In this document: piece after piece, positions 1 to 64,000 of the stretch | Numbering within the stretch: position 1 is the stretch's first letter | How the letters are laid out: every line of letters begins with the position of its first letter | Assembly (NCBI RefSeq): GCF_036226405.1 | Contig: NZ_CP108464.1 | Span: 8,618,001-8,682,000, forward strand | Direction: 5' to 3' | Length of the DNA: 64,000 bases | From: Streptomyces sp. NBC_01260 | GTDB taxonomy: Bacteria; Actinomycetota; Actinomycetes; Streptomycetales; Streptomycetaceae | Translations under genes and position numbers: made by a program | Notes under the pieces: generated by a model | The model's input: only the letters and a program-made list of their open reading frames with translations | Told to the model about the DNA's origin: nothing | Database searches by the model: none

Positions 1-518
1 GGACCTGTTCGAGGGCTGTGGAGCCTCGGAAGGCGCCGGGCTCGCGGACCAGGACTTCCAGGTAGTGGTCCAGATCCAGACGGACCGCGCCCTTCGCCAT
101 CAGCCGTTCGTGCCGCGCCACTTCCACGTTCTGGTCCTAAACCACCAGATGGGAAGCGTGCAGCACGACTCGCACGCGTTTGCCGATCAGCCGGATCGGA
201 ACGAGTAGCGGTTGGTACGGACCGGGATCAGTCCGTAGCGGCCGACCCGCCGGGTGAACAGACGCCCCGTCTCGAACGGTTTCTCGGGCAACGGCATCAG
301 CAGCGGCTGTTCGCGTGCGAAGTACTCCGCGACCCGTCTTGGCCCCTGGACCCGATGCGCCGGGCGTCGTCCTGCCGGCCCCACTGCTCGACCATCTCGT
401 CCAGCTCGGCGAGCGAGGAGACCTCGGGGACGGGAACGAAGTGGCGAAGACCGCGACCGTCTACCTGGCCGGACTCCACATCGCCGGCATCTTCCTCGGG
501 CCGCACGCTGATCGCCAC
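1..518 (-). pseudogene. IS21-family IstA transposase, C-terminal remnant
   Basis: Read on the minus strand, two different frames give pieces that line up in order with the C-terminal part of IS21 IstA (integrase-type) transposases: VPVPEVSSLAELDEMVEQW, then QPLLMPLPEKPFETGRLFT, VRTNRYSFR, VVLHASHLVV, and after an in-frame TAG at about 137-139, RHERLMAKGAVRLDLDHYL. The frame change and the internal stop make it non-functional. The gene runs off the left edge, so its true end is not visible. No partner istB lies beside it; a separate istB scrap sits near 42 kb. It directly follows the aph(3'') gene, which may have travelled with mobile DNA. Confidence 0.8.
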
Positions 519-526
519 GAGATCGA

Positions 527-1372
527 TCAGCCCCAGGTGAGCGGGTCGAGATGGAGGTAGAAGCGCAGGCGTTCGTCGTCTAGGGCGATGCCGTACCTCT
601 CGGCGAACGCCCTGTCAGCCGCCCGCCCCTGCTCCTCGTCTGCCCATGTCTCTCGCGCGTTGGCGAGCAGTAGCGCCAAGTCGGCGTAGCGGTCGGCCAG
701 TCCGAGGCGGCCCAGGTCGATAAAACCTGACACGTCCAGGGTCCGCGGATCGAGGATGATATTGGGCAGGCACAGGTCCCCGTGGCAGACGACTGTGTCG
801 GCAGCTTCCTGTTCCCGTCGCCGCGGGACCTGCTGGGCGAGGCGGTCCAGCAGCTCCGCAGCGGGCGTGTGCTGCTGCTCAACGGGAAGGAACTCCGGGT
901 TGACGGCGTCACGGGCCACGACGTCGCGCGCCACGGCGACCATAGAGTCCAGGCCCCGGCGGAATGGGCACTGCGACACGGGCACCTGGTGCAGCCGGCG
1001 GACCGCGTCCGTGATGCGTTCCCAGGCGTTCCGCAGGTCGTCAGTGGACACCTGATCAGCAGGTATGCCGGAGACGGCTCTGGTCACCAGACAGGCGCCC
1101 ACCTCACCGGAGTGCCAGTCGAGCGCTCGAGGACCAGGTACGCCCTGATCGTTCAGCCATGCGACCCGGTCGCGCTCGGCCTTCAGGTCGGCTGCATCCG
1201 CAGCAGGCACGCACTTGGCATACCGGGTGGCGTCCGCGCTGCGAAAGACGGCTGCTCCCGATTCGCCCACGGCGACGGGCAACCAGGCGCTGTCGTCCAC
1301 GCCGAGCAGCACCGGCGATACGGTCCAGGGTTCGGGGCGATCGCTCATGGCCTCCACTCTAACTAGCGACAA
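527..1372 (-). CDS. aph(3''): aminoglycoside 3''-phosphotransferase (streptomycin kinase family)
   Basis: Predicted cytoplasmic kinase that transfers phosphate from ATP to the 3''-hydroxyl of streptomycin, giving resistance. The roughly 280-residue protein has the APH fold signatures: an N-terminal lobe with GESGAAVFR, the catalytic-loop motif VVCHGDLCLPN (catalytic Asp within HGD) and the metal-binding segment FIDLGRLGLADRYADLAL. The ending LHLDPLTWG and the stretch AVNPEFLP match what I recall of the APH(3'')-I (StrA/AphE) subfamily rather than APH(3'). The first ATG (1372) and an internal ATG at 1348 are both possible; GTGGAGG overlaps the second, so the start is uncertain. No streptomycin biosynthesis genes are visible, so the gene is either an orphan resistance gene or has another substrate. 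An IS21 remnant lies immediately downstream. Confidence 0.88.
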   Translation of the reverse strand: MSLVRVEAMSDRPEPWTVSPVLLGVDDSAWLPVAVGESGAAVFRSADATRYAKCVPAADAADLKAERDRVAWLNDQGVPGPRALDWHSGEVGACLVTRAVSGIPADQVSTDDLRNAWERITDAVRRLHQVPVSQCPFRRGLDSMVAVARDVVARDAVNPEFLPVEQQHTPAAELLDRLAQQVPRRREQEAADTVVCHGDLCLPNIILDPRTLDVSGFIDLGRLGLADRYADLALLLANARETWADEEQGRAADRAFAERYGIALDDERLRFYLHLDPLTWG

Positions 1373-1454
1373 CGTGACCGAGGCCGAGACCGTTGAGAGG
1401 TCTGAGGCGACGCCGTCGAAGTCTGTGGACGACCGGCTGACTGACGAGCTGGTG

Positions 1455-1605
1455 GGCCGGGCTCAGGCCGATGGCCTCCAGCTCAGCGATCTCAGCAGCC
1501 GTTGCCGGCGGTCGGAGTGCTTCGTGGTCCGCCGGTGAATGGGCAGCCAGCCATGACTCGAACCGAGTCCATGCCTGATCAAACAGAACGAGATCCGTCG
1601 ATGTC
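1455..1605 (-). pseudogene. SMI1/KNR4 (SUKH) family N-terminal fragment
   Basis: The minus strand reads VLFDQAWTRFESWLAAHSP followed by HEALRPPATAAEIAELEAIG, which resembles the first 50 residues of actinobacterial SMI1/KNR4 proteins (a helix with W..IE.WL, then LRPPAT..EI...E). The reading then departs from the family and runs into the aph(3'') upstream region. I see no credible start or the beta-sheet core, so this is a remnant. Confidence 0.5.
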
Positions 1606-1654
1606 ACGGGCGGACCGCAGACGGCGGGTCTGACAAGAGATGCTGCGATGCCTT

Positions 1655-1920
1655 CGCCGACGACGCGCCGGCCGCGCCGGAGCCCGGCGCGGTCCCACCC
1701 GGAATGTCCTGGGCGCATCGGGCACTGGCCCTGCTCGACCTCCGTCACGCCCGATGGGAGTCCGCCCGCACCCGCCTGGCCGCCCTTCACACCGGACCGG
1801 CGAGATACCGGCTCTCCGGCCTGCGCCGCATTCCTGACCTGGTCGAGGCAGCAGTGCGGGTTCGACCGGCCGGATGATGCCCGCGAGCGGCTCGCACGGA
1901 TCGCGGACCGGGCATACGAT
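1655..1920 (+). pseudogene. fragment of a large LuxR/AAA-type regulator (TPR region)
   Basis: The plus strand encodes MSWAHRALALLDLRHARWES, continuing RLAALHTGPARY and RIPDLVEAAVRVRPAG then a stop; a one-base shift restores DDARERLARIADRA. This order of motifs (ALALLDL, W..A...L, DLVEAAVR, A...L) is typical of the helical repeats before the HTH of large LuxR-family ATPase regulators. No ATPase or HTH domain remains, so it is a short frameshifted relic. Confidence 0.45.
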
Positions 1921-1938
1921 GCCACGCGTTGTACAGGG

Positions 1939-3081
1939 TCAGGACAGGCTGCCGCGGAGGGCGTTGACGCGCTCGGCGCCTGCGTCGAAGGCCGGCCCGT
2001 CGAGAGTGCCGGCCGTCAGCGCGTCGCTCAGCGCGGTCACCGCCTGGTCCCCCTGGGCGGCGTCGCGGCCCGAACACAGGATCAGGTCCATGCCGGCCGT
2101 GGCGGCCAGTACGGCGCGCTCCGCCGTGCTGCCGTAGGCCCGCAGAGCCCCGGCCTCCAGGGCGTCGGTGACCGTCACGCCCCGGAAGCCGAGCCGGTTG
2201 CGCAGCTCGCCGACGATGGTCGGGGACAGGCCGGCGGGCCGGTCGGCGTCCAGCGCCCGGTAGACGGCCCAGGACAGCATGACCAGCTTGGTCCCGGCAG
2301 AGATCGCCGCTCGGTACGGAGCCTCGTCGATGCTGCGCAGCGTCGACGCGGACGTCGTGAGGGTGACGGGACCCAGGTCGGTGTTCTGGTTCGCGGAGGC
2401 GGGGCCGAGGCCGGGGAAGTGCTTGGCGGTGGCGGCCACCCCGGCGTCCTGCTGCGCGGTGATGAAGGCCGAGCCGCAGGTGCCCACCGCCTCCTGGTCC
2501 TTGCTGTACGACCGCTTGTACTGGTCGGTGAAGTCGCCGGCCGCGCGGTACACGTCGAGCACCGGCGCCAGGTTGACGTTCATGCCGACGCCCGCGAGGT
2601 TCATGCCCGCACCGCTGCCGGTGAACTCCGCCCGTCCCTCCGGGTCCGCGGAGGCACCGACTTCCTTCGCGGACAGCACAGGCTCGCCGGGCAGGCGGCG
2701 CACCAGGCCACCCTCTTGGTCGGTCATCAGGAGCAGCGGGGCCGTCACGGGCGCGGAGGCGTTCGCCTCGTTCATCTCCTGGATGACGCCCTCGATCTGG
2801 CTCAGGCTCTTGATGTTCTCCCCGAAGAAGATCACCCCGGCCGTACGGCCCTGCCTGATCGCGTCCATCAGCCGGGCCGGAGGCGTGAGTCCCGGGTAGG
2901 AGTGGATGACGCACTGCCCGGCGCGCTGTTGCGGGGTCAGGGCGGCCAAGGGGGAGCGTGCCCTTTCGGGATTTCGTACGGCCGCGTCCGCACGGCCGGC
3001 CAGCCCCAGCCCGCCGGCCAGGGCCGCCGTTCCGGCGAGCAGAGCGCCGCGCCTGCTGAGGGGCTGTGGTGTCGAGCTCAT
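1939..3081 (-). CDS. exported glycoside hydrolase family 3, beta-N-acetylhexosaminidase-like
   Basis: Probable secreted GH3 enzyme of about 380 residues, of the NagZ-like branch that removes terminal N-acetylglucosamine from peptidoglycan fragments or chitooligosaccharides. The chosen ATG (3081) follows AAGGAGAGAGTC and gives a twin-arginine type leader (LSRRGALLAG then a long Ala/Gly stretch) ending near ADAA, residue 34. Family landmarks are TDQEGG (residues 120-125), KHFPGLG (220-226, the histidine loop) and VTVTDALEAG, in which D306 is the expected nucleophile. It lies about 150 bases downstream of a secreted GH25 muramidase on the same strand, so the two may act together on cell walls. 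Substrate is inferred. Confidence 0.85.
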   Translation of the reverse strand: MSSTPQPLSRRGALLAGTAALAGGLGLAGRADAAVRNPERARSPLAALTPQQRAGQCVIHSYPGLTPPARLMDAIRQGRTAGVIFFGENIKSLSQIEGVIQEMNEANASAPVTAPLLLMTDQEGGLVRRLPGEPVLSAKEVGASADPEGRAEFTGSGAGMNLAGVGMNVNLAPVLDVYRAAGDFTDQYKRSYSKDQEAVGTCGSAFITAQQDAGVAATAKHFPGLGPASANQNTDLGPVTLTTSASTLRSIDEAPYRAAISAGTKLVMLSWAVYRALDADRPAGLSPTIVGELRNRLGFRGVTVTDALEAGALRAYGSTAERAVLAATAGMDLILCSGRDAAQGDQAVTALSDALTAGTLDGPAFDAGAERVNALRGSLS

Positions 3082-3237
3082 GACTCTCTCCTTCGCGAAC
3101 TGTCGTTGTGCCCGGCCGGGGCAGTCGGCCGCAACTCCGGGTCGGAGCAGGGCAGCCGGCCTGCTCCGACCCGCGGTACCGATCACGTCGGGGTCGCAAT
3201 CCTCCCGGACGTGGTCACCGGGCTCCGGGACCCGCTG

Positions 3238-4122
3238 TCACGGGGTGTTGTTGGCCAGGGCAAGCAGTCGGGAGCGATCGCCGCTGAAGCGGTCGCGGTC
3301 GACGTTCCCGGAGATGCCGCTCACCGAGCCGGTGGACGTGTACTGCCACACGGTCCAGAACGGGAATCCCTGCGGAATGCTGGGGCTGCCCGCGGAGGTC
3401 CAGTGGGCCACCCACAGCGGGCTCCTGGTGGACATGCCCGTCCAGCCACCGGTGCAGGAGTTCCACCAGCTCGGGCTGGTGTAGATCACGACGTCGCGGC
3501 CGGTACGGGCCTTGTACGTGTTGTAGAAGTCGAGGATCCAGGACTGCATCGCCGCGGGCGTCTTGCCGTAGCAACTGCCCTCGATGTCCAGTACGCCGGG
3601 GAGTGTCAGGTTGTCGCGGGACCAGGCGCCACCGTTGCCGGCGAAGAAGTTCGCCTGCGCCGCGCCACCGGACACGTCGGGCCGCGCGTAGTGGTACGCG
3701 CCCCGGATCACGCCGGCGTTGTAGGCGCCCAGGTAGTTGGCGCTGAACGTGGGGTCCTTGTACGAGGTGCCCTCGGTCGCCTTCATCCAGGCGAACTCGA
3801 TGCCCGCGCCGCGGACCGAACTCCAGTTGATGCTGCCCTGGTAGCTGGAGACGTCCATACCAACGGGGTTCGCCAGAAGGTCCGTATCTGGTGTCGTGTC
3901 GAGGTTCAGCTGCCGGGTGTCCGGCTTGAAGTGCTTGCTGTCCTGGACGTAGCCCACGCCCATGTAGCCCTTGCCCGGTGGCACGGCGCTGTCGGACGCC
4001 AGTGGCGCCGAGGAGGCGGTGCCCGACATCAGGCTGAGGGTCAGTGCGGCGCTCAGGCCGAGGACACCGGCCACGGTGAGTCTTTGCTGTACGGACTTGA
4101 GGGAAAGGCTCCGGGGGAACAA
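3238..4122 (-). CDS. secreted GH25 muramidase (cellosyl/M1-type lysozyme)
   Basis: Predicted extracellular 1,4-beta-N-acetylmuramidase that hydrolyses the MurNAc-GlcNAc bond of peptidoglycan. I choose the TTG at 4122 because AGGAGG sits five bases upstream; this gives 294 residues with a clean Sec signal peptide (hydrophobic stretch about residues 17-34, cleavage near ASSA). The mature part contains NPVGMDVSSYQG (D90), AWMKATEG and GVLDIEG, in which D179 and E181 form the conserved DxE pair, then the late WQYTSTG and VDRDRF of GH25. An N-terminal spacer of about 50 residues (GKGYMGVGYVQD...) precedes the catalytic domain and is common in Streptomyces members. The GH3 hexosaminidase is next downstream. 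Confidence 0.92.
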   Translation of the reverse strand: MFPRSLSLKSVQQRLTVAGVLGLSAALTLSLMSGTASSAPLASDSAVPPGKGYMGVGYVQDSKHFKPDTRQLNLDTTPDTDLLANPVGMDVSSYQGSINWSSVRGAGIEFAWMKATEGTSYKDPTFSANYLGAYNAGVIRGAYHYARPDVSGGAAQANFFAGNGGAWSRDNLTLPGVLDIEGSCYGKTPAAMQSWILDFYNTYKARTGRDVVIYTSPSWWNSCTGGWTGMSTRSPLWVAHWTSAGSPSIPQGFPFWTVWQYTSTGSVSGISGNVDRDRFSGDRSRLLALANNTP

Positions 4123-4484
4123 GGATTCCTCCTGCTTGGTGGGGGGTGAGATGCAGTGGTGCCGAGTGGTCCTTCGGTGCGGTGGATCTCGGCGCGCCGG
4201 TGTGGGAGCGGCGCGCCGGACAGAAAGGTCTGCGTGCATCCGGGCAGAAGCAGACGGCCGCGCTTCCCGTAGAGGGATCTACGCGCGTCCATTTGACGCG
4301 AACACGACACAGTCAGCCACAGGAGCGTGCCTGCGGTAAATAGTTTTCCGATTCGTTAGTGGTCTAGGCCTATCTGTACGCCGGTGAGCTGCGGAAACGG
4401 ATTGACCTCGGCAGAACTTTCTTCAAGTGGTGTGAGCGGGAGAAGAATTGGCGGGTCGGTCGTCCAGATCGGGAGGGGAGCCCT
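4123..4484. other. divergent intergenic region
   Basis: A 362-base space between the muramidase (minus) and the plus-strand gene at 4485. It must hold both promoters. It is noticeably more AT-rich around 4335-4380 (taaatagttttccgattcg), but I could not assign -35 and -10 boxes with confidence and see no coding sequence. Confidence 0.4.
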
Positions 4485-5138
4485 ATGAGGCGCAGCCGAC
4501 GCGTGCCCACTGTCCGCCCTGGGGCTTATATGTCAGTCGCACTCGCTGTCGTCCGTGCCGTGACCTCAAGTGATCATCTGCTCGATCTGGTCCGGCGCAT
4601 GCCGGATGTCCATGAGCTGCTCCGGTCGTTCTTCAGCTACGACATCGGGCGCAAGCGCTGCGGCGACGGCTTGACACTTGCCTCGGGGCGGCTTCTGGAG
4701 CCAATCGGCGGAGAGTTCGCCGGTGGCGCGTATCTCCTGTGCGCCGAGAAGGACGGCCGCCGGCCGATGCTCTTCGCCGGTTCCGAAGGCGAGGGCGGGC
4801 TGATCGCCGATGACCTGACGGGCGCGCTGGAGATCATCATCGGGCTGGCTTGGCAGGACTGCCTCACGTTCTCCGGCGGCGGCGATGTGGGGGGCATGCA
4901 GTCCACCGCCCAGTACCTGGAACGGTCACTGGTCAGGGACAACCCGCAGATTGCCGAGGAACGTGCCGCTGTGGCCGCGGCCCTGTCCCTGCGCGTTGTC
5001 CCTGTCGCCGACCTTGTCATCCGGCTGCAGGAATCCGCTTCGAGAACCGAACCCGACTACGTGGTTGCTGAGGACGGGCAGGCGTACGACTCGCCGTTCG
5101 GCGAGTACTCGGAGCCTCGTCTCGGCGGCCGGCGCTGA
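4485..5138 (+). CDS. conserved hypothetical protein, SUKH/SMI1-like
   Basis: A 217-residue cytoplasmic protein; the ATG follows GGGAGGGGAGCCCT. I do not recognise a defined enzyme. The middle part (GGAYLLCAEKDGRRPMLFAG, then EGGLIADDLTGALEIIIGL ending in WQDCL) has the rhythm of SUKH-type immunity proteins: a beta strand reporting a residue-rich turn, then 'A.DL..ALE.IIGL'. The C-terminus is polar and proline/glycine rich. There is no toxin gene next to it. Function is unknown; immunity or regulatory ligand binding is inference. Confidence 0.65.
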   Translation: MRRSRRVPTVRPGAYMSVALAVVRAVTSSDHLLDLVRRMPDVHELLRSFFSYDIGRKRCGDGLTLASGRLLEPIGGEFAGGAYLLCAEKDGRRPMLFAGSEGEGGLIADDLTGALEIIIGLAWQDCLTFSGGGDVGGMQSTAQYLERSLVRDNPQIAEERAAVAAALSLRVVPVADLVIRLQESASRTEPDYVVAEDGQAYDSPFGEYSEPRLGGRR

Positions 5139-5300
5139 AACGGGCGATGTCCGGGGCGTCAGCCGCGTCGGCCGCACCTCTCTGATGGGCAGGTGACGGG
5201 CGTCCGGGACGAATGCGTGCGCACGCGGCACAACCATCTTTGCTTTTCGCGGGTCACATCAAGTGGGAGCAATCCGCTCTCAGGGACACAAGGGGGATAT

Positions 5301-5750
5301 ATGAGAAGCGCACGTAATGTCGCGACCGTCGGGGCGTTGACCACACTGGTGTTGGGCGCCACGGCTGCGTTCTGCACGACCGCCTCCGCCGCGCCCAATG
5401 TCACACCGCAGGGCGTCTGTGGTGGCGCCTACAAGACCGTGAACTCAGTGCCCGTCGGCTCGCTGGGCACCGCCTACCTGACGTACAACTCCGCGAACGG
5501 CAAGAACTGCGTCGCGACCATCCGTACCAACCCGGGCACGGCCAAGGACATGTCCACCTACGTCTACGTCTCCGACACCGACGACTGGGCCGGGGACTCC
5601 GGGAACTACACGTCGTACGCGGGGCCCGCCTACGTCTACGGCAAGGGCCACTGCGTGAGTTGGGGCGGCAACATCAGCAACGTGTACGTGTCGGTGGAGA
5701 ACTCCAACTGTGCAAGGCTCAAGGAGCATCGGGTCACCGAAGTCCGCTGA
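5301..5750 (+). CDS. secreted spore-associated protein (SapA-like)
   Basis: Small exported protein (149 residues). The ATG at 5301 follows AGGGGGATAT. Residues 1-31 form a Sec signal peptide (RSAR..., hydrophobic core GALTTLVLGATAAF, cleavage after ASA). The mature chain carries the family pattern CGGAYKTVNS, GTAYLTYN, NCVATIRTNPG, a tyrosine-rich YAGPAYVYGKG stretch and C.SWGG, with four cysteines likely forming two disulfides. This is the pattern annotated as spore-associated protein A in streptomycetes, found on spore surfaces. Homologues I recall end soon after ENSNC; here about 12 extra polar residues follow, perhaps from loss of the original stop. Confidence 0.8.
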   Translation: MRSARNVATVGALTTLVLGATAAFCTTASAAPNVTPQGVCGGAYKTVNSVPVGSLGTAYLTYNSANGKNCVATIRTNPGTAKDMSTYVYVSDTDDWAGDSGNYTSYAGPAYVYGKGHCVSWGGNISNVYVSVENSNCARLKEHRVTEVR

Positions 5751-6006
5751 TCCGGCGCGCCACCCGGCCGCGAGGCCCCGTGCTGCCGCTACCCGGCGTC
5801 CGGCCGTCGTTCCGCTGACGGCTGGCGGGCGGGTATCCATGAGCCGTAGGCAGCGCGGGATCTCGCGGCGGGCCGCCACGCCCCGGCAGAGGTGGGGGCT
5901 ACGTCCGTCGGGTTTGCCGCATTCGGCGGATGCCGTCTTCAGCACGGAGCGCGTGCGTCGTCGCCCCGCAGCAGTGGACGTGGACCGGTCACGTTGTGGA
6001 CGTACA

Positions 6007-6390
6007 TCAGCTGCGTGAAGTGCCCTCGGCGCGGGCGACCTTGTGGGCCCACAGAACCAGGGGAATCTGCAGGGGGAGCCGACCGAAGGCCGCGGCCCTC
6101 GGCAAGGCGGGGCGGTGTCGCCAGTCGAGGGCCATCTGGACATTGGCGGGAAAGACACCGACGAGGAAACCGGCGGTCGCGCGGGCCGCGATGCGCCGCG
6201 TCCGGGGGTGGACGAGTCCGGCGGCGAGCGCGCATTCGACCACGCCGCTCGCGTACGTCCACGCACGCGGCGTACCGGGCAGGACCCTCGGAACGGTCCC
6301 GTCGAACACCTTGGGAACCGTGACGTGGAGAACTCCGGCCCCGGCCGGCAGCCCGGCGAGGAGGAAGGGGGAGCGAGTCGTCCGGGGCAT
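6007..6390 (-). CDS. DoxX-like small membrane protein
   Basis: A 127-residue membrane protein with about four hydrophobic segments: 8-22, 45-60, 69-84 and 105-118. AAGGAGACCC precedes the ATG. The arrangement (AGVLHVTVPKVFDG near the start, then P..W.YASG..E.ALAAGL, and LQIPLVLWAHKVA at the end) resembles short DoxX-family proteins of streptomycetes. The reaction is unknown; family members are linked to quinone or redox stress functions. It precedes the sirtuin on the same strand in gene order, separated by about 145 bases. Confidence 0.65.
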   Translation of the reverse strand: MPRTTRSPFLLAGLPAGAGVLHVTVPKVFDGTVPRVLPGTPRAWTYASGVVECALAAGLVHPRTRRIAARATAGFLVGVFPANVQMALDWRHRPALPRAAAFGRLPLQIPLVLWAHKVARAEGTSRS

Positions 6391-6535
6391 GGGTCTCCTT
6401 CAACGGCAGGTTCGTGACATGCTGCCATTCCCGGTGCGAGGGCGAGCCGGGTACGAAGCCGGTGGACGGGTCCGGGGCCCAGCCGGGATGTGGAGATCGC
6501 GGCCCGTGCGAGCCACGCCACCTCCACCACCCCTG

Positions 6536-7441
6536 TCAGGCAGGCCCTGCCGCCTCATCGCCGAGGGGGGTGCCTACTTGGCCGGCCACGGCGCTGAGGG
6601 CCGTTCCCAGCGGGAGCGCGATGCGGGTGACGGCGTGCCGGTCGCCCCGGGTCGGGTCCCGGTTGACGATCAGCACCGGCTTTCCGGCCTGGGCCGCCTG
6701 GCGGACGAACCGGAGCCCGGACATCACCGTCAGCGAAGAGCCAAGGACCAGCAGTGAGGTCGCCCCGCGGACCAGTTCGCGGCAGTGCTCGACCCGCAGC
6801 GGGGGCACGGCTTCGCCGAAGAACACCACGTCCGGCTTGAGGACGCCTTCGCAGACCGTGCAGGACACCGTGCGGAAGTCCCCGACCTGCTCGTCGGTGA
6901 GGTCGGCGTCACCATCCGGGTTGATCGCGGCAGCCACTGGCTCGAAGCCCGCATTGGCCTCCTCCAGCCGCCGCGCGACTTCGCGGCGCGAGGTGAAGGT
7001 GCCGCAGGAAAGGCAGACGACCCGGTCCAGGCTTCCGTGGAGTTCCACGATGCCCTCGCTGCCGGCGGCCTGGTGCAGGCCGTCGACGTTCTGGGTGATC
7101 ACACCCGAGAGCAGGCCCTGCCGCCCGAACGCGGCCACGGCTCGGTGCCCGGCGTTGGGGCGGGCACGGCCGAAGGTGCGCCAGCCGAGGTGGCTGCGCG
7201 CCCAGTACCTGCGCCGGGCCTGGGCGCCGGCAGTGAAGTCCTGGTAGGTCATCGGGGTGTGCCGGCTCAGGCTCCCGCCCTCGCCACGGTAGTCGGGGAT
7301 GCCCGACTCCGTGGAGATACCGGCCCCGCTGAGCACCAGGACGCCGCCGGTGCTCAGAGCGTCGGCGATCGGCTCCACATCCGTGGTGGCGGGCGGTAGG
7401 TCCTCGGTGGGGGACCAGCTCAGAGTGGGGCGCATGCGCAT
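6536..7441 (-). CDS. Sir2-family NAD-dependent protein deacylase (sirtuin)
   Basis: Cytoplasmic enzyme that removes acyl groups from protein lysines, consuming NAD and giving nicotinamide and O-acyl-ADP-ribose. The 301-residue sequence has all signatures: GAGISTESGIPDYR (39-52, NAD binding), TQNVDGLH (116-123), catalytic H135 in ELHGS, and a structural zinc site formed by C143/C146 and C194/C197, then VVFFGE and LGSSLTV. The 45 residues between the cysteine pairs are longer than in CobB and include an acidic patch. Alternative start codons (MRMRP at the first or third residue) make little difference. Targets cannot be told from the sequence. Confidence 0.93.
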   Translation of the reverse strand: MRMRPTLSWSPTEDLPPATTDVEPIADALSTGGVLVLSGAGISTESGIPDYRGEGGSLSRHTPMTYQDFTAGAQARRRYWARSHLGWRTFGRARPNAGHRAVAAFGRQGLLSGVITQNVDGLHQAAGSEGIVELHGSLDRVVCLSCGTFTSRREVARRLEEANAGFEPVAAAINPDGDADLTDEQVGDFRTVSCTVCEGVLKPDVVFFGEAVPPLRVEHCRELVRGATSLLVLGSSLTVMSGLRFVRQAAQAGKPVLIVNRDPTRGDRHAVTRIALPLGTALSAVAGQVGTPLGDEAAGPA

Positions 7442-7771
7442 GCCTCAAGAGTACGGAACCGGGTGCCACCACCCGCGTGTGGCGTCGATGGCGCCGCAAT
7501 GCCGCCAGAGGGTGTGAGCCCAGCGCTCCGTCGGTTGCCGGCCTCCCTCGCACCCGTCGTCGCCAAGCACCGCGACCAATCCCACGGCCGCCTCCTCCAG
7601 ACGCTCACGCGTACGGCACGTACTGCCTCGCCGGCCGCCGACGGAGATACCGACGGAGCTGCCGGTCCCCGTGATCACCGGCGAAGCGGACGCCCCGTCC
7701 GGAGGCAGTGATGAAGTCCGACACCGTGGCGACGCCTGGCGCCCGTGCCGCCCTCGCCCGCCGGGCCCGGT
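7442..7771. other. intergenic region, no gene seen
   Basis: A 330-base stretch between the sirtuin start and the stop of the membrane protein gene. It should contain the sirtuin promoter. Open frames here are short, have no plausible ribosome site and look like random GC-rich translation. Confidence 0.4.
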
Positions 7772-8815
7772 TCAGTTCTGCCGCACCACCGGCACCGAGG
7801 CGCAACCGCGGAGCCTCGCGTCCCTGCGTGCCCGGCCGGGCGACGCGCCGGTTCCCACCACCCGGCCGTCGAGGACCGCGAGCCAGCCGCCGTCGGGCAG
7901 GCGGTCCTGCCCCTCTTCCGCGTCGGCGGGTTCGAGGGCCCCCAGCAATGCCGGGTCGGGGTCCTTCGGGGTGGCGGCCGCTGCCGCCCCCGGTGCTCCC
8001 GCGCGCCACTCTGCCACGGTCCGTTCGGCTCCCCGGGCACGTACCCACAGCACGTGCTGGACCACGATCAGCGGGCCGAGTGCCGTCAGGAGCGGGAACG
8101 CCCCGGTCAGCGCCCCGAGGGCGAACAGCAGACTGATGGCCGCGGACACCGCCAGCGCGATCCCGGCCGCGAGGAAACCGGCGGCCCGTCCGAAGGCCTT
8201 GTTCGCCACCAGCGGGAAGAGCACCAGGAGCAACAGGTCGCCCAGTCCGAGCGCCACGGGCGGATCGCCCCGTGTGACGGCCAGCAGCGGGGCGAACGGC
8301 AGCCCCATGACCTGGGTGGCGAACCGGTCCATGACCGAGGTGAGCCCCGTCGCCACCAGGTCGTAGCAGGCGAGCGCGCCCGCGAACCACGCGGCGTGGG
8401 CGGAGCGCATACCGCTCTGCGCCCACATGTTGGCCACTCCCACGACAGCGATCGCGAGCAGCACATCGGTGAGCACCATCACGGCGATCGGCCGGTCCGC
8501 GAACGCGCATCCGGCGGTGGCCGCGACCGAGCCGAGCGCGACCACCCACGCCCGGCCCCCGCCGAACAGGGGCGCGAGGGTGAACTGGCTTGCCGCGCAG
8601 AGAACCAGACCGAAGACGACCGCCACCGCGGCGCGGGGCAGTTCCAGATAGACCAGCGGAGCCGCCACGACCACGGCGGACACCACGGCGACGTCGGGCA
8701 GTTCGTAGCGGCCGACCGGAGGGCGGGGCATCCGGACCCGGCCGAAGTACGCGGCGCCCGCCGCCGTGATCGCGGCGACGCAGCAGTTGAGGCCCACCAG
8801 GGCGGCGGCGCTCAT
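7772..8815 (-). CDS. polytopic membrane protein with presenilin-like YD...GxGD motifs
   Basis: A 347-residue protein whose first 258 residues form about nine membrane segments and whose last 90 are a soluble Ala/Asp-rich tail. Segment 6 contains Y151-D152 (ALACYDLVATG) and segment 7 opens with G190-L-G-D193 (VALGLGDLLLLVLFP); the last segment has LTALGPLIVVQH where presenilins carry PAL. Two membrane aspartates in YD and GxGD contexts in adjacent segments are the signature of family A22 and related GxGD intramembrane aspartyl proteases. The ATG overlaps the stop of the upstream ligase gene by four bases (ATGA), so the two are translationally coupled. I infer an intramembrane protease; a non-proteolytic transporter-like role remains possible because the PAL motif is altered. 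Confidence 0.6.
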   Translation of the reverse strand: MSAAALVGLNCCVAAITAAGAAYFGRVRMPRPPVGRYELPDVAVVSAVVVAAPLVYLELPRAAVAVVFGLVLCAASQFTLAPLFGGGRAWVVALGSVAATAGCAFADRPIAVMVLTDVLLAIAVVGVANMWAQSGMRSAHAAWFAGALACYDLVATGLTSVMDRFATQVMGLPFAPLLAVTRGDPPVALGLGDLLLLVLFPLVANKAFGRAAGFLAAGIALAVSAAISLLFALGALTGAFPLLTALGPLIVVQHVLWVRARGAERTVAEWRAGAPGAAAAATPKDPDPALLGALEPADAEEGQDRLPDGGWLAVLDGRVVGTGASPGRARRDARLRGCASVPVVRQN

Positions 8816-10278
8816 GCCGGACTCGCGACGCGTACCGCGGCGGGGCGGACCGACTCGAAGGTGTGCTCCCGCAGATCGGCGCGGACCGGGCCGGTCGGTG
8901 GCATCGAGGCCAGGTCGTCGTGGAGCACGATCGCGTCCAGTGCGAGGCCAGCGGCGGTGGCCCGCTCCTCCAGCCTTCCGAGCAGACCGGCGGAGGGCAG
9001 CCGGCGGACCAGGACGTGGAGGCGCGGGCCCGGGGGCCCGTCGACCAGGGCGTAGCGCGCGGGCAGCGGGATGTCCGGCTCCGCCTCCAGCAGGTTCAGC
9101 ACCGACCAGGTGGGTACCTCGCGGCTCAGCGGACCGGTCCAGCGGCCGAGTACCGGTGAGGTCGCGGGCAAGTGGGCCAGCTCGCACGTGGTCGCGCTCT
9201 CGGGGAGCCGGACCAGGTCGCCGGTCGCGTACCGCAACAGCAGGGTGCAGTCCCGGTAGGGGACGTACGGGGTCTGGACGATGATGCCGACGGCGCCCGG
9301 TGGCGTCGGCGCGTGGGTCACGGGGTCGAGTATCTCCAGGTGCCCGAATTCGGTGGTGTGGTGCAGATGCCCCTCGGCGCACGGCGTACCGCCCGACGGC
9401 ACGGTCTCGGTCATCATGTACGAGGTGGAGACCTTGGCGCCCAGGGCCGCCGCGGCCCGCTCCCTCAGCGGATCGGAGAGCACTTCGCCGCCCACACCGA
9501 TGGACTCGAGGCCGAAGTCCGATGGCTTCCAGCCGCTCCGCTCCGCCTCTTCGACGAGGGCGGAGAGGTAGGACGCGGAGACCGTCAGGTGGGTGATCTG
9601 CGGCGCCTTGCCGCGCAATCCGAGAGGGGCGGCGAGCCGGTCCAGCGCCACCGCCGGGTCCACAGTGCCGATCTGGACGAACGAGGCGCCGATCCGGGTC
9701 ACCGACTCCTCCACGTTGAGCAGCGGCAGGGTCGCCCGGGAGCACCCCGCGTACGCGATGGTGTGACGGGGGCGCAGACCCATGCCGAGGACGGCCGAGA
9801 CCGTGCTCATGGCCACCGCGATCTCCACCTCGGCCCGGGAGTACCAGACAGCCGTGGGGGTGCCGCTCGTCCCCGTGGTGAGCGCCATCAGCGCGGGAGC
9901 GGAAGCGGCGGACACGAAGGCCGCCGGCAGGCTGCGCAGGGCCGCCTTCGATGTGACCGGCACCTGGTCCCAGGTGTCCGGTGTGAGTGTGCGCGGGTCG
10001 AGCGCCAGGCTGACGAACGTCCGGCGGTAGTAGGCCGTGTGCTGGGCGGCGGCCCGAGCTGTCGCCCGCAGACTGCGCTCGGTCACGGTACGCCGTACGG
10101 CGGGGTCGACGGCCCCTGCCTGGCCGGGCAGCAGGGCCGAGTCCGCGCCCGGCTCGCCGAACTCCGCGAGGGTCGCGATCAGGTCCCGGGCGATGCGCTC
10201 CAGGTCCTGTGGGCGGATGCGGCGGTTGCGCAGGATCGCCGCGCCGTATCGGAGCTGGCTGAGCGCGGTTGCGAACAA
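8812..10278 (-). CDS. PaaK-like adenylate-forming enzyme (phenylacetate-CoA ligase family)
   Basis: Cytoplasmic 488-residue member of the PaaK branch of adenylate-forming enzymes, expected to activate a carboxylate with ATP to an acyl-AMP and possibly pass it to a thiol or amine. The nucleotide loop is LTTGTSGTPTAVW; later come IGVGGEVLS, TSYMMTETVPSG (substrate/adenine loop) and LLRYATGDLVRL (the ATP-ribose aspartate). The C-terminal lysine loop typical of ANL ligases is not obvious. TTG at 10278 is chosen because AGGAGG lies six bases upstream. The gene follows a 22-codon peptide gene and a strong hairpin and overlaps the membrane protein gene downstream, suggesting that it modifies a peptide or lipid made in this unit. 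The true substrate is unknown. Confidence 0.75.
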   Translation of the reverse strand: MFATALSQLRYGAAILRNRRIRPQDLERIARDLIATLAEFGEPGADSALLPGQAGAVDPAVRRTVTERSLRATARAAAQHTAYYRRTFVSLALDPRTLTPDTWDQVPVTSKAALRSLPAAFVSAASAPALMALTTGTSGTPTAVWYSRAEVEIAVAMSTVSAVLGMGLRPRHTIAYAGCSRATLPLLNVEESVTRIGASFVQIGTVDPAVALDRLAAPLGLRGKAPQITHLTVSASYLSALVEEAERSGWKPSDFGLESIGVGGEVLSDPLRERAAAALGAKVSTSYMMTETVPSGGTPCAEGHLHHTTEFGHLEILDPVTHAPTPPGAVGIIVQTPYVPYRDCTLLLRYATGDLVRLPESATTCELAHLPATSPVLGRWTGPLSREVPTWSVLNLLEAEPDIPLPARYALVDGPPGPRLHVLVRRLPSAGLLGRLEERATAAGLALDAIVLHDDLASMPPTGPVRADLREHTFESVRPAAVRVASPA

Positions 10279-10292
10279 GGGAGCCTCCTGAC

Positions 10293-10324
10293 GCCTGGAC
10301 CGGGGCTGAACTCCCGGTCCAGGC
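10293..10324 (-). promoter_or_regulatory. perfect 12-bp hairpin between peptide and ligase genes
   Basis: Arms gcctggaccggg (10293-10304) and cccggtccaggc (10313-10324) pair perfectly around an eight-base loop. It sits 13 bases after the stop of the micropeptide and before the ligase ribosome site. There is no U tract. Such hairpins between a short precursor gene and a following enzyme gene often give partial termination or protect the upstream mRNA, so that much more peptide than enzyme is made. Confidence 0.75.
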
Positions 10325-10337
10325 CGGGGCTGATCCG

Positions 10338-10406
10338 TCAGACCATGCTGGCGAACATCGCCGCTGTGAGCGTGCTGAAGGCGTACTTGACGTAGTGCTT
10401 GACCAT
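10338..10406 (-). CDS. 22-residue hydrophobic micropeptide
   Basis: A very short gene starting ATG at 10406 with an extended purine-rich ribosome site (GGAGAAGGGAGATCCACC) just upstream. The product begins MVKHYVKYAF and ends MFASMV. It has two lysines and a histidine in the first seven residues and then an almost uncharged Ala/Met/Phe/Ser/Thr segment, i.e. a membrane-seeking amphipathic peptide. No signal-peptidase site or lanthipeptide-style leader is seen. The gene stands first in a unit with an adenylating enzyme and a putative intramembrane protease, which makes a peptide precursor or signalling peptide the best guess; a membrane toxin or a leader peptide for attenuation are alternatives. 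Its reality rests on the ribosome site, the context and the hairpin, not on homology. Confidence 0.6.
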   Translation of the reverse strand: MVKHYVKYAFSTLTAAMFASMV

Positions 10407-10754
10407 GGTGGATCTCCCTTCTCCGGGCCGTCCCTCAGGGCGGCTGGGCTCCATGTGGCGCACTCCCGGCCGAGGACGGCCGATCGATGAACGAGACATT
10501 AGAGGAGGGGAGTTGATGTCTCAACGGTCTCTTCCGACTTACTGGCGGTCAGCAGGAATTTCCCGGCCGGAGGCTCACCCCGACCGGCAGGCTTTCCCGG
10601 CTGCCAGGCCTCCCCGGCCGGAACCCTGACGGCCTCGCGGGCACAGCGGTGGCGAGAAGCGAGAACCGGATCAGGCACACGCGGAGCTTCGTCCCCGCCG
10701 TGTCACGCGCTCACGAGACACCTACGTATTCGGCGTTTCGCCAGAAGGGGGCCC
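10407..10754. other. upstream region of the micropeptide unit, with an IS-end-like motif
   Basis: A 348-base space that must contain the promoter of the micropeptide unit (minus strand). At 10511-10525 lies agttgatgtctcaac, an inverted repeat GTTGA-4-TCAAC, followed at the same spacing by ttccg; the same block recurs at 59674-59699. No coding sequence is recognised. Confidence 0.4.
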
Positions 10755-11420
10755 CTACGGGACGTCAGACCGGCGGCGCGCGAGAAGGAGTCCCCCGAGC
10801 CTGCTCTCGGCTGAGGCAAGAGTCCTCTGTGTCTCGACGGCGAAGCCGGCATCGTTGAGCCAAGCAGCCAATTGGCTGGGCCGGCGGCGATGGACGCAGA
10901 TCTTCATCGGGTGGCCGCCGTACCCCTGCGTCTTCAGCTCCGGCTCGTCCCCGACGTGGAAACTGAGCAGCAGTGGGCCACCGGGCCTCAGTACTCGCCG
11001 GAAGTGCGTGAGGACCGAACTCATCTCGTCGTCGGGGACGTGGATGAGCGAGTACCAGGCGACCAGGCCGGCCATGGAGCGATCGGCGAGGTTGAGCGCC
11101 GTCATGGACCCGAGGTCGAACCGCAGGCCGGGGTGATCGCGCCGGGCCACCTCGATCATCCCGGGGGAGAGGTCGATCCCGAACGCGTCCACGCCCAGTT
11201 CGCACAGGTGGGCGGCGATCCTCCCCGGTCCGCACCCCACGTCCGCAACCGGGCCCCCGCCGTTCGTGCGCACCAGGCGGGCGAACAGCGCCAGGAAAGC
11301 GCGCTCCTCGGGCGTCTCATCCAGAAGGTTCCGCACCTGGTCCGCATAGCTGTCAGCCACGGTGTCGTAGGACGTCCGGGTGTCTTCCAGCCAGTTGTCA
11401 GTGTTCAGTCCATTTCCCAC
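10755..11420 (-). CDS. class I SAM-dependent methyltransferase
   Basis: A 221-residue cytoplasmic methyltransferase with the Rossmann-type motifs: YDTVADSYADQV near the start, motif I VADVGCGPGR (about 58-67), an acidic strand end FGIDLSPGM (D pairs with the ribose of SAM), the motif IV region GLVAWYSLIHVP and RVLRPGGPLLLSF. This is the UbiE/Methyltransf_11-25 type acting on small molecules; the substrate is not predictable. It is upstream of, and in the same direction as, the micropeptide unit, but 348 bases separate them, so co-transcription is doubtful. GTG or ATG alternatives exist at the start (MGNGLNTDNW). Confidence 0.85.
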   Translation of the reverse strand: MGNGLNTDNWLEDTRTSYDTVADSYADQVRNLLDETPEERAFLALFARLVRTNGGGPVADVGCGPGRIAAHLCELGVDAFGIDLSPGMIEVARRDHPGLRFDLGSMTALNLADRSMAGLVAWYSLIHVPDDEMSSVLTHFRRVLRPGGPLLLSFHVGDEPELKTQGYGGHPMKICVHRRRPSQLAAWLNDAGFAVETQRTLASAESRLGGLLLARRRSDVP

Positions 11421-11736
11421 GACGACAGGCTATCCAGCAGCCCGAAGGAAGGGAGGTGATCGGCTGGTTCGGAGAACGGTTGGTGCGCGCGCACGGGCAC
11501 ATGGCGGCGGCAGCCGCCAACAGCCCAGCCAGCCGCCGCTTGAGCAGTGGTTGATCCGGATGCCGTGACAATCCGGCCGGCCGACCGTCCGCCCCGGTGA
11601 TGACCACCGACGATCACCATTCGTGAAAGGTGTCGGGCCGCTGATCCCTCCGCTCGGGGATCGTGTGCCCGCGCTGTCGTCCGCGCGGAGCGCGGCCGAT
11701 TCGCTCGGGGTGAGTACAGCTGAATAGGGACTGATG
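11421..11736. other. divergent promoter region
   Basis: Space between the methyltransferase (minus) and the dehydrogenase pair (plus). No coding sequence recognised; the operator at its right end is listed separately. Confidence 0.4.
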
Positions 11737-11763
11737 GACATCGGACGTAAGATGTCCGATGTC
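11737..11763 (+). promoter_or_regulatory. perfect inverted-repeat operator upstream of the dehydrogenase pair
   Basis: Arms gacatcggac (11737-11746) and gtccgatgtc (11754-11763) are exact inverted repeats separated by seven bases, ending 31 bases before the ATG of the first Gfo/Idh gene. ACATCGGAC-type palindromes upstream of sugar and polyol genes in streptomycetes fit GntR (FadR/FCD) regulators; no such regulator gene is in the neighbourhood, so it would be encoded elsewhere. Confidence 0.7.
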
Positions 11764-11794
11764 TTAGATTTGGTCATCGAGTGAGGAGTCGCGG

Positions 11795-12841
11795 ATGAGC
11801 CCCGTCCCAGTGCCCGGAGAGAAGAGGTCGCGCGGCCCCGGACAGCAGGGAAGCGACCACCGTGTGGCTGTCATCGGTGCGGGCGCCATCGCCCGCGATC
11901 ACGTCACCGCGCTCGCGGACGTTCCAGGACTGCGACTGGCCCATGTCGTCGACCGGCATCCCGAACGGGCCGCCGCGCTGGCCGCTCTCGCCGAGGGCGC
12001 CACATGGTCCACCGATCCGGCGACCGCGTGGTCCGACGGCGTTGACGTCACCGCCGTGTGCACCTCTCCCGAGTCACACACCGAACTCTCCGTGGCCGCC
12101 CTCGAGGCAGGCAGGGCGGTCCTGTTGGAGAAGCCCGCCGCGCTGAAGGTGGCCGACGTCGACCGGATCCTCGCGGCCGCGAGGACTGCCGGCCGGCCCC
12201 TGCTCGTAGCTCAGACGGCTCGCTTCCAGCCCGTCCACCTGGAGATCGCCCAAGCGGTCGCCGAAGGCGCGATCGGCACGCCCCGGCTGGCACACCTCAC
12301 CTGGTACACCGGGCATGTCTGGCCGGGCGGCTGGCGGGGCTGGCAACTGGACCCCTCCCGCTCCGGAGGACATGTCGCCCATAACGGCGTGCACGCCCTC
12401 GACCTGCTGACCTGGCTCATGGACGACGAACCGGTCCGGGTGTTCGCCCGCCCCTGCCGCACGTGGTCATCCGGGATGCCGACCCCCGACAGCTTCCAGA
12501 TCCTCGTACGCTTCGCCGGCGGTGCTCTCGCCACCATTGAGCTGTGCTACGCCCTCGTCGCACGCGGCACGTTCGTCCGCAGACTCATGCTCTCCGGCAC
12601 GGCCGGTACCCTGCACCACAGCAGCGAGGACGAGCCGCGAGCGCACTCCGCGTCGCCCGTCGCCCCCGCTTCGATCGAGGGCGCGATGACCGAGCAGACC
12701 AGACACCTGCGCGACGTGCTCGACGGCGTCGCGGCCCCGCTGACCGCACCTCACCAAGTGCGTGCTGCCCTCGCCGCCGCGTTGGCGGCGCAGCTCAGTG
12801 CGGACGAAGGCCGCCCCGTCGACGTAAAGGAGGTCTGCTGA
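11795..12841 (+). CDS. Gfo/Idh/MocA family oxidoreductase
   Basis: NAD(P)-dependent dehydrogenase of 348 residues, probably acting on a sugar, sugar acid or inositol. After about 20 polar residues comes the Rossmann glycine motif VAVIGAGAIARDH, then VCTSPESH, the cofactor/substrate motif LLEKPAAL (with the conserved lysine) and GGHVAHNGVHALDLLTWLM, whose His-x3-Asp arrangement is the expected catalytic region. GAGGAGTCGCGG precedes the ATG. The next gene starts one base after its stop and encodes a paralogue, so the two form an operon that may act on consecutive or related substrates. A perfect palindrome at 11737-11763 probably controls it. Confidence 0.88.
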   Translation: MSPVPVPGEKRSRGPGQQGSDHRVAVIGAGAIARDHVTALADVPGLRLAHVVDRHPERAAALAALAEGATWSTDPATAWSDGVDVTAVCTSPESHTELSVAALEAGRAVLLEKPAALKVADVDRILAAARTAGRPLLVAQTARFQPVHLEIAQAVAEGAIGTPRLAHLTWYTGHVWPGGWRGWQLDPSRSGGHVAHNGVHALDLLTWLMDDEPVRVFARPCRTWSSGMPTPDSFQILVRFAGGALATIELCYALVARGTFVRRLMLSGTAGTLHHSSEDEPRAHSASPVAPASIEGAMTEQTRHLRDVLDGVAAPLTAPHQVRAALAAALAAQLSADEGRPVDVKEVC

Positions 12842-12842
12842 A

Positions 12843-13904
12843 ATGAGAATCCTCATCGCATCCGGGGTGCGGCACGCCCGTGACTACGTGCCGCTGCTGA
12901 GGTCGATGCCCGGCATCGAGGTCGTCGGCTGCGCCGACACCGCCGACAGTCCGTTCGCCGAGGACAGCGCAGCCCTCGCGGGCGCGACGGGCATTCCGCT
13001 GCTCGACCTGGACCAGGGCCTTGCCCGCTGCGACATCGCCCTCGTGTGCAGCGAGCCCACACGCCACGTCGACCTCGCGGTGAGAGCGCTCGAAGCGGAC
13101 CGGCACGTGCTCGTCGACAAGCCTGCCGCGACCGACACGCGTGGCGCACAGCGCCTGTGGGACGCCGCCGACCGCTCGCGCGGGCTGCTCAGTGCCGTGC
13201 ACCGCCTCCACTCTCCACAGATCGCTCGTGCCCGGCGCATCGTGGACTCCGGTGCGATCGGCCTGCCCCTCGCCGTCGATGCGGAGTGGCTCGCGGCCGG
13301 CGGGCTCGACGGAGCCACCGTCGAGCGCCCCGAACTGGTCTGCGACCCCGCCCTGTCCGGCGGCGGCGAACTGATGAACTTCGGGTGGTATCCGGCCCTG
13401 GCGATCCGGCACCTGACCGGCCTGGAGGTGGAGGAGGTCGTCGCCTTCAGCAGCGCCGCACCCCATGCGCCGCTCTTCGACGGCCCGCACGGCGCCCACG
13501 GAGTCGAGGACGCGGCCGTTCTCTCGCTCAGGCTGCGCAATGGAGTGGTGGCAACAGCCACCGTGGCCCGCACACCCGCCGGCGTCGGCCCGGCCCCCGT
13601 CTCGTCCACCGTGCGCGTCCTCGGCTCGCACGGCCACGTACTCGCCGACGAGGACGCTCCCTCGGTCGCCGTGCGCGCGGCGGACGGCTACAGCGTCTCC
13701 CGCCCGGTCGGCGGGCCGGCCGGGGCGACGGCGCTGCGGCGGCTGTTCACCGAGTTCTGCGACGACATCCGCTACGCGCGCACCCCGTTGGTGACGGCGG
13801 CCGATATTCACGCGGCCGTCGCGGTGGTCGAGGCCGCGCTGTCCTCCGCGCGCGAGGACGGTGTCCCTGTCGCCCCCGCCGTCCGTGCTACGGGCGTGGC
13901 CTGA
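12843..13904 (+). CDS. Gfo/Idh/MocA family oxidoreductase, second of pair
   Basis: A 353-residue paralogue of the preceding protein, translationally coupled (AAAGGAGG lies inside the end of the upstream gene). It keeps LVCSEPTRH, VLVDKPAATD (the conserved lysine in the EKP-type motif, here DKP) and a GGGELMNFGWYPALAIRHL catalytic segment. The N-terminus reads MRILIASGVRHARDYVPLL, so the usual GxGxxG dinucleotide loop is degenerate, as in some Gfo/Idh subfamilies. Together with its partner it probably oxidises or epimerises a sugar-derived substrate; no transporter or kinase is adjacent to say which. Confidence 0.85.
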   Translation: MRILIASGVRHARDYVPLLRSMPGIEVVGCADTADSPFAEDSAALAGATGIPLLDLDQGLARCDIALVCSEPTRHVDLAVRALEADRHVLVDKPAATDTRGAQRLWDAADRSRGLLSAVHRLHSPQIARARRIVDSGAIGLPLAVDAEWLAAGGLDGATVERPELVCDPALSGGGELMNFGWYPALAIRHLTGLEVEEVVAFSSAAPHAPLFDGPHGAHGVEDAAVLSLRLRNGVVATATVARTPAGVGPAPVSSTVRVLGSHGHVLADEDAPSVAVRAADGYSVSRPVGGPAGATALRRLFTEFCDDIRYARTPLVTAADIHAAVAVVEAALSSAREDGVPVAPAVRATGVA

Positions 13905-14091
13905 CGGGCTTGCGCGCTGGGCGTCGATTCATCGGCCTGGACAGACGATCTCGCCTGCGGCGTCGACCGGAGCCTGGAGTTTGTAGCCGCGCAGGCTCCT
14001 GTCCGGGAACTACCTGTTTCTCCTGATTGCGCGGCAACCCTCGGAGTGGGGAACCGCACCGCCACCGACGTGTTTGTCGTCGAAGGCGGTG

Positions 14092-14132
14092 CCCGGTGAA
14101 CTCCGCCCCGCCCGGGGGCGGAGTTCACCGGG
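14092..14132. terminator. strong bidirectional terminator hairpin
   Basis: An 18-base arm cccggtgaactccgcccc (14092-14109) is followed after five bases by its exact complement (14115-14132). It lies between the convergent dehydrogenase operon (ending 13904) and the PAP2 gene (ending 14210) and can serve both. Nothing else is recognisable in the 305-base gap. Confidence 0.8.
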
Positions 14133-14209
14133 CGACCCGCCGTGTCCTCGCCCCGGCCGCCCAGACCCTCTTGCGACTGGAGCCCGTACGACTCCCGATG
14201 GGACATGAC

Positions 14210-15610
14210 TCAAACCGGTTCGGGCAGCGGTTCCGGCTGTCGCGCTGGGACGATCTTCGGTTCCCACCGTTCGGTGGTCCGTACGTAGCCGTGGATCACC
14301 GAGGCCATCGCCAGAATGAGAAGTGGACCAAACACCCACGGATGGTTGGCCATCTCCATCGACAGATAGCGATAGGACACCAGGAGCGCAGCGAAGACCG
14401 TTGCACCGTAGACGACCAACTGGATTCCGGCCCGGTCCCAGCCGCGAGCGAGCGAGCGCAGGGCCGCCTCGATCGTGAGCGTGAACACCACGCCGGCAAT
14501 GATGTCCGCACCGTAGTGATAGCCGAAGCCCAGCGTTGCGCCGAGTGTGGCGATCAGCCAGAAGGCGCCTGCGAATTGGAGAGTGCGAGGGCCCTTGCGG
14601 GAATGGATGAAGATGGCGGTCGCCCATGCCGTGTGCAGACTGGGCATGCAGTTGCGTGGCGTGATCTCGTCGAATGACATGTGGTGTGGGGCAATGACCG
14701 GCGGCGTCGTGTTCGGCCAGAGGTTGGACACCGCCCAGTGTCCGCCGTCGGCGCCGTAGGCGAAGATCGGCCCGACCACCGGGAAGAGCACGTAGATGCC
14801 CGGCCCGAGGAGGCCGATGACGAGGAAGGTGCGCACCAGGTGATGGCCGGGGAAGCGGCGGTCGGCCGCCACGTTACGCAGCTGGTAGATCGCGACGACG
14901 ACCGCGGCCACCGCCAGCTGTGTGTAGACGGAGTCGAGAAAGCGGGCCCCGATCGGGCCGGTGGCGGTAACCATCCGGCCTACCAGCCACGACGGGTTGC
15001 CCAGCGCGTGATCGGCGGTTGCCACGTACTGGTCGAGCACTTCCGGGCGGGTCTTCGACGTGATGAGCAGCCAGGTGTCGCCGGTCTTGCGGCCGGCCAC
15101 CAGCAGCAGGCCCAGCCCGACGCCCTTGAGCAGCAGAACACGTTCCGCGCCTGTGCGGCGCGTGACAGCGATGACCGCGTAGCCCACAATCACCCACAAC
15201 GCGCCATTGCCGAAGGGATGGCCCTGGGTCACCTCGGCGTCGGCCGCCCACCGCACCAGCAGAATGGTGACGTCGATTCCTATCGCGACACCGACCGCGA
15301 TGAACCGTTGCCGCCAGGTGAGCACCACCATCATCAAGCCCATGCTGGCGTAGAGCAGGAAGCCCGATTGAGGGGCGACTATGACCTCTTGCGCCTGGGT
15401 GGTGATCGGCCCCGGCAGGCCGTAGTGACGTGCGGCGATCTCCAGCGCGATGAGGAAACCGAGCGTCACCACACCCGCTGTGGCCCACAGTATCGCTCGT
15501 GGTCCACGCCACGCGGCGAACGTGGTTCTGCTGGTTATTCGCGAAAACACCCGCGATGCTATAGGTATCAATTGTTTGGCCGATTTGTTAGATGTTAGTT
15601 GATAAGTCAC
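14210..15610 (-). CDS. polytopic PAP2-superfamily membrane protein (Aur1/Ipt-like)
   Basis: A 466-residue membrane protein with roughly ten to eleven hydrophobic segments. Near residue 305-340 it carries the PAP2 phosphoesterase region: RNCMPSLHTAWA (histidine motif) and later GFGYHYGADIIAG, in the spacing of Aur1/inositolphosphotransferase-like PAP2 proteins. It probably transfers or hydrolyses a phospho-group on a membrane lipid at the outer face. The longest frame opens with GTG at 15610 in AT-rich DNA with no good ribosome site; a later start around residues 20-35 is possible. It stands alone, with its promoter presumably in the AT-rich patch at 15545-15605. Confidence 0.75.
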   Translation of the reverse strand: MTYQLTSNKSAKQLIPIASRVFSRITSRTTFAAWRGPRAILWATAGVVTLGFLIALEIAARHYGLPGPITTQAQEVIVAPQSGFLLYASMGLMMVVLTWRQRFIAVGVAIGIDVTILLVRWAADAEVTQGHPFGNGALWVIVGYAVIAVTRRTGAERVLLLKGVGLGLLLVAGRKTGDTWLLITSKTRPEVLDQYVATADHALGNPSWLVGRMVTATGPIGARFLDSVYTQLAVAAVVVAIYQLRNVAADRRFPGHHLVRTFLVIGLLGPGIYVLFPVVGPIFAYGADGGHWAVSNLWPNTTPPVIAPHHMSFDEITPRNCMPSLHTAWATAIFIHSRKGPRTLQFAGAFWLIATLGATLGFGYHYGADIIAGVVFTLTIEAALRSLARGWDRAGIQLVVYGATVFAALLVSYRYLSMEMANHPWVFGPLLILAMASVIHGYVRTTERWEPKIVPARQPEPLPEPV

Positions 15611-16152
15611 TCTTCGTGCCGGAAAGCCCGGTTTTCCGGTGAATGGCGAGCGATGAGGGCGCTCGTCGTGAGTTCGAACATGCTAGCGGAGGCGTGCGGG
15701 TGTGTTCGCTGGTCACGGGTGGCGCGGAGCCGGCTCGATCCTGGCTCGCCGGTTATACGACGGGGCGTGCGGGGTGCCGAGAACCGTCACGCTCAGGCGG
15801 GCCACCAACTGCGCGGCCAGGAACCGGTGTCCGGCCACGGCGACAACCCCGCCGACAGGTCGCTGTGCGGACGGGGACGAGTCCGGCGCTCGCTTCGCGA
15901 TGGGTGGCCTGCCCTGCTGCGCAGTCGGAGACGAGTCAGGCGATGGCGTGGCGGGTTCGCCGTCGTGCTCGCGGCATCCGGTGCGTCGCTGGGAGGGGCG
16001 TCACCGTCAGGGTGTTCGGCGGCGTCGGCACACAGGTCGCCGCGGACCGCATCGGCGTCGCAGCGGGCGTGGCACGGCAGGCCCTGCGCCGGCCCCGGTC
16101 GGCCCACCGCCTGCCGCCAGGGGCGTGCCGGGTGCGGCGCACCGCCGGTCCC
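15611..16152. other. 542-base region without a recognisable gene
   Basis: Both strands hold open frames of 60 to 180 codons, but their translations are rich in Arg, Pro and Gly without motifs or ribosome sites, and look like GC-driven noise. Confidence 0.45.
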
Positions 16153-16659
16153 TCACTGGTCTTCCCAGTCCCATGAGTCGAAGAACGCTGCTGTGCCTGT
16201 ACGACGCGCCTCCACCACGGCCTCCAGCCGGGCGAAGTCCCGCCGGGGCATGAGCTTCTGCCACTCAGGCATGGACAGGACGCGTGCCTCGTCGTGTTCG
16301 GCCGGGTCCAGAGTGAGGGACCGGATCTGGCCGGAAGTCAGCCGGCCGCCCTCGAAGACGAAGCCGATCGTGGCATAGGGCCACTCCCTTCCCGGCTGGC
16401 CGAAGACGGACGCGAGGAGCTTGGCGGGGCCGTCGAAGACGATCCCGGTCTCTTCCCGGCACTCCCGCAGGGCCGTCTCCCACGGCCGCTCGCCCGGATC
16501 CATTGTCCCGCCGGCCAACTGCCACGGGTGGATCCGGGAGTACACCGCCCTCAGCTGCAGCGGGTTGTCGTGCTCGTCGGTGAAGTACAGGCACGCGAAC
16601 GCGGTCGCCTTCATCACCGTCTCGGCGTACTGCTCAGGCGGCATCCACGTCTGGCTCAC
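16153..16659 (-). CDS. Nudix hydrolase
   Basis: Cytoplasmic hydrolase of nucleoside diphosphate-X compounds. The Nudix box is GGTMDPGERPWETALRECREETG region (G-x5-E-x7-REVCREET type, glutamates from REC-REETGI bind metal), preceded by RIHPWQLA and followed by FGQPGREWPYATIGFVFEGG. Homologues I recall begin close to 'TQ.WMPPEQYAETVMKATAFACLYF', so I place the start at the GTG at 16659 (168 residues); an ATG at 16644 and a TTG at 16740 are alternatives, none with a good ribosome site. An IS630 remnant abuts the upstream side, so the native promoter may have been lost. Confidence 0.8.
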   Translation of the reverse strand: MSQTWMPPEQYAETVMKATAFACLYFTDEHDNPLQLRAVYSRIHPWQLAGGTMDPGERPWETALRECREETGIVFDGPAKLLASVFGQPGREWPYATIGFVFEGGRLTSGQIRSLTLDPAEHDEARVLSMPEWQKLMPRRDFARLEAVVEARRTGTAAFFDSWDWEDQ

Positions 16660-16762
16660 GCTCTGGCCGCCGTGTCCCGCCTGCGGCCGGTCGTCTTTCG
16701 CGAGAATGCGGAGTTCCTCATGAACATGGTTCGCGGTCAAGAGTTCTGATCTTTCTGAACGA

Positions 16763-17384
16763 TTACGGGATGCGGAGGTGGCTGGCAGTGGGGCCTGGCG
16801 GTTGTGGCACCGCCTCCACGTCGAACCAACGGAACACGGCTCCCTCGGTGACGGGCAGGATCTCGGCTTCGCCGTCCCCATGTCCCACAGATGCAGCGGG
16901 TACTGACCGGTGCTGTTGACGAGCAGACCGACTGGTGAGCCGTACGACGGGAGTGCGTCCCGTTTCACGCAAAGGGCGGCCGGTGACCTGGTCGGCGAAG
17001 AGGATCTCGCCGCCTTCGGCCCTCGCCTCCGTACGGATCGCCGGCCAGGTCTCCTCGTGCCGGCGCCGTATCGCGGCGGGGCCCTGTCCCGCGGCCCGCT
17101 GGTCGGGTCGTTGCAGAGTCGGGCCCCATCGCTTGACGGCATGTGCCCACGCAGGGCGCCGCCGGCCGCACCGTTGCCTGTTCCCCTTCGCCCGACATCT
17201 GATGCACGCCCACCGGACGGCCCTTCGGCCGGGCGAGCAGCGCATCCCGGCCTCCGGCCGTCGATACCCCGAACACCGCTGCGACGTTCTCACGTCCCGT
17301 CCCCACCGGCGCGGCCACCGTCCGAAGGCGCGGAGCGTCCTGCGCCGACGGTGACAGGCGCGCGTCCCCCACCAGATCACTCAC
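16763..17384 (-). pseudogene. IS630-family transposase, frameshifted remnant
   Basis: Two minus-strand frames supply consecutive pieces of an IS630 transposase: GGRDALLARPKGRPVGVHQM from the N-terminal HTH region, then VKRWGPTLQRPDQRAAGQ, HEETWPAIRTEARAEGGEIL and FADQVTGRPLR..GRTPVVR, which is the first catalytic-Asp region. The DDE core after this point is missing; the sequence nearer 16763 (DGEAEILPVTEGAVFRWFDV) belongs to something else I could not identify. Frame changes and truncation make it inactive. Confidence 0.75.
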
Positions 17385-17549
17385 ACCCGGCTCAACGACC
17401 GGGAATCACAAGCGTTTCGCATCAATGGACGGTGCGCTCGACCTGGAGCACGCTGTTCCCCCATGCTGGAGCACGAGGCCCCCACGCTGATCCTCAGCGG
17501 GTTCGCCTGGGGCCCCGGTGGCACGGGCCGGGCGAAGACGGCGGGCCGG

Positions 17550-18779
17550 TCAGCGCGGCCGGAGCCCGAGGGCCCGGACACCGGCGTAGAGGGCGGCGAC
17601 GTCCGCGGGTCTGAGCAGGGAACGCCCGGTGAGGCGCGAGACGCGGTCCAGCCGGTTGCGCACGGTGTTGCGGTGGCAGTACAGGATCTTCGCGATCTCG
17701 GAGGTGGACCCGGTCTCGGAGTCCAGCCACGCGGTGAGCGTCTCCATGAGGTCCTTGCGGTCGGGCGCGGCCAGGACCGGATCGAGCAGGGTGACGGCCA
17801 TCCGCAGTGCCAGCTCGTGCCCGGCCGCGACCAGGGCCGCAGCCGGATCGTGGTCGAGGGTGACCGCCCTGCGCGCGCCGGCGGGCAGCGAGGACAAGGC
17901 CAGCGTGGCCAGGCGCAGAGCGTCGGCGCTCTCCCGCAGCCGGGTGTAGGCAGGGCTGAGCCCCGCCCGCCCGGTGACCGCGCCGGCGACGGCTTCGAGC
18001 ACCGACGCCGATCCGCGCGCGTGCGTGGAGCCGACGGCGCGAGAGGGGCCGGGCAGAGCGACGATGCCGGCGAGGCCGTCGGGGCGGGGGCGCCACGCGG
18101 AGCGCAGTCCGCTGCGCAGCAGGGCCTGTTCCATCGTGGTGACGTCGCTGTGCTCGGTGACGACGCAGACGTACGGCCCCTGTTCGGGCAGGCCGACGGA
18201 GGCGGCGGTCCCGCCGAGCATCGCCCAGTCGGCGTTCTTGCCGGTGAGGAGCGCGTCGAGGAGCAGCAACCGCTGCAGTTCATCGGCCCGGGCCAGGCCG
18301 ACCAGGGTCTCCCGGTAGACGTCGTTCACCGTCTGCGACGCGGCATCCAGCAACGACCACGTCGCCATGGAGGCCTGGGCGATGTCGTCCATCGTCGTGC
18401 CGGGCTGCTCCTTGGCGCGTTCGATGAGGGCATGGGCCATCAGCCGGAAGCCGATGCGGAAGGCGTGCAGGACCGCGTCGAGTGGAATCCCTTGCGTGGC
18501 ACGGCGGCGCACACACTGCCGGGTGCTGTCCGTGCACACCGGACGGTGGCGCGCCATACAGGTCAGCTGTTCGTGCAGATTGCGCTCGTTGAAATCGCGT
18601 ACTTCGGCCGCGAGTTCGGCGCCCAGTTGCGCGTAAGGAGCGATCTCGGTGGTGATCGTACGGAACAGGTCGTCAGCGAGGACATCGACCCGTTCCAGCA
18701 GGTGCGCGGCGCACACCGACAACAGCGGGGGAACGATGACGCCGCCATCGGCATGCTGCTCTGGCATGCCGGTCAGCAT
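17550..18779 (-). CDS. PucR/CdaR-type transcriptional regulator
   Basis: A 409-residue regulator with the layout of streptomycete PucR-family proteins: an N-terminal helical (RsbR-like) segment with DFNERNLHEQL, a central GGDEF-like fold, and a C-terminal HTH_30 domain (SEIAKILYCHRNTVRNRLDR then VSRLTGR). The ATG at 18779 follows GAAGGGTGAACCGT; longer frames upstream are not supported. It is divergent from the acyl-CoA ligase at 18907, with a perfect TTGTGCG-2-CGCACAA palindrome between the two, so it probably controls that gene and itself. A second PucR protein closes the cluster at 23189-24301. Confidence 0.85.
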   Translation of the reverse strand: MLTGMPEQHADGGVIVPPLLSVCAAHLLERVDVLADDLFRTITTEIAPYAQLGAELAAEVRDFNERNLHEQLTCMARHRPVCTDSTRQCVRRRATQGIPLDAVLHAFRIGFRLMAHALIERAKEQPGTTMDDIAQASMATWSLLDAASQTVNDVYRETLVGLARADELQRLLLLDALLTGKNADWAMLGGTAASVGLPEQGPYVCVVTEHSDVTTMEQALLRSGLRSAWRPRPDGLAGIVALPGPSRAVGSTHARGSASVLEAVAGAVTGRAGLSPAYTRLRESADALRLATLALSSLPAGARRAVTLDHDPAAALVAAGHELALRMAVTLLDPVLAAPDRKDLMETLTAWLDSETGSTSEIAKILYCHRNTVRNRLDRVSRLTGRSLLRPADVAALYAGVRALGLRPR

Positions 18780-18802
18780 ACGGTTCACCCTTCGGCCCGC
18801 AA

Positions 18803-18818
18803 TTGTGCGGTCGCACAA
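18803..18818. promoter_or_regulatory. palindromic operator between PucR regulator and acyl-CoA ligase
   Basis: ttgtgcg (18803-18809), two bases, cgcacaa (18812-18818): an exact inverted repeat in the 127-base divergent promoter region. A related direct repeat gcaca-tt-gcacaa occurs at 20562-20574 upstream of the lipase gene. It is a natural binding site for the dimeric PucR regulator encoded alongside. Confidence 0.65.
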
Positions 18819-18906
18819 GGCGGATGCCGTATCCGGGGTCGTCCGCCCACCCCGGACCGTCCCGTTTGTGCCGCAGCATTTCCTCACGAGCCGCTGAGGA
18901 GAACCG

Positions 18907-20433
18907 ATGCTGAACCTGTCGTCCCTGCTGGAACACAGTGCCCAGGAACACCCCGAGCGGACCGCTCTGGTCTTCGGTGACACCCGCCTGACCTACGCCG
19001 AGCTGCTGGAACGGTCCCAGGACATCGCCGAAAGGCTGAGGCTCCACGGTGTCGGCAGGGGGGACAGGGTGGCGCTGTCCTGTCCGAACGTGCCGGACTT
19101 CCCGGCCGCCTACTTCGGCATACTCCGCGTCGGAGCGGTCGTGGTGCCACTGAACGTGCTGCTGCGCCCGCAGGAGGTCGCCTACCACCTCACCGACTCC
19201 CGCGCCAAGGCCTTCCTCTGCTTCGAGGGCACCCCCGAACTGCCGCTGGCCCACGTGGGCCGGGCGGGCTTCGATCAGGTGACCGACTGCGAGCACTTCC
19301 TTCTGCTGAACAGGGCGGGCAACGCGGACCCCGGTGCCGCCGCTCCCGCTCAAGCAGCGGCCACGGCCGCGGAGGACACGGCCGTCATCCTCTACACCAG
19401 CGGCACGACGGGCCGGCCCAAGGGAGCCGAACTCACCCACCGCAACCTGGCGATGAACGCCATGGTCGCCGACCGGCTGTTCGCGGCGGCGGATGACGAG
19501 GTGATGCTGGCCTCGCTGCCGCTGTTCCACGCCTTCGGCCAGAGCGCGGTGATGAACATGGGGCTGCTCAGGGGAGCCACGCTCGTCCTGCAGCCCCGCT
19601 TCGACGCCGACGAGGCCCTGCGGCTGATGCACAGCGAAGGCGTGACGTTCTTCGCCGGGGTCCCGACGATGTACTGGGCCCTGCTCGGCGCGCTCGGTGA
19701 CCAGGCACCGCCGGGCCGCCTGCGTACCGCCGTCTCCGGGGGCGCCGCCCTGCCCGTCGAGGTGCTCCAGCGGTTCGGGAAGGCCTTCGGAGTGGGCGTG
19801 CAGGAAGGGTACGGCCTCTCGGAGACCTCGCCCGTAGCCTGCTTCAACCCGCCCGGACTGCCACCGAGGCCCGGGTCCATCGGCCGGCCCGTGTGGGGCG
19901 TGCAGATGAAGCTCATCGACGACTCCTGGCAGAGCATCCCAGGCGACGGCGACGGCCGCGGCGAGCTCGCGATCCGTGGACACAACATCATGAAGGGCTA
20001 CTACCGGCGGCCCGACGACACCGACTTGGTGATGCGCGACGGCTGGTTCCGTACCGGCGACATCGCCCGGTGTGACGCGGACGGCTACTACTACATCGTG
20101 GACCGGGTCAAGGACCTGATCATCCGCGGCGGCTTCAACGTCTACCCGCGCGAGATCGAAGAGGTCCTGATCACGCATCCGGCCGTGAGCATGGCCGCCG
20201 TGGTGGGAGTGCCCCACCCCACGCACGGCGAAGACGTCAAAGCGTTCGTCATCCCCGTCCCCGGCGCGGACCTGAGCGAGGCGGGACTGATCGCCTGGTG
20301 CCGCGAGCGCATGGCAGCCTACAAGTACCCCCGCAGCGTGGAATTCCGCGAGAGCCTTCCCCTGACCTCCACCGGCAAGATCCTGAAGCGCGAACTCGCC
20401 GCCGAGGCCCATGGGGAAACCGCCCCTGCCTGA
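18907..20433 (+). CDS. long-chain fatty acid-CoA ligase (FadD-like)
   Basis: AMP-forming acyl-CoA synthetase of 508 residues; it activates a fatty acid with ATP and CoA. Motifs in order: ILYTSGTTGRPKGAELTHRN (about 161-180, P-loop), YGLSETSP (about 302), GWFRTGDIA, DRVKDLIIRGGFNVYPREIE (hinge) and TSTGKILKREL with the catalytic lysine near the C-terminus. GAGGAGAACCG precedes the ATG. It opens a plus-strand group with a secreted lipase and a carboxylesterase, all bracketed by PucR regulators, so fatty acids freed outside or inside the cell could be fed into beta-oxidation here. Confidence 0.93.
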   Translation: MLNLSSLLEHSAQEHPERTALVFGDTRLTYAELLERSQDIAERLRLHGVGRGDRVALSCPNVPDFPAAYFGILRVGAVVVPLNVLLRPQEVAYHLTDSRAKAFLCFEGTPELPLAHVGRAGFDQVTDCEHFLLLNRAGNADPGAAAPAQAAATAAEDTAVILYTSGTTGRPKGAELTHRNLAMNAMVADRLFAAADDEVMLASLPLFHAFGQSAVMNMGLLRGATLVLQPRFDADEALRLMHSEGVTFFAGVPTMYWALLGALGDQAPPGRLRTAVSGGAALPVEVLQRFGKAFGVGVQEGYGLSETSPVACFNPPGLPPRPGSIGRPVWGVQMKLIDDSWQSIPGDGDGRGELAIRGHNIMKGYYRRPDDTDLVMRDGWFRTGDIARCDADGYYYIVDRVKDLIIRGGFNVYPREIEEVLITHPAVSMAAVVGVPHPTHGEDVKAFVIPVPGADLSEAGLIAWCRERMAAYKYPRSVEFRESLPLTSTGKILKRELAAEAHGETAPA

Positions 20434-20698
20434 CGCGCCCGGGCAGGTGAGGCCGAGGAGCCGGCGGCGGCACGAGTTCACCGCCGGGTTGGTGAAGCCC
20501 GGCCGGCAGAGGCTGCGCCGCCGGACCGAGCACGGCGCCACCACCCGGCCCGCGGCTGTCGGCACATTGCACAAACTCCGCCGTCGGTGATTGCCGCGAT
20601 TGCGCAGAGACGGGCGGCGTCTGCTCCCGCAGGATGTGCCATCGAACACCGAAGTGATCCGGATGAATCATTCAGTTCGCCCCCACCCAGGAGTCGCC

Positions 20699-21589
20699 AT
20701 GTCATGGAAAAGGAACCTGCTCGTCCCACTGGCCGTACTCACCCTCGCCCTGTCCGCGTCGGCAGGCGCGGGCGCCGCGTCGGCGTCCGCCCCGGCCCGT
20801 GCCGTCACGGTCGCCGACGGCACCTCCACCGCGTCGGCCGCCGTGGACTACGGCGCCCCCGGCCCCTACGCCACCGCTGTGGAAGTCGGGGTGGTCACCA
20901 CGCTGTACTACCCGCGTGACATCGCGAACAGCGACCGCCGCTTCCCGGTGATCGTATGGGGCAACGGCACCAACGCCATTCCCCTCGTCTACCGGGACCT
21001 GCTCCTGCACTGGGCCGGCCAGGGCTTCATCGTCGCCGCCGCGAACACCCCGCAGTCCAACCTCGGCATCTCCATGCGAGCGGGCATCGACATGCTCACC
21101 CGAAGGAACGCCGACCCGGACAGTATCTTCCTCAACCACGTCGACCTGGAGCACATCGGCGCCTCGGGGCACTCGCAGGGTGGCGCGGCCGCCATCGTCG
21201 TGGGCGCTGATCCCCGCATCGACGCCATCCTGCCGATCCAGCCGGGACCGCTGGCGAACATCAACGCGGTGCACGTCCCCGCGCTCCTGCTGGCCGGCGA
21301 GAAGGACAGCATCGTCTTCCCCTTCCTCGTCAAGGCGTTCTACAACGCCGCGGACCACATCCCGGCCCTGTACGGAGAAGTGCGCGGGGCCGACCACTTC
21401 ACCGTCGTGGGCGACCCCGGCCCGTTCGCCGCGCCGACCACGGCGTGGTTCCGAGCCCAGCTCATGGGCGACCAGGCAGCCCGTGCCCAGTTCTTCGGCC
21501 CCGGGTGCGGCATCTGCACCGACACCGCCACCTGGTCCGACGTCCGCCGCAACGACCTGGCCCTGAACGTCCCGGTCACCACCCCGTAG
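20699..21589 (+). CDS. secreted alpha/beta hydrolase, lipase/cutinase-like
   Basis: Exported hydrolase of 296 residues. The ATG at 20699 (ribosome site CCAGGAG) gives a Sec signal peptide ending near ASASAPA, residue 30. The mature part resembles bacterial triacylglycerol lipases/cutinases (Chlorophyllase-type): oxyanion strand VIVWGNGTN, nucleophile elbow ASGHSQGGAA (Ser about 159), the acid-bearing segment LLLAGEKDSIV (Asp) and GADHFTVVG with the catalytic His. Two late cysteines in GCGIC may form a disulfide. It probably cleaves acylglycerols or polyesters outside the cell, supplying substrate to the ligase upstream. Confidence 0.82.
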   Translation: MSWKRNLLVPLAVLTLALSASAGAGAASASAPARAVTVADGTSTASAAVDYGAPGPYATAVEVGVVTTLYYPRDIANSDRRFPVIVWGNGTNAIPLVYRDLLLHWAGQGFIVAAANTPQSNLGISMRAGIDMLTRRNADPDSIFLNHVDLEHIGASGHSQGGAAAIVVGADPRIDAILPIQPGPLANINAVHVPALLLAGEKDSIVFPFLVKAFYNAADHIPALYGEVRGADHFTVVGDPGPFAAPTTAWFRAQLMGDQAARAQFFGPGCGICTDTATWSDVRRNDLALNVPVTTP

Positions 21590-21706
21590 ACGGCCCGGGC
21601 CGTGTGCCGGCACCGCGCCGTCCGCGGTGTCCCGATCTCCCCCGCACCCGCCTCCCCGGCCGCCTCCGCGACGGGGGAGGCGGGCACGCCTCGTGAATGG
21701 ACCGAC

Positions 21707-23155
21707 ATGGACATCATCGCGATCACGCGCCAGGGCAAGGTCCGCGGCCGCATCCGGGACGCAGTCGCCGCCTTCCTCGGTATTCCCTACGCCGCCGCGC
21801 CGTTCGGCATCCACCGGTTTCGCGCCCCCGCGCCCGCCGATCCCTGGGAAGGGGTGCGCGACGCGCTGGAGTACGGGCCGACGGCGCCGCAACGCCCGTA
21901 CCGGCCACCCCTCGACGAGCTGATCCCCGAGGTGGACATCCCGGGGGAGGAGTGCCTCAACCTCAACGTCTGGACCCCGGAAGCCGTCGGTGGAGCGCTG
22001 CCGGTACTGGTGTGGATCCACGGGGGGTCGCTGCGGAACGGCTCGACCGCCATGCCGCTGTACGACGGGCGGGCCTTCGCGCGTGACGGTGTGGTCCTGG
22101 TCTCCGTCAACTACCGGCTCGGTGTCGAGGGATTCGGCGTGTTCCCCGACGCTCCCGACAACCGGGGCCTGCTGGACCAGATCGCCGCCCTGACCTGGGT
22201 GCGGGACAACATCGCGGCGTTCGGCGGAGACCCCGGGTGCGTCACGGTGTGCGGCGAGTCCGCCGGAGCCATCAGCATCGCGGCCCTGATGGCTGCCCCG
22301 CGCGCGGCCGGTCTGTTCCACCGGGCGATCCTGCAGAGCGGCGCGCCGCACAAGGTGCCGCGCAGTCAGGGCGCCCGGACCGTACGGGCGATGGCGAAGG
22401 CACTGCACGTGCCCGCGACGGCGGAGGCGTTCGCGGCGGTGGACCGCGAGCGGCTGCTGGACGCACAGACCGAAGTCGTCGGCAAGGCCGATCCGATCAG
22501 CGGAGGACCGGGCTTCCACATCGTGGCCGACGACGAGATGATGCCGGCGGATCCGCCGCAGCCCACGGTCGACCTGCTGCTGGGATGCAACCGGGAGGAG
22601 TACCGGTTGTGGTCCGTGCCGAGCGGGATGGTGGACCGAATCAGCCGGCTCACGCTGAGGCTGGCTCTGCTGAAGTTCCGGATCCCGGGGAGAGCGGCGC
22701 GGCTGTACCGGGCGGCTCGGCCGGGTGCGAAACCTGGGGTGATCCTCGGCGAGATGGCCACGGACCTGCTGCTGAGAGGTCCGCTCAACCGGCTCGCCGA
22801 CTCCCGTCCGGCGCGGACGTTCCTGTACGAGTTCGCCTGGCGCTCGCCCGTGCGGGAACTGGGCGCGTGCCATGCCCTGGAGATCGGGTTCGTCTTCGAC
22901 AACCTGCGCCACGGTGAGACGCTCAGCGGACCGGGTGCTCCTCAACCACTGGCCGACACCATGCACCGGGCCTGGGTCGCCTTCGCCGCCACGGGCGACC
23001 CGGGCTGGCCCGGCTGGGACGCGCGCCGTCCGGTCATGGTCTTTGATCATCCCGCCACGGGCGTGGTTCTCGCGCCGCGCCAGGAGGAGCTGCAGGTCTG
23101 GCTCTCTCGTTCGGATCAGGCCGGACCGGAGGGCGGGGCCGACGGGGCAACCTGA
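21707..23155 (+). CDS. type B carboxylesterase
   Basis: A 482-residue cytoplasmic esterase of the carboxylesterase/cholinesterase family. It shows the N-terminal FLGIPYAAAPFG, EECLNLNVWTP, the oxyanion hole LVWIHGGSL, nucleophile motif VTVCGESAGAISI (Ser about 185) and a C-terminal histidine in ACHALEIGFVF. The ATG at 21707 (MDIIAITRQGKVRG) fits the family N-terminus although its ribosome site is weak. It ends 34 bases before the convergent end of the second PucR gene. The likely job is hydrolysis of short or medium esters released in the same cluster. Confidence 0.88.
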   Translation: MDIIAITRQGKVRGRIRDAVAAFLGIPYAAAPFGIHRFRAPAPADPWEGVRDALEYGPTAPQRPYRPPLDELIPEVDIPGEECLNLNVWTPEAVGGALPVLVWIHGGSLRNGSTAMPLYDGRAFARDGVVLVSVNYRLGVEGFGVFPDAPDNRGLLDQIAALTWVRDNIAAFGGDPGCVTVCGESAGAISIAALMAAPRAAGLFHRAILQSGAPHKVPRSQGARTVRAMAKALHVPATAEAFAAVDRERLLDAQTEVVGKADPISGGPGFHIVADDEMMPADPPQPTVDLLLGCNREEYRLWSVPSGMVDRISRLTLRLALLKFRIPGRAARLYRAARPGAKPGVILGEMATDLLLRGPLNRLADSRPARTFLYEFAWRSPVRELGACHALEIGFVFDNLRHGETLSGPGAPQPLADTMHRAWVAFAATGDPGWPGWDARRPVMVFDHPATGVVLAPRQEELQVWLSRSDQAGPEGGADGAT

Positions 23156-23188
23156 CCCGGTCCGGTGCCGGTCCGGCGCGGACACCTG

Positions 23189-24301
23189 TCAGGCGAGATC
23201 CCTGGCGACGAGTGCCGCCTGGAGCAGTCGCGCCTCGGCGGGGACCGAGAGGTCCAGCCCGGTCAGGGTGCTCACCCGGTGCAGCCTGTAGTCCAGGGTG
23301 TTGCGGTGGATGCACAGCTCCAGTGCGCTCTGGCGGCGGTTGTGCCCGCGGTCGACGAACACCCGCAGCGTCTCCAGGAGATACGGATGCTCCTCCAGCG
23401 GGCCGAGCTTGGCCGCAAGCCGCACCAGTGCGTCACCGGGACGCGCGAGCTGGTACTCCAGCAGGACGTCATCGAGCCGGTACAACCCGGGCGGGCGGCC
23501 CAGTCGCTGTACGAGTTCCAGTACGCGCGTCGCCTCCGCCGCCGCCGCGGGAACGGCCGTCGGTGCCGAGGCCGGGGCGGCGGCCGCGAAGACGCGCTGC
23601 CCGACCTCCTTCCCGAGCGAAGCCGGCAGGTCCGGCACCTCGCAACCGGCCGGGAGCAGCGCGATCCCGGCGACATGATCCATCAGCACCGGGACACCCG
23701 CGCGAGCATCGAGGGACGACTGCACCAGCCTGGCCGGCGGATTCGACTCGAACGCCAGGGCGACCACCTCGTGCTCGCCGGTCACCGTGACCGCTGCCGC
23801 CTCCGCCAGTTCCTCGTACGGCCGTCCGGCCAGCAGAGCGGTGAGCAGCGCCCGCCGTACCCGTTTGTCCTCGCTGTGGATGTCCTCCTGGGCGTTCCGG
23901 TGGGCGAGTACGACCGCGGGCATCGCGGAGTGCAGACAGGCCAACAGCCTCGCTCCCGCACCGGCCAGTTCCTCGGGCTCCGCCGTCTCGGTCAGCACCT
24001 GCCACCACACTTCGGCGCCGATGAGATAGGCGGCGATCACCGCCTCCAACGGCACGCGCTCCTCGGCCCGGCGCCCCGACCACTCGATCAGGCGGGTCAG
24101 GTCACCCGGGTCCATCACGCCGCCGTCACGCAGGGCCCGTAGCAGCAGATCGTGCACAGCCGCGATCGACCGCGCCACCTCACCGTCGAGCGTGCTGCGC
24201 GGCAGCTCCCCGTAGAACGGCACTTCCGCCGCACAGCGAGCGACGACGGCCGCGGTGAGATCACCCCTGCGCACAGCCATTCGTCCATGTAGCCCAAGCA
24301 T
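23189..24301 (-). CDS. PucR/CdaR-type transcriptional regulator, second
   Basis: About 370 residues with the same architecture as the regulator at 17550: an N-terminal helical region (VHDLLLRALRDGGVMDPGDL, then LIEWSGRRAEERVPLEAVI), an alanine-rich middle, and a C-terminal HTH_30 domain (LRVFVDRGHNRRQSALELCI, HRNTLDYRLHRVSTLTGLDL). The start is taken at the ATG at 24301, with another ATG at 24280; neither has a strong ribosome site. It converges on the esterase gene. Whether it senses a ligand of this cluster or acts elsewhere is unknown. Confidence 0.82.
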   Translation of the reverse strand: MLGLHGRMAVRRGDLTAAVVARCAAEVPFYGELPRSTLDGEVARSIAAVHDLLLRALRDGGVMDPGDLTRLIEWSGRRAEERVPLEAVIAAYLIGAEVWWQVLTETAEPEELAGAGARLLACLHSAMPAVVLAHRNAQEDIHSEDKRVRRALLTALLAGRPYEELAEAAAVTVTGEHEVVALAFESNPPARLVQSSLDARAGVPVLMDHVAGIALLPAGCEVPDLPASLGKEVGQRVFAAAAPASAPTAVPAAAAEATRVLELVQRLGRPPGLYRLDDVLLEYQLARPGDALVRLAAKLGPLEEHPYLLETLRVFVDRGHNRRQSALELCIHRNTLDYRLHRVSTLTGLDLSVPAEARLLQAALVARDLA

Positions 24302-24584
24302 CGGCGCATCGTCACACCGCCCCCTGCCTGCGTCAATCGACGCCTGCCGCCGAAAGGGGGACGGAACGCACAGCGACCACCCGGGAGGCTGCGCCCGCAC
24401 AGGCATGACCCCCCCGGCGCACTGGGCGCTCGATACTCTCCGGGTCTCGGCTTCAGTGGGGCGGCTGCCGCCGCAACACCGGTTGCGACAGGGCAGTTTG
24501 ACCACGTGGGCCCGGAGGAGTCGAGGGCACGCCGGAGGGTTCGGCGAATTTCGGGAGGACGGACCCGGAGGGTGGGGGAGGAGC

Positions 24585-25094
24585 TCAGACGCCGCGCTGA
24601 ACCGGACCGATGAGGGTGCCGGTTGTCACCTTGAGCGTGCCCTCGGCGACGGACGTGCCGGGGATCTCCCCGCCCGGAGCCCGGAGCGTGAAGGACGCTT
24701 CGTCTGCGGAGATGCCACTACCGTTGTTGGGAACCTGGATGTCGAAGTACACCGGGTGCCCCGGGCCGAACGTCACCGCGGTCCGCTGGTTGCCGTAGCG
24801 GCCGGCGGTGATTTTGTTCTCCGAGCCGTGGTTCGAGAACCGCACATGGGTGGGCGAACCGGCCAGCAGGCACGGATCGTACCCGCGCGGCGCTGTCAGG
24901 GTGACGCGGTAGTGGCGGTGCCCCGCACTGCTGGGCGCGTTGGTGATCTTCGCGATGTGGTTGGCCGGACGGCAAGCGGAGGGTGCGGCGCCGGCGGCCT
25001 TCACGGACGTGGCCTGCGCTGCTTCCCCACCCGCAGCGCCCAACAGTGCGGTGGCGGCGATGGCGACGGCGATCTTCCGGGTGGTACGCATCAT
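24585..25094 (-). CDS. secreted DUF4232-type protein
   Basis: A 169-residue exported protein. AAGGAAGGTTC precedes the tandem ATGs. The signal peptide (KIAVAIAATALLGAAGG) is cleaved near AQA. The mature part has CRPANHIAKI, RHYRVTLTAPRG, PCLLAGSPTHVRFS and a late ISADEASFTLR...TLKVTTGTL, the two-cysteine beta-sandwich pattern of DUF4232 proteins common in actinomycetes. The role is unknown. It lies alone between the PucR gene and the IS element. Confidence 0.7.
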   Translation of the reverse strand: MMRTTRKIAVAIAATALLGAAGGEAAQATSVKAAGAAPSACRPANHIAKITNAPSSAGHRHYRVTLTAPRGYDPCLLAGSPTHVRFSNHGSENKITAGRYGNQRTAVTFGPGHPVYFDIQVPNNGSGISADEASFTLRAPGGEIPGTSVAEGTLKVTTGTLIGPVQRGV

Positions 25095-25625
25095 GAACCT
25101 TCCTTGCTGTGCTTATTGGCCTTGGGCTGTGTCCGCAGAGTCCCGGCGTGCGCCCGGAGGGCGTGCCAGGCGTCGCGGGTCAGACGGGACTTTGCGGACA
25201 CTGCCTCAGGGTGATTGCCCATCAGGAGCATGGCCAAGAGGACTTCTGAGCCTCGTTCTCACCCTCACGGGGGCTATTCCAGGGCTATCACGGCGGTGCC
25301 ACCCGTACGTGTAACTCGCACGGGATGTTGTCGTTCGATCATGCGCCCGGCGGATGGGGCTGCGGGAGGCGTCACGCCGCGAACGCCGGTCCTCGCACAC
25401 GGTGCGGTGCGCGCTCCGGAGCCACAACTTGGCACGTGGCCCAAGCCATTGGGGATTCGGTGCGGTCTTCGTGCGCGGTATCGCCCGCCTCACCGGTGAC
25501 GGTCTGCGCGCGCTCGTTACGGACGGCGGCGCCCCAGTCCTGCGCTCATACGGTTGGCTTCCCGACCGGAGCCGGTCCGGGAAACCACTTCTCCCGGGCG
25601 CTCTTCTCTCCGCCGGTCGCCGCCG
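25095..25625. other. intergenic DNA left of the IS element
   Basis: About 530 bases with no recognisable gene. One plus-strand frame (25354-25629) is open but has no motif or ribosome site. The DUF4232 promoter must lie near 25095-25200. Confidence 0.4.
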
Positions 25626-25629
25626 CTAG

Positions 25630-27119
25630 CTTGATCTTTAACCTCGGGGTCCGAACGGTGCGTCGTACTTGATCACTCGGATTGGTAACTGCTGTACGGG
25701 CAGGCGGCCTTCGGGTGAGTTCTACTCCTGTCTGACCAGGCGTGCGGATGCACTGTTCGAACTCGCGGACGCGGTGTTGTGCGCGGATGGTCCGGTCCGG
25801 TCGCTGGTGGAACTGTCGCTGGTGGGTGAACACCGTCGCGGGCATGGCGGGCTCTACGACGCCCTGTCCGCGGGCCGGGTCGACGTCGCCCGGCTGCGAC
25901 GGGGCCTGGCCACGGTGCCGCTGCCGCGGGCGGCGGACGGCCGGCTGGTCCTGGCCGCCGACCTCACCTGCTGGCTGCGGCCCAGTGCCCACACCTCACC
26001 GCAGCGGATCCTGTGCCACACCTACGGACGGGGCAAGGACCAGCACATTCCCGTGCCCGGCTGGCCCTACTCGGTGATCTGCGCGCTGGAGACGGGCCGC
26101 AGTTCCTGGACGGCGCCGCTGGACGCACTGCGTCTGGCACCGGGAGATGACGCCGCCACCGTCACTGCCGGGCAGATGCGCGATCTCGTCGAGCGGCTGA
26201 TCGATGCCGGGCAGTGGAAGGACGGCGATCCGGAGATCCTGATCGTGGTGGATGCCGGCTACGACGTTCCCCGCCTGGCCTTCCTGCTCAAGGATCTACC
26301 GGTGCAGGTGCTGGGCCGGATGCGTTCGGACCGTGTCCTGCGACGGTCGGTCCCGCCCCGCGAGCCCGGTGTCCGGGGTCGGCCGCCCCGCCATGGCGGC
26401 GAGTTCGCATTCGGTGACCCGTCCACCTGGAACACTCCCGACGCGCAGACGGTGACAGCAACCCGCCTCTATGGCACCGCCGTCGCCCGGGCCTGGGACC
26501 GGCTCCACCCGAGACTGACCCATCGCTCGGCCTGGACCGCTCAGCTGGGTGCTTTGCCGGTTATCGAGGGCACGGTGATCCGTTTGCAGGTCGAGCACCT
26601 GCCCAGCGGGGCAACACCGAAGCCGGTCTGGCTGTGGTGGTCAGGGCTCGACGCCACTGAGGCGGAAGTCGATCTGCTCTGGCAGGCATTCCTGCGGCGC
26701 TTCGATATCGAGCACACCTTCCGGCTGTTCAAACAGACCCTGGGCTGGACCTGCCCGAAGATCCGCAGCCCCGAAGCCGCCGACCGCTGGACCTGGCTGA
26801 TCCTCGTGGTCTTCACCCAGCTCCGGCTCGCCCGCCCCCTGGCGGCGGACCTGCGCCGACCCTGGGAGAAGCCAAGTCCCGCGGACAGGCTTACCCCTGC
26901 ACGAGTCCGCCGCGATTTTCGGCACCTCCGGCCGAAGGCCGCCTGCCCAGCCGGAGCACCGAAATCCTCTCAGCCCGGCCCAGGACGGCCACCCGGCCGC
27001 AGAAACAACCAACCCACCGCACGCTACGACGTGCACACAGTCGGCAAACCAGACTCCACAAAGCGACGGACGAAGAAGCCAACGACTCCACGCCCACGCC
27101 GCACAGGTTAAAGATCAAG
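25630..27119 (+). mobile_element. apparently complete IS701-like insertion sequence, 1490 bp
   Basis: The ends are inverted repeats: left cttgatctttaacct (25630-25644) and right aggttaaagatcaag (27105-27119). The flanks are ctag (25626-25629) and ttag (27120-27123). Both fit the YTAR target consensus I recall for IS701-type elements, though the copies differ at one base, so the duplication has mutated or the element is old. One long transposase gene fills the interior. Confidence 0.8.
25669..27111 (+). CDS. IS701-like DDE transposase
   Basis: A 480-residue transposase. The likely catalytic triad is D in VLAADLTCWLRP, D in ILIVVDAGYDVP and E in RFDIEHTFRLFKQTLGWT. N-terminal FYSCLTRRADALFELADAVL and VEL....EHRRGHGG.YDAL match a second, broken copy at 56275-56518. 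The C-terminal 80 residues are basic and proline-rich. The TTG at 25669 is the earliest start after the left end; the real start may differ because no ribosome site is evident. The stop lies inside the right inverted repeat. It looks intact and could be active. Confidence 0.8.
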   Translation: MITRIGNCCTGRRPSGEFYSCLTRRADALFELADAVLCADGPVRSLVELSLVGEHRRGHGGLYDALSAGRVDVARLRRGLATVPLPRAADGRLVLAADLTCWLRPSAHTSPQRILCHTYGRGKDQHIPVPGWPYSVICALETGRSSWTAPLDALRLAPGDDAATVTAGQMRDLVERLIDAGQWKDGDPEILIVVDAGYDVPRLAFLLKDLPVQVLGRMRSDRVLRRSVPPREPGVRGRPPRHGGEFAFGDPSTWNTPDAQTVTATRLYGTAVARAWDRLHPRLTHRSAWTAQLGALPVIEGTVIRLQVEHLPSGATPKPVWLWWSGLDATEAEVDLLWQAFLRRFDIEHTFRLFKQTLGWTCPKIRSPEAADRWTWLILVVFTQLRLARPLAADLRRPWEKPSPADRLTPARVRRDFRHLRPKAACPAGAPKSSQPGPGRPPGRRNNQPTARYDVHTVGKPDSTKRRTKKPTTPRPRRTG

Positions 27120-27419
27120 TTAGTGTCGTCCTCTGCCCGATCCGCTTTTCGATCTCGATTTCACGATCAGCATTCAATGTTTCTGCCGGCGCTGGAGCCG
27201 ACGCCGACGCGGACTTCGATTCCGCCCGTCCGCGTCATCATGGACGACTCCTGGCGGCGGGGGCGGCCCCTCGACGGGTGGCGCTCTCCCGGACCGTCCC
27301 ACCGCGCAGCGGAAGGTTCACCGTGACACCGCGGGACTGGATTCGTCGTACCGCACCGGATTTCCGCCGTACCGCACGGAGGTTCGCAATTCCGGGGCGG
27401 CTCGGACGGGAACCGCTTC

Positions 27420-28316
27420 CTACCGTTCAGCCCTCCAGACGCCCGGCGCGGCCGCCTTCTTCCTGGCCGCGGTCCCGCCCGGGTCGGGGCGGCCATGGCC
27501 GGTCTCGGCATCGTCTGGCTGGTCCATGCCGAGACCGGGTCCTTCGGGATGGCCGGCCTGGTCACTGGCGCCTTCGCCGCGGCGGAGACCGTGGTGGGCC
27601 CGCAGGCGGCCCGTCTCATGGACCGTTTCGGGCAGCCGCGTGTCCTCGTCCCCCTCCTGTGCGCCCACGCCGGAGCGATCGTCACCCTGGTCGCGCTGGC
27701 CCTGACGGGGGCTCCCGTGGTGCCGCTCATGGCGGCGGGCCTCGCCGCCGGGGCGACCGTCCCTCAGTTCGGTGCGCTCTCCGTGGCCCGCTGGTCGGCC
27801 CTCCTGCACGGCAGGGCCGAACTCGCCCCGGCCTTCGCACTCGAAACGATCAGCAACGATGTCGCCTTCCTCCTCGGTCCCGCTCTCGCGGTGCTGACGG
27901 CGACCCAGTTGCACCCGGCGGCGGGTACGGTGCTGGCGGGGGCGCTCGTCGTCGGCGCCGGACTTGCCTTCGCGACGCTGCGCCGTACGGCCCCGGCGCC
28001 CACCGCGGTGCCCGCCCTCGATCGTGCGGACGCCCGGGGCCCGGGGACTCTGCGGACCCGGAGCTTCGCCACGCTGCTGGTGGTCGGTCAGGCCCTGGGC
28101 GTCTTCTTCGGCTCGAAGCAGGTCTCGGTGAGCGCCTTCGCCGACGCTCACCACGGGTCGACGGTCCGGGCGGGCGCGCGCCGGCTTCGCCGTCCCGCTC
28201 CTCGCCCTGGCCGCAACGGCAGTCCTGACCTGGTCCAGCCGTCTCACGCTCACGACGGCCACCACGGCATCCCGACGGCTGCTGGCGGAGGCCGATTCGG
28301 CAGGCGCCGCGCTCTG
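27420..28316 (+). pseudogene. broken MFS transporter
   Basis: Pieces of one major-facilitator protein lie in three frames. YRSALQTPGAAAFFLAAVP starts in one frame, then a one-base loss shifts to MAGLGIVWLVHAETGSFGM, which continues through LMDRFGQPRVLVPLL and LGPALAVLTATQLHPAAG to VSVSAFADAHH. There about 130-150 residues expected of the family (segments 7-11) are missing, and the last part GFAVPLLALAATAVLTWSSR to ADSAGAAL follows in another frame up to a TGA at about 28316. A frameshift plus an internal deletion make it inactive. Confidence 0.75.
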
Positions 28317-28426
28317 ACCGGTTGTCGCGGGCGCCCGGTGCCGCTCTGTTCAACTCCGGCGGTGCGGAACGAGACACGCGGTCTCCTGAGCGTTGACATG
28401 CCTCCCGCCGAGCCGCCAGGCTCGTC

Positions 28427-31393
28427 GTGATGACAACGTTGTCCGCAGAGAAGAGGCGAGTCGTGCGGGTGTTCAGGAGACGTGGACGAGGCGCGGGGAC
28501 CGGTGTTGTCGTAGCCGCGGTCGTGGCGGGATCGCTCGTTGCGGGGTCCGCCTCGTCCGGCGCGGTTGACGCGGCGGGTACGGCGTCGCAGGCGGGTGGG
28601 TACTGGGCCACGTCCTACGAGCCCGGGACGCCCCGGCCCGCCGGGTTCCCGGCGCAGGGGCCGGCGCGGAACCTGCGCGGCGAGACCACCCACATCACCA
28701 CCACCGTGCGCGACGTGCGCTCCGACCACCCCAACGACACGAGTGCGCAGGAAGGCGTCGAAAGCCTCGCCGATCAGGACTCCGGCACCAAGTGGTACGC
28801 GCGTGACAGTGGCCGGCCCACCGGCGAAGAACCCGTATACGCGATCTACACCCTGCGCACCCCGTCGGCCGTCACCGGCTACTCGCTCACCTCCGCGAGT
28901 GACGCACCGCCGCGCGACCCGGCCGCGTGGACCGTGCTCGGGAGCGACAGCGACTCCGCCGGAAGAGACGCGGACGACTCCTCATGGAAGGTCCTGGACC
29001 AGAAGGAGGGACAGCGCTTCGGCGCCCGTGGGCAGAGCAACTTCTACCCGATCGGCACCCCGCACGCGTACCGCCACTACCAGCTCCGCATCACCGACAA
29101 CTGCGCCGACCGGTGCGAGGGTTCGGCCGGTGACCGTGCGAAGCTCCAGCTCGCCGACTGGACCCTGCGCAGTTCCGCGGGCTCCTCGGCCTCGGCGCTC
29201 GGCGTCCGGGTCGAGAACGCCGACTCCGTCGGCGCGGCGGACGGCTCCGCCGCACTGCGCTATGCGGGCCGCGTCCTCGCCTCCGGACCGGCCTCCTCCA
29301 CGGTGGTCCTGCGTTCCGGACTCGACGTCCCGCTCGTGCGCGAGTCGCGGCTGAGCTACGCGATCCGCCCGGACGACGCCGCCTCCGCCCGCATTGCGCT
29401 CAACGTCGTCTACGCCGACCCGGACGGTCGGCACCCTCGCACCTACGCGGCGAGGACGGGTGACAGGACACCCGCCCCGGGGAAGTGGAACACCGTCTCG
29501 GCCGACCTCGGCGCCCTCGCCGGGAAGCGGGTCAGCGAGATCCGGCTGCGCTACGAGGACGAGCACGCCGAGTCCGGTGCCAAGCCAACCGGTTGGATCG
29601 ACGAACTCAGTATCGGCAAGGCCGCCATCGACGCCTCGACCACCTGGAGCTACCTCGACACCCCGGGCGTCGACCCGGCGCGCGGAGAGCGGGACCGCAC
29701 GGCGTGGACCCGGACCGGCTTCGAGGCGGGGGACGTTCCCTGGAAGACGGCCGCCGGTCCCTTCGGCGCGAAGAACGACGGCACCGACCTCGGGGCCGGT
29801 TTCCCGGTCCGCACCAAGCTGAGGCTCCGCAAGGATGAGGGTGACAGCGTCGAGGCGTACTTCTTCCGGACCTCCTTCTCGATGGACCGCGCCTCCCTCG
29901 ACGCGATCACCGGGTTGCTCGGTACGGTCGTCTACGACGACACCGTGACCGTCTATCTCAATGGCCGACGCATCGCCGGCCACGGCGACGGAAAGATCGA
30001 GAAGAACCTCCAGTACGAGGTCCCGGACGGTACCTCGGGCGAGGGCGACCCGGTCACCGCCCGCTTCAGCGTTCCGGCCTCGGCCCTGCGCGCGGGCGCC
30101 AACACCCTGGCGATCGAGGTCCACCAGTGCAACAGCACCAGCTCCGACGTCTACCTGGGGCCGGGCCCGCTCGCGCAGACCGCCGAATCCCTGCCCTTCA
30201 CCGACGCGCAGCTCGGCACCTCCTACGCCTCCGACACCCGGCCCACCGCGCCCGGAGGCGGTGACTACTTCACCTGGCTGCTGCGCTCGTTCGACGCCGT
30301 GCGGAACACACCGTCGATCATGGGGGCCAACGAGGTCCTGCCGAAGGGAACGACGTACGAGGAGCTGGCCGCGCTCAACGACCGGACGGTCATCGACATC
30401 AACAACACCCCCTCCGGGCCCACCGATCCCCAGGTGCACAAGGCACTTGTGGACGGTGCGAACAGTCCGTACCGAACCATGGCGGACGGACTGGGCACCA
30501 CCCTCGGCCGACTCTACGACCAGGCGCTGAAGAACGGCGAACTCCCCAAAACCAAGGCGCTGTTGTCCGGTCGCGTCGAGCACACCCCGGACTCCTCGGC
30601 CGACTGGTACCAGACCGCCAAGAACAACTACCAGTACAAGCGGCCCTTCGTCCGCATGGGATTCACCAACGACGAGGGGCTCATCGAGCCCTGGGACAGC
30701 CCCGGCGGCTACGGCGGTCTCGCGGGCGACGGCTCCTTCCCGAGCGGGCACACCAGCCACGGCTACGCGCAGGGCATCGTCCTCGCCACCCTGCTGCCCG
30801 AACTGGCACCGCAGATCCTGGCGCGCGCCTCCGAGTACGGCAACAACCGCATCCTGCTGGCCTTCCACTATCCGACCGACATCATGGGCGGCCGGATCGT
30901 CGGCGAGAAGACCGCCCAGCTGCGGTGGTCCGACCCAGGGTTCCGTAACCTCCTGGAGCAGGCCGAAGCGGAACTGGAATCCGTCCTCGTGCAGAAGTGC
31001 CGCGAGGCCGGGGCGGGCGGTTCGCTCACGCGGTGCGCCGACAGCGGGAAGGCGTACCTGCCCACGGGCCAGGCGCTCAGGGTGTACAAGCAGCGGATGA
31101 CCTACGGCTTCCCGCACATCGGCGCGCAGGACCGGCCGCCGGCCGTTCCGGACGGGGCGGAGGACCTGCTGCGCACGGCGCACCCGAAGCTCACCGACGC
31201 CCAGCGGCGCACCGTACTCGCCGCCACCCAGATCCCCTCCGGCTCCGTGCTGGACGAGCAGAGTGACGGGGGGAGCTGGCAGCGGATCGACCTCGCGCGC
31301 GCGATGACCGCGAAGGTCACCGCGCACCACGACGGGACGCTCACCGTCGACGGGGTGCGGGTGAACGCCGAAGGGGAACGGACCGGAAAGTAG
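28427..31393 (+). CDS. large secreted class A-type acid phosphatase (PAP2) with beta-sandwich domains
   Basis: A 988-residue exported protein. After a signal sequence (VVVAAVVAGSLVAGSASSGA) come a discoidin-like domain (about 90-250: SADQD.GTKWYA.., YAIYTLRTPSAVTGYSLTSA), a second beta-sandwich (about 250-400) and a CBM-like region (about 405-600, LNGRRIAGHG). The catalytic domain is C-terminal: QYKRPFVR (about 735), FPSGHTSHGY (about 771-780) and NRILLAFHYPTDIMGG (about 804-820) are the three PAP2/acid-phosphatase motifs. It hydrolyses phosphomonoesters outside the cell. Class A phosphatases are normally around 250 residues; the long N-terminal binding region suggests targeting to a polymer or cell surface. 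A start at a downstream GTG (VRVFRRRG) is possible. Confidence 0.8.
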   Translation: MMTTLSAEKRRVVRVFRRRGRGAGTGVVVAAVVAGSLVAGSASSGAVDAAGTASQAGGYWATSYEPGTPRPAGFPAQGPARNLRGETTHITTTVRDVRSDHPNDTSAQEGVESLADQDSGTKWYARDSGRPTGEEPVYAIYTLRTPSAVTGYSLTSASDAPPRDPAAWTVLGSDSDSAGRDADDSSWKVLDQKEGQRFGARGQSNFYPIGTPHAYRHYQLRITDNCADRCEGSAGDRAKLQLADWTLRSSAGSSASALGVRVENADSVGAADGSAALRYAGRVLASGPASSTVVLRSGLDVPLVRESRLSYAIRPDDAASARIALNVVYADPDGRHPRTYAARTGDRTPAPGKWNTVSADLGALAGKRVSEIRLRYEDEHAESGAKPTGWIDELSIGKAAIDASTTWSYLDTPGVDPARGERDRTAWTRTGFEAGDVPWKTAAGPFGAKNDGTDLGAGFPVRTKLRLRKDEGDSVEAYFFRTSFSMDRASLDAITGLLGTVVYDDTVTVYLNGRRIAGHGDGKIEKNLQYEVPDGTSGEGDPVTARFSVPASALRAGANTLAIEVHQCNSTSSDVYLGPGPLAQTAESLPFTDAQLGTSYASDTRPTAPGGGDYFTWLLRSFDAVRNTPSIMGANEVLPKGTTYEELAALNDRTVIDINNTPSGPTDPQVHKALVDGANSPYRTMADGLGTTLGRLYDQALKNGELPKTKALLSGRVEHTPDSSADWYQTAKNNYQYKRPFVRMGFTNDEGLIEPWDSPGGYGGLAGDGSFPSGHTSHGYAQGIVLATLLPELAPQILARASEYGNNRILLAFHYPTDIMGGRIVGEKTAQLRWSDPGFRNLLEQAEAELESVLVQKCREAGAGGSLTRCADSGKAYLPTGQALRVYKQRMTYGFPHIGAQDRPPAVPDGAEDLLRTAHPKLTDAQRRTVLAATQIPSGSVLDEQSDGGSWQRIDLARAMTAKVTAHHDGTLTVDGVRVNAEGERTGK

Positions 31394-31399
31394 GCACCG

Positions 31400-31442
31400 C
31401 GCCCGTGGGGTCCGACCACCACTCCGCCGGGCCCCACGGGCG
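31400..31442 (+). terminator. terminator hairpin after the acid phosphatase
   Basis: cgcccgtgggg (31400-31410) pairs exactly with ccccacgggcg (31432-31442), beginning seven bases after the stop codon. Confidence 0.7.
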
Positions 31443-31570
31443 TACGCGTGGCCGACAGCCCCGCCCTCCCCGGGGCCCGGCGGAGCGTGGACGCGGGAGC
31501 GCGGGACGCCGAGCAGCCGCCGCTGCGCAACCTGCTCGACTCGGATGCCTCCTCGGAGAGATCCTTGGGC

Positions 31571-32122
31571 ATGGAATTTCTCTGCTACCACCGCGACCGG
31601 CCCGGCTCCCTGCCGCTGCGCGACGAGCTACTGGAAGAGCACTGGTCGTATATGGACCAGTACGAGAAGGAGATGATCGCCCGGGGCCCGACCCTCGCCG
31701 ACGACGGCGACACCCCCACCGGCAGCGTGCACATCGTCGATCTGCCCGATCCGGCTGCCGCCCGTGCGTTCGCCTTCGACGAGCCGAACTACCAGGCCGG
31801 CGTCTACCGGGACGTACTGCTGCGACGGTGGCGCAACTTGCTGGGGCACACCATGTGGGACTTCGCCGGCGGACCGGCCGATGGCCACCGGTACCTGGTG
31901 ATCGGTCTCGGCGCGGGGCAGGCGGCCGACCTCGCGGTGCCGGCCGACCGGGACGAGCTGATCGCCTACGGGCCCCTCCTGTCCGACGACGGCGCCACCT
32001 GGCTGGGGACCGCGGTGCTGGCCCGGGCACCGGACCCGGAGGCGGCACGCGCCCTTCTGACCCCCGAACGCTACGCCGGCGTTGAGGTGCACAACTGGCA
32101 GTTCGGCGGGCGTCGGTCATAG
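31571..32122 (+). CDS. YCII-related tandem-domain protein
   Basis: About 183 residues, containing two ferredoxin-like YCII/DGPF-type halves: the first with MEFLCYHRDRPGSLPLRDEL, HWSYMDQY and GSVHIVDLPDPAAARAFAFD, the second with YLVIGLG, DELIAYGPLLSDDG and AVLARAPDPEAARALLTPE. The repeat of '..GPL.DDG..., GS/GT....D.PDPEAAR' is visible. Start: ATG at 31571; a TTG two codons earlier has the better ribosome site GGAGAG. YCII proteins are small enzymes or ligand binders of uncertain reaction, often near sigma factors; none is here. Confidence 0.7.
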   Translation: MEFLCYHRDRPGSLPLRDELLEEHWSYMDQYEKEMIARGPTLADDGDTPTGSVHIVDLPDPAAARAFAFDEPNYQAGVYRDVLLRRWRNLLGHTMWDFAGGPADGHRYLVIGLGAGQAADLAVPADRDELIAYGPLLSDDGATWLGTAVLARAPDPEAARALLTPERYAGVEVHNWQFGGRRS

Positions 32123-32131
32123 CCGAGGCTC

Positions 32132-32172
32132 TCCGGGCGACGTGCTGGGCGACGCCCTGCGGGTCGCCCGGA
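32132..32172. terminator. terminator hairpin between convergent genes
   Basis: tccgggcgac (32132-32141) pairs with gtcgcccgga (32163-32172) around a 21-base loop that itself contains complementary gggc/gccc. It sits between the YCII-like gene and the convergent methyltransferase. Confidence 0.5.
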
Positions 32173-32235
32173 CAGCTGATCCGGCATGTTCGGACGACTG
32201 ACGGCAGGGGGGCGGGACAGGGGATAGCCGAGGTA

Positions 32236-33012
32236 CTACTGCTCGTAGCGCCGACGGGCGAGATGCACGATGACGTCGGCGGAAATCTCGACCGTCTCAG
32301 GCAGAACCCGCATGATCCGGCGGAACACCTGCTCCTGCTCCGGCGGCGGCAGCACGAGATAGGCCGAGATGGTCGAGAGATGGCCAACGTAGTCGCGAGC
32401 ACTCATCGTGAAGCGCCGTTCGATCACGGACTGCCGAACTCCGGTGAACCACTCGGACCGTTGCAGTTCCGTACCCGGCCACTGCATGTCATGACCCGGA
32501 GGTGTCCCGTCCGGGGACGGAATATCGTCGCTCTCCAAGAACGGTGCCGGTGCCGCGCGAACGGTTTCCTCGACAGCTGGGTCGACCAGCTGGATCGGCC
32601 CGGCGAACGAGGCGAACACGCCACCCGGCTCCAGCAGGGCGGCCATGCGTGACCACCGGTCCTGCGGCTTCGTCCAGTGCAGCGCCGCCGCTGCATAGAC
32701 GAGCCCGTACCTCTCGCCCGGTCGTAAGTCCTCGAACGCCGCTCGTACCGTCCTGACACCTGGCGGCACGTGCTTGCGCAGCTCGGCGAGCATGGCCGCG
32801 TCAGGTTCCGTCGCGGTGACCGTGACACCCCGTTGAGCCAGCAGGCGGGTTGCCTTGCCCGTCCCGGCGCCAATCTCCAGGGCAGTCCGCACGGGCTGAC
32901 GCGCGTACGCCATCACCATGTCGAAGAGCTCCACGGGATACCCGGGCCGGAACCGTTCGTATGCTTCCGCCATCACTCCGAAGCTCAGCGCGCGACCGGA
33001 CATGCCGAGCAT
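32236..33012 (-). CDS. class I SAM-dependent methyltransferase
   Basis: A 258-residue methyltransferase of the UbiE/Methyltransf_11 group. It begins RALSFGVMAEAYERFRPGYP (typical of this branch), has motif I ALEIGAGTGKATRLL (about 44-58), the acidic TATEPDAAMLAEL, then YAAAALHWTKPQDRW and LLEPGGVFASFAGP. The C-terminal part (FTMSARDYVGHLSTISAYL) matches trans-aconitate-methyltransferase-like proteins of actinomycetes. ATG at 33012 or 33003 are both possible. Substrate unknown. Confidence 0.85.
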   Translation of the reverse strand: MLGMSGRALSFGVMAEAYERFRPGYPVELFDMVMAYARQPVRTALEIGAGTGKATRLLAQRGVTVTATEPDAAMLAELRKHVPPGVRTVRAAFEDLRPGERYGLVYAAAALHWTKPQDRWSRMAALLEPGGVFASFAGPIQLVDPAVEETVRAAPAPFLESDDIPSPDGTPPGHDMQWPGTELQRSEWFTGVRQSVIERRFTMSARDYVGHLSTISAYLVLPPPEQEQVFRRIMRVLPETVEISADVIVHLARRRYEQ

Positions 33013-33246
33013 CCTGACACGGGCTGCTCCGCCGACGCCCGGTCTTTTCGTGCGACACCAGCCTTCCGGTCATGGCAAGCAGGAGGCTCAAGCGACAACG
33101 AAGGCTCATCAGGGTGAGCGCGGGTACTGAACCCGGCGTGACCCGCCGCTGCCGCGGGGCCGTGCGTGAGCGCCGGCGCAGCAAGGGCCGGGTCCTCGTC
33201 AGCCGGCGACCGTTCTCCGCCGGTGACTGCTCTCCCCGCCGGCGCG

Positions 33247-33286
33247 CGAGAGCCCGCACCGCCTGGACGGGCGGTGCGGGCTCTCG
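33247..33286 (-). terminator. terminator hairpin downstream of the DHA2 efflux gene
   Basis: cgagagcccgcaccgcc (33247-33263) and its exact complement (33270-33286) form a 17-bp stem with a six-base loop, 45 bases after the end of the efflux gene. The rest of the 318-base gap to the methyltransferase start shows no gene. Confidence 0.75.
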
Positions 33287-33330
33287 CACATGACGTGCTC
33301 GGTGGGCGGCGTGCGACCGCGCCGTGCGGG

Positions 33331-34980
33331 TCAGTCCTTCTCGGCGCCTGACGGGCCGGCGGCCGCGGCGGTCTCGGGGGAGTGGCCCGCCTCGTCGCGC
33401 GGTGCCGGGACCTCGGAGGACGGGGTGCCTTCCGCGGCGAGGCGCTCCATGCCGCTGGTCGTCTTCAGGGGCTTCTCCCTGATGAAGAGGACGGCCAGAA
33501 GGCCGAGGAAGGCGAAGGGGGTGGCGATCAGGAAGAGGTCACCGGTGGCTACTCCGTAGGCGTGCTCGACGATGTCCTTCATCGGCTCGGGCAGCTTGGT
33601 CATGTCGGGTACGGCGCCGCCGTGGCCGCCGGCGGGTGCCGGGAGGCCCTTCTCCGCGAGTCCCTTCGTCATCTCGCTGGCGACCCGGTTGGCGAGGACC
33701 GCGCCGAGCACGCTGGTTCCGATGGTGCCGCCGAGGCTGCGGAAGAAGGACAGTACGGAGGTTGCCGCGCCCAGTTCGTGCGCGGGCACGTCGTTCTGGG
33801 CGGCGAGTACCAGGTTCTGCATCAGCATGCCGACGCCGATACCCATGAACGCCATGTAGAGGCTGAGCAGCCCGAAGTGCGTGTCGGCGTCGATGGTCGA
33901 CAGCATGCCGAGCCCGGCCGTCATGATCACGGCGCCCGCGACGAGGTACCGCTTCCACTTGCCGGTCGCGGAGATGATCTGCCCGGCGACGGTCGAGGAC
34001 ACCAGCAGACCGCCGATCAGCGGAAGGCTCATGAAGCCCGCGACGGTCGGCGACTTGCCCAGGGAGATCTGGAAGTACTGCGAGAGGAACACGGTTCCGG
34101 CGAACATCGCGATGCCGACGAAGAAGCTGCCCAGGGTGGTGAGCGTGACCGTGCGGTTGCGGAAGATGTCCAGGGGGATGATCGGTTCGGCGGCCCGCGA
34201 CTCGACGAAGACGGCCGCGGTCAGCAGCACCACGCCGGTGAGTACCAGTGCGGCGGTCTGCCAGGAGGCCCAGTCGAAGTTGTTGCCGGCGAGCGAGGTC
34301 CAGATCAGCAGCGAGCAGACGCCCGCGACGATCAGGAAGGCGCCCAGCCAGTCGATCCTGACCTGACGGCGTACGGTCGGCAGCTTCAGGGTGCGCTGGA
34401 GCAGCATGATCCCGGCAAGCGCGAACGGCACGCCGACGAAGAAGCACCAACGCCAGCCGAGCCATGAGGTGTCCACGAGGACACCTCCGATCAGCGGGCC
34501 GGCGACTGTGCCGACGGCGAAGACGGCGCCGAAGATGCCCGCGTACTTGCCGAGCCTGCGCGGCGGGATGATGGCGGCCATCACGATCTGGGCGAGCGCG
34601 GTGAGGCCACCGGCGCCGATGCCCTGGATGACCCGGCTGACGATCAGGGTGTTGACGTCCTGCGAGAAGCCCGCCACCAGGGAGCCGACCACGAACAGGC
34701 CGAGCGAGAGCTGGAGCAGCAGCTTCTGGTTGAAGAGGTCCGCGAGCTTGCCCCAGAGCGGCACGGTGGCCGTCATCGCGAGGAGCTCGGACGTCACGAC
34801 CCAGGTGTACGCGGACTGGCTCGCGCCGAGGTCGGCGATGATACGCGGCAGGGCGTTGGCGACGACGGTACCCGCGAGGATGGCGACGAACATGCCTGCC
34901 ATCAGGCCGGACATCGCTTGGAGTATCTGCCGGTTGGACATGGAGGACGGCGCCTGCTCGGGCGCCTCTATTGCGGTCAC
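33331..34980 (-). CDS. DHA2-family (EmrB/QacA) drug efflux MFS transporter
   Basis: A 549-residue inner-membrane proton antiporter with about 14 predicted segments. Motif A GKLADLFNQKLLL lies after segment 2 and motif C-like GPLIGGVLVDTSWLGWRWCF in segment 5-6; RVIQGIGAGGLTALAQ is the classic EmrB/QacA stretch. The GTG at 34980 follows GAAGAAGGACACC and gives a short cytoplasmic leader before MSNRQILQAMSGLM. The C-terminal 60 residues are polar. A TetR regulator lies upstream in the same direction with an operator-like palindrome, the usual arrangement for inducible multidrug export. Confidence 0.9.
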   Translation of the reverse strand: MTAIEAPEQAPSSMSNRQILQAMSGLMAGMFVAILAGTVVANALPRIIADLGASQSAYTWVVTSELLAMTATVPLWGKLADLFNQKLLLQLSLGLFVVGSLVAGFSQDVNTLIVSRVIQGIGAGGLTALAQIVMAAIIPPRRLGKYAGIFGAVFAVGTVAGPLIGGVLVDTSWLGWRWCFFVGVPFALAGIMLLQRTLKLPTVRRQVRIDWLGAFLIVAGVCSLLIWTSLAGNNFDWASWQTAALVLTGVVLLTAAVFVESRAAEPIIPLDIFRNRTVTLTTLGSFFVGIAMFAGTVFLSQYFQISLGKSPTVAGFMSLPLIGGLLVSSTVAGQIISATGKWKRYLVAGAVIMTAGLGMLSTIDADTHFGLLSLYMAFMGIGVGMLMQNLVLAAQNDVPAHELGAATSVLSFFRSLGGTIGTSVLGAVLANRVASEMTKGLAEKGLPAPAGGHGGAVPDMTKLPEPMKDIVEHAYGVATGDLFLIATPFAFLGLLAVLFIREKPLKTTSGMERLAAEGTPSSEVPAPRDEAGHSPETAAAAGPSGAEKD

Positions 34981-35083
34981 GGTGTCCTTCTTCGGTGCTG
35001 GGGCAGAACAGAGGTTGGTGTGGTGCGGAGGGGGCGGCCAGGGGCCGGACATGCGGGGGAGCGGCGAAACGGCGCACTGGAAG

Positions 35084-35123
35084 ACCGGTGAACCGGTGAA
35101 CCGGTGAACCGGCGGACCGGAGG
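35084..35123. repeat. tandem 8-bp repeat, five units
   Basis: Three exact copies of accggtga (35084-35107) followed by accggcgg and accggagg, in the 168-base gap between the TetR gene and the efflux gene. Each unit contains ACCGGT, itself palindromic. Confidence 0.75.
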
Positions 35124-35148
35124 GCCGGTGCCCCGGCGGACCGCGGGA

Positions 35149-35955
35149 CTACGCGGGTGGTCGTGGCAGGCCTTGGGCCAGTTGGGCGAAGACCTCCTGG
35201 AACGTGTCCGCGAGTATCACCTCTCCGGGGTGGTCGCACCAGTGCTCGACGGCGACCCGTACAGCGGTCTGGGCGACTGCGGCGAGCAGTTGGGGGAAGA
35301 GGCTGTCGCGGACGGCTCCTGTGCCGGCCTCCGGACGTGCCGCGTGGTCGTCGCACCCGTCCTGGCGGGTGCCCGTGTCGTTCAGGTCGCTGTCCAGGAC
35401 GCGAGCCCCCGCCCGCGGGCCGCCCGAGCCTGCTGCTGTGGCGGCGGTCCCGGCGGCAGACCCGGCGTCGAGCCAGTCGGCGATGGCGGCGGCCAGGTCT
35501 CGTTGGTCCGCCACTTGGGCCTGGAGGCCGCGTTGGATGAGGTGGGGGGAACGCTGGAGGACCTTGGCCTGCAGCGCCCAGAACTCCTGGCGCTGCTCGA
35601 ACCCGTCGAGCTCGTCGGCGAGGGCCTCGCGGACCACGTCGAGTGGCGGACGGTCGGCCGGGGCGCGGCGAACGGACTCCCTGATCCGCTCGCCCACCCC
35701 CTCGTCGATCAGCACGAACGCGTCGTCGTGGTTGGGGAAGTAGTTGAAGAACGTCCGGGGCGAGACTCCGGCGGCCTCGCTGATGGCCTCGACCGTGACG
35801 TTCTCCACGCCGTGTTCGGCGGCCAGGCGTACGGCTGCTTCCGCGAGGGCGTTGCGGGTTGCCTGCTTCTTGCGTTCCCGAAGCCCCGGCGAGGATGGCC
35901 TCTTGCGTTCCGGCGGCCCCGATGCGGATGGCTTCTTGGTGGGCACATCTTGCAT
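35149..35955 (-). CDS. TetR-family transcriptional regulator
   Basis: A 268-residue repressor. The N-terminal HTH is in ALAEAAVRLAAEHGVENVTV and EAISEAAGVSPRTFFNYFPN; the long C-terminal ligand domain has an alanine/glycine-rich, probably disordered insert (AGTAATAAGSGGPRAG) of about 50 residues before VRDSLFPQLLAAVAQTAV. I choose the ATG at 35955 (MQDVPTKK), because upstream codons overlap the promoter palindrome. It should repress the DHA2 efflux gene downstream and itself. Confidence 0.82.
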   Translation of the reverse strand: MQDVPTKKPSASGPPERKRPSSPGLRERKKQATRNALAEAAVRLAAEHGVENVTVEAISEAAGVSPRTFFNYFPNHDDAFVLIDEGVGERIRESVRRAPADRPPLDVVREALADELDGFEQRQEFWALQAKVLQRSPHLIQRGLQAQVADQRDLAAAIADWLDAGSAAGTAATAAGSGGPRAGARVLDSDLNDTGTRQDGCDDHAARPEAGTGAVRDSLFPQLLAAVAQTAVRVAVEHWCDHPGEVILADTFQEVFAQLAQGLPRPPA

Positions 35956-35967
35956 AGTAGGCAAAAA

Positions 35968-35980
35968 TGCAGAACCTGCA
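35968..35980. promoter_or_regulatory. operator-like palindrome upstream of tetR
   Basis: tgcag-aac-ctgca, an exact inverted repeat starting 13 bases upstream of the TetR start codon in an unusually AT-rich patch (35955-35990). It is a plausible autoregulatory site; short arms keep confidence moderate. Confidence 0.4.
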
Positions 35981-36132
35981 AAATTATTCCCCACCTCGGG
36001 TCCGCCGAACGCCGTCACTACTTGCACTGTCACCACTCCTCCGACCTGACCTACTACAGGTGCGGGTGTGGTGGTTGGCTGTGGATGCCGGTGGGGCGGC
36101 GTGCGCCGACGGGTGTCGGGGGACGCCGCCCC

Positions 36133-36163
36133 GGGGGTTGGGGGGGGTGGGGGTTACTTGGGG
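36133..36163 (+). other. G-quadruplex-forming motif at the 3' end of the ABC permease gene
   Basis: Plus strand G runs of 5, 8, 5 and 4 bases at 36133-36137, 36140-36147, 36149-36153 and 36160-36163, with loops of two, one and six bases. It straddles the permease stop codon (36154-36156) on the template strand. Confidence 0.6.
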
Positions 36164-36945
36164 TCGCGGTTGAATTTTGAGGTTGCCCAGAAGTAGCCGA
36201 GGGTTGCGAGGCCGAGGCACCAGGCGAGGGTGAGCCATCCGTTGTTGCCGATCTCGTTGCCCAGGAGTAGTCCTCGCAGGGTTTCGATGGCGGGTGTGAA
36301 GGGCTGGTACTCGGCGATGGGCCGGAACCACCCGGGCATCGTGTCGACCGGGATGAAGGCGCTGGACAGGAGTGGCAGCAGGATCATGGGGAGGGCGTTG
36401 TTGCTGGCGGCTTCGGCGTTCGGGCTGATGAGGCCCATGCCGACGGCGATCCAGGTGAGTGCTGTGGCGAAGAGGACGAGCAGGGCGAATGCGGCGAGCC
36501 ATTCCAGGGCGGTCGCGTCGGTGGAGCGGAAGCCGATGGCGACGGCGACGGCGCCGACGAGGATCACGCTCATGACTGCTTGCAGGACGCTTCCGACGAC
36601 GTGTCCCACGAGTACGGAGCCGCGGTGGATCGCCATGGTGCGGAAGCGGGCGATGATGCCTTCGGTCATGTCGGTGGAGACGGACACGGCGGTTCCGACC
36701 ACGGTGCTTCCGACGGTCATCAGCAGGATGCCGGGGACGATGTAGGCGATGTACTGGGAGCGGTCGGCGCCGCCGCCGCCGATGCCGGCGCTCATGACGT
36801 CGCCGAAGATGTAGACGAAGAGCAGGAGCAGCATGACTGGGGTGAGGAGCAGGTTCAGGGTGAGGGAGGGGTAGCGGCGGGCGTGCAGGAGGTTGCGGCG
36901 CAGCATGGTGGCGGAGTCGCGAGCGGCGAGGGTGAGGGTGCTCAT
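36154..36945 (-). CDS. ABC-2 type transporter permease (DrrB-like)
   Basis: A 263-residue membrane subunit with six hydrophobic segments. It contains ARDSATMLRRNLLHARRYP at the cytoplasmic N-terminus, then LTPVMLLLLFVYIFGD, QYIAYIVPGILLMTVGST, and FRTMAIHRGSVLVGHVVGS and PNAEAASNNALPMILLPLLS, the pattern of daunorubicin-type DrrB permeases. The ATG overlaps the stop of the ATPase gene by four bases. It exports an unknown lipophilic compound together with that ATPase. Confidence 0.88.
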   Translation of the reverse strand: MSTLTLAARDSATMLRRNLLHARRYPSLTLNLLLTPVMLLLLFVYIFGDVMSAGIGGGGADRSQYIAYIVPGILLMTVGSTVVGTAVSVSTDMTEGIIARFRTMAIHRGSVLVGHVVGSVLQAVMSVILVGAVAVAIGFRSTDATALEWLAAFALLVLFATALTWIAVGMGLISPNAEAASNNALPMILLPLLSSAFIPVDTMPGWFRPIAEYQPFTPAIETLRGLLLGNEIGNNGWLTLAWCLGLATLGYFWATSKFNRDPK

Positions 36946-37988
36946 CGGGCTGTCTCCTTGGGCTGGTCGGGGATGTCTGCGGCGCCGGTCAGGGCGAAGA
37001 ACACGTCGTCGAGGTCGGGGGTGTGGACGGTCAGTTCGTCGGCTTCGATGCCGGTGGAGTCCAGCCAGTCGAGGAGGGAGCGCAGCTCGCGCTGGCTGCC
37101 GTCGCTGGGGATCCGCAGCGACAGCGCCTCGTCGTCCCGGGTGCCCTCGCCCAGCGCGACGGCGGCGGACCGGTACGCCGCCGGATCGGAGAAGCGGAGG
37201 CGGACGTGACCGCCGGGGATGAGCCGTTTGAGCTCGTCGGCGCTCCCCTCGGCGGCGATCCTGCCGTTGTTGAGGACGGCGATGCGGTCGGCGAGTTCGT
37301 CGGCCTCGTCCAGGTACTGGGTGGTGAGGAAGACGGTGACGCCGTCGGCGACGAGTTCGCGGATGATGTTCCACATGTTGTGGCGGCTGCGGGGGTCGAG
37401 GCCGGTGGTGGGTTCGTCGAGGAAGATGATCCGCGGGTTGCCGACCAGGGTCATGGCGAGGTCGAGGCGCCGTTTCATGCCGCCGGAGTAGGTGGAGGCC
37501 GGCTTCTTCGCGGCGTCGGTGAGGTCGAAACGCTCCAGCAGCCCGGCGGCGGCGCGCCGTCCCTCGCTGCGGGAGAGGTGGTGCAGGTCGGCCATGAGGA
37601 GCATGTTCTCCTCGCCGGTGATCAGGCCGTCGACCGCGGAGAACTGCCCGGTGACGCCGATCGCGGCCCGCACCGCCTGGGGGTTCGCGGCGAGGTCATG
37701 ACCCCCGACCCGGACACCACCGGAACCGGAACCTGAGCCGGAACCTGGCCCGGCATCGGCGGACGGGGCGTCTGCGGAGATGAGCGTGGAGAGGATCTTG
37801 ACGACGGTGGTCTTGCCGGCGCCGTTCGGGCCGAGCAACGCGAACACCGTTCCCTCGGGGACGGCCAGGTCGACGCCGTCGAGCACGACCTTGTCACCGT
37901 AGGACTTGCGCAGCCCGATCGCCGTGATGGCGGCGCGTGGCTCCTGGGCGTTGTCAGTTTTGGATGTGGGCATGACAGGTGAAGTCAT
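36942..37988 (-). CDS. ABC transporter ATP-binding protein (DrrA-like)
   Basis: Cytoplasmic ATPase of 348 residues. Walker A LLGPNGAGKTTVVK, Q-loop VTGQFSAVDG, signature YSGGMKRRLD, Walker B IIFLDEPTTGLDP and H-loop-like TTQYLDEAD are all present. The C-terminal extension (ELTVHTPDLDDVFFALTG) is typical of DrrA drug-exporter ATPases. Unusually, about 20 residues with a Gly-Ser repeat (GPGSGSGSGSGG) are inserted after the first beta sheet (ISADAPSADA), where homologues have a short turn. GGGAGGACCTC precedes the ATG. It forms a pump with the overlapping permease gene. Confidence 0.92.
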   Translation of the reverse strand: MTSPVMPTSKTDNAQEPRAAITAIGLRKSYGDKVVLDGVDLAVPEGTVFALLGPNGAGKTTVVKILSTLISADAPSADAGPGSGSGSGSGGVRVGGHDLAANPQAVRAAIGVTGQFSAVDGLITGEENMLLMADLHHLSRSEGRRAAAGLLERFDLTDAAKKPASTYSGGMKRRLDLAMTLVGNPRIIFLDEPTTGLDPRSRHNMWNIIRELVADGVTVFLTTQYLDEADELADRIAVLNNGRIAAEGSADELKRLIPGGHVRLRFSDPAAYRSAAVALGEGTRDDEALSLRIPSDGSQRELRSLLDWLDSTGIEADELTVHTPDLDDVFFALTGAADIPDQPKETAR

Positions 37989-38050
37989 GAGGTCCTCCCG
38001 ATCGAAAAGTGAAGTGACTGGGGAAGCAGGTGAGTTGACGGGCCTGGTGC

Positions 38051-38896
38051 TCAGGTTCGGGCGCGAAGTACGTCGATGTTGCCGTTGCGGGTCCGGGCGC
38101 GGACCTCGACGGTGTCCTCGGCCTTCTCCGGGGTCTCGGAGGCGGTGAGCGCGTTGCGCACCTGCCCGGAGCCGGAGCTGGCGTCGAGCCAGGCGGCCGT
38201 GCCCTCGCGGATGCCGACCTCGATGGCGCCGTAGGAGGTTTCCAGCTGAACGGTGCCGCGGGCGACGTCGGCGACGCGCAGGGTGCCGTGGGCGGTGGTG
38301 GCGGCGACCGAGCCCTCGGCGCGCGCGATGTCGATGTCGCCGTGGGCGCCGTTCACCTGCAGGTCGCCGGTCGCGGCGCCGACGGTCGTGGTGCCGTGCG
38401 AGTTCTTCAGGACGGCGGGGCCGTCGACGATGCCGACGCGCAAGCTGCCGGAGCTGGTGGTGATCTCGGCCTTGCCCTCGATCCGGTCGACGGTGATCGA
38501 GCCGTGGGAGGCGGTCAGGTGGAGCGGTCCGGTCGTGTCGAGGCGGACGTCACCGGATGAGGTCTTCACGCGGGCCTCGCCGAGCCGGCCCTCGCTGAGT
38601 ACCTGGAGCCAGGAGCCGGTCAGGTCGACGCTCGAGCCCGTGGGCAGTTCGACCGTCACGTCGACGGTGCCGGTGCGTCCGACGAGATAGCGCTGCTTGG
38701 GCGTCCTGACGGTCAGGACGCCACTCGTGTACGTGACCTCGGTCTGTTCGGCCGATCGTACGTCCTGGTCCTTCTGCGGGTCGCGGGGCCGCACCTCGAC
38801 GACCGTGTCGGGACGGTCGGCCGCGGCGAACTGGATGGAACCGGCGGACACATGGGCGTTGACCGAGATCGGTGCGGGCGTGTCGAAAGAAGGCAT
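38051..38896 (-). CDS. DUF4097-family beta-helix protein
   Basis: A 281-residue protein made of repeated short beta strands: EVTYTSGVLTVRTPK, VDVTVELPTGSSVDLTGS, ARVKTSSGDVRLDTTG, KAEITTSSGSLRVGIVDG, TVQLETSYGAIEVGIREG. Such 'xxSSGxxxV' ladders form the right-handed beta solenoid of DUF4097 (YvlB/LiaG-like) proteins. There is no signal peptide or membrane segment, so it is likely cytoplasmic. GAGGACGGAACAGCC precedes the ATG at 38896. It sits between a ribbon-helix-helix protein and the DrrAB-like pump, 60 bases from the ATPase, so it probably modulates or signals for this exporter. Confidence 0.82.
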   Translation of the reverse strand: MPSFDTPAPISVNAHVSAGSIQFAAADRPDTVVEVRPRDPQKDQDVRSAEQTEVTYTSGVLTVRTPKQRYLVGRTGTVDVTVELPTGSSVDLTGSWLQVLSEGRLGEARVKTSSGDVRLDTTGPLHLTASHGSITVDRIEGKAEITTSSGSLRVGIVDGPAVLKNSHGTTTVGAATGDLQVNGAHGDIDIARAEGSVAATTAHGTLRVADVARGTVQLETSYGAIEVGIREGTAAWLDASSGSGQVRNALTASETPEKAEDTVEVRARTRNGNIDVLRART

Positions 38897-38975
38897 GGCT
38901 GTTCCGTCCTCTTGGGTGTTCGTGGCGTCCCCGCTGGTGGGACGTGGTGTGGGTGAAGTCGTTCCGAGGGGCCGG

Positions 38976-39494
38976 TCAGCGCACCCAGCCCTTGAAGCTC
39001 TGGCTGACGGTCCTGGTCTTCCCCGGGGCCCGGGGGGTGGCGGCGCCGCCCGAGTCGACCGCGGCCGACACGACGCGTACGAGCCATGCGTTGACCGACA
39101 GACCCTCGCTGCCCGCCACTTCCTCGGCGCGGGTCTTGAGGTGGGCGGGCAGGCGCAGATTGACGCGGGCGGTGCCACCCTCGTCCGTATCGGCGGGGAC
39201 CGGGGCAAGGGCGGGCACCGGTACGTCGAGCGGCTGGGCCCGCTCCTCGTGCTGCGGCAGTACCACCACGAAGTCGGGGTCGAGGCCGCGCAGCCGTACG
39301 TCAACCGAGCCGGGGGCGAGTTCGCGGGTGATCTCGTCCATGGCGGCGGACAGCACATTGAGCAGGGTCAGACGGGTGGCCGACTCCAGCGGCGCGGTCA
39401 GCCGCTCGGCCAGCTCGCGGGCTTCGTCACCCCCGGCTTCGGCGGCCACCGCCAGTTCCCTGTGGAGTGTTTCGACATACGGCGTGAGGTCCAT
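38976..39494 (-). CDS. HicB/CopG-type ribbon-helix-helix regulator
   Basis: A 172-residue protein with an N-terminal helical domain (MDLTPYVETLHRELAVAAEA, then AERLTAPLESATRLTLLNVL) and a C-terminal ribbon-helix-helix: ARVNLRLPAHLKTRAEEVA, EGLSVNAWLVRVVSAAVD (about 108-148), ending with a basic tail. This is annotated as HicB-family antitoxin in streptomycetes, but no HicA toxin is next to it. The promoter carries two TGGCGCCA palindromes 11 bases apart, ideal for cooperative binding of such a dimer, so I infer autoregulation of the four-gene cassette that follows. Confidence 0.78.
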   Translation of the reverse strand: MDLTPYVETLHRELAVAAEAGGDEARELAERLTAPLESATRLTLLNVLSAAMDEITRELAPGSVDVRLRGLDPDFVVVLPQHEERAQPLDVPVPALAPVPADTDEGGTARVNLRLPAHLKTRAEEVAGSEGLSVNAWLVRVVSAAVDSGGAATPRAPGKTRTVSQSFKGWVR

Positions 39495-39504
39495 GACTCC
39501 ACTA

Positions 39505-39658
39505 TGGCGCCATTGTGGCGCCATTGGCAAGCGTGGATGTGTGAATAGTGGCGTTCGGCAGGGCTCACGGGTGGCGCATGAGATGCATTCTTGCAGGTAA
39601 GAGCGGTCAAGCGAGGAGGTGGCGCCAGATTTTCTCAGGGTGGCGCAGCGTGGCGCCG
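39505..39658. promoter_or_regulatory. cluster of TGGCGCCA operators
   Basis: Perfect tggcgcca at 39505-39512 and 39516-39523 (one helical turn apart, 11 bp), a third perfect copy at 39620-39627, and near copies tggcgcag at 39641-39648 and tggcgccg at 39651-39658, again spaced about one turn. They begin 11 bases upstream of the ribbon-helix-helix start codon. Confidence 0.75.
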
Positions 39659-40117
39659 ATCGCGAGATCCTCGGCATTTGATCCTTCGCCACTGGTAGCT
39701 GCGCCGATGCCTCGGTCCGGCCGGCCAGGTCCGTCCATCGCTGTTTCAGATGATCCGGCAGCGCCCGAATGTCTTCTCCGGACAGATCCCTGAACGTCTC
39801 GGGGTTCCTGAAGCGCGACATCATCTGGCTCCGGGACTGTCGGGCGACACGGGATTGTCAGTGGTCGGCGACATGGGGTGTGTCAGTGACTGCGGCTTCG
39901 TCGTACGCGATGAGGTGTGGAGTGGCCGGCGCCGAGGTGTTGAGCGACGGTGGCGACCGGTTCCTGCGCGTCGTGGTGTCGCGGGGCGAGGGTGAGCCTG
40001 GGTGCGCTGTACCTGGGCGGATGGCGGCCTGGTTGCCGCCGTCGACTGGGCCGAAGCTGAGGTCATCGCTTACTCCGCAACGGCTCACCGCCCTGGCATG
40101 ACGAACAGGATCTCTCC
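39659..40117. other. region without a recognisable gene
   Basis: Between the operator cluster and the truncated amidohydrolase. Open frames of up to 110 codons exist but show no motif, ribosome site or domain pattern. Confidence 0.4.
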
Positions 40118-40780
40118 TTGACCGCCTCTGGCACCACCAGCCCTGCCGTGCTCGACCAGCTTCAGCGCCGATCCACCGACCCGAAGCTGCGCATCCTGTT
40201 TGTTGGCGCGACCATCGTCACCATGGATTCCGGCCTCGGCGTCCTGCACGACGCGGACCTGCTCGTCGAGGGCGACACGATCATGGCGGTCGGTCCTGGT
40301 CTGAGCCCGCAAAGCGCGGTGGTCGTCGACGCGAGGGGCACGATCCTGGCCCCCGGCTTCGTCGACACGCACCGGCACGCCTGGGAGACGCAGCTGCGCC
40401 GGATCATGCCGGACGTCGACGACCTCGGCGCCTACGTCATGTCCACCCTCACCGGCTACGCCACGGTCTACCGGCCCCATGACATGTACGTCGGCACCAG
40501 GCTGGCCGCGCTGACGGCGATTGACAGCGGCATCACGACGATGCTCGACTTCTCCCACAACTCCCGCACCGCCGAGCATTCCGACGCCGCGATCCAGGCC
40601 CTCATCGACACCGGCATCCGCGGCGTGCACGCCGCCATGGGCCCGCACTTCGGGGCCTGGGACAAGCAGTGGCCCGACGACCTGACCCCTGGCTCCGACC
40701 TCGGACGCGCAGATCGGGCTGCTCACCTCCGACGACGGGAGCCGTTGCGCGAGCTGCGGCAACCAGCTGAAGGCCCGTAA
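40118..40780 (+). pseudogene. truncated amidohydrolase (AtzA/TrzA type)
   Basis: The TTG at 40118 has AGGATCTCTCC upstream. The product reads as the first 190 or so residues of a metal-dependent amidohydrolase: LFVGATIVTMDSGLGVLHDA, GTILAPGFVDTHRHAWETQL with the metal-binding HxH, and DSGITTMLDFSHNSRTAEHS. Family members are about 450 residues; here the similarity stops after FGAWDKQWPDDL at about 40690 and the frame ends in unrelated sequence. The missing part holds the remaining zinc ligands, so the product cannot be active. Confidence 0.8.
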
Positions 40781-40935
40781 TCCGAGGACACGGCTCTGCT
40801 CAACCACAGGCAGATCACACAACCGGCGGCTCCAACACCAACGCGCGCTCAGCGACCCCTCGTCCTCCATGCAGAAGGTGGCGTGCCCAGCCTGCGGCGT
40901 CACCTGGGCAAGCGGCAACGACGACGTCAAGACGC
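40710..40935 (+). pseudogene. zinc-ribbon gene fragment fused to the truncated amidohydrolase
   Basis: In the next plus-strand frame the DNA reads QIGLLTSDDGSRCASCGNQL, KARNPRTRLCSTTGRSHNRR and VACPACGVTWASGNDD: two CxxC knuckles and a CSTT pattern where a fourth cysteine has become Gly. This resembles small streptomycete zinc-ribbon DNA-binding proteins. It lacks a start codon of its own, and marks the recombination junction that cut the amidohydrolase. Confidence 0.45.
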
Positions 40936-40973
40936 TCGGCCGAGGACGCCGTCCTTCGCCCAGCCCAGGATGG

Positions 40974-41007
40974 CCGCGGAGCGGGGGCGCGCGCCCCCGC
41001 TCCGCGG
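40974..41007. repeat. perfect 34-bp palindrome
   Basis: ccgcggagcgggggcgc (40974-40990) is followed without spacer by its exact complement (40991-41007). It could act as a terminator in either direction or be a protein or recombination site; nothing nearby decides this. Confidence 0.75.
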
Positions 41008-41279
41008 GCCGGGTGAGGCGGCCGCACCGCTTTCCCGAGGCCGCGGACGAGTGGCGAGATGTGGCTCCACCTGGGCAAGTTGACTTGGCCCGGTGCTCAG
41101 CGTGCCGGGATGCGCCCCATCCGTACCGCACGTGCCGTCCACGATTCCAGATTCGTCGCGTGGGCGATTGGCGGCGGTGGGGACGAGCAGGCGTTGGGCG
41201 CCGCAGGTGCCCGCGGACGAGCCCTGGAACAGCCGTGCTCTACTGGATCGCCCGCCCCGCACGTCATCGGAGGTCCCCA

Positions 41280-41744
41280 GTGACCCGGCTCCACATCCGT
41301 TCCGGCGTCAACCCCGAAGAGCCGGACGTGCCTGTGGTGACGCTCGTCGTCGACCCCGACGGCCCACCCGGTGAGCGTGCGGTCCATGAGCTTTTCAGCT
41401 ACTGCTACGAGGGCGACGGTGTGGTCTACCTGGTGATGACCGACGGCTGGGCCGAGCACACCCTCGACGGCAACCGCCTGGTGGTCGAGATCGCCGTGTA
41501 CCCGGGCGCCCTGGGGCAGGTAGGTGTGGACGCCGGGACGTTCCCCGGCCGCTCGGCGCTCGATCCGGAGGCGGCGCTCGTGCTGCGCGCGGAGACCGTG
41601 GTGGACCCGGAACTGTATGCGCGGGCGGCGCCCGCGACCGCAGTGTTCACCGCGGGCCCGGACCGCGCGCTCGATGACCTGCTTGCCGCCGACGCATGGC
41701 CGATGGTGCTCGGTCACTCGCCGGCCGACGAGACCGATGAGTAG
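41280..41744 (+). CDS. hypothetical protein
   Basis: A 154-residue soluble, acidic protein. I place the start at the GTG at 41280 because CGGAGGTCCCCA precedes it, although the frame stays open far upstream. The sequence MTRLHIRSGVNPEEPDVPVV is followed by a beta-rich region with HELFSYCYEGDGVVYLVMTD and a C-terminal AVFTAGPDRALDDLLAADAW. No signal peptide, membrane segment or known motif is seen. The domain rhythm is reminiscent of small immunity or ligand-binding proteins but I cannot assign it. Confidence 0.55.
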   Translation: MTRLHIRSGVNPEEPDVPVVTLVVDPDGPPGERAVHELFSYCYEGDGVVYLVMTDGWAEHTLDGNRLVVEIAVYPGALGQVGVDAGTFPGRSALDPEAALVLRAETVVDPELYARAAPATAVFTAGPDRALDDLLAADAWPMVLGHSPADETDE

Positions 41745-41794
41745 CCAGAACCTGCGGATCGGCGTCCTGAGGGCCACCCCCTTCGTCGCCCGGC

Positions 41795-42185
41795 GGCCGC
41801 AGCCGCCTGTTCGGCGCGGGCTCGGGTGGCTGCCAGTCGGTAGGAGTCGGCGCCGGTCCCGATGATGTTGCCGCCGAACGTCCAGCTTCCGGCGGAGTCA
41901 TCGGAAGCTATCGTCGCGCTGTCCCTTTCCTCACGCTCCGTCAGATCCAGAAACAGCAGTTGTTGCCGATCACGCACAGGGGCAGGCCCTTTTTGGCCCA
42001 GTCGTACTTCGCCAGGGTGCGGATGGTGGCCGGGCCAATGGTGGAGTTGGCCTCGAAGTCGAACTGCCGCACACGGCTTGACGCGAGGAAGGTTCGCCGC
42101 CTTGATCCGGCGCTCGGAACGCCGACTGGCCCGGTCGTCGCACGCGGACAACAAGGTCTCGGCCAGGAACTCCGGCAGGTCATCT
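41795..42185 (-). pseudogene. IS21-family IstB helper ATPase, internally deleted remnant
   Basis: Minus-strand pieces in two frames match IstB: RRRTFLASSRVRQFDFEANS, TIGPATIRTLAKYDWAKKGL and LCVIGNN (degenerate Walker A region) from the N-terminal half, then TEREERDSATIASDDSAGSW and FGGNIIGTGADSYRLAATRA from the C-terminus. The central part with Walker B is deleted and the Walker A GDSGTGKSH is gone. Confidence 0.75.
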
Positions 42186-42312
42186 GGTCGCGCAGCGCCG
42201 CCTCGGCCGGCTCCGGGTACGGGGCGCGGATGGTGGGCAGGCGGAGGATGCGGTACGAGGTGTCGACGTCGGCCTGCTAGAGCGGATTGATGGGTTGGCC
42301 GGTTGATCGGAT

Positions 42313-42885
42313 ATGTCTGTCCGGTTGGTGATCACTGATCTGATGTGGGACCGGATCGAGCCGTTGATCCCGGCCGATCCAGTCCGCGGGCGACGATGGG
42401 CCGACCATCGTCGAACCCTTGAGGCCACGGTGTGGAAGTACCGAACCTGCTCGCCCTGGCGGGACCTGCCCGCCGAACTCGGTACATAGCAGACCGCACA
42501 CAAACGCCTGATCAGGTGGGCTATCGACGGTACCTGGAACGGATCCTCGCGGCTGTCCTGGCCGCTGCGGACGCCAGTGATGAGTTGGGTTGGCCGGTAT
42601 CGGTGGACTCAACCGTTTGCCGGGCTCACCAGCACGCCGGCGGAGCCAGGAAAAGGAGGCTCCCGATCGGGTCGAACCCGACGATCATGCACTCGGACGC
42701 CCACGCGGTGGCCTGGGTAGGAAGGTTCGCCTGGCCAGTGACGGCCGGGCGCGGCCGTTGGTCGTCCACGTCACCGCAGGCCAGACCGGTGACGCACCGG
42801 CCCTCCGAAGCGGCAAGGGAGAGGATCAGGGGCCCCGGAGCGCTTTCGGGAGACCGAGGACTCGACCAGAGACCATGTCCTGAAT
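42313..42885 (+). pseudogene. IS5-family transposase, interrupted
   Basis: From an ATG at 42313: LVITDLMWDRIEPLIPADPV, RTLEATVWKYRTCSPWRDLP then an in-frame TAG at 42487. Past the stop, shifted frames give LGWPVSVDSTVCRAHQHAGG (first catalytic Asp), then HALGRPRGGLGRKVRLASDG and RARPLVVHVTAGQTGDAPAL. The last part containing the Glu is missing. This is the order of IS5-type (IS4811-like) streptomycete transposases. Confidence 0.78.
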
Positions 42886-42890
42886 GAGGC

Positions 42891-43562
42891 TCACCGCGCG
42901 TCGGGTGTGCTCACCGAAATGGCGCTCTTGAAATCGGTAAGCGTGAGCGTGCCTTGAATGTCGGGGTTGGACGCGAAGTGCATTTCCTGGCGTACGCGCA
43001 CGACGCGGCCCTTTTCGTCGATCCATGCCTCGGCGTCGATTGTGGTGGCGGGGCCCAGATTGCGCCCGACCGCCTTGTCGACCGATTCGATGTCTTTCGG
43101 GGTGAGGCGGGCCGACACGCGCACGGGTTCGCTCCCTTGGTGTATGGACGCGCTGTGACCGAGCATGAGGTGCACGTACTGCGGAAGCCGGTCCACGGGT
43201 ATGCCGCCCTTGGCCGCCGACGCAGGAAATTCCTGCCACACACCGGGGGTTCCGCTTGCGCGCCGGTACACCTTCTGCTGGGTGATCACGACGTCCTCGG
43301 CGTACTGCTCGGTCTGTTCCGTCGTACGCCCCGTCAAAGGCGTGTTGAGGTTGATCCGTCCCACCATGAGTTGCAGTCGTGTTGGACCGGACTGCGTGAC
43401 GGCTCTGAGAGCGGCCGAGTAGGGGGCGTCGTCGGCTGCGGCCAGCCGCTCGCGGACCACCTGCTCGCCGGTTTCCGGTCGCGCGGGCGAGCCCGAGGCG
43501 CATGCCGAGAGCATCAGTCCCGAGAGCGCCAGAATCAGGGTCGCAGTCCGGTGGCGAATCAA
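42891..43562 (-). CDS. lipoprotein, LppX/LprG-like size and topology
   Basis: A 223-residue lipoprotein. The TTG at 43562 follows GAGGATCCGCCC and gives a short signal peptide (RHRTATLILALSGLMLSAC) with lipobox LSAC at about residue 19-22. The mature part contains alternating strands: RLQLMVGRINLNTP, VVITQQKVYRRASG, PVRVSARLTPKDIESV, AWIDEKGRVVRVRQEM and GTLTLTDFKSAISV, a pattern of lipid-binding lipoproteins (LolA/LppX-like folds). Ligand unknown. An IS5 remnant ends six bases after its stop codon region, so a natural terminator may have been lost. Confidence 0.72.
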   Translation of the reverse strand: MIRHRTATLILALSGLMLSACASGSPARPETGEQVVRERLAAADDAPYSAALRAVTQSGPTRLQLMVGRINLNTPLTGRTTEQTEQYAEDVVITQQKVYRRASGTPGVWQEFPASAAKGGIPVDRLPQYVHLMLGHSASIHQGSEPVRVSARLTPKDIESVDKAVGRNLGPATTIDAEAWIDEKGRVVRVRQEMHFASNPDIQGTLTLTDFKSAISVSTPDAR

Positions 43563-44137
43563 GGGCGGATCCTCTGAGTACCAGGCCCGGAGAGAGAACG
43601 CCCCAGGCCGCAGGTGGATGGTGGGCTCATCCTCCCCGGCCGCGGGGAGCAGGCGACGTACGGGGCAGGGGGTGTGATCGAGCGTGCGCCGAACGGTTAC
43701 GAAATCGGCTCCTGCGTTCGTACAACTGTTCCGGCCGAGACCGACACCATGATTGCTGGGGCCGAGTCGGACGCCCGTCGACAGGCAGCCCGTGTCATCC
43801 GGGGAGCCACGGCCTTCCGCCAGGGAGAGGAAGTCGGATGAATTGCGGTGGTTCCTGCGGAACCAACCGACCTGGCCCTCCACGCCACCCTTCACTCGGC
43901 ATCGGCCCTCACCACCGCCACCGGGAGACCTTGAATCCACGGAGCTGTGCCGATCCACCCACTACCGTCACGAAGCCGTCAGCCCAACCGGCGAAGCGAG
44001 CACATCCACACTGCGGCCATCGACCGATTGCTCCCCAGCCGGTGTGAGGGCGGGCGGAACTGCCCCCACACCGGCTTCGAAACATCGCTGGGCCTCCGGA
44101 GCCGCGTACTTCAGGTCTGGATTTCCGTGCCGGAGCC
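43563..44137. other. 575-base region without a recognisable gene
   Basis: It should carry the lipoprotein promoter on its left. Open frames of 60-180 codons show no domain motifs or ribosome sites. Confidence 0.4.
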
Positions 44138-44872
44138 TCAGCTGCTGATCAGAGTCCGGTCGAGGAGGGGCAGCAGACGGTCCCAGTGATGCTGCAGTGC
44201 GGCGGGGTCGAAGGCGTCGGTGTCGGACATGGTGAAGCCGTGGACGGTGCCGGGGTAGATCTCGGAGGTGTAGTCGACCCCCGCGGCGTCCAGGGTCTGG
44301 TTGAGCTTGCCGAGGGCCTCCGGCGTCATGTCGCCTTCGGCGTGGCCGAGGTGGACCTCGGCGGTGAGGCGGCGCAGGCTGTCGGGCCCTTCGACGCCCA
44401 CGGGACCGTGGAATGCGGCAACGGCGGCCACCTGGCCGGGGTGGGCCGCGGCGGTGCGCATCGCCAGGAGGCCGCCGATGCAGTAACCGGTCACCGCGAC
44501 CGGTCCGGCGCCGACCTCGGGCTGAGCGGTGAGGAACCTGAGGAAGGCGTCGGCGTCGCTCAGGGACCGTTCGGCGGTGTGCGCCTCGATCAAGGGCATC
44601 AGCTGGGCGAAGACCGCGGGCCGGGCCTCTTCTCCGATGTACTCGGGAAGTTCGATCACCGGTGTCGGTCCGTGCCGGTAGAAGAAATTGGGGACGAGTA
44701 CGTAGTACCCGTGCCCGGCCAGTTCGCGGGCCATCTCCCGCAGCACGGGCCGGATGCCGAAGCCGTCCGCGTACATCAGCACCCCTGGGTGCTGCTCACC
44801 ACCGTCGGGGAAGGCGGCGAAAGCGTCGGCCTCGCCGTCCGCGGTGGGAATGTGCAGCATCTTGGTGGGCAT
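44138..44872 (-). CDS. dienelactone hydrolase family protein
   Basis: A 244-residue cytoplasmic alpha/beta hydrolase. The nucleophile motif is VTGYCIGGLLA with Cys131 as in dienelactone hydrolases; the acid lies near HLGHAEGDMTPE and the histidine in YPGTVHGFTMSD (about 217). It also has GVLMYADGFGIRPVLREMA. GACAGGAGAACTC precedes the ATG. In aromatic degradation the enzyme opens dienelactones to maleylacetate, but streptomycete paralogues often have other substrates, and no chlorocatechol genes are present. Confidence 0.88.
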   Translation of the reverse strand: MPTKMLHIPTADGEADAFAAFPDGGEQHPGVLMYADGFGIRPVLREMARELAGHGYYVLVPNFFYRHGPTPVIELPEYIGEEARPAVFAQLMPLIEAHTAERSLSDADAFLRFLTAQPEVGAGPVAVTGYCIGGLLAMRTAAAHPGQVAAVAAFHGPVGVEGPDSLRRLTAEVHLGHAEGDMTPEALGKLNQTLDAAGVDYTSEIYPGTVHGFTMSDTDAFDPAALQHHWDRLLPLLDRTLISS

Positions 44873-45215
44873 GAGTTCTCCTGTCGTGGTTGACGTATCG
44901 AGCTGTGATCAACACGAAACACGACAGGAGGCGGATCCCGCGCAGCAGCGCCGGATCCTCGATCCAACAGTGGGCAGGCCCTGGTCCGTACGGCGCTCAG
45001 TGGAGCGCCGGGTCACCAATCCGTGTGTGGCGCGATGCCGTCCCGGTAGTCATCGCCACACAACGTAGCCCACCGGACGGGATCGATGCCAGCCTCCAAG
45101 TCCACAGTGATGTTCGCTTGACTGACCTCGTCAGTACCTCGGATCCTCAACGCGGCCGACGCGCTGCCCGTCACAGCGATACCGATCCAGTGTCTCGTGT
45201 GTCCGACATCAGGGG
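44873..45215. other. 343-base region without a recognisable gene
   Basis: Contains the promoter of the dienelactone hydrolase; no motif-bearing open frame seen. Confidence 0.35.
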
Positions 45216-45908
45216 TCAAGGCCCCCGGACGGCGCTGTCAGCCTCGAACCTGGGCAGTTCCATGTGCTTGCCCGCGTTGGCGTGCAACGTCTTCTCCTTC
45301 GAAGCGAAGGCGTCGAACAGTGCGAGGGTGGCCTCACGCGGGATGCGCTCGTTGTCCCACTGCATGTCGAACTCGATCGGGACGGTGATCTGCTTCGCCT
45401 TCTCGACCAGGTCATCGGGCCACATCAGGCCGAAGGCCGCGGCCGTGATCCTGGGCTCGATCGCCACCAGAGGCACCCGATCGGTGCCCAGGTCGATGCC
45501 GACGTAGCCCACCGGCCCATCGGCGCCGATCTCCGGAAGTTCCTGAAGGGCGTCCGGGGTCGCCTGCCACTCGGGCACGGCGAACTCCGCCAGCCGGGCG
45601 TTGTAACGGACGATGATCGGCCCTTCGAGCTCGCCGGCCGCCCGCGCCTTGCGCAGCTCGGCGATCTCCTGCTTGTCGTGCGCGCCGATGACGGCGACAT
45701 GGAAGCCGCAGCCGGTCACGAGGCTGTGCGCCCGGCCCACCATCGCCAGATGCTTCTTGTGCGCACCCCTGGTCCTGATGGGCCACGGTGGGGCGCGATC
45801 GGCGCCGGAGGCCGGCGACCAGAGAATGCCGGGGACGTCGCCCACGGTGAAGTCGCGCTCGACCATGCCGTTCGACGACGGCTCGGCGGTGAAGTGCAGG
45901 GACTGCAC
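45216..45908 (-). pseudogene. alpha/beta hydrolase, degenerate (micro-inversion, nucleophile lost)
   Basis: The 230-codon frame opens with GTG at 45908 (ribosome site GAAAGG) and clearly belongs to a streptomycete alpha/beta hydrolase family: MQSLHFTAEPSSNGMVERDF, GDVPGILWSPASGADRAP, HKKHLAMVGRAHSLVTGCGF and PEWQATPDALQELPEIGADG. Three key parts are damaged. The oxyanion strand, LVLMGHGG in relatives, is replaced by PPWPIRTRG because 28 bases read correctly only on the opposite strand. The DAPGHGDRP loop is missing after HVAVIGA. The nucleophile elbow is GYVGIDLGT with Asp in place of Ser. The C-terminus stops early (ADSAVRGP). The frame is intact but the enzyme is almost surely dead. Confidence 0.65.
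45766..45793 (+). repeat. 28-bp inverted segment inside the hydrolase gene
   Basis: On the plus strand these bases read CTG GTC CTG ATG GGC CAC GGT GG, i.e. LVLMGHGG, the exact oxyanion motif expected from the minus-strand gene that surrounds it. The segment begins cccc and ends gggg and is bordered by gcgca and cgcg, giving short inverted repeats at which inversion could occur. Confidence 0.6.
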
Positions 45909-46241
45909 AGGTGTTGCCTTTCGGGAGTGCCTTGTTGTCGAGGCGCTCCCGGCGACAGGCTACGTCAATCGCCATACTGTGACGGAAGGGGGAGCACCCA
46001 CATCGATACAGCGTTCATGGGTCTCACCTCCTCGGACGGTATCGCGGTCAACTGAAGCCAACAGCCTCAATCACTATCCCTCCAAACCCTCTCCTCGCCA
46101 CGTGATCACGACTCCAGACACGTGCCAGTGGTTCGCTGCTTTGGCTGGTACGTCGGGGGCGCTGTAACGGCGGAATCAGCGGCGGTATCAACACCGGTGC
46201 GGTGGCTGATGTCTGAGTTCCTGGCGTTCCTGGAGCGACGG
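45909..46241. other. 333-base region without a recognisable gene
   Basis: Upstream of the hydrolase and downstream of the SUKH-like gene. No motif-bearing frame or clear hairpin was found. Confidence 0.35.
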
Positions 46242-47276
46242 CTACTCGCTCTCTCCCGCCACTGAGGCGAGCTCGTCGAGCAGCGCGGTGATGGCGGCTT
46301 CGGTCAAGCGATAGCCGTCTGCGGTCTCGACGATGCGGCCCGAGGCGACACGGGAGTTCCACCACTCTTCGAGGAAGCCGGGGGCGTATCCGCCGGTCCG
46401 GAAGTCGTACTGCTCGGACACGAGACCGAAAATGATCATGAGTTCGTAGTCCGGCAGCGCATAGGAACGCTCGTACTGCGCAGGCGTTCTGATGTACCGC
46501 TCGAAGGAGCCGACCCGGTTGAAGCTGGTGAATAGCCAGAACAGGTAGTCGTACATCAACCTGGAGCACGTGTCGGCGTGAAGGGCGAAGAACCCCTTGT
46601 CGCGGACGACGGCCTCGCCCAGCGCCCGCATCCGCCGGTCCGCGTCGGGCAGAACGTCCGCGACCTCACGGAAAGCACGTAGCAGGATGGGGGAGAAGCT
46701 GCCGTCGCGCACCATGGCCAGGGCGGCGAGCCGGTCCTGCTCCGAGGTGTCGTAGACGGACTCGTCGACCAGGCCCGTGATGAAATCCTCGAAGTTCTCG
46801 GCGACCAAGGTGATCGCGAAGTCGTCCTCCTGGTCGACGTGGACGACGGTCGGCTCACCCTGCCTGCCGCACACGCGGTAGTCGAGGGCGAGCATGTCGT
46901 GGCCTGCCGAGGGTGTGTCGGCGAAGTAGACACCGATGTCGGGGTACTCCCACATGTCGATCCAGAACCGGCTGCCGAACTCGCCGCCGAGTGATTGCGG
47001 CCGGGCCCGTCCGATGCCCCGGATGCCGGTGATCTCGATGTGGTCGTCGGCCCAGGACGTCGGCTCGGACACCGGGAAGCAGGCCCGGGCCGGAGTGCCG
47101 CCGTTGTGCGCGTTCATCAGGGCGATGTAGGAGCCGGGCAGACGGTATCCGCCGAGCTCATCCTCCAAGGACGCGATCAACTCCAGCGAGGGCCGGCCCT
47201 CCTCCACGTACTCCTCCAGCGCGTGCGCCGAGTCGTCCCAGAACCCGGCGACGTCGAAGCCCTCGAAATGTCTCAC
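46242..47276 (-). CDS. SMI1/KNR4 (SUKH) family protein
   Basis: About 344 residues. The GTG at 47276 follows GGGAGGGCACA. The first 170 residues carry the SUKH pattern: LIASLEDELGGYRLPGSYIA, LMNAHNGGTPA, FPVSE, IGRARPQSLGGEFGSRFW, GVYFADTPSAGHDMLALDYR and TVVHVDQEDDFAITLVAENF. A helical C-terminal extension of about 170 residues follows, not part of the minimal domain. Such proteins are immunity factors of polymorphic toxins or regulatory binders. No toxin is adjacent; the next upstream gene is another small acidic protein of possible immunity type. Confidence 0.8.
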   Translation of the reverse strand: MRHFEGFDVAGFWDDSAHALEEYVEEGRPSLELIASLEDELGGYRLPGSYIALMNAHNGGTPARACFPVSEPTSWADDHIEITGIRGIGRARPQSLGGEFGSRFWIDMWEYPDIGVYFADTPSAGHDMLALDYRVCGRQGEPTVVHVDQEDDFAITLVAENFEDFITGLVDESVYDTSEQDRLAALAMVRDGSFSPILLRAFREVADVLPDADRRMRALGEAVVRDKGFFALHADTCSRLMYDYLFWLFTSFNRVGSFERYIRTPAQYERSYALPDYELMIIFGLVSEQYDFRTGGYAPGFLEEWWNSRVASGRIVETADGYRLTEAAITALLDELASVAGESE

Positions 47277-47439
47277 TGTGCCCTCCCGCACCTGACCGTC
47301 CGGCGATTGCGGGTTCCGCGCTCCGGCACGATCGCGGACCGGCGCGACCGGTCGTCACCAGTGATTGCCCGCCATCGGGCCTGGGCGGATCCGGCGAGCT
47401 TGAACACCATGGCGAACGCAGCGACGGGACTGCCGACGG

Positions 47440-47799
47440 TCATTTCCTGCGCTCATTCATCCCGGACAGGCTGTATCCCTCGGCCTCGTCCCACGGTATG
47501 TCGATGTCGTCCATGTGCACCGCCCACTCGGCATCCGACAGAACTCTGCGCAACTCCGTAACGGAATGCAGGAGGTGGGTGAGCACCGGCATCAGGCGGT
47601 CGAAGTCGGACGGCATCTTGGTGGCCCCGGCGACGCGTTCCTCCGGCCCGTCGTCGGACAGCTCGTACAGGTACAGACTTTCCTCGTCGTCGTACGGGAA
47701 CGACGTCGTGTGCGCGGCGACGACGCATTCGATCGCGGACGATTCGGCTTCGGTCAAAGGTGCCGCGCGGTGTGCGCTGTAGTACAGAGAGACGCTCAT
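47440..47799 (-). CDS. small acidic hypothetical protein
   Basis: A 119-residue cytoplasmic protein: MSVSLYYSAHRAAPLTEAES, SFPYDDEESLYLYELSDDGP, ATKMPSDFDRLMPVLTHLLH and AEWAVHMDDIDIPWDEAEGY. The strong negative charge and the W.VH.DD..IPWDE ending resemble a family of small streptomycete immunity-like proteins, but I do not recognise the domain. There is no clear ribosome site, hinting at a leaderless or translationally weak start. Confidence 0.55.
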   Translation of the reverse strand: MSVSLYYSAHRAAPLTEAESSAIECVVAAHTTSFPYDDEESLYLYELSDDGPEERVAGATKMPSDFDRLMPVLTHLLHSVTELRRVLSDAEWAVHMDDIDIPWDEAEGYSLSGMNERRK

Positions 47800-48043
47800 G
47801 ATGTGACGGTACGGCGAGGGTCTGACATTGATGCTGATACTGAGGTTCCGGTGGCCGTGGCTCAGGGTCTGACTGACGCCCTGCTGGGCTGTCTTCCGGT
47901 TGTACTGTCCGGCCGCCTCGACCTTTCCTCACGGCTCCGGCCGGGCGGAACATGACCTGATAGGAGCTTGGCCAGAAGCCCCTTCAATGTCCTGTCTGCG
48001 CCACCCGGCCGGTGCCTACCTCCGGTTGGAAGGCATCATCAGC

Positions 48044-48442
48044 ATGACATCAAGGGTCACGGAACACACTGCGGGCCAGCATGTGTTCGGCGGAGTCGAT
48101 TCCCACGCCGACACGGTCCATGTCGCTGTCATCAGCGACAACGGCGGCCATCTCGCGGACGTCGAATTCGCCACCACCGCCGCCGGGTACGCGGCGGCCC
48201 TGGCTTTCCTGTCCGCACACGGCCATGTGATCGCGATCGGTGTGGAAGGCACCTCTTCCTACGGAGCCGGCTTCACCCGAACCGCCCGCTCCCACGGGCA
48301 CCGGGTCATCGAGGTCAACCGCCCCGACAGGGCCGAACGCCGCCGCACCGGCAAGTCGGACCCGATCGACGCCTACGCCGCCGCCCGTGCCGCCCTGGGA
48401 GGCGAGGACCGCCTCCTCGCCCGCGAACCGGCGCACACGCGT
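48044..48442 (+). pseudogene. IS110-family transposase, N-terminal fragment
   Basis: The ATG at 48044 starts GGVDSHADTVHVAVISDNGG, then GVEGTSSYGAGFTRTARSHG and KSDPIDAYAAARAALGG: the DEDD (RuvC-like) domain with three of the catalytic acids. After about 130 residues the coding stops matching, exactly where the antisense strand begins to match a pyruvate carboxyltransferase. The serine-containing C-terminal domain is missing. Confidence 0.78.
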
Positions 48443-49047
48443 GAACATGGCCGCAGCTTCCTCGGGCAGTTGGTCGCCGACCGTGTCCGCCAGGACCACC
48501 ACCCCGGCCCCGGCCGCCGTCATCCGCGCGGCATGCTCTGCCACCAGCGCGTGGTCCGCACGGGAGGCGTCGGCCAGGCATACGTCAACGGCCACACTGT
48601 CATCGGTTCCCGGGCCTGAGCGACCAACACGGCGCCCGCGGTCAGTGCCTGCTCCGCGGAGGTGTGGGTCATCACCCGCGCCATCGCCTCGGACGCGGGA
48701 ACGATCACCATGATCCTCGCATGGGTGCTGCCCCGGACCGCGGCCAGGGCCTGCCGCACGTCGCCTGGAGTGCCTCGGCACACCGCGGAGACGCTCACTG
48801 AGCCTTCGGCCTCCACCGCCACCTTTCGCACCGCCTCGAACTCCTCCCGGCAGACAGCGGGGAAGCCTGCGGCGAACACCACGTGCCGCGGTCCGGCCCC
48901 TGTGAAGACCTCGCCCTGGGCGCGTGCGAGGCGTACCCGGAAGTCAGCCGTCATCAGGGTCTTGGCCTGGGCTCCGTCACGCGGCGACTCCTCCCACAAC
49001 ACCACCCGGCCCGCCTGCGCGGATTCGCGCACCACATCACCAGCCAC
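48443..49047 (-). pseudogene. isopropylmalate/homocitrate synthase-like gene, frameshifted and truncated
   Basis: The minus strand from 49047 reads VVLWEESPRDGAQAKTLMTA, containing the RDGxQ motif of the HMG-CoA lyase/isopropylmalate synthase TIM barrel, and continues GPRHVVFAAGFPAVCREEFE to MTHTSAEQALTAGAVLVAQA. Near 48600 the frame shifts and DVCLADASRADHALVAEHAA, MTAAGAGVVVLADTVGDQLP (barrel strands 5-6) follow until the IS110 fragment. About half of the family's usual length is missing. Confidence 0.72.
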
Positions 49048-49283
49048 CGCCCCACCCTTCGCTCACGGCCCTTGCACAGCGGGCCCGTCATGCCTGAGGA
49101 AACGGTCACCCCGAGCGGGCTCCTGCCGCAGCTGCAGCGGCCTGATTCACACGATCGGGTCGCCCCGCGGCCGCACGGCCCATTGGGTGCAACGACAGCG
49201 CCGCGCCCGTGCGCCCGCGCGCACCGAGGCTCTGTGGGCAACGCGAGCGGTCCCTGAGCCAGGTGCGTCAGGGACCATGAAGC

Positions 49284-50162
49284 ATGCGCCCGGATGGCTG
49301 GCACCTCACCGAAGACATCGACGACTTCCTCACTCGAGCCGGAGACTTCCTGCGCTCGCGTCCCGCCCTGCACAACACGCCACTGACGGTGATCGAGGGA
49401 CTGCGAACACGCGGGGCGTACGGATGCGGCGCCGGAGCCACCGTCCTCGGCCGACTGGAGGCTGGGGGTGAGGTCCGCGCCATTTTCTACCGCTCTCCGT
49501 CCCACCGCCTGACCCTCACCCCCCTCTCCCGAGAGCAGGCCGACACCCTCGCCGCTCACCTGGCCGGCCTCGGGCACCTCCTCACCGGCGTCCTCGCGGA
49601 CCAGGAGACCGCCACCGCGTTCGCCGAGACATGGCAGCGGCACACAGACGCAGCGCCCTTGCCCAGTTGGCGGGCCCGTCTCCACCGTCTCGGCACGCTC
49701 ACCCCAGCGGAGCCGCGCCCAGCGGGCCGGGGGCGCATCGCGGGCGAGCAGGACCGCGAACAACTCATCCGCTTGTGCGGTGAGTTCGCCGCCACGGTCG
49801 GGGAAGTCCCCGCCGTGGACGCCAGTTCCTGGGCCGGCTCGCGCTTCGCCGACAGACACTTCACGTTCTGGGAGACCTCCGACGGCACCCTCGTCTCCAT
49901 GGCGGCCGTGACCTCGGTGATCGCCGGCATGGTCCGGGTGGACCCGGTCTACACCCCGGCCGGCTTCCGGGGCCGCGGCTACGCGGGCGCCCTGACAGCC
50001 GAGGTGAGCAGAGCCGCGCTGGCCGCGGGTGCGACAGACGTCGTACTGTTCGCGGACCCGGCCAACCCCACCAGCAGCGCTCTCTACCAGCGCATCGGAT
50101 ATGTTCCGGTTGCCGACTTCGCCGCGTACGACTTCTCCCGCAACGCGCCGGAAGCCGGTTGA
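49284..50162 (+). CDS. GNAT-family N-acetyltransferase with N-terminal extension
   Basis: A 292-residue cytoplasmic protein. The C-terminal half is a GNAT fold: GRIAGEQDREQLIRLCGEFA, then VSMAAVTSVIAGMVRVDPVYTP region, the acetyl-CoA loop FRGRGYAGALT (about 228-238) and DVVLFADPANPTSSALYQRI, GYVPVADFAAYDF. The first 140 residues (MRPDGWHLTEDIDDFLTRAG...) form a second, degenerate GNAT-like half. Several upstream codons could start the gene. The acceptor is unknown. It stands between the carboxyltransferase wreck and a remnant-rich spacer. Confidence 0.82.
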   Translation: MRPDGWHLTEDIDDFLTRAGDFLRSRPALHNTPLTVIEGLRTRGAYGCGAGATVLGRLEAGGEVRAIFYRSPSHRLTLTPLSREQADTLAAHLAGLGHLLTGVLADQETATAFAETWQRHTDAAPLPSWRARLHRLGTLTPAEPRPAGRGRIAGEQDREQLIRLCGEFAATVGEVPAVDASSWAGSRFADRHFTFWETSDGTLVSMAAVTSVIAGMVRVDPVYTPAGFRGRGYAGALTAEVSRAALAAGATDVVLFADPANPTSSALYQRIGYVPVADFAAYDFSRNAPEAG

Positions 50163-50885
50163 GAGCGCCCTGGATCGCGGCCCAGGAGGTGCCGTCCGAT
50201 TCCTGCGCGGCCACGAACGGCTACGGCCGGCCGGGCATCATCCGATGCGTGGCTTCACCGCGGCCATGGGCAGGGCGGAACGGGCGGTCCGGACACGCCG
50301 CAAGGCCGGGGCCGGCGCTCGCGCGCCACGCGAACCGGCGCCCACGCTCCGGGCCCTGCTGCCCGCCGGCCCAGGCCGCGTAGACCTTGAGCCCGGAGAT
50401 CTGGGCGGCGGGCCACCCGCTGTCGGCCGTGAAGGTCAGCCGGTGGCCGCGGTTACGAGCTGTCGGGATCCCCCCCCCGAAGTCTGGAGGTACGCCGCGC
50501 GCCTGCGGCCACTGGTGGCCGCCACCAGCTCCGATCGAAGGCACGCCGACCACTGCCGCCCCGGCGACGGCAGGGCACGGATCGTGACGTTCGCCAACGG
50601 GCTCTCCAAGGGACCGTGGGCAAGATCCTCAAGCGTGAAATCGTCCTCCAGCAGCAGGTGTTCGACGGCTGAACCGATCTGGTTCCGTGTCGGACCCAAG
50701 GCCGGGCCGACGTGGGCAGGGACGGGTCGATGCCTGGATCTGCAGAAGTGCCCGGGAACCAGGTGGAGGCCCTTCGACGTGGGATGTTGACGGCCAAGGT
50801 CCAGAGTTGAACTCTTGTGGACGGTTTCATGAAGGCTTTTCGATCTTGACTGAAAACCAGCGGACCATGGCTAGCGTCCGCTCTT
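50163..50885. other. 723-base spacer containing two gene scraps
   Basis: Two short fragments can be read. On the minus strand around 50375-50465, NRGHRLTFTADSGWPAAQIS and GLKVYA match the last strands of an F5/8 (CBM32-type) carbohydrate-binding domain. On the plus strand at 50610-50672, VGKILKREIVLQQQVFDG followed by TGA matches the catalytic-lysine C-terminus of an acyl-CoA ligase. Near the right end, ttttc (50837-50841) and gaaaa (50852-50856) flank the likely promoter of the next gene. Confidence 0.5.
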
Positions 50886-53800
50886 ATGAATCGCATACAC
50901 ACAGCGGCCGGGCTCTGTCTCGCGCTGCTGTTCCTTGTGCTGGGGATCGGCGCCCAGCCCGCGCTGGCGCATGTCTCGCGCCAGCATGCAGAACTCGTCG
51001 TCACCACCGGAGACAACGTCACCAGCGGCCGTCTCATCGTCCACCGCGACCTCGTGTCCCCGGAACAGGCCGGAGCCTGGGCGACCCGGTTGCTACCGGC
51101 CGGCTGCCCGGCCACCGGCTCCGGCGTTCCCGGCGACAACGGCGGGGTCCCCGGCGGCGTCGTGATCGAGTTGGCGTGGAGCTGCCACGTCCACGCGCTC
51201 GACCTGAGCCCGCTGCTCCAGAAGGGCGGGCTGACCCAGGTCGTCGTCGAGTTCGACGGCACGGCCGTCGACGCCTCCGCGGCCATGCCGCTCGTCGACG
51301 CCAAGGGCGCACACGCCCTGCCCAGCTTCCCGTGGCTCACCGTCGCGCTCGCAGCGGCGGCCGGCGTTGCGCTCGTACTCGCCGCGCTGCGACTGCCCAC
51401 CCTGCTGCGGTCATTGCGAACAGGCCGTCGGGTCCAGCTCGCCACCGCGGGCGCCGTCGTCCTGTCCTGCCTCGCTCCTCAGGCGGCTTTCGCCGACGAC
51501 ACGGCACTGGCCACCGTCACCGTCGAGGGCACCGTCTTCAAGGACAGCAACGGCAACGGCAGGCGGGACAAGGGGGAGCGTGCCATGCCCGGCGTCGATG
51601 TCACCGACGGCGCCGTGTGGACCACGACCGGTGCGGACGGCTCGTACTCCCTCGCCATCGATCCGGACCGGCGCGAGACCGACATCGTCAGCATCGTCTC
51701 GCCCGACGGCTATACGCCCGCTCTGCGCAAGGACTACATCCCTCAGTTCTTCCACAAGGTCCCCGAGACCGGCGGCAACGGTGTCGACTTCGCGCTGGTA
51801 CCGGACCGCAACGCCTCCGACCCGAGCGAGACCTGGGTCATGAACTCCGACCCCGAGATCAGCAACGTCGCCGACGCCCAAGCGCGCACGGCGCTGCCTC
51901 AGTGGACAGGTCAGGTCCAGGCGATGTCCGAGGTCGACGGTGCCACGATGCAGATCGCGACCGGCGACCTCACCGTCACGGACTACGCCGCCGAGCCCCG
52001 CCGCCAGGGCGCGTACGACCTCTTCAGCAAGGGCCTGGAGCAGGGGCGGCTCGGCCACCCCTTCTACCCGGTCATGGGCAACCACGACTTCGGCGGCACT
52101 GCCACCTCCCAGGGCTACGCCGGCAGCATGGAGTACTACCGCCGCAACCTCGCCCCCGAGTGGTACAGCTTCGACCGCAACGGCCGCCACATCGTCGTAC
52201 TCGAGGACAACTACGACGCGAGCGGGCTGAAGCCGCAGCTGGAGTGGCTGCGCAGGGACCTGGCCCAGCACGCGGTCGGCAAGCAGGTGCTCGTCTTCGC
52301 GCATCGCTCTCTGTTCACCCAGTGGGGCCCGGGCGCAGGTATGCAGCCGACGATCGATGAGCTGGCCAGGTACGACGTCCGGCTGGTCGCCGCGGGTCAC
52401 AACCAGCAGGCCGAGTTCCGCCGTGGCGCCTTCAAGCGGTCCGTGGAGATCAACAATCAGGGTACCTACGGAATCGACGGCGCCCATCCCGATTACAAGG
52501 TGCTCGACTTCAGTGGCATCACGGACGATCCGCACACCCGCCGCAACGAGGACATCGGCCATGTCACCGGTATCCACCGGCAGTTCGACATCGACGACGA
52601 CAGCGCGCTGGTCAGCCCCGCACAGCGCAGCGTGCACGGCTCGGCTGCCGGAGTCCCCATCGAGGTGTACGCCGAGGACGACGGCCGCACCCCCGCCAGA
52701 GCCTCACTGACCGTACGGGACAACCACGGGCACGTGGTGAAGCGGACCAGCCTGCGCTTCGGCCGGGAAACCGGCAGACCCGGCATCGAGAACTGCTACA
52801 CCCCGCCGGGCGGCAAGCCCGAACCGTGCCCCGACGCACGCGGGGCGTGGACCCGGGCGAGCGGCACCCTGCAAGGGCTGCGGCCCGGTACCTACACCGC
52901 CACGACGACCGTGCACGACACACGGGGCAAGGCGTTTCCCGCGCTTCCCGCGCTGAAGAGCGCCTTCGACGTCGTACGGGACTCCGGGCTTCCCAGGCCG
53001 AGGACCGGGCAGAACTGGCTGCGGCAGGGCGGCGACGAGGCCGGGCGGTCCTCGAGCGCCGACGAGCCGGGTCCCGAGCTGGACCTGCAGTGGGCCCGGC
53101 ACACCGGCGAGCAGTTCAACCTGAACGGCTCGGTGGTCGCGGACGGCAAGGTGATCGTCTCTTCCCGCGCGTTCGACTCGCCGTACAGCATGATGCTCGC
53201 CTATGACATCAGGTCCGGACGCGAGATCTGGCGCACCTACCTGGACGGCGACGCCGAATCGGCGCCGACGCTCCGTGAGGGACGGGTCTATCTGACGACC
53301 GGTGTCGGACGGATCTACGCACTGGACGTCCGGGACGGCCATGTCGCCTGGGAGTCGATCGACCGTGAGGAGCAGCACGGCGACACGGTGCGCCGCTACG
53401 GCCGTGCGGGCGGACCGGTCAGTGTCTTCGCACTCAACGGACAGGACCGCACGGTAGCCGTCTACCAGGACTGGGACACGGTCCGCTGCCGTGACGCGAA
53501 GACCGGCACTCTGCTGCCCGGTGGCTTCGGCGCCGCTGCCTCCTGGGGTCAGTCCCACAGCACCGCGGTGCGCGAGCCCGGCTCCGACACGGCCTATCTG
53601 CACTCCTCGTCGAGCAACACGGTCATCGCCATGGACCTGACGAGCTGCAAGCAACTGTGGGCCGAGGACGCTGCGGGCGACATCGACAGCCACTCGTCAC
53701 CCGTGCTCACCGATCCCGCATCGGGCCCGGCGAAGCTGGTCACCTTCACTGCATACGGAGTCCGTGGGCGCGACCCGAAGACGGGCGCGGTGACCTGGGA

Positions 53801-54248
53801 GTCCAAGCTGGGCGGTGGCAGCACCTGCGAGCCGGGGCGCGCCCCGCTCACCAGCCCGGCCGTACGGGGGGACATCGCCTACGTCGCGGGACGCGACGGT
53901 GTCGTACGCGCCTACGACACGAGCGCGGCCGATCCTTCGAAGCCGGTGTGGGAGGCGAAGTCCGGCTATCTGGCCGGGGAGAGTCCGCTGGACGACAAAT
54001 GGCGGGTTGCCATGGGGTGTTCGGCCGGGGACGGTTCGCCGACGATGCATCCGCTGGTGACCAAGGCGCTTGTGTACGTGGGGACGTGGGACGGGCGACT
54101 TCTCGTCCTGGACCGTGTCACCGGCAGGCAGTTCGCCGCCTACAACCTCGGCGCGGGCGTCGCGTCGGCCCTCTCCGTCAGCGGTGACTGGATCTTCGTC
54201 CTCACGGACGACGGTACGGTCCACGCGCTGGCCGCGCGCCGGGACTGA
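50886..54248 (+). CDS. multi-domain exported metallophosphoesterase with beta-propeller
   Basis: A 1120-residue protein that reads like two proteins in one frame. Residues 1-28 are a signal peptide (cleavage ALA-HV); 29-147 form a small extracellular domain; 148-170 is a membrane segment; 183-203 is a second signal-like stretch ending AAFA-DD. Then come an SdrD-B-type domain ([20 protein letters not shown], 214-233), a calcineurin-like phosphoesterase (SDPEIS 321-326, GDL 360-362, GNHD 398-401, AHRS 472-475, GHNQ 504-507, the last replacing GHxH) and a C-terminal PQQ-type propeller (about 745-1118, e.g. [20 protein letters not shown]). It may hydrolyse phosphate esters at the cell surface. 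No ribosome site; TAGCGT eight bases upstream suggests a leaderless mRNA. It ends 14 bases before the NicO transporter. Confidence 0.8.
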
Positions 54249-54262
54249 GGGGAAGCACCATC

Positions 54263-55552
54263 GTGCGATCACTCCGCACCGGGGTGCTGCTCCTGCTGGC
54301 CGCCGTCCCCGCGCTGCTGTTCGGCAGCGCGGGGACGGCCCAGGCGCACCCCTTCGGTACACCCCCCGTCGTCAGGGTCGAGGCGGCGGGCTCCTCCGCC
54401 GTGAACGCGACCTGGTCCGCGCAGCGGGACGACGTCGGCGTCCTGCAGAAGAATTCCGGCGGCGATGTGACGGGCTATCTGCGCGCGCACATCGTCGTAC
54501 GCCAGGACGGCAGCCCCTGCCGGGCGGACCGGGCCGACGGCATGACGCTCCACTTCGCCTGCCCACACCCGGTGGACCGGATCACGCTGACGGTCACCGC
54601 GCTGACGGACATCGATCCCGCCTACCGGACGCTTTCGGTGACCGATCAGGGCGACGGGGGACTTCACACGGTGAGGGAGCCGACGCGCACCCTCGCGCTG
54701 AAGTCTGCCGCACGGGCCGACGCGGCGCCTCCGGGCGGGAGTTGGACCAGTGATCTGACCTCACTCCTCAACCGAGGGGCGGCCCTTCCGGTGGCCGTGC
54801 TCGTAGCGGCGGCCGTGGGCGCGCTGCATGCCTGTGCTCCCGGGCACGGCAAGTCGCTGGCCGCCGGCTACCTGGTGGGTGGCCGGGGCAGACCGCGGGA
54901 CGCAGTGTGGCTCGGGGGCATCGTCGCCGTGATGCACACGCTCTCGGTCGCCGTCCTCGCGGTCGGCTGGTGGCTGGCGGCAAAGAACGCGCCGGACATG
55001 AAGGCGCTGACGGGATGGCTGCAACTGGCCGCCGCGCTGGTGGTGGCGGGGGTGGGCGTAAGCCTGCTGCGGCGGAATCTGCGTCATCGTGGACACCATC
55101 ACGCACATCGTCACGATCACACACATCGTCACGATCACGGGCATGGTCATTCGTCCGGCACCCAACATGCGGGTGGGCATGGCCACGGGCACAGCCACCA
55201 CATCCCCGATGCCCCCTCGCTGCTCACTTGGCGAGGTCTGGTCCTTCTCGGCGCATCCGGAGGCCTGTTGCCCTCGCCGTCCGCCTTCCTGGTCCTGCTC
55301 ACCGGGCTGCTCACAGGCAAGGTCAGCTACGCCCTCGCGATGGTGGCCGCCTTCGGCGCCGGCATGGCCCTCACCCTGACGGGCGTCAGCCTGATCGTAC
55401 TGCGCGGCCGTGACGCGCTGCTGGACCGTGTCTCCCGTTCCTCGCTGCTGCGCACCTGGATCCCGAGGATTCCGCTGTTCGCAGCCTCGGCGGTGATGGC
55501 CGGAGGCGTGGTGGCCTCCGCGCTTGCGGCGGGACAGCTTGTGGCGCCCTAA
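54263..55552 (+). CDS. NicO/RcnA-type metal transporter with His-rich loop
   Basis: A 429-residue membrane protein. It has a signal peptide (cleavage near AQA-HP), an extracellular domain of about 140 residues, then six to seven membrane segments. Conserved NicO residues are in LHACAPGHGKSLAAGYLVGG and VMHTLSVAVLAVGW; the cytoplasmic loop at about 273-313 has more than 20 histidines (HHHAHRHDHTHRHDHGHGHS), and GGLLPSPSAFLVLLTGL follows. This layout fits nickel/cobalt (or zinc) exporters or importers. GGGGAAGCACCATC precedes the GTG. It is in an operon with the preceding phosphoesterase, whose N-terminal domain may be a metal-handling partner. Confidence 0.85.
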   Translation: MRSLRTGVLLLLAAVPALLFGSAGTAQAHPFGTPPVVRVEAAGSSAVNATWSAQRDDVGVLQKNSGGDVTGYLRAHIVVRQDGSPCRADRADGMTLHFACPHPVDRITLTVTALTDIDPAYRTLSVTDQGDGGLHTVREPTRTLALKSAARADAAPPGGSWTSDLTSLLNRGAALPVAVLVAAAVGALHACAPGHGKSLAAGYLVGGRGRPRDAVWLGGIVAVMHTLSVAVLAVGWWLAAKNAPDMKALTGWLQLAAALVVAGVGVSLLRRNLRHRGHHHAHRHDHTHRHDHGHGHSSGTQHAGGHGHGHSHHIPDAPSLLTWRGLVLLGASGGLLPSPSAFLVLLTGLLTGKVSYALAMVAAFGAGMALTLTGVSLIVLRGRDALLDRVSRSSLLRTWIPRIPLFAASAVMAGGVVASALAAGQLVAP

Positions 55553-55985
55553 AGGGACTTGGAGGCACCGGCAGCCGAGCCGCATGCCGAGTCGGCCACG
55601 GGTCGGTATCCGCAGCACGGTACGGCCCACGGCACATCCGGAATCCGCCGGATCGGCCTCCGCCCCGGACAGGACTCCGACTCCGTCGGGGAGGTCGGCA
55701 GTGACGCCCGGTAGCCCCGCCGCGAGCAGAAGCCCCGCTGGAGCATTCCGGCGGGGCTTCGTCGTCTCACGCGCTTTCGCACGGGTCTCACCGGCGGTGC
55801 GGGCTCCCCCTCCCCGGATCGTGAGGCCCTGACCTGGGATGAAGCTCCCGCCCTGGACTGGCCGGACACCCCTGGCGGTCTCTATGGCCTGTGCCATGCA
55901 GTACCGAGATGGGGCGCAGCGGCGAGGTTTGTGTACGTAGTGCCTCGCGCGCCCGTGCGCAGGCAAGGCGGGGCGCCAGCCGCGA
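55553..55985. other. 433-base region between the NicO gene and the Ig-like pseudogene
   Basis: Holds the terminator at 55730-55759; otherwise no recognisable gene. Confidence 0.4.
55730..55759 (+). terminator. terminator hairpin after the metal-transporter operon
   Basis: aagccccgc (55730-55738) pairs with gcggggctt (55751-55759) around a 12-base loop, followed by cgtcgtctc; typical GC-rich Streptomyces terminator. Confidence 0.6.
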
Positions 55986-56270
55986 TCACGGAGCGGTCGT
56001 CACCATGTAGGTGATACGGGCGTCCGCGACGCCGTTGTTTCGCGCGACGACGGTGAATGTGCTGGCACCGGCAGACTTGGGAACGCCGGTGATGCCGCCG
56101 GTGTCCGGGTTGAGCGTCAGTCCGGCTGGAAGCGCACCACGGGTGATCACGTAGCGGTGAGTCTTCGGCGTCGTGGAGTCGATCTTGACTCGTACTGGCG
56201 CCCGGTTCGTGCGTTGGCCGGTGCCGGGTTGGCGAAGCCGGGGGTGGGCGCCTCGACCGTGCGAGGCGAG
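55986..56270 (-). pseudogene. secreted-protein fragment with a putative Ig (He_PIG-type) domain
   Basis: Minus strand: YVITRGALPAGLTLNPDTGG, ITGVPKSAGASTFTVVARNN and a final TTAP before TGA form the last repeat of a bacterial Ig-like (cadherin-like 'GALPAGLTLN..TG.I.G.P...G') domain. The upstream part (SGNPVGSPRTVEAPTPGFAN) lies in another frame and merges at about 56270 into a transposase fragment. It is the broken 3' end of a secreted protein. Confidence 0.65.
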
Positions 56271-56274
56271 CCGA

Positions 56275-56518
56275 CCGGATTGCCGGAGACGTCCGGGCCA
56301 TGGTTCAAGCCGCCGTACATCGCTCCGAGCCCACGCCTGTGCTCGGGCAACAGCATCAATTCCACCGGGGATGTCACCGCCTCGTCCGCGCACAACACCG
56401 CGTCGGACAGCTCGAACAACTCGTCACGCCGTGTGGTCAGACACGCGTAGAACTCGCCCCGGAAGCGAGACGCTTCCGCGAACGCTTCCCTCCGGACAGC
56501 ATCAGGCAGCAGACTCAC
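56275..56518 (-). pseudogene. IS701-like transposase, N-terminal fragment
   Basis: From an ATG at 56518: DAVRREAFAEASRFRGEFYA, CLTTRRDELFELSDAVLCAD and LMLLPEHRRGLGAMYGGLN, the same N-terminal pattern as the complete element at 25.6 kb, then an abrupt switch into the Ig-like protein. The upstream end near 56600 (caaacttagaatcaaattc) may be a decayed terminal repeat. Confidence 0.7.
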
Positions 56519-56650
56519 TCACGGCCTTCGCCTTGGTCATGTGCACCTTGGTCGGAGCACAGGATCAGACGAGGGCCGCTCCTGCGTCTGGCGGATGTCA
56601 AACTTAGAATCAAATTCGAGAGTCTGTTCGAGGCTCACATCGGGGGCACC

Positions 56651-56980
56651 ATGTCAGAGATCGCTCAGTGGCTCAGGAACTGGCATGCCGCACATGAACA
56701 CGGACTCCGCTCGCGTGGGATCAGTTCCGCGGTGAAGCCGCCAGCCCCAGGAACCTTGTCCCGACGGCGGCCGAAGGCCACGGCAGTGAAGCTCACGCTG
56801 GAATCAGGCGAGCGCGCGGGGATCGTGCTGGTATGGGAATCGGGTGCCACTTCACTGCTCTTCGTCGACACCGGTACTGAGCACACCTGGCAGGACCACC
56901 AGGTACTCACCTCGGAGAGCGACCTGCCACGAATCCTGGCACCGCTCGAAAAGCTAGTTGAAGCAGCTGCTGAAAGTTAA
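56651..56980 (+). CDS. small hypothetical protein, immunity-like
   Basis: A 109-residue soluble protein starting ATG at 56651 after a G-rich ribosome site. MSEIAQWLRNWHAAHEHGLR is helical and basic; the second half is a five-strand-like segment: AVKLTLESGERAGIVLVWES, GATSLLFVDTGTEHTWQDHQ and LPRILAPLEKLVEAAA. The shape recalls Imm-type immunity proteins but no family is recognised. It is flanked by transposase remnants on both sides. Confidence 0.5.
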   Translation: MSEIAQWLRNWHAAHEHGLRSRGISSAVKPPAPGTLSRRRPKATAVKLTLESGERAGIVLVWESGATSLLFVDTGTEHTWQDHQVLTSESDLPRILAPLEKLVEAAAES

Positions 56981-56989
56981 TGAACAGAT

Positions 56990-57225
56990 TTAGGCCTGCG
57001 AACCGATCTGGTGGCCGACGCGCTGACATCCGCCTGCCGACAGCGTCGCCCCACCAATTCCGCGACCGCTCGGATCGCGGCTGCCAGTGCACCAGTCAGC
57101 AATTCGCTTTCCTGGCAGCCGAGTTCGGGGTCCGGTTGTCGGTCGGACGTACCGGTCAGTGCTGGGACAACGCGCTCGCCGAGTCGTTCTTCTCGGGGGT
57201 CTGCATTCGATGGCGGGTCGCGCGA
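56990..57225 (+). pseudogene. IS3-family OrfB transposase, C-terminal scrap
   Basis: TDLVADALTSACRQ in one frame, then SDRGCQCTSQQFAFLAAEFG and VRLSVGRTGQCWDNALAESF in the next, matching the HSDRGxQYTS...F and G...DNAxAESF region (second Asp and Glu of the DDE core) of IS3 transposases. Frameshifted and lacking both ends. Confidence 0.78.
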
Positions 57226-57289
57226 TGCCGTAGGCGGGAACTGCGACGATCCTGCGCGGGGAGCCATGCCCTTGTGGCTCAGCCAGTCT

Positions 57290-59242
57290 CTAGCTGCTTT
57301 CTGGCCCGTCGTCTTCCGTTTGCTCGCCGTCCGCAGGGCGCGCGACTCCCACGTGCATGCGGATCACCGCGTACGTCTCGCCGTCCCTCGGCGGCCGCGT
57401 CCACGAACGGGTGGCGAAGGTGTGCAGCCGCCCGTTCACGATGGCGTGGCGGGGCAGACAGGCGCCGAACTCCCCGGTCACCGCTTCCAGTAGCGACCGT
57501 TCCGCCACACCACCGTCTACCGGGTCGCCGAAGAACTGGCTCGGATCCAGTGCCCGCGGTATCTCCCCGCTTGCATGGATCTTTCCCTCCACGTACGTGA
57601 ACGCGTACTGTTCGGCACCGTCTCGCGCTACCGAAAGGTGGAAGAACGGTTCTCCGTGCCATGTCCTCAGGCCGCTCCACACCACCACCGCGCGGGTGCC
57701 CGCGCTGGCGGCCGTGGCCGGGGAGACGAACCGCTGCCGGTTGAACGGGGCGGGGTCGCCGTCGAAGGCGAAGCTCCAGCCGGTGCCGGCCCGGCCGACC
57801 GCCATGAGAGCCCTGTCGTCGTGGGACGAGAGTTCCCTCTGGCTGTGCTGCGACTTGTGGTGCGCCTCCCAGTAAGTCATGGGTTTGTTCAGCACGGTGC
57901 CGTCCCCGTCCACGAGACGTCCGGGCAGGTCCTCCGGCTCAACCCCCTCCACCAGGACGAACCGGTAGGACGTGTGGTTGTTGGCCGGGTCCGGCTGCGC
58001 GAGCCACGCCAGGTTGTCCGGGTCGAGCCCGGCCGTCGGACTCGGCGGCTTACTTGCTTGTCCGCCCCGTGGAGTGGACAGCAGTTCCCGGCCCCGCTCC
58101 GGGGTCAGCAGCGGCCCGAGCACCGGGTCGGCCACCCACCCCAGCGGCGCCAGGTGGTCCGGTCCCAGCGGCTCCCACAGCGGCAGAGCGTCTATCAGTG
58201 TCCGCCATGCCGCGTCGGTGTCTCCCCACCGCGCCAGCTCCCGCGCCCGCTCGACCGCTTCCCCGAACGGTCCCGCCGCCGTGTACCGGTACGTTCCGTT
58301 CCTCACCTGATCCAACATCGCGAAAGCAAGGGACACCAGATCGCCGTCGGCGCCCCTGAGGTGGAACGTCAGCGTGGAGTCGTCCCAGTACGAGTGCGCC
58401 GCGTGCTCGGCGACCAGCGGCGGCAGCAGCTCGGGCGCGTACCGCGGGTCCGTCACCAGGCCGTCGAAGTACACCATGTAGGTCTGTCCGAGCAGGCGGC
58501 GTATCTGGTCGCCCAGCCCGGCGGCCCGCGGTCTGCCGTACTCCTTGGCCTCGTCCAGCGCCTTCCCGGCCCGTTCCCAGCCGCCGCTCAGCGCCTCCAG
58601 CCGGGCCTCCTCCACCAGGGCGTCCAGCTTGTGCGTCGTGTCGTTGGCGAACGCCGGCTCCCCGTCGCTCCGACGCGCTCGCAGGCTGTGGAACTCCCGG
58701 TACACGTCCCGCATGAACTCAAGGAAGTTCGCGTGCCGCTCGGGTGACTCACCCCGCCAGCCCGCCCACGTGTAGACGGCCCACTCGCCGTCCTCATCCA
58801 CGTCCTCGGGATCCATGAGGACGTGGGTGATGTCGGACTCGACGTCGAGCTGCAGCCCGCGCCGCCAGATGTCCGCCTCCCGCCGCTCCTCGGGCCCGGC
58901 GTCCTCGTCCAAGTACTCCTCGTACATGTCCGCGAGCCCCGACTCGTTGTTGTGCCAGTGGGCCTCCTTGGTCCCCGCCAGCAGCCACACGAACCCGCCC
59001 GCGTGCCGCCACCCGTCGGTGACCTTGAGGAACTCCCGGTACGACGGGGGCATCCGTAGGCCGAGGCGCTCCTCCATGGCTGCGATCCGCTCCTCGGACG
59101 TGGGCGGGAACCCCAGCCAACGTGCCCGTCGCGCGGCCTCGTCGTTCTCGTCCCGCGTCTCGTCGTCCGGCAGGGAATCCGCCCACTCCCCGCTCCACCT
59201 GAGCAGGAAGGACCGCCAGTCGAATGCCGTGGTGTTCGTCAT
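57290..59242 (-). CDS. large SMI1/KNR4 (SUKH) family protein
   Basis: A 650-residue soluble protein. Residues 50-190 are the SUKH domain: RIAAMEERLGLRMPPSYREF, LKVTDGWRHAGGFVWLL, then MDPEDVDEDGEWAVYTWAGW. Two further regions follow: helical pieces (ALVEEARLEALSGGWERAGK) and a C-terminal beta-rich part with RFVLVEGVEPEDLPGRLVDG, GWSFAFDGDPAPFNRQRFVS and a final SWTRPPRDGETYAVIRMHVG. The ATG at 59242 (MTNTTAFDWRSF) is the family-like start. Large streptomycete SUKH proteins of this type are common and of unknown role; immunity against contact toxins is inferred. Confidence 0.82.
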   Translation of the reverse strand: MTNTTAFDWRSFLLRWSGEWADSLPDDETRDENDEAARRARWLGFPPTSEERIAAMEERLGLRMPPSYREFLKVTDGWRHAGGFVWLLAGTKEAHWHNNESGLADMYEEYLDEDAGPEERREADIWRRGLQLDVESDITHVLMDPEDVDEDGEWAVYTWAGWRGESPERHANFLEFMRDVYREFHSLRARRSDGEPAFANDTTHKLDALVEEARLEALSGGWERAGKALDEAKEYGRPRAAGLGDQIRRLLGQTYMVYFDGLVTDPRYAPELLPPLVAEHAAHSYWDDSTLTFHLRGADGDLVSLAFAMLDQVRNGTYRYTAAGPFGEAVERARELARWGDTDAAWRTLIDALPLWEPLGPDHLAPLGWVADPVLGPLLTPERGRELLSTPRGGQASKPPSPTAGLDPDNLAWLAQPDPANNHTSYRFVLVEGVEPEDLPGRLVDGDGTVLNKPMTYWEAHHKSQHSQRELSSHDDRALMAVGRAGTGWSFAFDGDPAPFNRQRFVSPATAASAGTRAVVVWSGLRTWHGEPFFHLSVARDGAEQYAFTYVEGKIHASGEIPRALDPSQFFGDPVDGGVAERSLLEAVTGEFGACLPRHAIVNGRLHTFATRSWTRPPRDGETYAVIRMHVGVARPADGEQTEDDGPESS

Positions 59243-59329
59243 GAGTCCGATGCTGTCACCCACCACTGACAGTGCCCCGCTGCGTGCTGCGGCCAACAGG
59301 ACTCTCGCGTGCGCCACCGAGCAATGCTC

Positions 59330-59520
59330 GGAACCTGTGGATCGGTTGTGTCTTCCAGGGCAACGGCGACGCCGCTGTCGGCGGCCACCCTGCCTTCGGT
59401 GGGCCCGGCCCCGGCGACGCCCGTGATCTTCCGCTCCCAGAGCTTGCGGCCGCACGCGGTGTCGATGCCCCACACCGAAGCCGAACTTGCGCCCCGCGCC
59501 TGCCGCGCCTCCTCGGAGGC
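59330..59520 (-). pseudogene. possible beta-propeller (PQQ-type) fragment
   Basis: The minus strand reads SVWGIDTACGRKLWERKITG then GRVAADSGVAVALED. 'W..DT..G.KLWE' is the PQQ repeat signature. No start, no further repeats in frame; it is probably the relic of a propeller gene upstream of the SUKH gene. Confidence 0.35.
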
Positions 59521-59673
59521 CACCTCGATGCCGACCGCTGTCGTAGTACGACCCGCCCTTCGGCCTGCGCGCGAGGGCGGAGCGCGAGCAACGCTTCGCC
59601 GCTCATGGCCCCCAACCCGCCTCGGCTCCCGCATGCGGAAGGTCGTGTGATGAACGACGGGTGGGACCAGGCA

Positions 59674-59699
59674 AGTTGATGTCTCAACAGGGTTTTCCG
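59674..59699. repeat. second copy of the GTTGA-4-TCAAC motif
   Basis: agttgatgtctcaac (59674-59688) followed by ttccg at 59695-59699, identical in core and spacing to 10511-10536. It may be the terminal repeat of a lost insertion element or a conserved promoter feature. Confidence 0.5.
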
Positions 59700-59772
59700 G
59701 CTTGTGGACCCTTCGGCAGGAAACGCCACGGCCGGTGGTCTGCCCGGCCTGCGGACCTCGAAGACCGGGGTA

Positions 59773-60279
59773 TCAGTAGCCCTGGCCGACCAGGAAGGAG
59801 TCGAAGTCGAGGGCAAGGGAGCGCGCTTCGGCCGCGTGACCCTCGTCGTCCCCGTCGACGAGGACGAAGACGCAGATGCCCTGCCCGGTTCGTACCACCC
59901 ACATGATGCGGTTCCCGTCCCGCAGCATCGCCAGGTCGAGCTCGGTCCCCGTCACCGCGTCGGTGATCCGGTCCAGCTCCTCACGGTGCCACACCGCCCC
60001 GGCAAGCCGGAGCGTCCGAGGACGGCCGGCCTCCTCGCCGGCCGTCCACAGCGCCGACATCTCAGCCCGGTCCGGAGCGTCGGCGGCGTCGGAGCCCGGC
60101 TGCCGGTCCCCTTGCCCGGCGGCGGAGCGGAAGTGCTGCCTGCCGTCCTCGGGGCCGGCCGCGGCGAAGAACCCTGATTCGGTCGAGAAGGCCGCCACCG
60201 CGCGCACCGCGGGGTGCTTCCCTCCGAGGGCGAAACGGGTGCTCAGCACTTCTTCCCATTGCTCGGTCACAGGAGACAT
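59773..60279 (-). CDS. hypothetical protein, ESX-secretion-like size
   Basis: A 168-residue soluble protein. The ATG at 60279 (MSPVTEQWEEVLSTRFALGG) follows AAAGGCCACCACTG. The first 45 residues and the end (RIMWVVRTGQGICVFVLVDG, LALDFDSFLVGQGY) are ordered; the middle is charged. I do not recognise the domain. It stands alone on the minus strand. Confidence 0.6.
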   Translation of the reverse strand: MSPVTEQWEEVLSTRFALGGKHPAVRAVAAFSTESGFFAAAGPEDGRQHFRSAAGQGDRQPGSDAADAPDRAEMSALWTAGEEAGRPRTLRLAGAVWHREELDRITDAVTGTELDLAMLRDGNRIMWVVRTGQGICVFVLVDGDDEGHAAEARSLALDFDSFLVGQGY

Positions 60280-60464
60280 CAGTGGTGGCCTTTCGATGGC
60301 GTCGTTTTGGTTCACGGACTCACTCGGGTTGCCTCGGGGCGGTTGTGTTCGGCACCGTGCCCCTCCGGCAGGACATCTCGTGCCCGTGAACGCGCTGATC
60401 AGACGTAGGGCCGGGAGATCAGCACACGCGTCGCATCCCCGGGCAGGCCGCCCCGCCGCGCAAG

Positions 60465-61049
60465 TTACTGGTGAGGCAGCTTCGCGCGTGCGGAACCGGC
60501 GGCGGAGTGCATGGCCCGGCCCGTCCCGCTCGCGGCCGCCGATGCGCCGGAGCCGACCGTGTCGATCGCCGCGTGCACATGTCCGGCCGCCCTCGTCGCC
60601 GCGCGGTGGGCCTTCCTGCTGCCTCTCGTCGTCGCGGTGCGGGCACGGTAGGCCGCCGAAGGCTTGCCGTGGGTGTCGGCGGCGCCGAGCAGCAGCGCGC
60701 CGAACAGGCCGATGCGCTGGGCGAACTGGAGGAATTGGTCCTTGCGCAGCCTCGGGTCCTCCTCCTTCCACCAGGCGTGCTCGGCGAGGGTCGCCGGCAC
60801 GAGGCTCGCGGCCAGGACAAGTGAGGCGGTACGAGGGAGCCGACCCAGAGCGAGCAGTCCGCCCGCACCGATCTGCACGGCGGCGTTGAGCCTGACCACT
60901 CGCAGAGGATCGTCGACCGGGGCCCCGAGGTGCCGCGCCAATGAGCCGGTGCCGGTCGCGAGGGGGAGCGGGCGCCGCAGCGCACGCACCCCCTCGATGA
61001 CGAACGGGGTTGCCAACAGGGGGCGGGTGATTCTTCTCAGGACAGCCAT
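60465..61049 (-). CDS. DoxX-family membrane protein
   Basis: A 194-residue membrane protein: MAVLRRITRPLLATPFVIEG, then segments around 50-70 (VQIGAGGLLALGRLPRTASL), 72-90 and 115-130 (LFGALLLGAADTHG), and a basic, alanine-rich cytoplasmic tail of about 60 residues (RKAHRAATRAAGHVHAAI). The RPLLA..F...G....R.P motif is typical of long DoxX proteins in actinomycetes, which have been linked to redox stress complexes. Second DoxX-like gene of the window, unrelated in context to the first. Confidence 0.8.
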   Translation of the reverse strand: MAVLRRITRPLLATPFVIEGVRALRRPLPLATGTGSLARHLGAPVDDPLRVVRLNAAVQIGAGGLLALGRLPRTASLVLAASLVPATLAEHAWWKEEDPRLRKDQFLQFAQRIGLFGALLLGAADTHGKPSAAYRARTATTRGSRKAHRAATRAAGHVHAAIDTVGSGASAAASGTGRAMHSAAGSARAKLPHQ

Positions 61050-61251
61050 GGATCCACGTGTGCCCCTGGGAACAGCCGTCACACGCGGCAGACCACCAAC
61101 TCGGCGGACCCTTCCTCCGTGCTCCGCGCACACGTCCCGGGCGGTGCGACAGTGGAGGCGGCGGTGAGCGGTCGTCACCGAACACGCTGCGCAGGGAGGG
61201 TGCTCATCCGCGAGGACGCCGTCACGCGCGCAACGGGGTGGGTGGGTCGCC

Positions 61252-62022
61252 TCACCCCTCCGGGGTGGCCTCGGTCAGTTCGGGTTCCAGTCCCTCGGCC
61301 ATCTCGCTGTGGCGGCGGCCGGAGTCGGTGCGCCAGACCTCGAAGGCCCAGGCGGTCGAGGCCACCACGGCGAGGCCGAGGAGCCAGCCACCGACCACGT
61401 CGCTGAACCAGTGGACGCCGAGCGCGACACGGGTGAAGCCCACGCCCAGCACCGAGAGCCCCGCCACGCACCAGCACAGGGCCCGCCCGCCCCGGGGCAC
61501 CAGCGGCAGCAGTGCGAGCAGCAGTACGGCGAGCGACGTGGTCGCCGTCATCGTGTGCCCCGAGGGAAAGGAGAAGCCCGGCGCCTGGGCCACCGGATCC
61601 GCGAGCGAGGGCCTGACGCGCTCGACCACCGTTTTGACCAGCAGCCCCGTCAGCCCGCCGGCCACCGCCGTCACCGCGGACCAGGCGGCCAGGCGCCAGG
61701 CGCGGCGGTAGAGCAGCCAAACCGTCAGGAGCGCGACCGCACAGCGCAGCGTCGCGGGATCCCAGACCCAGTCGGAAAGGAAGCGGAGGGTGCTCGTCCA
61801 CGCCGGGTGTTCGAGCGCCGTGGCATGCAGCCGCCGCGCCGCGCCTTCGTCCACCATGCGCAGTGGGCGCCACCGGCCCTCGACGAGGACCAGCACCAGG
61901 GCGAAGGGAACCGCGGAGAGCGCGGTGACGGCGGCGGCGCTGAGAAGGCGCACACCGAATCTGCGGTCGGCCGCCCGTGCGCGGCGCTCACGGAGCCGCT
62001 GGGCGGTGGCTCGTACAACCAA
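61252..62022 (-). CDS. PAP2-family phosphatase
   Basis: A 256-residue membrane phosphatase with six segments. The three PAP2 motifs are KTVVERVRP (130-138), FPSGHTMTA (152-160) and RVALGVHWFSDVVGG (about 198-212). It should dephosphorylate phosphatidic acid, undecaprenyl diphosphate or a related lipid phosphate on the outer face. The TTG at 62022 follows GGGAGCATGAA and starts one base after the stop of the YihY gene, so it is the last gene of a three-gene operon that begins with a diacylglycerol kinase making the opposite reaction. Confidence 0.9.
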   Translation of the reverse strand: MVVRATAQRLRERRARAADRRFGVRLLSAAAVTALSAVPFALVLVLVEGRWRPLRMVDEGAARRLHATALEHPAWTSTLRFLSDWVWDPATLRCAVALLTVWLLYRRAWRLAAWSAVTAVAGGLTGLLVKTVVERVRPSLADPVAQAPGFSFPSGHTMTATTSLAVLLLALLPLVPRGGRALCWCVAGLSVLGVGFTRVALGVHWFSDVVGGWLLGLAVVASTAWAFEVWRTDSGRRHSEMAEGLEPELTEATPEG

Positions 62023-62023
62023 T

Positions 62024-62977
62024 TCATGCTCCCGGATCGGGGTGTACAGGACCCGGCCGCAAGGCGCGGGCGGCTTCCAACTGCGCGGCGAACGACAGTC
62101 CGAGGAAGAGGGCGATCGAGGTCAGATAGGCCCAGAGCAACAGCGACATGAACGCGCTCAGCGGGCCGTAGACCGTGTCGAAGGACCCGCTGACCGAGAG
62201 ATAGAGGCTGAGCAGCCAGGTGAGCGCCGTCCACAGCACAAGGTAGAGGGCCGCACCGAACGCCAGCCACGTGTAGCCCGGTTGATTGCGGCGCGGGGAG
62301 CGCTGGAATATCGCGCTGGCGGAGATGAGCGCGAGCAGCAGCCCGCACGGCCAGCGCAACAGTTCCCAGGCGTGGCTGGCCCCGTCACCGAGACCGTAGA
62401 CCGTCACGGCGGCAGCGGCGAGGTCCCTGCCGACCACCATCAGGATGAACCCGATCCCCAGGGGGATGCCGGCGGCCAGTGCCATGACCAGGCCCCGGAG
62501 GTACTTCTCGTGGAAGGGGCGGTCGCGTTCCACCCCGTAGATCCGGTTGGCGCCGCGCTCGATCTGGCACATTGCCGTCGTGACGTTCACCAGCGAGAAG
62601 GCCAGCCCGAACCAGAGGGTGAGCTGGGAGCCCTCCCCGGCGCGCTGCCGGCTCCGGGCGAGTGCGTCGTCCACCACCTCGGCGCTCGGCCCCGCGGCGA
62701 TGCGGTGGATCGTCAGTTCCGCCAGTCTCCCCACATTCTCCGTGTGCAGTGAGGCGGACAGTCCGACGAAGGCGATGACGAGCGGGATCACCGCGAGAAC
62801 GGTCTGCAGTGCGAGTGCGCGGGAGTGGCTGAATCCGTCGGCGTAGCGGAAACGTACGAAGGAGTCGCGGACCAGTGGCCAGCGGCCGTAGCGGCGCAGC
62901 GATGCCAGGGCCTCGTCGGCGGAGAGTTCGTCGCCCGCCATGTCGCGGGTCACCGGGACCCGGGTCGCGGTGCCCAT
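62024..62977 (-). CDS. YihY/BrkB-family membrane protein
   Basis: A 317-residue inner-membrane protein with six predicted segments. It shows the family's conserved N-terminus (FRYADGFSHSRALALQTVLA, VIPLVIAFVGL), the central IERGANRIYGVERDRPF with FHEKYLRGLVMALAAG, and the end SFDTVYGPLSAFMSLLLWAY followed by FLGLSFAAQLEAAR. YihY proteins were once called RNase BN; their transport or lipid role is unsettled. The ATG directly abuts the kinase stop codon. Confidence 0.9.
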   Translation of the reverse strand: MGTATRVPVTRDMAGDELSADEALASLRRYGRWPLVRDSFVRFRYADGFSHSRALALQTVLAVIPLVIAFVGLSASLHTENVGRLAELTIHRIAAGPSAEVVDDALARSRQRAGEGSQLTLWFGLAFSLVNVTTAMCQIERGANRIYGVERDRPFHEKYLRGLVMALAAGIPLGIGFILMVVGRDLAAAAVTVYGLGDGASHAWELLRWPCGLLLALISASAIFQRSPRRNQPGYTWLAFGAALYLVLWTALTWLLSLYLSVSGSFDTVYGPLSAFMSLLLWAYLTSIALFLGLSFAAQLEAARALRPGPVHPDPGA

Positions 62978-63985
62978 CTACTTGCCCTCGGACGGGAGCA
63001 GCACGGACAGGGCCCCGGGCCTGACCTCGGCGACGAGGAGACGGCCCGGACGTACCGGGTCCCCGTCTATCTCGCGTGACTGCAGCGAGGTGAAGCGGAG
63101 TTCGGCACGGCGGAAGGCGAAGTACTCCACCGGGGTCCCGGCGCCCGTGCCGGCGGCCTCGCTGCCGGCGAGCGGGAAGGTGCCCAGAACAGCCGGGCGG
63201 GGCGGCTTCGAGCGGCCGCGCAGCAGTATCCCGGCGGCGCGCAGCCAGCCGCTCGGGCCGTGCGGATCGAAGACGGCCAGATCGAGCAGCCCGTCGTCCG
63301 GTTCGGCCGCGGGCACGAGCGCGGCGCCGCCCTGCACGCTGCCGATGTTGGCGAGGAGCAACATCCGGGCGGTCCGGTGCAGCGCCGGCCCGTCGTCCAG
63401 CCGGATCGTCACGGTGATCCGGGGCGCCCGCAGGCTTCTGATGCCGGCCACCACGTAGGCGGGCCAGCCGAACGCCGATTTCGCGTGCGTTCCGGTGTTC
63501 TCCAGCATCGCGGCGTCCAGACCGGCGCCGGACATCGCGGTGAAGTGCGTGGCGGGGAGCGAGTCGCCCTCGATCCGTCCGAGGTCGATCCGGTGAGCGC
63601 GGCCGGACAGCGCGGCGCCCAGCGCATCCGCGGGTGTCAGAGGCAGGCCCAGATTCCGCGCCAGCAGGTTGCCGGTGCCGCACGGCACCACGGCCATGGG
63701 GACGCCGGTGCCGGCCAGCGCGTCAGCCGCCGCCCGCACGGTTCCGTCGCCCCCGCAGACCACGACGAGCGACGCGCCGCCGCGGACCGCGTCGGCCGCC
63801 TGGCCGCTGCCCGGATCCTCCGCGGTCGTGAAGACGAACGCGGCCGAGTGATGACCGTGCTGCTCCAGGACGAGCCGCAGCGTCTCGCGTTCCGCTTCGT
63901 CGGTCACGGTCGGGTTGACGACGACGACGGTGTGGCCCGCGACCTGCTCCGAGCGTTCCTCGGCGGTCTGCAGCGCGACCTCCAT
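62978..63985 (-). CDS. diacylglycerol/lipid kinase (DgkB/YegS type)
   Basis: A 335-residue cytoplasmic kinase phosphorylating diacylglycerol or a related lipid with ATP. Motifs: VVVVNPTV at the N-terminus, VVVCGGDGTVRAAADAL (nucleotide-binding GGDGT at 78-82), PCGTGNLLARNLGLP (101-115), and later MSGAGLDAAMLENT and PAAEPDDGLLDLAVF (metal-binding DDG). The start ATG at 63985 is near the window end and its promoter is not fully visible. It leads the kinase-YihY-PAP2 operon, a likely phosphatidic-acid/diacylglycerol balancing unit. Confidence 0.9.
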   Translation of the reverse strand: MEVALQTAEERSEQVAGHTVVVVNPTVTDEAERETLRLVLEQHGHHSAAFVFTTAEDPGSGQAADAVRGGASLVVVCGGDGTVRAAADALAGTGVPMAVVPCGTGNLLARNLGLPLTPADALGAALSGRAHRIDLGRIEGDSLPATHFTAMSGAGLDAAMLENTGTHAKSAFGWPAYVVAGIRSLRAPRITVTIRLDDGPALHRTARMLLLANIGSVQGGAALVPAAEPDDGLLDLAVFDPHGPSGWLRAAGILLRGRSKPPRPAVLGTFPLAGSEAAGTGAGTPVEYFAFRRAELRFTSLQSREIDGDPVRPGRLLVAEVRPGALSVLLPSEGK

Positions 63986-64000
63986 CGCATTTGACGGCGG

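Follow-up and report, generated by a model that had tools for sequence, protein, structure and literature searches.

Three genes lie on the minus strand of the window (the whole 64,000-nucleotide stretch of DNA that was analysed), in the 5′ to 3′ order micropeptide, hairpin, ligase and membrane protein (Table 1). The initial annotation had described a 22-codon gene with an extended ribosome site, a 12-bp hairpin behind it, a TTG-started ligase gene behind AGGAGG whose stop overlaps the next ATG, and a nine-segment protein with YD and GLGD motifs, and each of these elements was found. The TGA of the ligase gene (8814-8812) and the ATG of the membrane-protein gene (8815-8813) overlap by four bases (ATGA). 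The YD and GLGD motifs fall at residues 151-152 and 190-193, respectively, of a protein whose predicted model contains nine long helices. This protein also carries a DUF5678-like C-terminal domain, which had gone unmentioned.

Table 1. Coordinates of the module features in the window.
Feature	Position	Strand	Remark
Micropeptide gene, 22 codons, MVKHYVKYAFSTLTAAMFASMV	10338..10406 (codons 10406..10341, stop 10340..10338)	-	direct reading
Shine-Dalgarno region of the micropeptide gene, AGAAGGGAG	10414..10422	-	direct reading
Hairpin between the micropeptide and ligase genes, perfect 12-bp G+C stem GCCTGGACCGGG/CCCGGTCCAGGC, 8-nt loop	10293..10324	-	
AGGAGG ribosome-binding site of the ligase gene	10284..10289	-	direct reading
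488-aa PaaK-fold adenylate-forming-type ligase, TTG start at 10278	8812..10278	-	
347-aa nine-helix membrane protein, predicted presenilin/SPP fold	7772..8815	-	
Asp152 codon (YD motif, TM6), presumed catalytic	8360..8362	-	invariant in alignments A1 and A3
Asp193 codon (GLGD motif, TM7), presumed catalytic	8237..8239	-	invariant in alignments A1 and A3
DUF5678-like C-terminal domain of the membrane protein, predicted cytoplasmic	7775..7900	-	

Protein searches with the membrane protein gave 327 homologues at E 0.001 or better, from about 8,000 scored candidates of which the best 120 were detailed. Divergent members used as queries in a second search gave 389 homologues, a set that overlaps the first (again about 8,000 candidates scored and the best 120 detailed). 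Both searches scored only the candidates with the most shared words. A scan of species genomes yielded 33 loci, each with the ligase gene immediately upstream of that for the membrane protein. Together with L049, L050, L051, L055, L068, L070, L071, L079, L081 and the window, they make up 43 modules, which are not independent because most come from Streptomycetaceae. Duplicate loci of one genome were counted once (for example, L054 is L023 and L069 is L036), and L022, L039 and L047 were included with a membrane protein that runs off the contig. Left out were a membrane-protein fragment without ligase or peptide (L052, genome G019), a locus of Nonomuraea gerenzanensis with a partial ligase, a partial membrane protein and no motif match in 8.4 kb (L080), and the loci that hold C-terminal pieces only (L053, L057, L072, L073). 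No recognisable peptide was found at the decayed loci L052 and L080.

The initial annotation had tied the reality of the micropeptide to the presence of a short ORF beside other ligase/protease pairs and to purifying selection on the 22 codons. At least one related peptide gene stands beside the pair in all 43 modules. Selection is indicated by a pN/pS of 0.36, pooled over 20 distinct sequences from 23 Streptomycetaceae loci, which is a rough figure because all pairs were pooled and the sequences were chosen by motif. Forty loci (607 kb) were scanned in six frames with a strict motif. The 37 matches fell in 36 loci, with two in L045, and every one was at a module; the scan did not detect the peptides of L043 and L044. 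No module is present in L052 and L053. The only match in the 64-kb window was the micropeptide itself. These scans and the pN/pS rule out that the micropeptide is a chance ORF. The peptides of L044 and L071 lie beyond the strict motif and were recognised by eye, and their score with the peptide profile is circular because both belong to the alignment of that profile. An Anaerolineales contig, L043, was the last apparent exception to the linkage before the profile search. A profile built without this locus finds two copies there (E 8.9e-4 and 1.6e-3); both are intact and, together with a degenerate third ORF, lie past the membrane-protein gene on the opposite strand. Two tandem intact copies are present in L045, and the peptide gene of L046 lies downstream of the membrane-protein gene, behind its own AAGGAGGTGA site. 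The peptide gene is upstream of the ligase gene in 41 of the 43 modules; L046 and L043 show that its position and strand vary, while the linkage to the pair is kept.

The membrane protein matches in 10 of 121 Streptomyces genomes; eight of them have the pair, G019 has a fragment and G002 a C-terminal piece. At E 1e-50 or better, the ligase family occurs in exactly the eight genomes that have the pair. With a single MVKHY sequence as query, an MVKHY-type peptide was found in five of the 121, all within these eight, and the remaining three carry a divergent MSAIK-type peptide; the peptide profile covered 11 genomes. The module is rare in wider samples. Of 296 genomes of the phylum, 2 have a membrane-protein match (the window's own and one with a C-terminal piece), and of 301 Chloroflexota genomes 6 do, of which two are the starting loci, two are new pairs and two match only in part. 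Two phyla, Chloroflexota included, share the three-gene module, and two Streptomyces plasmids carry it. The peptide gene is missing from the gene table of an annotated module-bearing plasmid, a table that is incomplete by design. No phage-borne module was detected among 50,697 phage records, and none was confirmed in viral contigs. Mirror-tree correlations over 37 loci reached 0.96 for ligase and membrane protein, 0.91 for peptide core and membrane protein and 0.95 for peptide core and ligase, values that shared ancestry alone could explain. Taken together, micropeptide, ligase and membrane protein very probably form a real, dedicated module.

The 32 distinct peptides are 22 to 30 residues long. 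In the window, the micropeptide has a basic N-terminal part, and the remainder is uncharged and hydrophobic. Throughout the 32 peptides, the segment through Tyr8 (window numbering) contains two to five K/R, and the segment after it lacks acidic residues throughout and has a single basic residue in three of the peptides. Among the 29 distinct cores (40 loci; L043, L079 and L081 left out), Tyr8 is invariant and Phe18 is found in 28. Positions 5, 7, 11, 13 and 15 have an entropy below 1 bit, with K/R at position 7 and S/G at position 11, and positions 6, 10, 17 and 19 to 22 are variable. The tail beyond position 18 has three to seven residues, with exactly four in 17 of the 32 peptides. By analogy, the micropeptide would be a short helix, basic at its start and hydrophobic beyond it, resembling the remnant that signal peptidase leaves of a signal peptide, and it is probably membrane-bound.

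Fold comparison of the predicted model upheld the GxGD/presenilin assignment of the membrane protein. The model has the nine-helix presenilin/SPP fold, with YD in TM6, GxGD at TM7 and two short strands before GxGD. Both motifs are invariant in 24/24 rows of alignment A1 and 12/12 rows of alignment A3, GMGD replacing GLGD in three divergent members. The fold and the position of the two motifs are shared with eukaryotic SPP/SPPL, presenilin and the archaeal PSH (MCMJR1), and the predicted N-out/C-in topology is likewise that of SPP. However, identity to these enzymes is only 12–18% in structural alignments, and the membrane protein differs from them by LGP in place of a literal PAL motif, by an optional DUF5678-like C-terminal domain, by its fixed linkage to the micropeptide and ligase, and by the lack of a Pfam A22-type match. 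The residues P241 and GP247-248, at the start of TM9, are invariant in A1 and might be the equivalent of PAL. Pfam gave no match for the window's membrane protein at E 0.1 and no A22-type family among 24 homologues, PF06550 gave none in a genome search at E 10, and no sequence link to archaeal SPP was found. The DUF5678-like domain matches PF18929 at E 0.1 or better in 5 of the 24 homologues (best 0.00029), the window's own protein being without match; it is absent from eight A3 members that end before it (three Chloroflexota and five actinobacterial). The predicted topologies are compatible with the action of an enzyme of SPP type on a peptide oriented N-in.

The PaaK-type assignment of the ligase also stood, on both fold and motifs. 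The predicted model has the PaaK/ANL fold, and the phosphate loop (TTGTSG) and the core catalytic residues are present, with T290-E291, T352, D354 and C300/H304/H306/C365 invariant. The nearest folds are PaaK1, BT_0428, 2-hydroxyisobutyryl-CoA ligase, NatL2, AjiA1 and ClxA, which are small-acid ligases or putative ones; the ligase remained below all NCBIfam cut-offs. Compared to PaaK1, it is about 45 residues longer at the N-terminus (model residue 55 is opposite PaaK1 residue 9). It also differs from PaaK, BT_0428, NatL2, AjiA1 and ClxA in that its gene is fixed to those of a membrane protease and a peptide, and in that its C-terminal domain has no conserved lysine. This lysine contacts the alpha-phosphate in PaaK (Lys422) and NatL2 (Lys418), whereas from residue 375 of the ligase on, every column has Lys in fewer than 10 of 38 sequences. 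Even the adenylation step is therefore only putative. In the same domain, R466, D468 and E471 are invariant (38 sequences), and another residue of the ligase may serve in place of Lys422 of PaaK.

The hairpin of the window has an MFE z of -4.4, and a stem of this length appeared in none of 100 dinucleotide shuffles; no T-run follows it. The test was extended to the 30 of the 43 modules with spacers of 100 nt or less. The MFE z was below -2 in 27 of them (above -2 in L036, L038 and L047), and a stem of 11–20 bp, G-U allowed, was present in 27 (7–8 bp in L020, L038 and L047). The hairpin sequences are unrelated between Streptomyces, Nonomuraea and the divergent subfamily. The likeliest role of the hairpin would be to raise the output of peptide over that of enzyme, which would suit a peptide that serves as substrate or product. 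Positions 10200-10760 gave no Rfam match at E 1, and 10200-10800 no sigma-70 promoter or terminator pattern.

The conservation, the linkage, the predicted folds, the motifs and the hairpin suggest a three-gene system that makes a modified peptide by insertion, cleavage by the protease and coupling by the ligase, with hairpin-set dosage, a reading that we hold to be about as likely as not. The micropeptide would insert in the membrane N-in/C-out, as a signal-peptide stub. The intramembrane aspartyl protease of presenilin/SPP fold would bind the peptide helix on its conserved face (Y5, Y8, S11, A15, F18) and cut near the border between conserved core and variable tail, so that an N-terminal fragment is set free on the cytoplasmic side. 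The cytosolic PaaK-type ligase would then form an acyl-AMP and couple it. Its most likely target would be the new C-terminal carboxylate of the peptide, joined to an acceptor encoded outside the module; alternatively, an outside acid might be placed on the peptide, at its N-terminus or Tyr8. Through the hairpin between genes 1 and 2, more peptide than enzyme would be made. That the micropeptide is a substrate of the membrane protease seems probable to us, and we lean slightly towards a covalent action of the ligase on it; activation of the C-terminus, within the latter, is a serious possibility that falls short of probable. Cleavage of the peptide and activation of its new C-terminus are consistent with the sequence data. 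The complete scheme, in which a stub encoded as its own gene is cut by a dedicated presenilin/SPP-fold protease and its C-terminal carboxylate is joined by a PaaK-fold ligase to another molecule, is put forward tentatively.

Several other explanations have been considered. In the one with the most support, a small aryl or fatty acid would be activated by the ligase and transferred to the peptide as acceptor, at its N-terminus or Tyr8, with trimming by the protease before or after, which would give a membrane lipopeptide or signal. The small-acid ligases, confirmed or putative, among the closest folds and the invariance of Tyr8 speak for such an acylation, as does the precedent of NatL2, which in the cited passages forms an ester from acyl-AMP without CoA (PMC7204872). 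However, neither an enzyme that makes an acid nor a carrier protein is conserved next to the module, and the K/R choice at position 7 and the S/G choice at position 11 argue against Lys7 or Ser11 as acceptor; we regard this possibility as rather unlikely. Next in rank comes an unprocessed micropeptide whose part would be structural or regulatory, either gating the protease or tethering the ligase to the membrane. The strict co-occurrence of peptide, ligase and protease would also follow from this, and the one-sided conservation (low entropy at 5, 8, 11, 15 and 18, high at 6, 10 and 17) suits helix packing. It is nevertheless doubtful, given that the hairpin after the peptide gene suggests an excess of peptide over enzyme, that both L045 and L043 hold two tandem intact copies, and that the tail is variable in sequence yet kept short. 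Improbable is a membrane-active, Hok-like peptide that the protease/ligase pair disarms, recycles or degrades. The peptide is indeed cationic and hydrophobic, and RseP cuts small membrane proteins like remnant signal peptides and suppresses HokB (PMC10470546), but a mere toxin would not need a specific core across phyla, degradation would not need a ligase, and no PADLOC family matched. Finally, a translated short ORF that regulates the ligase/protease operon by attenuation, with no function of the peptide, would agree with the upstream position in 41/43 modules and the strong hairpin in 27/30 spacers, but it is hardly tenable. It is largely refuted by L046, where the peptide gene comes after that of the protease, and by L043, where it occupies the other strand; the extension of amino-acid conservation to Chloroflexota and the window hairpin without T-run terminator also speak against it.

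Three known systems each resemble a part of the proposed peptide-processing module. MccB has an E1-like enzyme fold, different from that of the PaaK-type ligase; epipeptides undergo radical-SAM modification; and RseP is an S2P metalloprotease with several substrates, for which we know of no linked peptide gene or ligase. According to the cited passages, Microcin C (MccA/MccB) likewise combines a very short ribosomal peptide, its own strong SD near an adenylating enzyme and a minimal gene set, and MccB is a precedent for the adenylation of a ribosomal peptide; in contrast, MccA is a heptapeptide ending in Asn, and the system has an export pump and not an intramembrane protease (PMC6495379). EpeX with the intramembrane M50 protease EpeP, and TglG/TmoG, provide examples of a membrane protease in a ribosomal-peptide pathway in the passages concerned (PMC10885120); EpeP, however, is a metalloprotease, compared to the presenilin fold here, and the modification chemistry is another. 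A membrane protease that disposes of signal-peptide-like small proteins is described for E. coli RseP (PMC10470546). Each half of the module thus has a precedent, but the combination and the two enzyme folds are absent from the passages on MccB, EpeP/TglG/TmoG and RseP. Among the matches listed from the open PMC literature, with subscription papers and preprints outside that scope, no paper connected a presenilin/SPP-fold protease of bacteria with a peptide and a ligase. The presenilin-type enzyme of prokaryotic origin in this literature is the archaeal MCMJR1/PSH; presenilin itself is studied for Alzheimer's disease and Notch. A small, conserved precursor gene with candidate modifying enzymes linked to it, one of the criteria for RiPPs, is present in 43/43 modules. 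The three genes together look like an undescribed peptide-processing system in which each enzyme has a known fold.

If the proposal is true, presenilin/SPP-type proteases would gain a dedicated bacterial system, a fixed genetic partner and probably a natural 22-residue substrate, and PaaK-fold ligases would join ribosomal-peptide chemistry, with an unannotated product in Streptomyces. C-terminal joining, if true, would open a new class of products or signals of ribosomal-peptide origin; to our knowledge, no earlier ANL-type ligase acts on the C-terminus of a ribosomal peptide. The module is directly testable with three genes and one short synthetic peptide.

Beside the module, no ORF family (at least 90 aa, outside the module) recurs in more than 9 of 38 loci. 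No informative gene fusion was found among eight long or divergent homologues, the sole Pfam match being AMP-binding in one ligase. The PADLOC defence families gave no match for four proteins at E 0.01, which counts against the described kinds of anti-phage defence only. A convergent gene for a BTAD (AfsR/SARP-type) regulator adjoins the module in six Nonomuraea/Actinoallomurus loci, Pfam confirming BTAD in the five that were scanned, and this hints at a control like that of specialised metabolism.

The module of micropeptide, PaaK-fold ligase and presenilin-like membrane-protein genes was also found on a 173-kb linear plasmid of Streptomyces (NZ_CP108387.1; locus L079). Its neighbours there share names with those in the window between positions 1900 and 15600, namely GH3, GH25 lysozyme, SIR2-type deacetylase, methyltransferase, spore-associated protein and PAP2 phosphatase, the window-side names coming from Pfam for the SIR2 and methyltransferase genes and from reading of the ORFs for the remaining ones. 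This resemblance suggests that plasmid and chromosome have exchanged DNA.

Partial matches were also observed. At loci L053 (genome G002) and L057 (G263), the match to the membrane protein is confined to its C-terminal part, the DUF5678-like region, and no ligase was found beside the match in L053. Two further loci are decayed copies: both the ligase and the membrane protein are partial in Nonomuraea gerenzanensis (L080), while genome G019 (L052) retains a lone membrane-protein fragment, and neither copy has a recognisable peptide gene. The homologue P0092 (512 aa) carries an unrelated N-terminal part with a membrane-protein piece joined behind it, and looks like a recombination remnant.

The Actinoallomurus genome G413 harbours two complete modules from different subfamilies (L068 and L069), and in each the peptide type matches the subfamily of its own module. 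The peptide gene itself occurs in tandem in two modules of Chloroflexota. Finally, a BTAD (AfsR/SARP-type) regulator gene adjoins the module in six Nonomuraea/Actinoallomurus loci, the assignment being made by Pfam on five of the six.

Tandem peptide genes and regulator genes at module loci (positions within each locus)
Feature	Locus	Position	Strand or orientation	Content
Peptide genes	L045	6000-6208		2 copies in tandem
Peptide genes	L043	4410-5150	minus	2 intact + 1 degenerate
BTAD regulator gene	L033, L035, L036, L040, L041, L048	immediately downstream of membrane-protein gene	convergent
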